From NCBI GenBank assembly GCA_023554335.1, contig JAMJQR010000152.1, forward strand, positions 1 through 32,849: a stretch of 32,849 nucleotides of DNA. Reading direction: 5' to 3'. A program made the translations under genes and the position numbers. This document shows, in pieces, positions 1-32,849 of this stretch; the stretch's first letter is position 1, and each line of letters starts with the position of its first letter. This DNA comes from Candidatus Benthicola marisminoris (GTDB lineage Bacteria; Gemmatimonadota; Gemmatimonadetes; Palauibacterales; Palauibacteraceae). The notes beneath the pieces were generated by a model. The model was not told where the DNA came from, ran no database searches, and saw nothing but the letters and a program-made list of their open reading frames with translations.

Positions 1-318
1 GGCCGCGAGCCGCGTCAGCATCGAATCCGCTCCCGCGTGGTCCCGAAGACCGAGATAGGCCCGGCTGGCCAGGAGGTACGCCCTCGGCAGGGGGTCATCG
101 TCGGTCAGCGCCGGCTGAAGCTTCTCGATCGCCCGCGCGTACCTGGTCTCCTTGGGCTGCGGGTCATCCCGCCGGGCCGCATAGCTCAGTTCCACGTCGG
201 CGCCGCGTGTATGCTGATTCCCCTTCTCCGCGCAGTCCTGTGCGAACAGAACGACCGGAAACCCGAACGCAGCGATGAGTCCGGCCGCCGCGCCAACCTT
301 CAACGAATGTCTGAGCAT
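1..318 (-). CDS. Truncated N-terminal part of a secreted TPR-like repeat protein (C-terminus outside window)
   Basis: Minus-strand ATG at 318-316 opens 106 codons without a stop to the window edge: MLRHSLKVGAAAGLIAAFGFPVVLFAQDCAEKGNQHTRGADVELSYAARRDDPQPKETRYARAIEKLQPALTDDDPLPRAYLLASRAYLGLRDHAGADSMLTRLAA. Signal-peptide-like N-terminus, TPR-like helical pattern, GAGG ribosome-binding-site-like sequence upstream. Not in the ORF track because it is open at the edge. Confidence 0.6.
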   Translation of the reverse strand, partial: MLRHSLKVGAAAGLIAAFGFPVVLFAQDCAEKGNQHTRGADVELSYAARRDDPQPKETRYARAIEKLQPALTDDDPLPRAYLLASRAYLGLRDHAGADSMLTRLAA

Positions 319-391
319 AGTAACCTCAAATCTCCTATTAACAACTTATTAGCGAGATCGACAGCCTCTGCCTCTTCGACCTCTTAGCGAG

Positions 392-413
392 TCCGGGCGC
401 CTCCCCGCCCGGA
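392..413. other. Small perfect inverted repeat (7-bp stem, 8-nt loop) between uvrC and the TPR-like gene
   Basis: tccgggc-gcctcccc-gcccgga; no T-tract on either side, so terminator function is unproven. Confidence 0.35.
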
Positions 414-537
414 AGGCCGGGCCACTGGACCGGGGCCATCCTGCCACCGTTCGTCGCTGGCTGCAAGCCCCGTACGCCTTATACGCCCAACGCCTGTCCA
501 TGTTTCGCGAACGGCGGATCCCTTAGAGCGACGGACC

Positions 538-2382
538 TCACTCCGGAGGGCTTCCCGCGGCCAGCGTCTGGTGAATGCGTTGCGCTGTCGCGAGGCCGAT
601 CCCCCGTACGCGGGTCAGCTCCTCCGGGTCGGCCCGGAGGATAGCCTCGATACTGCCAAATTCGCGCAACAGATCCTTCTCGCGGGCCGGTCCCACGCCT
701 GGTACGTCCGAAAGGCGGGATCTGAGCGTGCGCCGGCTCCTCAGCTTGCGGTTGTAGTCCACGGCGAACCGATGCGCCTCATCGCGAGCTCTTTGAAGCC
801 AGAGCAGGCCCGCGTTGCGACGGTCCAGCCGAACTGGGTCCGCGCGGCCGGGCAGAAACACCTCCTCGAACCGCTTGGCGAGGGAGATCGCAGGGACATC
901 CGAGACGCCGGCGCTCTCCATCGCGTGAAGGGCCGCCGCGAGCTGTCCCTTGCCTCCGTCGATGACGACCAGGTCGGGTACCGGCCGGTCTTCCTTAACC
1001 CGCCGCGAAAAGTACCGCTGCACCACTTCCTGCATCATGGAGTAGTCGTCGGTCTTCCCGTCCGCCGTTTCCCGGATCCGAAACCGCCGGTACTCCTTCT
1101 TCTTGGGCGCCCCGTCCCCGAGCCACACGGCGCTTCCAACGGACTCGCGGCCACTCAACGTGGAGATGTCGAAGCAGACGAGATCTCGCGGCGGCACATC
1201 GAGCTCCAGGGCCAGGCCAAGCTCCCGGGCAGCAGCCGGAGGTGCGCCACGACCACCCTCGCCGGTTTCCAGTTCCGTGCGCTCCGATAGGAGGTGCAGC
1301 GCGTTCTCGGACGCCAGGTCGAGCAAGCGTTTCTTCAGGCCCCTCTGGGGGACGTGGATCCGGAACGCGGCTCCGCGTCGCTCCGCGAGGACGCCTTGCA
1401 CCAGCTCGCGGTCCTCGAAGTCGCTCGGCACCACCAGTTCAGGCGGAAGGTCCTCACGTCTCAGGTACACCGCCTTGATCGCCGCGGCGGTCAGCTCCGC
1501 GTGCCCGGCCTTCCCTTCCCCCACGTTCAGGTAGTGTACGCTTCGACCGAGCAGCCTTCCTTCCCGCACGCGCAGGTAGATGGCGCACGCGAGGTTCTCG
1601 GACCTGGAGATCCCGAGGACGTCCCGGTCTCCGCCCCTGAAGTCGATCGCCGTTCCCCGCTTCTCGAGCGCCGAAAGGCCTTTCAGTATGTCCCTCAACT
1701 CTGCCGCACGTTCATACTGCAGGTCCTCCGCGGCCTCCTTCATCTGCCGTCTCACGTCCCGCCTGAGACCGCCGGTATGGCCGGAGAGGATCTCGAGGAT
1801 CTTGTCGATCATCCCGCGGTACTCGGCCTCGCTCTGCTCCCCGACGCATGGGGCCCGACACCGGTCGATGAAGTAGTCGAGGCATGGCCGCCTGGGGGCA
1901 TCCCGGGGAAGATCGTAGTGGCAGCTCCGGACCGTGAACATCTGGCGGATCATGCGGAGTGCCCGGCGCATCGCGCCGACATCGGTGAATGGGCCGAAGT
2001 ACCGGGATCCGTCTCGAACCAGATGCCGGGTGACGAGAACCCTCGGGAACGGCTCGTGCACCGTCACCTTCACCCACGGGAAGGTCTTGTCGTCCCTCAA
2101 CTGAATGTTGAAGCGGGGACCGTTCTCCTTGATCAGGTTGGACTCGAGTAGGAGGGCCTCCGCCGGAGTCTCGAGAACGAAGGTCTCGATGTCAGCCGTA
2201 CGATTCGACAGCTCGCGCAGCTTGAAGGACTGCCGGGCGGAAGAGCCGAAGTAGCTTCGCACGCGGCTCCGCAGGGATGTCGCCTTTCCGACGTAGAGTA
2301 TCTCCCCGTCGTCGTCCCGAAACAGGTAAACGCCGGGACGGTCCGGAAGGGCTTTCAGCTGCTCTCGAAGCTCAGCGCTCAA
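538..2382 (-). CDS. uvrC: Excinuclease ABC subunit C
   Basis: 614 aa; N-terminal GIY-YIG domain (PGVYLFRDDDGEILYVGKATSLRSRVRSYF), UVR motif (RRQMKEAAEDLQYERAAELRD), UvrC RNase H-like region (CFDISTLSGRESVGSAVWLGDG..., VIDGGKGQL), C-terminal HhH. Confidence 0.97.
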   Translation of the reverse strand: MSAELREQLKALPDRPGVYLFRDDDGEILYVGKATSLRSRVRSYFGSSARQSFKLRELSNRTADIETFVLETPAEALLLESNLIKENGPRFNIQLRDDKTFPWVKVTVHEPFPRVLVTRHLVRDGSRYFGPFTDVGAMRRALRMIRQMFTVRSCHYDLPRDAPRRPCLDYFIDRCRAPCVGEQSEAEYRGMIDKILEILSGHTGGLRRDVRRQMKEAAEDLQYERAAELRDILKGLSALEKRGTAIDFRGGDRDVLGISRSENLACAIYLRVREGRLLGRSVHYLNVGEGKAGHAELTAAAIKAVYLRREDLPPELVVPSDFEDRELVQGVLAERRGAAFRIHVPQRGLKKRLLDLASENALHLLSERTELETGEGGRGAPPAAARELGLALELDVPPRDLVCFDISTLSGRESVGSAVWLGDGAPKKKEYRRFRIRETADGKTDDYSMMQEVVQRYFSRRVKEDRPVPDLVVIDGGKGQLAAALHAMESAGVSDVPAISLAKRFEEVFLPGRADPVRLDRRNAGLLWLQRARDEAHRFAVDYNRKLRSRRTLRSRLSDVPGVGPAREKDLLREFGSIEAILRADPEELTRVRGIGLATAQRIHQTLAAGSPPE

Positions 2383-4027
2383 GCCCGGCTTCCTCCTGTG
2401 GGAGAATGACGGGAGGGCGGCGCGCGATCAGCAGGTAGGGCACCGCTCCGCAAGCCATCAGGAGCAGGAGCAGGCCGAGATTCGCCAGGAATCCCGTTGC
2501 CGGCCACCTCGAGGCCAGCCCGGATCGGACCAGGGCCGCGGTCAGCCCGGCGAGACCGGCGGCGCCGGCGAGGCGCACCGCGGCACGCAGCGCTCGTCGA
2601 TCAAAGAGTCCGCCCAGTCTGCGGCCCAGCAGTGTCCAGAGAAGAAGAAGATTGATCCACGCGCCGCAGGCCCCGCCCAGAGCGATGCCCATCGCTGCGT
2701 ACGGCCGGTACTCGGTTGGCAAGCCGGCACGGGCGAGTAGCGTGAAGGTGACCGCGAGTCCGATTCCGACGGTGACCGCGACGGCCGCGATGATCATGGG
2801 AGTGCGCGTGTCTTGGAGCGCGTGGAATCCACTGGCGAACAGCTTCTGGGACGCGGAGGCGACCAGTCCGAGGGCATATGTCCCCAGTACGGCGGCCACG
2901 ATCAGGGTGCTGGTTTCCGTGAAGGCGCGGCGCTCGAAGGCGAGGCGGACGATCAGGTCACCGAAGACCAGAAAGCACACTGCGGCTGGAAGAACGAAGA
3001 ACAGGATCTGGAAGAAACCGTTCACGAGGCGGGGCCTCAGCCGGGCGACCGTGGCCTCCCGCGACATGTCCGGTAGAGCCGCGGCCGCTACGGAGATCCC
3101 GAAAAGGCTGATGGGCAGGTACATGAGTCTCTGGGAATAGCCGAGTGCCGACATCGCGCTGGTCCCGACGAGGGTGGCAAGGGAGATGTCCACCAGCGTC
3201 GAGATCTGAAAAATCCCCTGGCTGGAGATCACGGGGACGGTGTTTCGGGCTACGCGCCGCACGGGCTCCCAGGACCAGCCTCCACTCGGGCGCAGTGTCC
3301 CTACCAGCCTCCGGGCAGCCGGGAGCTGGATCCCTACCTGCAGCAGGCTTCCCACGAGGGCGGACCATGCCAGGGCATGCGCAAGCTTCTCGCTTCCAAG
3401 GGCGTGAGCCAGCAACAACCCTGCGATCTGGGACAGATTCCATAGCGTCGGGGCCACGAAAGGGAGGAAGAACTTGCCGTGGCTGTTCAGCACCCCGAGG
3501 AACCACGCCCCGACGATGAGCGTCCCCGACATCGGAAACAGGATGCGAACCAGCTCCGTCGTGATTCTGCGCGTCTCGTCATCGGCGCCCACCATGACCG
3601 CGTCCGTGATCCACGGCGCCAGGATGACTCCGAGGGCACTCAGAAACAGAGCGGCCGTCAGGACGAGCCCGAGGACGGAGGTAGCCAATCGGGCCGGAGC
3701 GGGAGCGTTCGCCCCGTCTCGTTCGAGAGCCTCCGAGTAGACCGGTACGAACGCCGCGGACAGCGTTCCCTCTCCGAGGAGGTTTCGGATGATGTTGGGG
3801 ATCTTGATGGCCGCGAAATAGGCATCGGCCAGGAGGTTGGTGCCGAGAAAGGCGGCTACGGCGATGTCACGGGCGAAACCGGTGATGCGACTGAGGAAGA
3901 TCCCTGATCCGACGGCCGTGGCCGGTCGCAGCCAGCCCGCCCGGCGCCCCTCCGTGCGGTCGCCGGAGGATGCTGGAGCCGCGGAAGACGCCTCAGTCAC
4001 CCGGACCCAATTGGGAGGCGGCCTCAC
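2372..4027 (-). CDS. murJ: MurJ/MviN lipid II flippase
   Basis: 551 aa polytopic protein with FLSRITGFARDIAVAAFLGTNLLADAYFAAIKIPNIIRNLLGEGTLSAAFVPVYSE, typical of MurJ. Start uncertain: GTG at 4027 or GTG at 4000, which would overlap the upstream ORF stop by 8 nt. Confidence 0.95.
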   Translation of the reverse strand: MRPPPNWVRVTEASSAAPASSGDRTEGRRAGWLRPATAVGSGIFLSRITGFARDIAVAAFLGTNLLADAYFAAIKIPNIIRNLLGEGTLSAAFVPVYSEALERDGANAPAPARLATSVLGLVLTAALFLSALGVILAPWITDAVMVGADDETRRITTELVRILFPMSGTLIVGAWFLGVLNSHGKFFLPFVAPTLWNLSQIAGLLLAHALGSEKLAHALAWSALVGSLLQVGIQLPAARRLVGTLRPSGGWSWEPVRRVARNTVPVISSQGIFQISTLVDISLATLVGTSAMSALGYSQRLMYLPISLFGISVAAAALPDMSREATVARLRPRLVNGFFQILFFVLPAAVCFLVFGDLIVRLAFERRAFTETSTLIVAAVLGTYALGLVASASQKLFASGFHALQDTRTPMIIAAVAVTVGIGLAVTFTLLARAGLPTEYRPYAAMGIALGGACGAWINLLLLWTLLGRRLGGLFDRRALRAAVRLAGAAGLAGLTAALVRSGLASRWPATGFLANLGLLLLLMACGAVPYLLIARRPPVILPQEEAGLER

Positions 4028-4277
4028 CGTCGCCTCCCTCGATCAGTCGACGCACGAACTCCGTTTCCTCTCGCAGGCTCTCCATGCTCTCGGTCAGGTA
4101 CTTGACGTCGGCTTCCAGCTCTCCTACCCGAGCATCGATCTCGGGAGAATCGCCGGCCTTCTCACCCCGCGCGATGCGGTTCGCCAGTGCCTGGCCGACG
4201 GAGGAGTCCAGGACGATCGCGAGGATCGGAATCATGAGGACGAGACCAATGATCACGGCCCACTGCACGGGCACCAC
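3993..4277 (-). CDS. Small membrane protein with N-terminal TM helix and coiled-coil
   Basis: 94 aa: MVPVQWAVIIGLVLMIPILAIVLDSSVGQALANRI... then heptad-like VGELEADVKYLTESMESLREETEFVRRLIEGG. Overlaps the murJ start. Confidence 0.75.
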   Translation of the reverse strand: MVPVQWAVIIGLVLMIPILAIVLDSSVGQALANRIARGEKAGDSPEIDARVGELEADVKYLTESMESLREETEFVRRLIEGGDGEAASQLGPGD

Positions 4278-4336
4278 CTGTCGAGAGTCGATGAAACGCC
4301 CATGGCGCCGCCCACGACGCCCGGTCGGGGGCTAAC

Positions 4337-5965
4337 CTAGTCCCCGGCAGATTCCCCAGCAACGCCGCATCCCGGCGAGCTCCCGTCCCCTCGAATCGGG
4401 GTTGCGCTGGCCTTCAGCGCCGCGTCGAGGAAGTCGTCTCCGTAGCGGGAGAGAAAAGCCCATATTGCGATTGCGCGTTCCTGGGGCACGCCACCGGGAT
4501 ACAGGTGGGTCGACGCCCGCTCGAGCTGGGCGATGGCGGCCCGCTCCCTGTCGCGCGTCATTCGGTCCATGGCCTTTCGCACGCTGGCCAGGGCAGCGAA
4601 CACCTGCGCTCGCCCTTTGCCGACCGCCGGCCGAAGTCCGGGAAGGTCCCGGGACACGATCCCGTCCATCTCCGACAAACCGCGATCGGCGTGCTCCTCC
4701 AGTCTCAGGAGGGCCTCCTCCACCGAGCGAGGGCGGCTGCGTTCGATGAGTCCCGCCGTCGCCTCTTCGAGACCTCCGCCCAGGATACCGGCCGACACGC
4801 CGGTCTTCTCCAGAAGCCTCGCCACCCGGCGCTCGACGATTCGCCAGGAGTCACGAGCCTCCACCACCGGCATCGGTACCCGGAGCCTCTCGAACAGCGG
4901 ACCCAGCTGCGCCCAGTATGCCATCTCCCCCGGACCGAGCACCGTCGCGGACACGGGTAGTAGCCACGACTCGAGCACGGGCCGTAGAGCCGCCGACGGG
5001 CTGAAATGGCCGCCCCCGGACAGCTCCAGGACCACCTCCTCGACCTGAAGGGAGGTTCCGTCCGGGGCAACCTGGATTGCACCCGATGTGCCGCGTAGCC
5101 GGTGTCTTCCCTGCCCTGCCTCGCGGAAAACCGGGATCGCGCCCTCCACGTATCCGAGTTGAGGCCGATACCCCAGGCCCCGGACGGCTTCGGTGCCTGC
5201 CCGAAGAGCCTCGTCCACCCCCTGACGATCTTCGAGAACCTCCTGGATCAGGGAGATGGAGGCGCGGCGCACTCCAGGATGGGTAGCATCCAGGAAGGCG
5301 ATCGGGAGGCCGCGCGTCATCTCGGAGAGAACGCCGATGAAGGCCTGACTGAAGGTCCGGTCCGGCTGATACTCCCTCTGGAGAAGCTCGGCCCACCGCG
5401 CGTCCGCCTCGCCGGCTGTCACGCCGCCAAGAAAATCCTGCACTGTCTGGCCGATTCCATCGCCCAGGGGCGATGGGCCCACGGAGCTTCCTGCCAGTTC
5501 CGGGGGCGGCTGCACGTCGATGCGGCCGTAGGACTCGTCCGTATCGAGGAATCCGACGGAGGCGACTTCGGCCCAGTCGTGGTCGTCGCCGGCGACCCAG
5601 AACACCGCGACACCTGGCTGGCCGGTCTGCGCCTCGATCCTACCGGCCAGGCGAGCGGCTGACAGCGCCTTGTAGAGGACATACAACGGACCACCGAAGA
5701 GCTGGGGCTGCTGGCCGGTGGTGACAACGTGCCCCCCTCCTTCGAGCACCCGGGCCAACCGTCTCGAGGTGTCGGAATCGGAGGTGACCAGATGGTCGGG
5801 CTCCAGGGGGGAAGGCCTGGGGGACGGGTAGGCCGCGCCGGGCAGCGCGGCGGTGAAGCTCCAGGGCGGGAAGAGAGCGCGGGCGGCGACGTCACCGTCA
5901 AGCAACTCGGCTATGAGCCCTCCCGGGCCGGCGAGCCGCTCCTTTTCGAAGGTCACGCTCTTCAT
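4337..5965 (-). CDS. bshC: Putative cysteine ligase BshC, bacillithiol biosynthesis
   Basis: 542 aa; VVTTGQQPQLFGGPLYVLYKALSAARLA, VFWVAGDDHDWAEVA, and YPGGVPQERAIAIWAFLSRYGDDFL, consistent with the BshC/YllA family. Confidence 0.92.
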   Translation of the reverse strand: MKSVTFEKERLAGPGGLIAELLDGDVAARALFPPWSFTAALPGAAYPSPRPSPLEPDHLVTSDSDTSRRLARVLEGGGHVVTTGQQPQLFGGPLYVLYKALSAARLAGRIEAQTGQPGVAVFWVAGDDHDWAEVASVGFLDTDESYGRIDVQPPPELAGSSVGPSPLGDGIGQTVQDFLGGVTAGEADARWAELLQREYQPDRTFSQAFIGVLSEMTRGLPIAFLDATHPGVRRASISLIQEVLEDRQGVDEALRAGTEAVRGLGYRPQLGYVEGAIPVFREAGQGRHRLRGTSGAIQVAPDGTSLQVEEVVLELSGGGHFSPSAALRPVLESWLLPVSATVLGPGEMAYWAQLGPLFERLRVPMPVVEARDSWRIVERRVARLLEKTGVSAGILGGGLEEATAGLIERSRPRSVEEALLRLEEHADRGLSEMDGIVSRDLPGLRPAVGKGRAQVFAALASVRKAMDRMTRDRERAAIAQLERASTHLYPGGVPQERAIAIWAFLSRYGDDFLDAALKASATPIRGDGSSPGCGVAGESAGD

Positions 5966-6723
5966 GCGGCTGCAACTCCGCCGATGGGTGTTCGTCCGGA
6001 GAGTATCAACCGAGGTGATTCATGGTCATAGGGACTGCCGAGGTAATCTCCGAAGCGGTGTTCGGCCTCGAGGTTCTCTGACCGCAGGAGGTCCGCGAGT
6101 TCAGAGCAGGAGTACAGTCTGACTCTCTCCTCGAACGTCCTGGTGTCCAGCCCGTCACGTTCAACGTGAATACGTTTCACGACGACCCCGTCGATGATCT
6201 CACGTTCCTGCACGATGTGCCCGCCGTCTATCGCGCGGGTGTCCGTCCGAACGAGTTCACGCCGGACTCGCTGCGCGTTCATGAAGTCGAGCATGAAGAA
6301 GCTGCCGGGCGCCATGACCCTGTGCATCTCGCGTACGACGTGCCGGTCGTCCCGAGGGTCCGAGAAGTAGCCGAAGGATGTGAAGAAGCTGGTTACACCC
6401 CGAAACGAGGCATTTCTGAACGGAAGCTCGCGCATGTCGCCCCTGACCACTGGCGAGTCCGGGTTCGCGGCCCGCGCCGAGCGGAGCAACGTCATGGAGA
6501 GGTCCAGTCCCACGGCCTCGAACCCCGCCTGCCGCAGAGCCCGCAGGTGCCGCCCCGCCCCGCACGCCAGGTCCAGCACGGGGCCATCGACGACCGGGGC
6601 TACCCGGCGGAGCAGATTCACCGCCTGCTCCGCTTCGCGCTTGTCCCTGTGCGGATAGAGAGCCAGGTACTCCTCGCCGAACCAGTCTCGGAACCACTCG
6701 CGGGTCGGGGCCGGGAAGGACAC
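5962..6723 (-). CDS. Class I SAM-dependent methyltransferase
   Basis: 253 aa; motif I VLDLACGAGRHLRAL, VVRGDMRELPFRNASFRGV, post-motif MHRVMAPGSFFMLDFMN. Stop overlaps bshC start (ATGA). Confidence 0.9.
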   Translation of the reverse strand: MSFPAPTREWFRDWFGEEYLALYPHRDKREAEQAVNLLRRVAPVVDGPVLDLACGAGRHLRALRQAGFEAVGLDLSMTLLRSARAANPDSPVVRGDMRELPFRNASFRGVTSFFTSFGYFSDPRDDRHVVREMHRVMAPGSFFMLDFMNAQRVRRELVRTDTRAIDGGHIVQEREIIDGVVVKRIHVERDGLDTRTFEERVRLYSCSELADLLRSENLEAEHRFGDYLGSPYDHESPRLILSGRTPIGGVAAA

Positions 6724-6725
6724 GG

Positions 6726-7199
6726 TCAGGCCCCCTTGTGATAGGGCTCGCCCCGCAGGATCGTTCCTGCCCGGTAGATCTGCTCCGCGAGTACGAGTCG
6801 GGCCAGCTCGTGCGGAAGGGTAAGGCTGGACAGCGAGAAACGGCTGGAGCAGTCGCGGATCAGGTCGTCGTCCAGACCGAAGGCGCCGCCGATCAGGAAG
6901 GCCACGCCAGCCCGGCTGTAGGTGGCGAAGTCTCCCAGCGTCTCCGCGAGCTTCCGCGAGTCTAGTTGCCGGCCACCTCGTGTAAGCGCCCAGAGCTCCA
7001 GGTCGGCCGGGATGCGTTTCCGAATCGCTTCGGCCTCGCGGGCGCGAACGGAACGCTCGTCGGCGCCGCTTCCAGCGGACGCCGGCACCTCGATCGCTGA
7101 GAAGCGAAAGTAGCGGCAGGCCCGCGTCTCGTACTCCCGGATCAGGGCCGAGATGTGCTCCCCCTTCGGCCGTCCAACCGCGACCACAGCCACCCTCAT
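6726..7199 (-). CDS. rlmH: 23S rRNA (pseudouridine1915-N3)-methyltransferase RlmH
   Basis: Internal start at 7199: MRVAVVAVGRPKGEHISALIREYETRACRYF ... FLIGGAFGLDDDL ... LTLPHELARLVLAEQIYRAGTILRGEPYHKG. The longer ORF to 7391 is non-homologous-looking and overlaps nadB. Confidence 0.93.
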   Translation of the reverse strand: MRVAVVAVGRPKGEHISALIREYETRACRYFRFSAIEVPASAGSGADERSVRAREAEAIRKRIPADLELWALTRGGRQLDSRKLAETLGDFATYSRAGVAFLIGGAFGLDDDLIRDCSSRFSLSSLTLPHELARLVLAEQIYRAGTILRGEPYHKGA

Positions 7200-7215
7200 G
7201 CCAGCGCCTCGAGGA

Positions 7216-8796
7216 TCACCTGGACAGCACCGTGTCCCTGAGGAACCGCTCGTTGTCCCGTCGCGGGTGGCTCTCTGTGAAGTGCAGTCCTCTGCTCTCG
7301 CGTCGTCGTTGAGCACAGCGGATGACCAGTGTCGCCACATCCCGCATGAATTCGACTTGCCGCGCGTGCATCGCGCCCGGTCCCGTTCCATCGCGTGCCA
7401 GGGGAACGCCCGACAGGTGGTCGATTTCCTCCCGCCCTGCCTCGAGGCGATCGTCGGATCGGACGATTCCCACGTTCTCCCACATCAAGTCGCGCACCCG
7501 CTCCTCGACGCCACTGGCCGGTTCGCCGGGCGCGCGAAGGTCCGGGGGATCCCATTCCGCGCCCTGGACTTCAGGCAGGCCTCTCAGGTCACCCGCGAGC
7601 CGGACCGAGGCTCGGTGCGCGTAGACGACGGCTTCGAGCAGCGAGTTGGAGGCCAGCCGGTTCGCTCCGTGCACACCGGTGCAGGCGATCTCGCCCGCAG
7701 CGTACAGGCCGGCCAGCGAGGTGCGCCCGTCCCAGTCCGTGAGAAGCCCTCCGCACTGATAGTGTGCGGCCGGCACGACCGGAATCGGATCGACCGGCAG
7801 GTGTACTCCTCGGTCCGCGCATTCCTTCATGATGTTGGGGAACCGCCGCTCGATGACCGATGCCTCGATCGACGAGAGATCCAGCCACACGAATTCGCCC
7901 CCGTGCGCGTTCATCTCGGCATCACACGCCCGGGCCACTACATCGCGCGGGGCCAGCGACCCCGCCGGATGGTAGTCCAGCATGAAGGCCGTACCATCCT
8001 GTCGACGCAGCTCCGCCCCTTCCCCACGAACGGCCTCGGAGATGAGTTGCGCGCGCGTCTCCGCCGGGTACATCGCCGTGGGATGGAACTGTACGAACTC
8101 GAGGTTGGCCACCGCGGCGCCCGCCGCATACCCCAGCGAGATTCCATCGCCGGTGGCGATATCCGGGTTCGTGGTATGGCGATAGAGGTGACCGGTGCCA
8201 CCAGCCGCGAGCATCACCGCCCGGGCGTCCACCGCCTTCCAGCGGGCCCCGTGGACATCGAGCACGAGCGCTCCAGCACACCGGGTCCGGGCACGGGTGC
8301 GGTCCGTCGCTGTCGCGAGGGACCAAACGAAGTGGTCCTCGAGCAGCGTGATGCGGGGTTCTGCGGCTACGGCAGCCAGGAGCGCCCGTTCGATCTCCTG
8401 GCCTGTCAAGTCCGCGGCGTGCAGGATCCGACGGACGCTGTGTCCCGCTTCCCGGCCTAGGGCCACACGTCCATCCTCGCGTGAGAACCGGACGCCCCAC
8501 TCCATCAGCTCCTGAACCCGTTCCGGCCCTTCGCGGGCGAGCTCCTCAACGGCGCGCCGGTGGCAGAGGCCCGCCCCGGCCACCAGCGTGTCAGCCACGT
8601 GGAGCTCGGGTGAATCGTCGGGAGCGAAGACCGCCGCGACGCCACCTTGCGCATAGTTGGTGTTGGACTCGAGGCGCTCCTTCTTGGTCACCACGAGGAT
8701 GTCCGCATACTCGCACGCCTTGAGGGCGAAGCTCAATCCGGCGATCCCCGAACCGACGACGAGGACTTCCGTCCGAATCTTCTCCAGGCTGCTCAT
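7216..8796 (-). CDS. nadB: L-aspartate oxidase
   Basis: Start at 8796 (MSSLEKIRTEVLVVGSGIAGLSFALKA); FAD-binding GxGxxG, NYAQGGVAAVF, TGHLYRHTTNPDIATGDGISLGYAAGA, EFVQFHPT, YQCGGLLTDWDGRTSLAGLYAAGEIACTGVHGANRLASNSLLEAVVYAHR. Confidence 0.96.
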   Translation of the reverse strand: MSSLEKIRTEVLVVGSGIAGLSFALKACEYADILVVTKKERLESNTNYAQGGVAAVFAPDDSPELHVADTLVAGAGLCHRRAVEELAREGPERVQELMEWGVRFSREDGRVALGREAGHSVRRILHAADLTGQEIERALLAAVAAEPRITLLEDHFVWSLATATDRTRARTRCAGALVLDVHGARWKAVDARAVMLAAGGTGHLYRHTTNPDIATGDGISLGYAAGAAVANLEFVQFHPTAMYPAETRAQLISEAVRGEGAELRRQDGTAFMLDYHPAGSLAPRDVVARACDAEMNAHGGEFVWLDLSSIEASVIERRFPNIMKECADRGVHLPVDPIPVVPAAHYQCGGLLTDWDGRTSLAGLYAAGEIACTGVHGANRLASNSLLEAVVYAHRASVRLAGDLRGLPEVQGAEWDPPDLRAPGEPASGVEERVRDLMWENVGIVRSDDRLEAGREEIDHLSGVPLARDGTGPGAMHARQVEFMRDVATLVIRCAQRRRESRGLHFTESHPRRDNERFLRDTVLSR

Positions 8797-9860
8797 GCGG
8801 ACTCCCCGGGGCTCGAGTCGAAGGGTCCGCCCGGAAGGAGGGATAGCGCCGCTCTCACAGGGGTCGGCTGCCCGTCGGACTGGCACCACTCGACGCTCTC
8901 GGAAAGATACCAGATCGGCAGTGTGTCTCCCAGTGCCTGCGCGAGCTTGCCCGCATCCTTGAGGGTGCAGACGAGACCGCGTTCGCCAGCGCTACGAAGC
9001 AGGTCGGCTTCCGGCGCTCCGATTCGGGCGTGGTCGCGCAGCGCAACTTCTCGCTCGATGCCGGGTGCCACCGAGCTCACCTGAGCGAAGAACACCTCCG
9101 GCCACATGATCCCGGCGACGGCCAGGGCGGGCGCCGGCCTCGACATGCTGCCCGCCGCATCGTTGGCCGCCACGAGCTGGCCGGGGTGAATCTGCACGGT
9201 GAGAAACGGGGAGCACCCCAGTCCACGCGCCATGTCGTCCAGCCAGTTCTGACGGGGGCCGGCCAGTGAAGGGTTCGCGTCCCCGTCGGATCCCGGTACG
9301 TACCTCCGCACCACGACGACGAAGTCGGCTCGACCCAGGGCCCCGAGGCCCTCACGGTGAGGTCCGGCGGGGAGATAGGCCATGTGTCGGCCGAGAGTGG
9401 ACTCGTCCACGGTGACGATGTCGATGTCCCGGTGAAGGCGACGATGCTGGAAACCGGAATCCACAACCACGATCTCCGCGCCACCTGCTGCTGCCTCGCG
9501 GGCCAGGCCAAGGCGATCCTGACCTCCGAACACACGGGCCCGCGGGGCAAGTCGGCGGTGTACGTCCATCTCGTCGGCAAATCCGTGCGTCACCACGGCC
9601 GTGTTCACACCCTCGTCGCACAGTCGCGCCGCGATGTCGGCGGTGATGGGTGTCTTGCCTGATCCGCCCACGGTGAGTCCCCCGACGGAGACGACCGGGA
9701 GCGGAGCGTGCCGGGGGGCGAGCACCCCTGAGTCGTAGAGCAGGTTGCGGAGCCCGGCGATCACACCGAATCCAGCTCCCGCCAGCCGCATGCTGCCACG
9801 CGCCCGGCCGGTCCAGCCCTCTCTGACCTGCTCCTCCAACCGTCCGCTCAGGCCCGCCAT
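8793..9860 (-). CDS. lpxK: Tetraacyldisaccharide 4'-kinase
   Basis: LPVVSVGGLTVGGSGKTPITADIAARL (P-loop), VVTHGF, EIVVVDSGFQHRRLHRDIDIVTVD. Start chosen at 9860 (MAGLSGRL), which overlaps the stop of the upstream gene. Confidence 0.93.
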   Translation of the reverse strand: MAGLSGRLEEQVREGWTGRARGSMRLAGAGFGVIAGLRNLLYDSGVLAPRHAPLPVVSVGGLTVGGSGKTPITADIAARLCDEGVNTAVVTHGFADEMDVHRRLAPRARVFGGQDRLGLAREAAAGGAEIVVVDSGFQHRRLHRDIDIVTVDESTLGRHMAYLPAGPHREGLGALGRADFVVVVRRYVPGSDGDANPSLAGPRQNWLDDMARGLGCSPFLTVQIHPGQLVAANDAAGSMSRPAPALAVAGIMWPEVFFAQVSSVAPGIEREVALRDHARIGAPEADLLRSAGERGLVCTLKDAGKLAQALGDTLPIWYLSESVEWCQSDGQPTPVRAALSLLPGGPFDSSPGESA

Positions 9861-10528
9861 CAGTGCCCGGACCTGATTTTGGCTGCGGCTTCCTCGCACG
9901 CCTCGGTGGCCTCGTTCTGGGCCTTCGTGAGACGCAACTGCCACTCGGATACCGGCAAACGGCCCAGATCTGGAGGGACCGCCAGGGGTGGCCCGTACGA
10001 AATGACCACCACGGACCCGGGCCGGGGGACGAAGAAACGATCCCAGCTGTCGAAGGTCCAGGCCCGGACTGCTGCAGCGCCGACGGGTACTATGGGGAGC
10101 CCGGCCCTCGCGGCCGCCAGTATGGCGCCGGGCTTGCATTGACGCCGGGGCCCCTGCGGGCCGTCGGTGGTGATGGCCAGGGAGTATCCCTCGAAGGCCG
10201 CCGATGTGAACTCGCGCAGCGCTTCCGAACCGCCGCGCGTGCTCGATCCACGAATGGTCCGGTATCCGATCCGCTCTACCACCCGTGAAATGATTTCTCC
10301 GTCCCGATGCCGACTGACGATCACGGCGATGTTCTCCGTCCGATGCCGCAGCGTGAGCGGAAGTTGCTGGGCATGCCAGAGAGCGTGGATCGCCGCACCG
10401 GCGCGGTAACGCTCCCCGACGGGCTGCCCACCAGCATCGATCTGCCTGTACCGCCAGGTCTTCTCCAGGGCCAGAAGGAACGGGGGCCCTAGGATCGATG
10501 CGGCCCGCAGCGAAAGATCGAAGGGCAC
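9860..10528 (-). CDS. DUF374-family lysophospholipid acyltransferase-like protein
   Basis: 222 aa; IHALWHAQQLPL, VSRHRDGEIISRVVERIGYRTIRGSSTRGGSEALREF, TTDGPQGPRRQCKPGAILAAARAGLPIVPVG, characteristic of DUF374. Confidence 0.88.
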   Translation of the reverse strand: MPFDLSLRAASILGPPFLLALEKTWRYRQIDAGGQPVGERYRAGAAIHALWHAQQLPLTLRHRTENIAVIVSRHRDGEIISRVVERIGYRTIRGSSTRGGSEALREFTSAAFEGYSLAITTDGPQGPRRQCKPGAILAAARAGLPIVPVGAAAVRAWTFDSWDRFFVPRPGSVVVISYGPPLAVPPDLGRLPVSEWQLRLTKAQNEATEACEEAAAKIRSGH

Positions 10529-10529
10529 G

Positions 10530-11630
10530 CTACCTCTCTCCCACGAGAAGGCGAACGCACTCGTCGGCTACCCTTCCCGCCGCGCCGGGCTTCCCCAGCT
10601 CGGCTGAGACCTGCCGGAGGGCCGACCGCTGAGCGGATCTCGCCTCTGTGTCCGCAACCAGCGGAGCTGCCTTCTCGGCAAGAAGAGCCGGAGACGCGTC
10701 GTGCTGTATGAGCTCGGGGACGACCCGGCGGCCGGCCACCAGGTTCACGAGCGCGATATGATCGACGCTTACGAGGCGCCTGGCGATGGCATACGTGATC
10801 GAGCTCACACGGTACCCGACGACCATTGGAATGCCCGCCAATGCCAGTTGCAGCGTGATCGTTCCGGACTTGGTAATCGCAGCTACGGAGTCGCGCAGGG
10901 CCGTTTCGGTATCGACGAGCACCGCTTCGCCGAGTTCGGCGTACGCAGCGACCGGGAGGTCACTGCTCCTGGCCACCAGGAGCTCGAGCTCTGGATGGTG
11001 CGCCCGCACGGCCCGAGCGGCGTCGAGAAAGACGGGCAGCAGACGCTCGATCTCTTGAACCCGCGAGCCGGGAAAGAGACCGAGTGCCCGCCGGGACCGG
11101 GGAGGACGAGCCGCGTCCTCGGAAGTCCGGTCCAGCAGCGGATGACCGACGAAGCGGGTTCGCACTCCCCACCGCTCCAGGAGCTCGGCCTCGAACGGCA
11201 ACACGACGCACACGAGGTCTGCATCCTCGGCCAGCTTTCGCGCCCGCGACTCGTGCCATGCCCATACCTGAGGGGCGATGTAGTAGAGGACCGGGATCTC
11301 TCGGACCCTGGCGTAGCGGGCGAGCGGGAGATTGAACCCGGGGTAGTCGATCGGAACGAGGAGATCGACGTCGCGATCGACAAGGAACCTCCTGACCTCG
11401 CGACGCAGCCGGATCAGATCGGGTAGGTGCCGGACCACCTCGGAGAAGCCGAGCACGGCCAGACGATCCAGATCCGCGAGCAACTCGACGCCTTCGGCAG
11501 CCATGCGGCTGCCCCCGAGACCGTACATACGGATTCCCGGCAGACGACGCTTCAGTTCCCGGGCGAGCTCCGCACCATGAAGGTCACCAGACTGTTCGCC
11601 CGCCGAGAGGAAGACGGATAGGTCAGACAA
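10530..11630 (-). CDS. lpxB: Lipid-A-disaccharide synthase, TTG start
   Basis: 366 aa; FLSAGEQSGDLHGAELARELKRRLPGIRMYGLGGSRMAAEGVELL, YYIAPQVWAWHESRARKLAEDADLVCVVLPFE, LFPGSRVQEIERLLP. The codon at 11630 is TTG; an in-frame TGA lies 9 nt upstream. Confidence 0.95.
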   Translation of the reverse strand: MSDLSVFLSAGEQSGDLHGAELARELKRRLPGIRMYGLGGSRMAAEGVELLADLDRLAVLGFSEVVRHLPDLIRLRREVRRFLVDRDVDLLVPIDYPGFNLPLARYARVREIPVLYYIAPQVWAWHESRARKLAEDADLVCVVLPFEAELLERWGVRTRFVGHPLLDRTSEDAARPPRSRRALGLFPGSRVQEIERLLPVFLDAARAVRAHHPELELLVARSSDLPVAAYAELGEAVLVDTETALRDSVAAITKSGTITLQLALAGIPMVVGYRVSSITYAIARRLVSVDHIALVNLVAGRRVVPELIQHDASPALLAEKAAPLVADTEARSAQRSALRQVSAELGKPGAAGRVADECVRLLVGER

Positions 11631-11757
11631 ACCGGTTCAGGTACCACATCAGCAGGACCACCAGGATCAGCAAGACCACCAGGGTGAGCGTACGTGGTCC
11701 GCGCTTGGCTCCGGAGCCAAGCTTCTTACGTTCCTCCCGAATCTTGTACAGCGACAT
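11623..11757 (-). CDS. 44-aa single-pass membrane microprotein
   Basis: MSLYKIREERKKLGSGAKRGPRTLTLVVLLILVVLLMWYLNRFV*; basic N-terminus then a hydrophobic helix. Overlaps the Gfo/Idh gene (32 nt) and the lpxB start (8 nt). Seen as the C-terminus of the longer 11623..12207 ORF. Confidence 0.7.
   Translation of the reverse strand: MSLYKIREERKKLGSGAKRGPRTLTLVVLLILVVLLMWYLNRFV
11703..11722. repeat. Perfect 20-bp palindrome
   Basis: gcttggctccggagccaagc equals its own reverse complement; begins 3 nt downstream of the Gfo/Idh stop on the minus strand and lies inside the 44-aa ORF. Confidence 0.75.
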
Positions 11758-12730
11758 AGGCCGCTCCCGCGATTTCATTCTCGATTCGAAGGGCGATGTC
11801 CAGCGCGGCCCGGCCTTCGGCCGCCGAGACGCTGTCTCCGCCCGTCCCGCGGACAGCTCCAAGAAACGCCTCGAGCTCAAGGCGCAGCGGCTCCGCCTCG
11901 TCTCCTTTGATTGGAACGCGCTCCACGATATCCCCCAGGGACAGGTCCGCCAGATCGTGCGTTCGCGCCAGGCCGGCCAGCTCGATCCCCTCGCGCCGCC
12001 GCAGGAACTCCCCCTCGCCGCGAGCCAGGTCGAGGCTGAAGTACCCGGAGGGCTGAAAGAGCCGCAGCGCCCGCGTCCTCTCCGTCGATACGCGACTGGC
12101 GCTGATATCGGCGCACGCGCCGTTGGCGAACCGGATACGGGCGCTCGCCATGTCGACAGAATCCGTGAGCACGGGTATTCCCACGGCGTCCACGGATTCG
12201 ACCGCACTGTCCACCAGTCCGAGCACGAGATCGATGTCGTGAATCATGAGATCCAGCATCACCGGCACATCCGTGCCGCGCGGCTGAAACACAGCGAGTC
12301 GCTGCGAGGATATGTACCGGGGATCGTCCAGGAGCGGACGGACCTCGCGGATGGCCGAGTTGTAGCGTTCCACGTGACCGACAGCCAGGAAGCGGCCAAC
12401 CCGATCGGCAGTATCCACCAGGTCGTCGGCTTCGTCAAGCGTGGGGGTGAGGGGCTTTTCCACCAGAACATGGCAACCCGCCTCGAGCGCCATGCGTGCC
12501 ACGGGATGATGAGCCGACGTAGTGACAGCGACCACCACTGCGTCACATTCGTCGACCAGGGCGTCGGCTTCCAGCGCAGGTACCCCGCGTTCGGAGGCTA
12601 CAGCGAGCGCTCGCTCAGCATCGGTGTCCGACACGCCGACGAGGCGGCACCCAGGAATCTCGCCCAGGATGCGGGCATGGGCTGCGCCGAGGCGGCCCAC
12701 ACCGATCACCCCCACACGGGTCAGGCTCAC
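11726..12730 (-). CDS. Gfo/Idh/MocA-family NAD(P)-dependent oxidoreductase in lpx cluster
   Basis: GTG start at 12730 (GTGA overlap with lpxA stop): VSLTRVGVIGVGRLGAAHARIL, HVLVEKPLT, GHVERYNSAIREV, DLMIHDIDLVLG. Confidence 0.92.
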   Translation of the reverse strand: MSLTRVGVIGVGRLGAAHARILGEIPGCRLVGVSDTDAERALAVASERGVPALEADALVDECDAVVVAVTTSAHHPVARMALEAGCHVLVEKPLTPTLDEADDLVDTADRVGRFLAVGHVERYNSAIREVRPLLDDPRYISSQRLAVFQPRGTDVPVMLDLMIHDIDLVLGLVDSAVESVDAVGIPVLTDSVDMASARIRFANGACADISASRVSTERTRALRLFQPSGYFSLDLARGEGEFLRRREGIELAGLARTHDLADLSLGDIVERVPIKGDEAEPLRLELEAFLGAVRGTGGDSVSAAEGRAALDIALRIENEIAGAAYVAVQDSGGT

Positions 12731-13524
12731 GTCGTGATGCCGCGTTCGCTGGAGCGGATGAAGGCGATCATGTGCTGGACCTCGGGGGCGAGGCCCTCGC
12801 GCTTCTCCATCTCCTCGAGGGCCTGCGATACGTTGAGATCGGACTGGAACACCAGGCGGTATGCGTCCTTGATCTGCCGGATCGTGTCCCGCTTGAAACC
12901 CCTTCGTCGCAGCCCGACGATGTTCAGTCCATATGCGGCACACGGACTTCCGGCGACCATGACGTAGGGGGGCACGTCCTGCGGCAGCCGGGATCCTCCT
13001 CCCACAAAGGAGTGCGAGCCGATCCTCACGAACTGGTGAATCGCGGTCACGCCTCCCACGATCGCCCAATCCTCGATGACCACGTGCCCCCCCATGTTCA
13101 CCGAGTTGGCCAGAATGACGTGATTGCCCACGCGTGAGTCGTGCGACACGTGTGCGTACGCCATGATCAGGCAGTCGTCGCCGACCTGCGTCGTGCCGGC
13201 ATCGATCGTGCCCCGATTGAGCGTGGCATACTCGCGGATCGTGGTTCGGCTTCCGACCTCCAGCGTCGTCGCCTCGCCCGCATACTTGAGATCCTGAGGG
13301 TCGGTGCCGAGGACCGCTCCCTTGCAGATCCGGGACTCGTCTCCGACGGTCGTGTCGCGCTCGATGAGGACGTGCGAGTCCACCGTGACCCGCTCGCCAA
13401 GAACCACCCCCGCACCGAGGATGGAGTAAGGGCCGACCGTTGCGCTCTCGGGTACCACGGCTCCCGGATCGATGATCGCCGTCGGGTGAATCGTTCCGGT
13501 GGCCACCGCCTGGGACTTGCTCAT
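12727..13524 (-). CDS. lpxA: UDP-N-acetylglucosamine acyltransferase LpxA
   Basis: 265 aa; left-handed beta-helix hexapeptides, IHPTAIIDPGAVVPESATVGPYSILGAGVVLGE, AYAHVSHDSRVGNHVILANSVNMGGHVVIEDWAIVGGVTAIHQFVRIG, NIVGLRRRGF. Confidence 0.96.
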   Translation of the reverse strand: MSKSQAVATGTIHPTAIIDPGAVVPESATVGPYSILGAGVVLGERVTVDSHVLIERDTTVGDESRICKGAVLGTDPQDLKYAGEATTLEVGSRTTIREYATLNRGTIDAGTTQVGDDCLIMAYAHVSHDSRVGNHVILANSVNMGGHVVIEDWAIVGGVTAIHQFVRIGSHSFVGGGSRLPQDVPPYVMVAGSPCAAYGLNIVGLRRRGFKRDTIRQIKDAYRLVFQSDLNVSQALEEMEKREGLAPEVQHMIAFIRSSERGITT

Positions 13525-14828
13525 TTGTCCATAACTCTCGCCATCATCGTTGCCTCAGCCACCACGTCGCCAGCGACCCGTGTCACCCCCTGCATGCGGC
13601 ACGTGCGCCCGCGGAGCTGCAACATGCGCAACTCGAACAGGAGCTGGTCTCCGGGCCTCACGGGCCGACGAAACTTGACGTCATCCAGTGACATGAAGTA
13701 CACGACCTTGGATTGGGGGTCCTCGAATTCGTTCATCAGAAGCAGCCCGCCCGCCTGCGCCATCGCCTCGACGATTAGGACCCCGGGCATGATCGGGTGC
13801 TCCGGGAAATGGCCCTGAAAGAACGGTTCGTTGATCGTGACGTTCTTGAGTCCGAGGATCCGCTTGCCGCCTTCGAACTCGAGCACGCGGTCGATCAGGA
13901 GGAAGGGGAAGCGGTGCGGGATGTACTCCAGGATTCGATTGATGTCCAGCAGGGGGGTCCCGTCCGCGGGTCGACTGCGCATGCTGCGCAGGCGGCGCGC
14001 TACGGCCACATTCCCCCGGTGGCTCGGCTTCTCGGCGATCACGTGTGCCTGAATGGGTGCGCCGACGAGGGACAGATCGCCCACGAGATCCAGGATCTTG
14101 TGACGCACGAATTCGTCGGGGAACCGGAGCTCCGTTCCTGCGGCCAGACCGTCATCCGTGGCCACGATCGTGTTCTCGTACGTTGCGCCGAGCGCCAGGC
14201 CCCTGGCGTGCAGCATCTCTCTCCAACTCTCGAGGCCGAACGTCCTGGCCGGTGCGATCTCTCCGCAGAAAGTCTCGGGTTCTACCTCGACCGTAACGGA
14301 CTGGCGACCGATGGCCGGATGCTCGAAATCGATCAACGCCGTCACTCGGTACCCGTCGTGGGGAGCGATCGTGTACTCAGAGTCGCCCTCGCGGACGACG
14401 AACGGCTCGCTGACCGTCACGGGCTGGATCACGGAGCCCGCCTGGTCCTCGATTCCGGCTTCCAGGATCAAGTCGCACCACTCCCGGCCACTGCCGTCAA
14501 GAGCTGGAGGCTCCGGACCCTCCAGCTGGATCTCGACGTTGTCGATGCCGAACACCGTGAGAGGGGCCAGCAAGTGCTCGATGGTACCGACCGTTGCCTC
14601 GCCCTCGCCCAGTACCGTCTCCCATGACGTGCCGGCGACGCTGTCCACTGTCGCCGCGAGGAGAGGTTGGTCCTGGAGGTCGACCCGCCGGAAAACGACC
14701 CCGGTGCCGACGGGGGCCGGTCGGAGGGTGGCGCGAACGGCCTTGCCCGTATGCAGTCCCGTGCCGTCCAGCGTGATTCCTGAGCTCAGGGTGCGCTGCT
14801 GCCGCTCACCGTTCGGGCTCATCCCCAC
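13521..14828 (-). CDS. lpxC-fabZ: Bifunctional LpxC deacetylase - FabZ dehydratase fusion
   Basis: 435 aa; N-terminal LpxC (SSGITLDGTGLHTGKAV, TIEHLLAPLTVFGIDNVEIQLEGPEPPALDGSG, HKILDLVGDLSLVGAPIQAHVIAEKPSH) and C-terminal FabZ (ILEYIPHRFPFLLIDRVLEFE, NEPFFQGHFPEHPIMPGVLIVEAMAQ). ATG at 14822 is an alternative start. Confidence 0.95.
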   Translation of the reverse strand: MGMSPNGERQQRTLSSGITLDGTGLHTGKAVRATLRPAPVGTGVVFRRVDLQDQPLLAATVDSVAGTSWETVLGEGEATVGTIEHLLAPLTVFGIDNVEIQLEGPEPPALDGSGREWCDLILEAGIEDQAGSVIQPVTVSEPFVVREGDSEYTIAPHDGYRVTALIDFEHPAIGRQSVTVEVEPETFCGEIAPARTFGLESWREMLHARGLALGATYENTIVATDDGLAAGTELRFPDEFVRHKILDLVGDLSLVGAPIQAHVIAEKPSHRGNVAVARRLRSMRSRPADGTPLLDINRILEYIPHRFPFLLIDRVLEFEGGKRILGLKNVTINEPFFQGHFPEHPIMPGVLIVEAMAQAGGLLLMNEFEDPQSKVVYFMSLDDVKFRRPVRPGDQLLFELRMLQLRGRTCRMQGVTRVAGDVVAEATMMARVMDK

Positions 14829-15846
14829 TCCCTTCGAATCGGCGTTCCACCCGGGCCAGACGTTTCAAGATCTCGGGAATGCGGAACATCCCCGCACTCG
14901 CTCGCATCGCCTCCCGGTGAGGACGGGCCGGATACCCCGAGAATACCGCGCCGGAGGGAACGTCCCCGATGACGCCAGCCTGGGCAGCGATTCGAGCACC
15001 GGCGCCTACCTCCAGATGGCCGGCCACGCCCACCTGCCCTGCCAACTGCGCGCCCGCACCGATGCGGGTGCTTCCAGCGATTCCGACCTGCGCCACAATG
15101 ACGCAGTTGGGCCCTATGGTGACATTGTGAGCGATGTGGACCAGGTTGTCGATCTTGGTCCCCTGCCCCACCACCGTGTCGCCCAGAGCTCCCCGATCCA
15201 CCGTCGAGTTGGCACCGATCTCCACATCCGATTCGACGATGCAGCGGCCCACCTGCGGGATTCGCATCATCCCCTCAGCCCCGGGCGTATGGCCGAATCC
15301 ATCGACACCGAGGCGGGCCCCCGTGTACAGGCGCACTCGATCTCCGATCCTCGTGTCGTGGAGGATCGTGCAATTGGCTCCGATCCGACAGTCGGCCCCG
15401 ATGGTCACGTCGTCGTCGATATGGGTGTGCGGGCCCACCTCCGTTCCCGGGCCGATGCTCGTTTGATCGCCAATCGTTACATATGGTCCGATCGAGGCTC
15501 CGTCACCGATGGTTGTTCCCTGCCCGAGCCGCGCCGTCGGGTGCACCCCCGGAGGAGGACGTTTCTCCGGGTGAAACACCTCGAGCAGTTGACTGAACGC
15601 TAGCTCCGGGCTGGGGACCCTGATGAAGGACGTTCCGTTGGACTGCAGGTCGATCTGGGGGCCAACGAGGCAGGCGCCGACTTGGCGCCTGCCCAGCCGC
15701 TGTGCATAGCGCTCGTTCATCACGAACGTCAGGTCCGTTGGTCCCGCACGCTCCACGGAGGCGACGCCGGCCACGGGTTTCGACCCGTCGCCCACGACCT
15801 CGCCTCCGACCAGGTCGGCGAGCTGCTGCACCGTGAATGAACTCAT
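14806..15846 (-). CDS. lpxD: UDP-3-O-acylglucosamine N-acyltransferase LpxD
   Basis: Start at 15846 (MSSFTVQQLADLVGGEVVGDGSKPVAGVASVERAGPTDLTFV), long hexapeptide repeat, TGARLGVDGFGHTP, AHNVTIGPNCVIVAQVGIAGSTRIG. Confidence 0.95.
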   Translation of the reverse strand: MSSFTVQQLADLVGGEVVGDGSKPVAGVASVERAGPTDLTFVMNERYAQRLGRRQVGACLVGPQIDLQSNGTSFIRVPSPELAFSQLLEVFHPEKRPPPGVHPTARLGQGTTIGDGASIGPYVTIGDQTSIGPGTEVGPHTHIDDDVTIGADCRIGANCTILHDTRIGDRVRLYTGARLGVDGFGHTPGAEGMMRIPQVGRCIVESDVEIGANSTVDRGALGDTVVGQGTKIDNLVHIAHNVTIGPNCVIVAQVGIAGSTRIGAGAQLAGQVGVAGHLEVGAGARIAAQAGVIGDVPSGAVFSGYPARPHREAMRASAGMFRIPEILKRLARVERRFEGSGDEPER

Positions 15847-15901
15847 CTGACTCCCTGCGTGCCCGCACCGAGAGAGGTGCGCGAACAATATGGAAGGGGA
15901 G

Positions 15902-15929
15902 CCGTCGGGCGGGCACGCCCACCCGTCGG
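15902..15929 (-). promoter_or_regulatory. Stable imperfect hairpin in the ompH-lpxD intergenic region
   Basis: Minus strand CCGACGGGTGGGC-GT-GCCCGCCCGACGG; about 12 pairs with one A.A mismatch and one G.U wobble; no clear U-tract. Confidence 0.45.
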
Positions 15930-15940
15930 ATCCTATCCGG

Positions 15941-16513
15941 TTACTGCTGCGGCTCAGCTCCGGCCGCCGGTGCCGGGGGCGGAGCCGTGACGCCGAGCCG
16001 GGACAGTACCGTGTCCGTAATGTCCAGCGTGGTGTCCGCTGCCACCAGACCTTCCTTGGACGCATCGAGAACGATCGAGTACCCGTTCTGGGAACGGATC
16101 GCCTCTATGGCGTCACCGACCTGTTCCAGAATCGGCCCCAGGAGCTCCTGCTGCCGTTGCTGGGCCTGGCCGTCCATCTCGCCCTGCCGCTGCGTCAGCT
16201 GATTACGGAGGTTCAGAATCTCCTGCTGCTTGGTCTCCTTGGCCTGCGGGCTGAGGAGCACTTCCTGCCGCTGATAGTCCTGGAGCATCGAGTCCACGAC
16301 CGCCGCCTGCTGCTGCAGTTCGGCGCGCATATCGGCGAGCTCACGCTCGAACGTGCGCGCGGCTTCCGCCGCCCCGGGGGCCGCCTGCAGGATCACCTGG
16401 CCCCTCACGTAGACCACGGGCGCACCGGCTGGGGGCGTTCCCTGGGCCTGAGCTTCCTGCGCGACCAGGGCCAGCGCTACCGCGCTGAGGGCAAACCAAC
16501 GTGTCAGGGTCAT
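15941..16513 (-). CDS. OmpH/Skp-family periplasmic chaperone
   Basis: 190 aa; signal peptide (MTLTRWFALSAVALALVAQEAQAQ), coiled-coil with KETKQQEILNLRNQLTQRQGEMDGQAQQRQQELLGPILEQVGDAIEAIRSQNGYSIVLDAS. Lies directly downstream of bamA. Confidence 0.9.
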   Translation of the reverse strand: MTLTRWFALSAVALALVAQEAQAQGTPPAGAPVVYVRGQVILQAAPGAAEAARTFERELADMRAELQQQAAVVDSMLQDYQRQEVLLSPQAKETKQQEILNLRNQLTQRQGEMDGQAQQRQQELLGPILEQVGDAIEAIRSQNGYSIVLDASKEGLVAADTTLDITDTVLSRLGVTAPPPAPAAGAEPQQ

Positions 16514-16573
16514 ATCTCCGTATCTCCTTCCGATGAACTTGTTTCCATCCTTGAGTACTTGGTCATCCTCGCC

Positions 16574-18994
16574 TCAGAACAACTGGCCGAACCGGAAGTG
16601 AAGCTGCCACCCGGGATTCGGCCGTCCCAGCACGTCCCTGCGATCGAATCCGTACGCATAGTCCAGTCCTACCGGACCGAACGGCGTCACCAGGCTCAAC
16701 CCTACTCCTGCGCCGACCAGGAGATCCGTCGGGTTGAACTCGTCGGCCACGGACCAGAGGTTCCCCGCGTCGACGAAGGTGCTCGCGAAGATGTTGTCCG
16801 TCAGCTTCAGTCCGAAGGCCGCGGACGTCGCGAAGTAGGCCTCGCCCACGCGCGCCAGACTGTTGACCGGCGCGTTTCTCGGAACGTGTCCCTGTGGCGT
16901 GATCGTCGCTTCCTCGTAGCCACGGACGCGCTGGCCGACCTGGGTGCCGCCGACAAAGTACCTCTCGACGTAGAACGGGTTGTCTCCGAAGACGAGCCCA
17001 GCCTTGAAGTTCAGCATCGCCACGAGCTCGATGGGCACCTTTCCGGGCCCCCCACCGATTTGGGCGATCCGGGAGAACCACTCGCTGTCCAGGTCCCACT
17101 TGTTGTAGTCCCCGTCTCCACCCAGGAATCCGCCCGTCTTGCGGAAGGCGATCTGGTTGCGATTGCCTCCCGTCGGGAACAGTCCGCCCTCCCTCGTATC
17201 CCGGACGAGGCGCAGCGAGACCGTGCTGCGTGTACCGTTCGTGATCAGACCCTGTGAATCCGGACCGAGCCCGAAAGCGTCCAGGTCGCTGACGTCCTCC
17301 CGGAACAGGGAGTAGCCCACGAACAGGCGAATGGCTCGCACCCGGAACCGAAAGATCGGGATGCCGACCTCGAAGAAGCCACCGGTCTTGCGACGGGTCC
17401 CGAGGTCGAAGGTCTGAAATCGATCCCGTGAGCTCTGAACGCCCACGGTCGCACTGTACGTGGAACCGAAGAGCTCGGGGTCGGTGAAGCTGAGCTCGAT
17501 GTCCTGGGTCCGCGCCCCGAACAGCCAGCGGAAATGTCCGATCTTGGCCTGTCCGAAAAGGTTCGGCTGGTCGTAGCCTATGAATCCGGCCAGTCCGGTC
17601 ACGGCCGCTGCGGACATGCCGAAGTTCACGTTCCCCGTCTGCTTCTCCTGGACCCGATAGACGATGTCGATGTCGCCGTCGTCGCGCGGACTGATCTGGA
17701 TCGCCTCGTCCGGCGGCAGCGTCTCGAAGAAGCCCAGGGACTGAATGTTCCGAACGCTCTGGATCAGACGCTGCTGGGAATAGATGTCGCCCGGAAGCGT
17801 CAGAAGAATCTTGCGGATCACCCGATCGTGCGTGTAGTCGTTCCCGACGATCGACACCGTTCGTATGTAGGCCGGGTTCCTCTCGATGATCTGCAGGCTG
17901 ACCTCGACCGTAGGATTCTCACCCTCCCCTTCAGGGGGGTGACGGGCGACGTTCGGGATGACCTGAACCTGTAGATAGCCGGCATCGCGGTAGAGGTCGG
18001 CTATGTCGAGCGCTGCCTGCTGGAACGCAGTCTCGTCGAAGGGAGGAAAGTCTCCCGTCTCCAGCCGCTCAGGCGCGAGCTCGCCATCGCGTACCGGCGG
18101 GTAGTATTCGCCCAGCTGAGACGCCGGGAACCGCCGATTCCCGTCGATGACGAACGACCGAACGAGATACTGCGGTCCCTCCGCCACCCGGACCTGGATG
18201 CGCCCCTTGCCCGTCAGCGTGTCCACGACCACGGTATCGCCCAGCACCTCGAGGTCGATGTATCCGTGCTCGCCGTACAGCTGGGGAATGCGATCCGTGA
18301 GATCGGCTCGATATTCGTCCCGGTGCAGCTCGCCGGGCTCGTACCAGAAGAACCCCTCCTCGACGGTGCTCATGGCTCCGCGGACCTCTGAGTCCGTCAG
18401 CGCTTCGTTGCCAACGATCTCGACGCGCGCCAGGGCCAGGCGAGGGCCCTCCCTCACGCGAAACGTGAGCTCCAGCTGGTCGAGACCATTCGGGTCCGGC
18501 GCGAGAGCCGTGTCCACGGTCGCCTGGGGGAATCCCTCCTGCCCCAACATCTTGAGGATCATCGCCTTGGCTCGGACCACCTTGGCCGGATCGAGCGCGC
18601 CACCGCCGATCAGTCCGACGGTATCGGAGATGGTTCCTTCGCTCGCGTGTTCCAGGCCTACGAAGCGATAGCTCCCCACGACCGGTCGTTCGACGACATC
18701 GATGTAGAAGATGGCAGGTGCGAAGGGGGTGACGCGGATCTGGACGTCGGAAAACTCCCCGGTAGCGAAGAGCCTCTGAATGGCCTCCTGAACGGCCGGT
18801 CCGTTGACCACTTCTCCGACACGAATCTGGGCCAGTCTCTGGATGCCTTCCGCGGAATAACGCGAGTGACCGCGGACGACGATGCTGTCCACGGTGACGG
18901 AGAGCGGCTCCTCCTGCCCCAACAACGGAGTGACCCCCGCCGTCGATAGTGCGGCGAGGGTCATGAGCCCGGCTGCGATTCGGCTAAATTTCAC
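16574..18994 (-). CDS. bamA: Outer membrane protein assembly factor BamA
   Basis: 806 aa; signal peptide, POTRA repeats, Omp85 barrel with [33 protein letters not shown] and terminal [14 protein letters not shown] start overlaps the clpC stop (GTGA). Confidence 0.96.
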
Positions 18995-21462
18995 GTGGCG
19001 GATGTATGCGAAGCCGCCCGGAAGACCAGAGATTCGGAGTCCTTCGCCACCTCCACGACGATCTCGTCTCCCGGCGCGAACTCGGCCATCAAAATTTTCT
19101 CAGAAAGCGCGTCCTCGATGTACCTCTGAATCGTCCTCTTGAGGGGGCGCGCACCAAACTTGGTATCATATCCGCGGTCGACCAGAAAATCTATGGCCGC
19201 TTCCGACAGATTCAGCGTCAGTTCTTCGTCTGAGAGACGCTTCTGGACCTCCCGCAGCATGATGTGGACGATCTCGCCGATCTGTTCCTTGCTGAGCGGG
19301 TGGAATACGATCACCTCGTCCAGGCGATTCAGGAACTCCGGCGTAAACGTCCGGTCGACTTCGTCTCTGACCTTCTGCGACATCCGGTCGTACTGCACCT
19401 CGGTCTGTCCCGTCTCGAAGCCGAGGCTCGACGTGGAGGCGATCTCCCGGGCTCCAACGTTCGACGTCATGATCAGGACCGTATTCTTGAAGTCGATCAC
19501 GCGGCCGTAGTTGTCGGTAAGCCGGCCCTCGTCGAGCACCTGAAGCAGGATGTTGAAGACGTCCGGGTGCGCCTTCTCGATCTCATCCAGCAGCACCACC
19601 GAGTAGGGGCGTCGGCGGACCGCCTTCGTGAGCGCCCCGCTGTCCTCGTAGCCGACATAGCCCGGCGGAGCGCCGATCAGGCGGCTGACCGAGAACTTCT
19701 CCATATACTCCGACATGTCCACCCGGATCAGGGCTTGCTCGTCAGCAAACAGGAACCGCGCCAGCTGCCTCGCCAGCTCGGTCTTGCCCACCCCGGTGGG
19801 TCCGCAGAAGACGAACGAACCGATGGGGCGGTCGGGGTCCTTGAGTCCGGCTCGCGTTCTCCGGATGGCGCGGCTGATCGCGACGATCGCCTCGTGCTGC
19901 CCCACCACGCTTTCGTGCAGCTCATCCTCCATGCGCAGAAGGCGTTGCGTTTCCTCCTCGCGCAGTCGGCTCACCGGAATGCCCGTCCAGCGGGAAACGA
20001 TGAACGCGATCTCCTCCTCGGAGACGACCGGGCGCTTCTCCCGCTGCTCCTTACTCCATTCTTCCTTGGTGCGCCGTATCTCGCTCAGGAGCTCCTTCTC
20101 GCGGTCTCTCAGCATCGCGGCCCGCTCGAAGTCCTGGTCGCGGATTGCCTCGTCCTTGCGACCCGAAAGCTCCTCCATCTCCGTCTGGAGCTTCTGCACC
20201 TCGGGAGGCGGCACCTGCGCGCCGAGCCTCGACCTCGCTCCGGCTTCGTCGATGACGTCGATCGCCTTGTCCGGCAGGAAACGATCCGTGATGTACCGGT
20301 CGGCCAGCTTGGCCGCAGCCTGCAGCGACTCATCAGGAACCGACACGTTGTGGTGGTCTTCGTAGTGCTTCCGGAGTCCCTTGAGGATCTCCAGGGTCTC
20401 CTCCACGGAAGGCGCTTCCACGATGACCGTCTGGAACCTTCTCTCGAGGGCCCCGTCCTTTTCGATATGCTTGCGATACTCGTTCAACGTGGAGGCGCCA
20501 ACGCACTGGAGCTCGCCGCGCGCCAGGGCCGGCTTCAGCATGTTTGAAGCGTCGATCGCCCCCTCCGCGGCCCCGGCACCAACGAGCGTGTGCAGCTCAT
20601 CGATGAAGAGGATGACCCCCTCGTTCTGAGAGATCTCATTAACGATAGCCTTGAGCCGCTCCTCGAACTGGCCGCGGTACTTGGTTCCTGCGATCACGGC
20701 CGCCATATCCAGGGCCAGGACCCGGTGGTCCTTCAAGCTGTCCGGGATGTCTCCTCGATCGATCTTCTGAGCCAGTCCCTCGACGATGGCCGTCTTGCCT
20801 ACGCCGGGCTCACCGATGAGTACGGGGTTGTTCTTCTTGCGCCGAGAAAGGACCTCCATGACGCGTTCGATCTCGGAGTGCCGTCCGATGGTCGGATCCA
20901 GCGCACCGTCGTGCGCGAGCTCGGTGAGGTCCCGGCAGAAGTGATCAAGGGCGGGCGTCTTCGACTTCGACTCGCCCCGGGCCGGCGGCGGAGCCGGAGA
21001 ACTCCCCGGCTCGGCGATCGGTCCCTCGCTGCCCAGGAGCTTCAGCATCTCGGCCCGAGCTTCCTCGAGACCGATGCCCAGCTCACCCAGAACCTTAGCG
21101 GCCAGCCCCTTTTCTTCACGTAGCAGACCGAGGAGGAGGTGCTCCGTACCCACGTAGCTATGGTTGAGCTCCCGCGCCTCAGCCATGGCGTACTCCAGCA
21201 CCTTCTTGGCGCGGGTCGTATACGGCAGCTCGCCGATCGAAGCCGAGGCCTTCCCGGGCCTCACGTTCTCCTCGACCAGGCGAAGCAGCTCGTCCAGGTC
21301 CGCGGCCAGGCTACGGAGGACCTCTGCCGCAACGCCCTCTCCCTCCCGGATCAGACCGAGAAGGATGTGCTCCGTCCCCACGTAGTCGTGTTGCAGGCGC
21401 ACGGCTTCCTCGCGCGCCATGGCCAGTACCTTCCTTACACGGTCGGTGAAGTTGTAGTTCAT
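18991..21462 (-). CDS. clpC: ClpC-type AAA+ unfoldase
   Basis: Two Clp_N repeats ([22 protein letters not shown]), two Walker A ([18 protein letters not shown]), UVR/M-domain linker, LGF ClpP-contact-type tripeptide. ATG at 21462 overlaps the mcsB stop (TGATG); the ORF track start at 21465 is a TTG. Confidence 0.96.
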
Positions 21463-22595
21463 CAACCCCCCGAGGGCGGACCGTCATCCGCCTTCGCATC
21501 ATTGAATCCGTCGGCAGGCTCGCTTCCTGCGTCCTGCTCGTCTGTGGCAAGCTTATCCCTAACGAACGCTGCGCGACAGACATCCGCCTCTTGCTCGCTC
21601 AGACTGCCGCCCGCTTCACGCTCGAGATGTGCTGACTGCCCGCGCACCAGGATTTCGTTTAGCGTCTCTACCCGAGGCGATTTCAATAGTTTCAGGGAAA
21701 CGCCCAGGCGGACACCAGAGAGGAGGTTCATCATCTCCTCCAGGGCCAGGCTGCGGGCCGTTCGCAGGATCCCGTAGGCCCTCCATACCTTATCCTCGAG
21801 GACCGCGGGGGCTTCCGACAACAGCCGGGCTCGCGCGCTTCGCTCGTAGTCGATCACCTTGCCCGCGACGCGTCCGAGGTGGTCGATGAGGTCTTCCTCG
21901 CCCTTGCCGAGAGTGGTCTGGTTAGAGACCTGGAAGAAGTTGCCTACGACTTCAGAGCCTTCTCCGTACAGCCCGCGATAATTGAGCCCTACCTGCGATA
22001 TTCCCTCCAAAACCTTCGTGATCTCCTTGGTGAGAACGAGCCCGGGAATGTGGATCAACACGGACGCTCGCAGCCCGGTCCCGACGTTGGTCGGACAGGC
22101 CGTCAGGAAACCGAACTGATGATGGTACGCGAGCGGAAGCAGCGATCCCACTTCCTCATCGAGCTGGTCCACCTGACGCCAGGCCGAGTAGAGCTCGAGG
22201 CCTCCCACCAGCGCCTGCAGGCGAAGGTGGTCCTCCTCGTTTACCATGATGCCGCAGGAGTCGGACTCCGACATCACGAAGGCGGATTGGGAGCCCCCTG
22301 CTGAATTGACCAGGTCGCGGCTGATCTGGTGGCGTTCCACCAGCAGGTCCCGGTCCACCGAATCCAGATCGGCGACGTCCCAGAAATGGCCGTCCGCGAG
22401 CTTGGTGGATCGGCTTGCCGCCGCGCGGACGCGCTCCAGCACATCGGCCCTTTCCTCGTCGCTCGATCGGCCCGGGAAACAGAACCCCTGGAGGTTGCGG
22501 GCGACACGCACCCTCGACGAGAGCACGATCTCCGCCTCCTCGCCGCCCCGTATCCAGTCCAGGCCGCGCTCCCCGACCGGGCCCGCCCTCATCAT
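21462..22595 (-). CDS. mcsB: Protein arginine kinase McsB
   Basis: [86 protein letters not shown]. Start at 22595 overlaps the mcsA stop (ATGA). Confidence 0.95.
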
Positions 22596-23101
22596 TCCTG
22601 TGTCTCCAGCTCGTGGATTCGGTCGCGCAGGTCGGCGGCCGACTCGAAGTCCTCCGTTTCGATGGCGCGCTTCAGGCGGCGACGCATGGCCGATATCTGT
22701 CCCAGTCGATCGCTGATGTCCGACGCATCGCTCAGGTAGAGCTTGCCCGCGTGCTGAGAGGAGCCGTGGATGCGCCGCAGGAGGCCGCGCAGCTGGCTCT
22801 CGAAATGCACGTAGCACTGCGAGCACCCGAGGCGGCCCGTCTTGCGAAAGTCGGACGTCGTCGTGCCGCAGAAGGGGCACGGCTCGCTGGGTGCTGGCGC
22901 GGGCGCTGGCTGTCCGGCGGACCCCAGCTGGGCGAGGAAGTCGACCAGGGGTGGGACCTGCTCAGCACCGGACGGCGATTCTGCCGAGAGTCCACGCGCG
23001 GCGGCGCAGCTCACGCAGAGATGAGCCGAAGTCATCTCCTCTGACTCGATGGAAGTCAGATGGATTTCAGCCTGTTTCTCGTTGCAGTCGTCGCAGAGCA
23101 T
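22592..23101 (-). CDS. mcsA: McsA, UVR- and zinc-finger protein activator of McsB
   Basis: 169 aa; four CxxC motifs (CDDC, CVSC, CPFC, CSQC) and a C-terminal UVR motif (RRRLKRAIETEDFESAADLRDRIHELE). Confidence 0.93.
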   Translation of the reverse strand: MLCDDCNEKQAEIHLTSIESEEMTSAHLCVSCAAARGLSAESPSGAEQVPPLVDFLAQLGSAGQPAPAPAPSEPCPFCGTTTSDFRKTGRLGCSQCYVHFESQLRGLLRRIHGSSQHAGKLYLSDASDISDRLGQISAMRRRLKRAIETEDFESAADLRDRIHELETQE

Positions 23102-23107
23102 CGTCCC

Positions 23108-23851
23108 TCACACCTGTGCCGGCCCGGTCGCACCGCCTGTGTCGGCCAGCTCGAGAACGCCCGCCGAGAGCCGCAAGATCCGATCCGTCCGGCCTGCCAG
23201 GGCCTGATTGTGTGTCACGACGACCATCGCCGTCCCATGATCCCTCACCAGGTCGAAAAGCACGTCATGCAGGATTTCGCTGGTCTCCAGGTCGAGGTTG
23301 CCGGAAGGTTCGTCGGCCAGGAGCACCGGGGGCTCGTTTGCCAGGGCCCTGGCCGCCGCTACCCGCTGCTGCTCCCCGCCGGAGAGCTTCGCGGGGACAT
23401 GCCCGGAACGGTCGCCAAGCCCCACCTGGTCCAACAGCTCGAGAGCCCGCCTGCGAGCTGCAGCTCTGCTTTCTCCGGCTATGAGCTGCGGCATCATCAC
23501 GTTTTCCAGCGCGGTGAAATCCCGCAGTAGGTGATGGAACTGGAATACGAATCCGACATAGCGATTGCGCACGGCTGCCAGCTCGAGGTCATCGAGGTTG
23601 GCGAGGTCTCTGCCCCCGAGAGCGATCCGGCCCGCGGTGGGCAGATCGAGTCCTCCCAGCATGTGGAGCAGCGTCGACTTGCCCGAGCCGCTCGGGCCCA
23701 CGATCGAGATGGTCTGGCCGCGAGCCAGCGCAAGGTCCACTCCGCGCAGCACTCGAATCACGCTGCCGTCCGCTCCGTCGAAATTCCGCTCGACGGCCGA
23801 AGCCTCTACGGCTAGCACGTCACCCGGATCCGGCCGCATGGGCTCATTCAT
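23108..23851 (-). CDS. lolD: LolD-like ABC transporter ATPase
   Basis: [78 protein letters not shown]. Confidence 0.92.
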
Positions 23852-25127
23852 GCCGGATCGCCTCCACCGGCGTGTAGTCGGCCGCTCTTCGCGCGGGATA
23901 GATGGTGGCGAGGAACGAAATGGCCAGGGAAGCCAGCACGATGAGTCCTACGTCCACCACGTTGGTGTCCACGGGCAGGTGATCGATGAAATAGACGTCG
24001 CCCGGAAGCGTGATGAACTGATAGCGGTCCAACAGCCAGGAGAGCGCAAGCCCGAGCCCTGTCCCCACCGTCGTACCGACCATCCCGATGACGACTCCCT
24101 GCAGGACGAATACCCGCGTGATGTCAGCCGCCGTCAGGCCCATCGCCCGCATGATCCCAATCTCCCTCACCTTGTCCGTGACTACCATGATCAGCGTGGA
24201 CACGATGTTGAAGGAGGCCACGAGGACGATTAGAAGCAGGATGATCCCCATGGCGAACTTCTCGAGCTTCAGGGCCGAGAACAGACTGGCGTTCTGGCGC
24301 TGCCAGTCGTCCACCGAGTATGGAAAGCCGAGAGAATCCCGGATCCTCGACGCCACCTCTCCGCTCTTCCAGGGATCGCGAACGTTGAATTCCACGCCGG
24401 TGACCGCTCTCCCCATGCGGAGCAGGGTCTGAGCCGATTCCAGGTCTACGTAGGCGAACTTGGTGTCGTACTGATACAGCCCGGTCTCGAACAGGCCCGT
24501 GACCTCGTACAGGCGCAGCTGAGGCTGGATTCCGGTCGGCGTGAGATCGGCTCCCTGGAACGAGACCACCGTCACCGTCTTGCCAGGGTACAGGTTCAGC
24601 CGATTGGCCAACGTCTTGCCGAGGAGGATCCCAGGCCGGCCGGATTCGGTCTCGCCGAAAGGCAGCTCGCCCGAGATGATGTGATCGTCAACCTCGGTTA
24701 CGGACAACGAGGCCGAGTCACCGGCCAGGCCCCGCAGCACGGCACCCTCTGAGTAGCTGCCGCCCGCGACGTTCAGGCCCACCTCGGTGTAAATGAATGG
24801 GGCGGCACCGACCACGTCCGGATCCTCGAGGACCCTCGTGAGGACCGACTCCCAGCTTTCCATGCGCACGGCTTCGCCTATCTCCAGCACCATCCCGTGC
24901 GAATTGGCGCCGAGGATCTTCTCCCGCAGATCCGTCTGCAGCCCGGACATGACACCGATCACCACGATCAGCGCCATCACCCCGACGGAGACTCCTCCGA
25001 TGGCGATGAGTGTGATGAGAGACAGAAAACCGCGTCCACGGCGGCTCGAGAGGTATCTGCTCGCAATAAACCAGTGCAGGGACCGGTCGGTTCGACGGCT
25101 TCTTCGCCGGCCCTCAGGCAAACTCAT
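23844..25127 (-). CDS. LolC/LolE-type lipoprotein-releasing ABC permease
   Basis: 427 aa; FIASRYLSSRRGRGFLSLITLIAIGGVSVGVMALIVVIGVMSGLQTDLREKILGANSH; C-terminal FtsX-like TM region ending [11 protein letters not shown]. Confidence 0.92.
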   Translation of the reverse strand: MSLPEGRRRSRRTDRSLHWFIASRYLSSRRGRGFLSLITLIAIGGVSVGVMALIVVIGVMSGLQTDLREKILGANSHGMVLEIGEAVRMESWESVLTRVLEDPDVVGAAPFIYTEVGLNVAGGSYSEGAVLRGLAGDSASLSVTEVDDHIISGELPFGETESGRPGILLGKTLANRLNLYPGKTVTVVSFQGADLTPTGIQPQLRLYEVTGLFETGLYQYDTKFAYVDLESAQTLLRMGRAVTGVEFNVRDPWKSGEVASRIRDSLGFPYSVDDWQRQNASLFSALKLEKFAMGIILLLIVLVASFNIVSTLIMVVTDKVREIGIMRAMGLTAADITRVFVLQGVVIGMVGTTVGTGLGLALSWLLDRYQFITLPGDVYFIDHLPVDTNVVDVGLIVLASLAISFLATIYPARRAADYTPVEAIRHE

Positions 25128-26688
25128 CGTCCCTCAGGATAGGATACAGGATCACCTCGCGGATCGTGGACCGGTCTGTCAGAAGCATCACCAGCCGGTC
25201 GATTCCGAGTCCCAGCCCGCCGGTCGGTGGCAAGCCGTACTCGAGTGCGCGCACGTAGTCTTCGTCCAGTCCCTGCGCCTCTTCGTCCCCGGCTGCACGC
25301 GCGGATGTCTGCTCTGAGAACCGTTCCCACTGGTCGATCGGATCGTTGAGCTCGCTGAACGCGTTCACCAGCTCCGTGCCGGCCACGATGACCTCGAAGC
25401 GCTCGGCCAGCTCCTCATCGCCGCGCTTCGGCTTGGCGAGGGGGCTCATCTCGATCGGGTAGTCGAAGACGATCGTGGGATTCATGAGCTCGGGCTCCAC
25501 CCACTCCGAAAAGATCACGTCCAGGAGCTTGGTCCTTCCGAGGTCCGCCGCATCCGATCGCCCGGCCGCGAGGACCTTGCTCCGGAGCTCCTCCGTATCT
25601 GCGGAGCGGGCGTCGAACCCGGCGAAGTTCTCGATCGCATCGAAGAAGGCGATGCGCCTCCAGGGGCGTGATAGATCGACCGTGTGGCCGGCGTAAGGGA
25701 TCTCGAGTCCGCCCGTCACCGCGGTGGCTGCCTCGGTGACCAGCTCCTCGGCCGTGTCCATCATGGTTCGGTAATCGGCGAAGGCCCGGTAAAGCTCGAG
25801 CATGGTGAACTCGGGATTGTGCGTGCGGTCGATTCCCTCGTTTCGGAAGTTCTTCGAGATCTCGTACACTCGATCGAGCTGCCCTACGATCAGTCGCTTG
25901 AGATACAGTTCATCGGCGATTCTCAGGTAGAGCGTCCGATCCAGGGTGTGATGGTGCGTCGTGAACGGTCGTGCAAAGGCGCCGCCATAAAGCGGTTGCA
26001 GGATCGGAGTCTCGACTTCCAGGTAACCTTCGGCGTCGAGCTTTCTGCGAAGCGTCGAGACGATACGGGCGCGGGTGACGAAGACCTCCCGCACGTCCGG
26101 GTTTACCGCGAGGTCCGCGTATCTCTGCCTGTAGCGGCTCTCGACGTCCGCGAAGCCGCTGTGTACGATCGTGTCACCCTCTGGGGTGATCTCCGTCTTC
26201 CCCAGTGGCAGCGGCCGCATGGACTTGGCCAGCAGCGTCAGCCCCTCTACCCGGACCGTGACCTCTCCCGTGCGGGTGCGGAACATCTCGCCCTCAACGC
26301 CGATCCAGTCGCCCAGGTCGAGGAGCTTCCGCAGCTCTCTGGCGGTGTCGTCCAGGTCATTGTTCCTGAAGTAGACCTGGAGGCGGCCCGACCGGTCGCC
26401 CAGGTGCGCAAAGGCGCTCTTGCCCATGTCACGCAGTGATTCCAGGCGGCCGGCGACGCGAACGCGAGGACCGGCTTCGTCATCTCGGGCTTCTGCGTCG
26501 TACAGCGCGAGCGCCGAGGCGAGGTCGTGCGAAGGGTCGAAGGCGTAGGCATACGGCGCGACTCCGAGCTCTAGCAGCTTCTCCAGCTTCAGGAAACGAT
26601 CGCGCACCGGCTTCGGCCGTTCTTCTGCCGTGTACCATTCGCGGATCGGCAGGCCGTCACGCAGACCGGGTGTCTCCCTGGTGGTCAA
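25114..26688 (-). CDS. lysS: Lysyl-tRNA synthetase, class II
   Basis: OB fold then RYRQRYADLAVNPDVREVFVTRARIVSTLRRKLDAEGYLEVETPILQPLYGGAFARPFTTHHHTLDRTLYLRIADELYLKRLIVG, FRNEGIDRTHNPEFTMLELY, GLGLGIDRLVMLLTD. Confidence 0.97.
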   Translation of the reverse strand: MTTRETPGLRDGLPIREWYTAEERPKPVRDRFLKLEKLLELGVAPYAYAFDPSHDLASALALYDAEARDDEAGPRVRVAGRLESLRDMGKSAFAHLGDRSGRLQVYFRNNDLDDTARELRKLLDLGDWIGVEGEMFRTRTGEVTVRVEGLTLLAKSMRPLPLGKTEITPEGDTIVHSGFADVESRYRQRYADLAVNPDVREVFVTRARIVSTLRRKLDAEGYLEVETPILQPLYGGAFARPFTTHHHTLDRTLYLRIADELYLKRLIVGQLDRVYEISKNFRNEGIDRTHNPEFTMLELYRAFADYRTMMDTAEELVTEAATAVTGGLEIPYAGHTVDLSRPWRRIAFFDAIENFAGFDARSADTEELRSKVLAAGRSDAADLGRTKLLDVIFSEWVEPELMNPTIVFDYPIEMSPLAKPKRGDEELAERFEVIVAGTELVNAFSELNDPIDQWERFSEQTSARAAGDEEAQGLDEDYVRALEYGLPPTGGLGLGIDRLVMLLTDRSTIREVILYPILRDDEFA

Positions 26689-26690
26689 GG

Positions 26691-27798
26691 TCAGGCCGTT
26701 CCTTTCCGACGGAGGAAAGCTTCGATGAAGCCATGAATATCGCCGTCCAGCACCCCATCCGCATTCCCTACTTCGACGCTGGTCCGATGGTCCTTCACCA
26801 TGGTATAGGGCTGAAGCACGTAGGAGCGGATCTGGTTCCCCCAGGCGATGTCCGTCTTGGAGTCCTCGAGGGCCTGTCGCTCCGCTTCTTTTTCCTCCTC
26901 GGCCTTCTGGTACAGGGCAGCCTGCAGCATCTTCATCGCTTTCGCCCGGTTCTTGTGCTGGCTGCGTTCCTGCTGACAGGAGACCACGATGCCCGTAGGC
27001 ACGTGCGTGATACGAACCGCAGAATCCGTCTTGTTGACGTGCTGACCGCCGGCGCCGGAAGCCCTGTACGTATCGATCCTGAGGTCCGACTCGTCGATCT
27101 CAATCTCCACATCCTCGTCGACCTCTGGATAGACGAATACGGAGGCAAACGAGGTGTGGCGCCTGCCCTGGGCGTCGAAGGGTGATATCCGTACGAGCCG
27201 GTGGACTCCCGTCTCGGCGCCGAGGTAGCCGAAAGCGTGGTCGCCCAGGATCTCGAGGGTGGCAGACTTGACTCCCGCCTCCTCGCCCGGCTGGTACTCC
27301 ACGAGGTTGACGGTGTAGCCGCGCCGCTCCGCATACCGGGAATACATGCGCAGGAGCATCTCGGCCCAGTCCTGGGACTCCGTTCCCCCCGCCCCTGGGT
27401 GTACGGTGAGTAGCGCCGATCGGTGCGCATCCGGGCCGCGCAGCATGTTCCGAAGCTCGAGCTCAGCGAGGCCATCGGCGACCGCAGCGGTTTCGCTATC
27501 CAGTTCCGACGCGAGGTCAGCGTCCTCCGCGTCCGCCAGGAGATCCGCAAGTTCCTCGAGCTCAGCGAGCCGGCTCGCGAGGCCAGCCCACGGCTCCGTC
27601 CAAGACTTCAGTTGGTTGGAGCTGTCGATGACCTCTCGGGCAGACTCGGGCTGATCCCAGAAGCCCGGGCTCGCCATGCGTTGCTCGAGTTCAGCGAGCT
27701 GAGATTCCTTCGACTCGAGGTCAAAGAAACCTCCGGAGGTCGGCCAGCCTGTCGGCCAGCGCCTTGATCGACTCGAGCTTCGCGTCAGATACGGCCAT
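26691..27798 (-). CDS. prfB: Peptide chain release factor 2 with programmed +1 frameshift
   Basis: Zero frame from ATG 27798: MAVSDAKLESIKALADRLADLRRFL then UGA (27723-27721); site is CGG AGG TTT CTT TGA C. The +1 frame from GAC at 27722 reads DLESKESQLAELEQRMASPGFWDQPES... and continues through GGQHVNKTDSAVRITHVPTGIVVSCQQERSQHKNR to 26691. Confidence 0.95.
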
Positions 27799-27841
27799 TC
27801 TCGCGCTCCTGTACGGCCCGGGGTGTCGGGCGAATCGCAGC

Positions 27842-27896
27842 CGCCCGTTGCGGCAAGACGGGGTCTCCGCTCGCGCGGAAAGCCCCGTCTCGGGCG
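27842..27896 (-). promoter_or_regulatory. Compound stem-loop between rnr and prfB
   Basis: Inner: agacgggg (27856-63) pairs ccccgtct (27883-90), enclosing TCCGC-GCGA-GCGGA on the minus strand (GNRA-type loop). Outer: cgcccg (27842-47) pairs cgggcg (27891-96). No U-tract. Confidence 0.5.
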
Positions 27897-27921
27897 AGTC
27901 TAGTGGCCCCTTTACCTCCGG

Positions 27922-30033
27922 TCAAGCGGTGCCCTCGACCAGCTCCAGATCAATGGTTCGGCTCTCCGTGTCGACCCGTATGACCTGTACGGTCACCCGG
28001 TCGCCCAGCCGGTACCGCTTTCGCGTCCGCCGTCCCTGCACGGCGTGGCCATCAGCATCATAGGAATAGTAGTCATCCACCAGGGAGCTGAGCCGGACGA
28101 GGCCCTCGGTCAGGACGTCGTCGAGCTGGACGAACAGTCCGAAGCTCGTCACACCACCGATCGTGCCGCCGAACTCGTCTCCTACGTGCCGCTGCATGTA
28201 CCGGATCTTCTTCGCCTCCACTGACTCGCGCTCGGCCTCCTGTGCTCTCCTCTCGGTGTCGGAAGAATGTCGGGCGACTTCCTGCAGGCCCTCGTCGGTG
28301 AGCGGAGCCGAGCCCCTCAGCCACCTCACAATCGCACGGTGCACCGCCAGGTCGGGGTAGCGCCGTATTGGAGAGGTGAAATGCACGTAGGCATCCGATG
28401 CGAGTCCAAAGTGCCCCACGTTCTCGGTGGAGTACCGGGCCCTCTTCATGGACCGGAGCGTAACGGTGGAGATGAGGTACTCGTGCGGCTGGTCGGCGGC
28501 TTCCGCGAGGAGTCGCGACAGGTCGGATGGACGTACCGGCCCCGCGGGCAGCCCGTGGCCGAAGAAGGAAGCCAGCTGGCGCAGACTGTCGATCCGATCC
28601 GGGTCGGGCTCTTCGTGAATGCGAAACACGAGAGGCAGCCCCCTCTCGATGCCCAGCTCGGCTACGGCCTCGTTGGCCCTGATCATCAGGTCCTCGATGA
28701 TGCGATGTGTCTCCAGCCTCTGCCGTGGGCGGATCTCGAGTGGCTCTCCCGACTCGTCCAGCACCACCTCTGCCTCGGGGATCGCGAAATCCACCGATCC
28801 TCCCTCAGCCCGCGCCTTGCGGATCGCCCGGGCGGTGTCCTGAATGTCGCGAAGGCCGTCGATCAGGTCGGGGTCCGCCGTATCGGTTGGGTCTTCGCCC
28901 GACAGGACCGCCTGTGCCTGCTCGTAGGACAGCTTGTGCGCGCTTCGGATGACGCCGCGCACGAGCCGCGTGGATGTCTCGTTGCCCTGCGCGTCGTAAG
29001 TAAGAACCACGGAGAGCGTGAGCCGATCCTCACCGGGTACCAACGAACATAGATCGCTGGAGAGAGCCTCGGGGAGCATGGGAATCACCCGATCCACCAG
29101 GTACACGCTAGTCCCCCGCTCGAGAGCTTCCCGATCGATCGCACTTCCCTCTTTAACGTACCAGGAGACGTCGGCGATGTGGATCCCGATCTCCAGGCTG
29201 CCGTTCGTGCGCCGCACGGAAAGAGCATCATCATGATCGCGGGCTGAAGCCGGGTCGATGGTGAAGCACAACACCTCGCGGAAGTCCTCGCGGTCAGTCA
29301 GGTCTTCGGGACGGATGCCGCGCCGTCCGATCTTCTCAGCCTCCTTCTCGACGCCCGGAGGGAAATCGACGGGCAGCTGTTGACCCAGGATGATCGACAG
29401 CACGTCCACCCCTGGGTCGCCCGGTCGCCCCAGAACCAACTCGATCGTCCCAACTGGACGAAGGCCCTCGGTGCCCCACTCGCCGATTCGGACGAGGACG
29501 ATATCTCCATCTTCTGCTTCCGCCCGATCCGAGGCCGGGACGAATATGTCGGCCGGCAGAGGCGGCTCCTGCGGAACTACGACTCCGTAGCCGCGGCGGT
29601 TCCGATACACACCCACGGCCTGAGCCCAGGCTCGTTCGAGGACCCGGACCAGCCGGCCTTCCGGGTTGCGACCGGGGGATCGGCGCTCGACGCGCACTGC
29701 GACCCGGTCGCCCTCCACAGCCGATCCCAGGTACCTGCGAGGTACGAACACGTCCTCACCGCCGGCCTGATCCGGGACGATGAAAGCGTCGCCGGAGCGG
29801 GTTACGTCGGCCACGCCTGTCACGATCTCGAAGCTTCCTGGTAGTCCGTACCGGCCTTTGCTTTGCCGGATGACCTGGCCGTCTCGTTCCATCGCACGTA
29901 GACGACGGCGGAAGCCCCGGTAAGCATGGGTATCAACCCTCAGCCGGCGAGCGATATCGCGAGCCTTCATCGGCCCTCGACCGGATTCCGCCAAGACTTT
30001 CGCGATATCTTGACGACTGGGAACGTCGTCCAT
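27922..30033 (-). CDS. rnr: Ribonuclease R
   Basis: 703 aa; cold-shock/OB region (GDAFIVPDQAGGEDVFVPRRYL), RNB domain (CFTIDPASARDHDDALSVRR, IGIHIADVSWYVKEGSAIDREALERGTSVYLVDRVIPMLPEALSSDLCSLVPGEDRL), C-terminal S1. Confidence 0.96.
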   Translation of the reverse strand: MDDVPSRQDIAKVLAESGRGPMKARDIARRLRVDTHAYRGFRRRLRAMERDGQVIRQSKGRYGLPGSFEIVTGVADVTRSGDAFIVPDQAGGEDVFVPRRYLGSAVEGDRVAVRVERRSPGRNPEGRLVRVLERAWAQAVGVYRNRRGYGVVVPQEPPLPADIFVPASDRAEAEDGDIVLVRIGEWGTEGLRPVGTIELVLGRPGDPGVDVLSIILGQQLPVDFPPGVEKEAEKIGRRGIRPEDLTDREDFREVLCFTIDPASARDHDDALSVRRTNGSLEIGIHIADVSWYVKEGSAIDREALERGTSVYLVDRVIPMLPEALSSDLCSLVPGEDRLTLSVVLTYDAQGNETSTRLVRGVIRSAHKLSYEQAQAVLSGEDPTDTADPDLIDGLRDIQDTARAIRKARAEGGSVDFAIPEAEVVLDESGEPLEIRPRQRLETHRIIEDLMIRANEAVAELGIERGLPLVFRIHEEPDPDRIDSLRQLASFFGHGLPAGPVRPSDLSRLLAEAADQPHEYLISTVTLRSMKRARYSTENVGHFGLASDAYVHFTSPIRRYPDLAVHRAIVRWLRGSAPLTDEGLQEVARHSSDTERRAQEAERESVEAKKIRYMQRHVGDEFGGTIGGVTSFGLFVQLDDVLTEGLVRLSSLVDDYYSYDADGHAVQGRRTRKRYRLGDRVTVQVIRVDTESRTIDLELVEGTA

Positions 30034-30056
30034 TTGAAGGCCTCTGTTCGGCCGGT

Positions 30057-31061
30057 TCAGAACCCGAAACCGATGGAAAGCTGGAAAGGAGTGTCGGAGT
30101 CGAACCCCGAGAAATCGTTGAAGGAGCGTCCCAGGTCGACCAGGAGTCGATCGTATCTCAGTCCTATCCCGAGAGACGCTCCCTGGCGGCCTGCAGCCGT
30201 CCAGGCATAACCGCCCCGCAGGTACAGGATGCCCCTGAGCGAGGCCTCGGCTCCCAGATACCCGTCGAGATCATCGAACTCGGCGACGGTTTGCTGGATA
30301 TCTCCCTGAATCGTCAACGTGAATCGCTCTTCAGCCGGCGCGAAGGCGCGCAGGACCTCGAGCGATGCCCCGAGCCGCAACCGAGTGGGCATCGGATCGG
30401 TGGTTGAGCCGCCGTCGAACCGTATTCCGGGGCCGAGATTTCGAATCGTGGCGCCCAGCGCCAGACCCCTTAGGGCCGCCACGCTGGTCACCATTCCAAG
30501 GTCGAAGGCGTGTCCGATAGACTTCGAGTCAAAGGAGTCACATCCTCCGGAACAGGCGGAGGACAGACGAATGAGCTTGTAGTTCAGGCCGAGGTCGACG
30601 GCGTCAGACAGGCGGTAGCCCCCCGTCAGGATGAGCGCGTCATCGTCGAGGGCCAGCGTACCCAGCTCCTGGTTGGCCGCATCACGGGCGTCGATGGTGC
30701 CCATGTCGAAGTGGAAGTACGTGAGGCCGGCTCGAATATCCCCCCAGCGGCCGAGGAAGCCGAGCACCTGGCTCGAAGTACCGAAGTCGTTGGCTGCCAG
30801 GAAGTAGGCGCTCGGGCGCTCCACGCTGGCGGCGGAGGCGGGATTCCACAGGACTCCCTCGAGGTCGGCGCGGGAGGCGGTGACCGCGCCTGCCAGTCCG
30901 ACCGTCCGGGCCCCGATCGGCGTCAGGAGAAAGCGAGCGGTCTCGCGGGTGGAGGACTGGTCCCGAAGGTCCGTGCTGGAAGATTGGTCCTGCGCCGCCA
31001 GCGGGCTGACGGCGAAGGCGCAGATGAGAGCCAGCGCGACCCTAGAGCGCCACTGCTTCAT
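30057..31061 (-). CDS. PorV/PorQ-family outer membrane barrel protein
   Basis: 334 aa; signal peptide, ARFLLTPIGARTVGLAGAVTASRADLEGVLWNPASAASV, ILTGGYRLSDAVDLGLNYKLIR, C-terminal LSIGFGF. Confidence 0.75.
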   Translation of the reverse strand: MKQWRSRVALALICAFAVSPLAAQDQSSSTDLRDQSSTRETARFLLTPIGARTVGLAGAVTASRADLEGVLWNPASAASVERPSAYFLAANDFGTSSQVLGFLGRWGDIRAGLTYFHFDMGTIDARDAANQELGTLALDDDALILTGGYRLSDAVDLGLNYKLIRLSSACSGGCDSFDSKSIGHAFDLGMVTSVAALRGLALGATIRNLGPGIRFDGGSTTDPMPTRLRLGASLEVLRAFAPAEERFTLTIQGDIQQTVAEFDDLDGYLGAEASLRGILYLRGGYAWTAAGRQGASLGIGLRYDRLLVDLGRSFNDFSGFDSDTPFQLSIGFGF

Positions 31062-31209
31062 CGATCAACATGACGGGGATATCGTCCTCGATCCGGTAGC
31101 GGAGGCGGCAGTCGTGACAAATGAGCGATGCCTCGGCCTCCCGGTATTCGAGGGAGCCCTTGCACTTCGGGCACGCCAGTATCTCGAGGAACTTCGGATC
31201 GATGGCCAT
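31042..31209 (-). CDS. Trm112/UPF0434-like zinc-ribbon protein
   Basis: 55 aa, below the ORF track cutoff: MAIDPKFLEILACPKCKGSLEYREAEASLICHDCRLRYRIEDDIPVMLIDEAVAL*; CPKC and CHDC knuckles. Overlaps the PorV-like start by 20 nt. Confidence 0.88.
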   Translation of the reverse strand: MAIDPKFLEILACPKCKGSLEYREAEASLICHDCRLRYRIEDDIPVMLIDEAVAL

Positions 31210-31212
31210 TTC

Positions 31213-32136
31213 TCACCCTGTACCGGACGGAACATCATACCCGAGAAGCTTAAGCCGGCCCGGTCTGCGTCGCCAGTTGCCGAGCACCTTGACTCGGAGG
31301 TCGAGGTAGACTGGCCGTTCGATCAGCTTTTCGATCTTGAGGCGCGATTCTCGCCCGATCCGGCGGATCATGCTCCCGCTGCGTCCGATCACGATTCCCT
31401 TCTGAGACTCCCGTTCCACGTAGACCAAGGCCGCGATGTAGACCGGATCCTCTGCTTCGCGAAACGCATCGATCTCGACGGCCGTCGAGTAAGGAACCTC
31501 GTCAGAGAGATGCTCGAAACAGGTCTCCCGAATCAGCTCGGCCGCGAAAAACCGGACCGGCGCGGTCGCGATCTCGTCGACCGGATAGAGCGGAGGACAG
31601 ACGGGGAGGAACTCAAGAATGGCTCGTCGCAGGTCCTCGATCCCCGTGCCGGCAGTGGCTTCCGTCTCGAGAACGCGAGCCCACCTCGAGTCTCCCTGCA
31701 GCTCGTCTCGCACCTCCTCGATCACCGCCGAGTCCACCCGGTCGCTCTTGTTTAGACAGACGATGGACGGAAGCCCGCCGGGCGGGCGGAAACCCCTGAT
31801 GTGAGCGAGACTCTGGTCCCAGCCCAGGTCGACCACGTAGAGGAGCACGTCGGCGTCCGTCTGCGCCCGTGCTGCCTCTGCCTGCATGGACTCGTGCAGC
31901 GCGTACCGTGGTTCCAGCAGCCCGGGAGTGTCAACGAATACCGCCTGATGTGCATCGTCGGAATAGATGCCGAGCAGACGCTGGCGGGTAGTCTGAGCCT
32001 TCGGTGTGACGATGCTCAACCGCTCCCCGATCAGGGCGTTGAGAAGCGTGGATTTGCCGACGTTCGGCAGTCCGATGATCGAGCAAATCCCCGCCCGGAA
32101 CGCGCCGGTTCCGTGCAGATCGGCGTGATGTGTCAT
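31213..32136 (-). CDS. era: GTPase Era
   Basis: GLPNVGKSTLLNALIGERLSIVTPKAQTTRQRLLGI, VDTPGLLEP, NKSD, KH domain (VYVERESQKGIVIGRSGSMIRRIGRESRLKIEKLIERPVYLDLRVKVLGNWR). Start at 32136 or 32172 uncertain. Confidence 0.95.
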   Translation of the reverse strand: MTHHADLHGTGAFRAGICSIIGLPNVGKSTLLNALIGERLSIVTPKAQTTRQRLLGIYSDDAHQAVFVDTPGLLEPRYALHESMQAEAARAQTDADVLLYVVDLGWDQSLAHIRGFRPPGGLPSIVCLNKSDRVDSAVIEEVRDELQGDSRWARVLETEATAGTGIEDLRRAILEFLPVCPPLYPVDEIATAPVRFFAAELIRETCFEHLSDEVPYSTAVEIDAFREAEDPVYIAALVYVERESQKGIVIGRSGSMIRRIGRESRLKIEKLIERPVYLDLRVKVLGNWRRRPGRLKLLGYDVPSGTG

Positions 32137-32191
32137 GGAGACGAAGCTGGGGTGATTCCGTCGCCCCCACAAGCGGAATATGCGGGCGAGG

Positions 32192-32596
32192 TCAGTTTCT
32201 CGACTGTCTCTGCCTCATGCGGTTCCGTCTCTGCTCCTCGAGCTCGGCCTGGATCTGACGATACTCCGGGATCTGCTCCTCTGAAAGCAATTCCTCCACC
32301 TGCTCACTGGTCTCCTTCTGAAGGTCTTGCACCTTGTCTCGCATCTCCATCATGGCGTCCTGCCCCTGCCCGCGCGCGCTCTGCATCATGCCGCGGGCTT
32401 TCCCGACCTGCGTGTCGAGGATCTCTCGGATGGCCACCGCTTGTTCATCCGATAGGTTAAGTCTTGTACTGTAAACGCCCATAATACTGTCATGTCGAGC
32501 TTCCATATCCTGAGGCGCTCGTCGCTGGGCGATCGCATCGGTGGGCCAGGCGACCAGAATCAACATGCCGGCGACCACGGGGAGTATGTGGCGCAT
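32192..32596 (-). CDS. LTXXQ/Spy-like periplasmic protein
   Basis: Start MRHILPVVAGMLILVAWPTDAIAQ (signal peptide); LNLSDEQAVAIREILDTQ... and LLSEEQIPEYRQIQAELEEQRRNR resemble paired LTxxQ motifs; Met/Gln/Arg-rich helical. Confidence 0.6.
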   Translation of the reverse strand: MRHILPVVAGMLILVAWPTDAIAQRRAPQDMEARHDSIMGVYSTRLNLSDEQAVAIREILDTQVGKARGMMQSARGQGQDAMMEMRDKVQDLQKETSEQVEELLSEEQIPEYRQIQAELEEQRRNRMRQRQSRN

Positions 32597-32712
32597 CGTT
32601 TCGGCTCCTGAAGAGGTTGCGGATCGTGTTAACGACTCTTTGACCTCGGTATACACGACTTCATTCCGTGTGAGTCTGCCGAAAAGACTGCCAGTCTACA
32701 GGTAGTATAGCG

Positions 32713-32746
32713 AACGCCCCACGGGTCGTGAGACGCATGGGGCGTT
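32713..32746 (-). terminator. Likely rRNA operon terminator hairpin
   Basis: Minus strand AACGCCCCA - 16-nt loop - TGGGGCGTT (9-bp perfect stem), about 10 nt after the 5S 3' end. Confidence 0.6.
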
Positions 32747-32756
32747 GGGTTTGTAA

Positions 32757-32849
32757 GGGCCGGCGGTGACCTACTCTCCCACGGCCTGAGGCTGCAGTAC
32801 CATCGGCGCTGAGGGGCTTAACTGCTGGGTTCGGGATGGGACCAGGTGT
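32757..32849 (-). rRNA. rrf: 5S ribosomal RNA (5' end truncated by window)
   Basis: Reverse complement ACACCTGGTCCCATCCCGAACCCAGCAGTTAAGCCCCTCAGCGCCGATGGTACTGCAGCCTCAGGCCGTGGGAGAGTAGGTCACCGCCGGCCC matches conserved 5S blocks (CCCATCCCGAACCC, GTTAAGC, GATGGTACTGC, GGGAGAGTAGGTC). Confidence 0.95.

Follow-up and report, generated by a model that had tools for sequence, protein, structure and literature searches.

We found that Candidatus Benthicola marisminoris carries a complete McsA-McsB-ClpC cassette, without CtsR, inside a run of translation and envelope genes. The cassette lies on contig JAMJQR010000152.1, in a stretch of 32,849 nt that is referred to here as the window; the window's class is Gemmatimonadetes. 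Most descriptions of phosphoarginine (pArg) tagging concern a stress system of Gram-positive bacteria that is linked to CtsR. Since components for both tagging and degradation were found, CtsR is missing and a promoter-like site precedes prfB, we read the cassette as probably a CtsR-free McsA-McsB-ClpCP quality-control module that shares a transcript with translation and envelope genes, was inherited in this position, and has no caging switch in the window's class. A preliminary description had proposed a pArg module within an envelope operon, acting on envelope proteins. The complete module without CtsR was indeed found there, but the sequence gave no support for the proposed action on envelope proteins.

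The run lies on the minus strand in the order prfB-lysS-lolC-lolD-mcsA-mcsB-clpC-bamA-ompH-lpxD-lpxC/fabZ, with overlaps at most junctions. The genes listed in the preliminary description, their overlaps, the 6-nt gap and the downstream OmpH and Lpx genes were all present on this strand when the junctions were read directly. Furthermore, prfB and lysS, which that description lacked, form the upstream part of the same run. The main frame of prfB, encoding RF2 (26691..27677), is joined to an in-frame start about 120 nt upstream through a CTTTGAC programmed frameshift site. The site lies on the minus strand within window positions 27700-27800, and one precedes prfB in 69 of the 82 loci examined. 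The lysyl-tRNA synthetase gene lysS (25114..26688, PF00152) overlaps by 14 nt the gene for a lolC/E-type lipoprotein-releasing permease (23844..25127), which in turn overlaps lolD, encoding the ATPase (23108..23851), by 8 nt. After the 6-nt gap between lolD and mcsA (22592..23101), the stop and start codons are interlocked at mcsA/mcsB (ATGA), mcsB/clpC (TGATG) and clpC/bamA (GTGA). Thus, clpC (18991..21462) starts with an ATG overlapping the mcsB stop, and bamA (16574..18994) with a GTG overlapping the clpC stop. For mcsB (21462..22595), a longer reading frame starting at 22880 was set aside and the ATG at 22595 adopted. The periplasmic chaperone gene ompH/skp (15941..16513), lpxD (14806..15860 for the homologous part of the ORF, TIGR01853), an lpxC-fabZ fusion (13521..14828, NF009667) and lpxA (12727..13524) follow. 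Beyond lpxA, the same strand carries lpxB, lpxK, a SPOUT methyltransferase gene and bshC (bacillithiol biosynthesis, 4337-5965), with murJ and uvrC farther along. A 5S rRNA (RF00001) was observed at 32758-32849, cut by the end of the window.

McsB, a protein-arginine kinase, matched NF002194 with a score of 386.7 against a cut-off of 385, and solved bacterial protein-arginine kinases align with it from end to end (best chains 8wtb and 6tv6). BamA contains five PF07244 POTRA domains and a PF01103 Omp85 barrel, and its TIGR03303 score of 349.5 bits exceeds the NCBIfam equivalog cut-off of 297. McsA, LolD (TIGR02211) and LolC/E (TIGR02212, just below its threshold) are best matches that fall under the curated cut-offs; the identity of all three also draws on gene order, and that of McsA on its conserved cysteines, which form two zinc-finger pairs (8 Cys) ahead of a C-terminal UVR motif.

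To determine how widely this arrangement occurs, we surveyed the neighbourhood across the phylum. McsB matches were obtained in 244 of the 249 Gemmatimonadota genomes sampled, and in 223 of the 226 good-quality ones; stops inside some matches were read as alignments overrunning the true C-terminus. The order lysS-lolC-lolD-mcsA-mcsB-clpC-bamA-ompH-lpxC was recovered in nearly all of the 81 fetched regions, covering 10 families and two classes; it is interrupted at contig ends and in a small number of loci that are rearranged or broken. Of 98 loci of the window's class, 97 have bamA immediately after clpC in the same orientation, as do all five of the phylum's other class. Across the phylum, the median distance is -1 nt at both lolD-mcsA and mcsA-mcsB, 28 nt at mcsB-clpC and 52 nt at clpC-bamA. 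Because the order recurs between genomes whose McsB proteins share only about 45-50% identity, the arrangement is not due to chance. The mcsA-mcsB-clpC-bamA adjacency, for which the preliminary description had called for such a survey, thus extends far past this genome and is not unique to it.

Apparent losses of the order were likely assembly effects where clpC contains a run of N and is joined to ribosomal protein genes (G199), where clpC is truncated and bamA was not found in the genome (G125), and where breaks lie near contig ends (G164, G180); on reading, the two one-contig exceptions resembled assembly breaks. One locus (G075) lacks the upstream part of the run, and in another (G069) lolC and lolD are swapped. 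Two genomes labelled Gammaproteobacteria (L124 and L150) carry the Gemmatimonadota operon, and the McsB of L150 groups with Gemmatimonadota in the tree; these labels may be wrong. A scan of viral contigs for McsB gave no match.

Outside the phylum, McsB was found in 37 of 60 Latescibacterota, 57 of 58 Omnitrophota and 54 of 59 Planctomycetota genomes. A single scan of species genomes yielded 80 named loci; the Latescibacterota label was taken from the phylum of one Candidatus Latescibacterota genome (L125) and extended to genomes grouped with it. In this group, bamA comes directly after clpC in 15 of 20 scorable loci. In two others (L202 and L214), bamA lies at most 6 kb from clpC, with a TamB-domain protein in between (L202:4051-7980, 1309 aa; L214:2465-6637, 1390 aa). 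No bamA was seen downstream of clpC in the fetched stretch of three loci, and one further locus ends at a contig edge. Most fetched Omnitrophota loci read lysS-lolC-lolD-ilvE-mcsA-mcsB-clpC, a variable ORF, mlaE-mlaF-mlaD, then radA and/or yacL-ispD-ispF. The ORF between clpC and mlaE changes fast and spans 363-595 aa (L222, L223, L226, L235, L187). Of the five scanned, three gave weak AsmA/TamB- or YhdP-like matches and two gave none, so that label is tentative. In two Omnitrophota genomes that were checked, bamA and a nearby lpxC are on a different contig from mcsAB-clpC. In one Omnitrophota locus (L228), bamA and lpxC lie 4-8 kb upstream of mcsA, in place of lolCD.

In the McsB tree, the sequences separate by phylum, and Gemmatimonadota and Latescibacterota are united with a support of 99, a topology consistent with vertical inheritance. 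The picture is one of an old mcsAB-clpC neighbourhood that includes lolCD in these diderms, and in which bamA is joined to clpC in Gemmatimonadota and Latescibacterota.

Comparison with known systems sets the window apart. Geobacter-like bacteria have a lysS-lolC-lolD-bamA-ompH-lpxD operon; the window has these envelope genes in an identical order, with mcsA-mcsB-clpC lying between lolD and bamA. The Bacillus ctsR-mcsA-mcsB-clpC operon shares the order of the three cassette genes, the catalytic residues, the McsA zinc fingers and the ClpC pArg-site glutamates, whereas in the window CtsR is missing, lolCD precedes and bamA, not radA, follows clpC, and the McsB of the window's class differs in its receptor. 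The listed Bacillus locus continues with radA, disA, yacL, ispD and ispF; lysS lies upstream of the module in B. subtilis too, beyond the point where the fetched locus stops. Omnitrophota resemble the window in that lolCD precedes mcsAB-clpC and that most loci continue with a lipid-transport system, but differ in the ilvE between lolD and mcsA, in having no bamA directly after clpC and in keeping the pArg receptor. Chlamydia trachomatis, likewise a Gram-negative, has orthologs of McsAB, and its ClpCP degrades pArg-casein; its mcsAB is flanked by tRNA genes and stands apart from clpC (PMC10128030), whereas here all three genes form one tight run in an envelope operon. Among the papers available to the search, none relevant was retrieved that links McsB to bamA, to Gemmatimonas or to outer-membrane gene neighbourhoods.

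We also examined the regulatory signals. CtsR adjoins mcsA in 51 of 51 Bacillota loci and was found in none of the fetched Gemmatimonadota, Latescibacterota or Omnitrophota loci. The Pfam CtsR search missed the B. subtilis control genome and is by itself not evidence of absence, and it was therefore replaced by a profile search, which detected CtsR in 4 of 4 Bacillota controls and in 0 of 22 genomes (20 Gemmatimonadota including this one, one Latescibacterota and one Omnitrophota). This bears out the earlier remark that CtsR is absent. Neither a CtsR operator (at up to 3 mismatches) nor a CIRCE element was found in the window. A promoter-like TTGACC-N17-TAGACT site upstream of prfB (27897..27925, minus strand) is a candidate operon promoter, and a similar site occurs at a similar distance in several relatives (families f1 and f2); the promoter scan returned 2 sites against 1.7 expected by chance, so this evidence is weak. 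As for a separate promoter and terminator that would isolate mcsA-clpC, a condition raised in the preliminary description, the scan found no promoter-like or convincing terminator site between the module and its neighbours. Long operons often contain internal promoters that are invisible to a consensus scan.

Residues (in B. subtilis numbering) were compared for McsB, McsA and ClpC. McsB R29, R34, R125, R176, R207, E121 and C167 are invariant in the window and in 101 of 101 loci of its class, R31 and D122 are also 100% conserved in the Gemmatimonadota set, and no group compared shows variation in the active-site residues; the effects of R-to-K changes in the active-site arginines are described in PMC7235348. 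McsA has 8 of 8 cysteines of its four CxxC zinc motifs in the window and 99-100 of 100 in the class, and R96 is kept. ClpC retains the pArg-site glutamates E32 and E106, whose roles have been reported (PMC12583610), the M-domain F436 and the ClpP loop (LGF, VGF or MGF; LGF in the window). At residue 5 of the ClpC N-domain, 98 of 99 loci of the window's class have Asn, where Bacillota have Arg and Latescibacterota have Met. The genome encodes one ClpP, within tig-clpP-clpX. YwlE-type (GNTCRS) LMW phosphatases occur in several Gemmatimonadota families; this genome has two LMWPc matches.

The receptor of McsB gave a different result. In B. subtilis, pArg194 docks on R337, D338, S285 and R341 of the neighbouring subunit, which closes an octameric cage; the heat survival of R194K cells is as poor as that of the deletion strain (PMC8370763). 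The window McsB has A337, D338, L285 and K194, and neither the receptor signature (RDxxRA with S285) nor the R194 phosphosite was found in it. R337 is kept in 96% of Bacillota, in all Omnitrophota and Latescibacterota and in the other Gemmatimonadota class, which also keeps D338, but the window's class retains R337 in 14% of loci and S285 in 0%. Retention of R194 falls from 98% in Bacillota through 71% in Latescibacterota and 27% in Omnitrophota to 10% in the window's class. Judged from these alignments, the pArg receptor (R337/D338/S285) and the R194 site are mostly lost in the window's class. Receptor and R194 are a regulatory mode of Bacillus and not the core of the family.

Taken together, these data suggest how the CtsR-free quality-control module may work. 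A housekeeping-type promoter upstream of prfB would drive prfB, lysS, lolCD, the cassette, bamA, ompH and the lpx genes. McsA would activate McsB, which would phosphorylate arginines of unfolded or aberrant cytosolic proteins; the N-terminal domain of ClpC would bind the phosphoarginines and pass the proteins to the cell's ClpP. The site between lolD and bamA would go back to the ancestor shared by Gemmatimonadota and Latescibacterota, and the dose of the cassette would consequently track translation and envelope synthesis and not heat shock. The McsB of the window's class would have dropped the phosphoarginine-driven caging switch, and probably McsA alone activates it.

The lost receptor pocket also allows a reading in which McsB is no general protein-arginine kinase and serves as a ClpC adaptor, or acts on few or other guanidino substrates. 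The retention figures for R337, S285 and R194 in the window's class speak for it. Moreover, R337K abolishes the kinase activity of B. subtilis McsB, and R337A/D338A de-oligomerises the protein (PMC7235348, PMC8370763). The R337K result also weighs against the quality-control module, since an McsB that has lost R337 might have weak or altered activity. However, the window's class has kept the active-site residues and R341 of the pocket, along with the zinc fingers of McsA and the pArg-site glutamates of ClpC, which a loss of tagging can hardly explain, and we regard the adaptor reading as quite improbable.

The place of the module next to lolCD and bamA could instead reflect its task, if McsAB-ClpCP mainly cleared the cytosol of lipoprotein and outer-membrane protein precursors, or adjusted envelope enzymes. 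lolCD lies upstream in three phyla, and downstream most loci have either bamA, directly or after a TamB-like gene, or mlaEFD. However, prfB, lysS, ilvE, radA, yacL and ispDF are neighbours as well, monoderm Bacillota keep the module with radA in spite of having no outer membrane, and the sequence gives no evidence on substrates, nor for the earlier idea of an action on envelope biogenesis proteins. Because the Omnitrophota order (lysS-lolCD-ilvE-mcsAB-clpC, mlaEFD, radA/yacL-ispD-ispF) is close to that of Bacillus, an inherited superoperon would be another reading of the linkage. The module may have a dedicated envelope role, but a mainly envelope-directed task is unlikely. More speculatively, pArg-ClpCP of Gemmatimonadota and Latescibacterota might be a dedicated cytosolic checkpoint that tags precursors of lipoproteins, barrels or envelope enzymes missing export, with the Gemmatimonadota McsB rewired (receptor lost, McsA-only) for constitutive rather than heat-shock use; we would not expect this to be so. 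Specific turnover of LpxC by pArg-ClpCP, which the preliminary description had likened to that by FtsH, is very improbable. lpxC-fabZ does belong to the same run, but FtsH in E. coli uses a free C-terminal degron of LpxC, and the FabZ fused to the C-terminus here leaves none. The separate contigs of bamA/lpxC and mcsAB-clpC in two Omnitrophota genomes point the same way, with L228 to the contrary.

Our preferred reading remains the CtsR-free quality-control module. McsB is near-universal in Gemmatimonadota, Omnitrophota and Planctomycetota, and in Gemmatimonadota and Latescibacterota it sits inside an outer-membrane assembly operon. A class with cultured members, in which McsB has an intact active site and has mostly lost its receptor, is a natural test of whether McsB needs caging to function.
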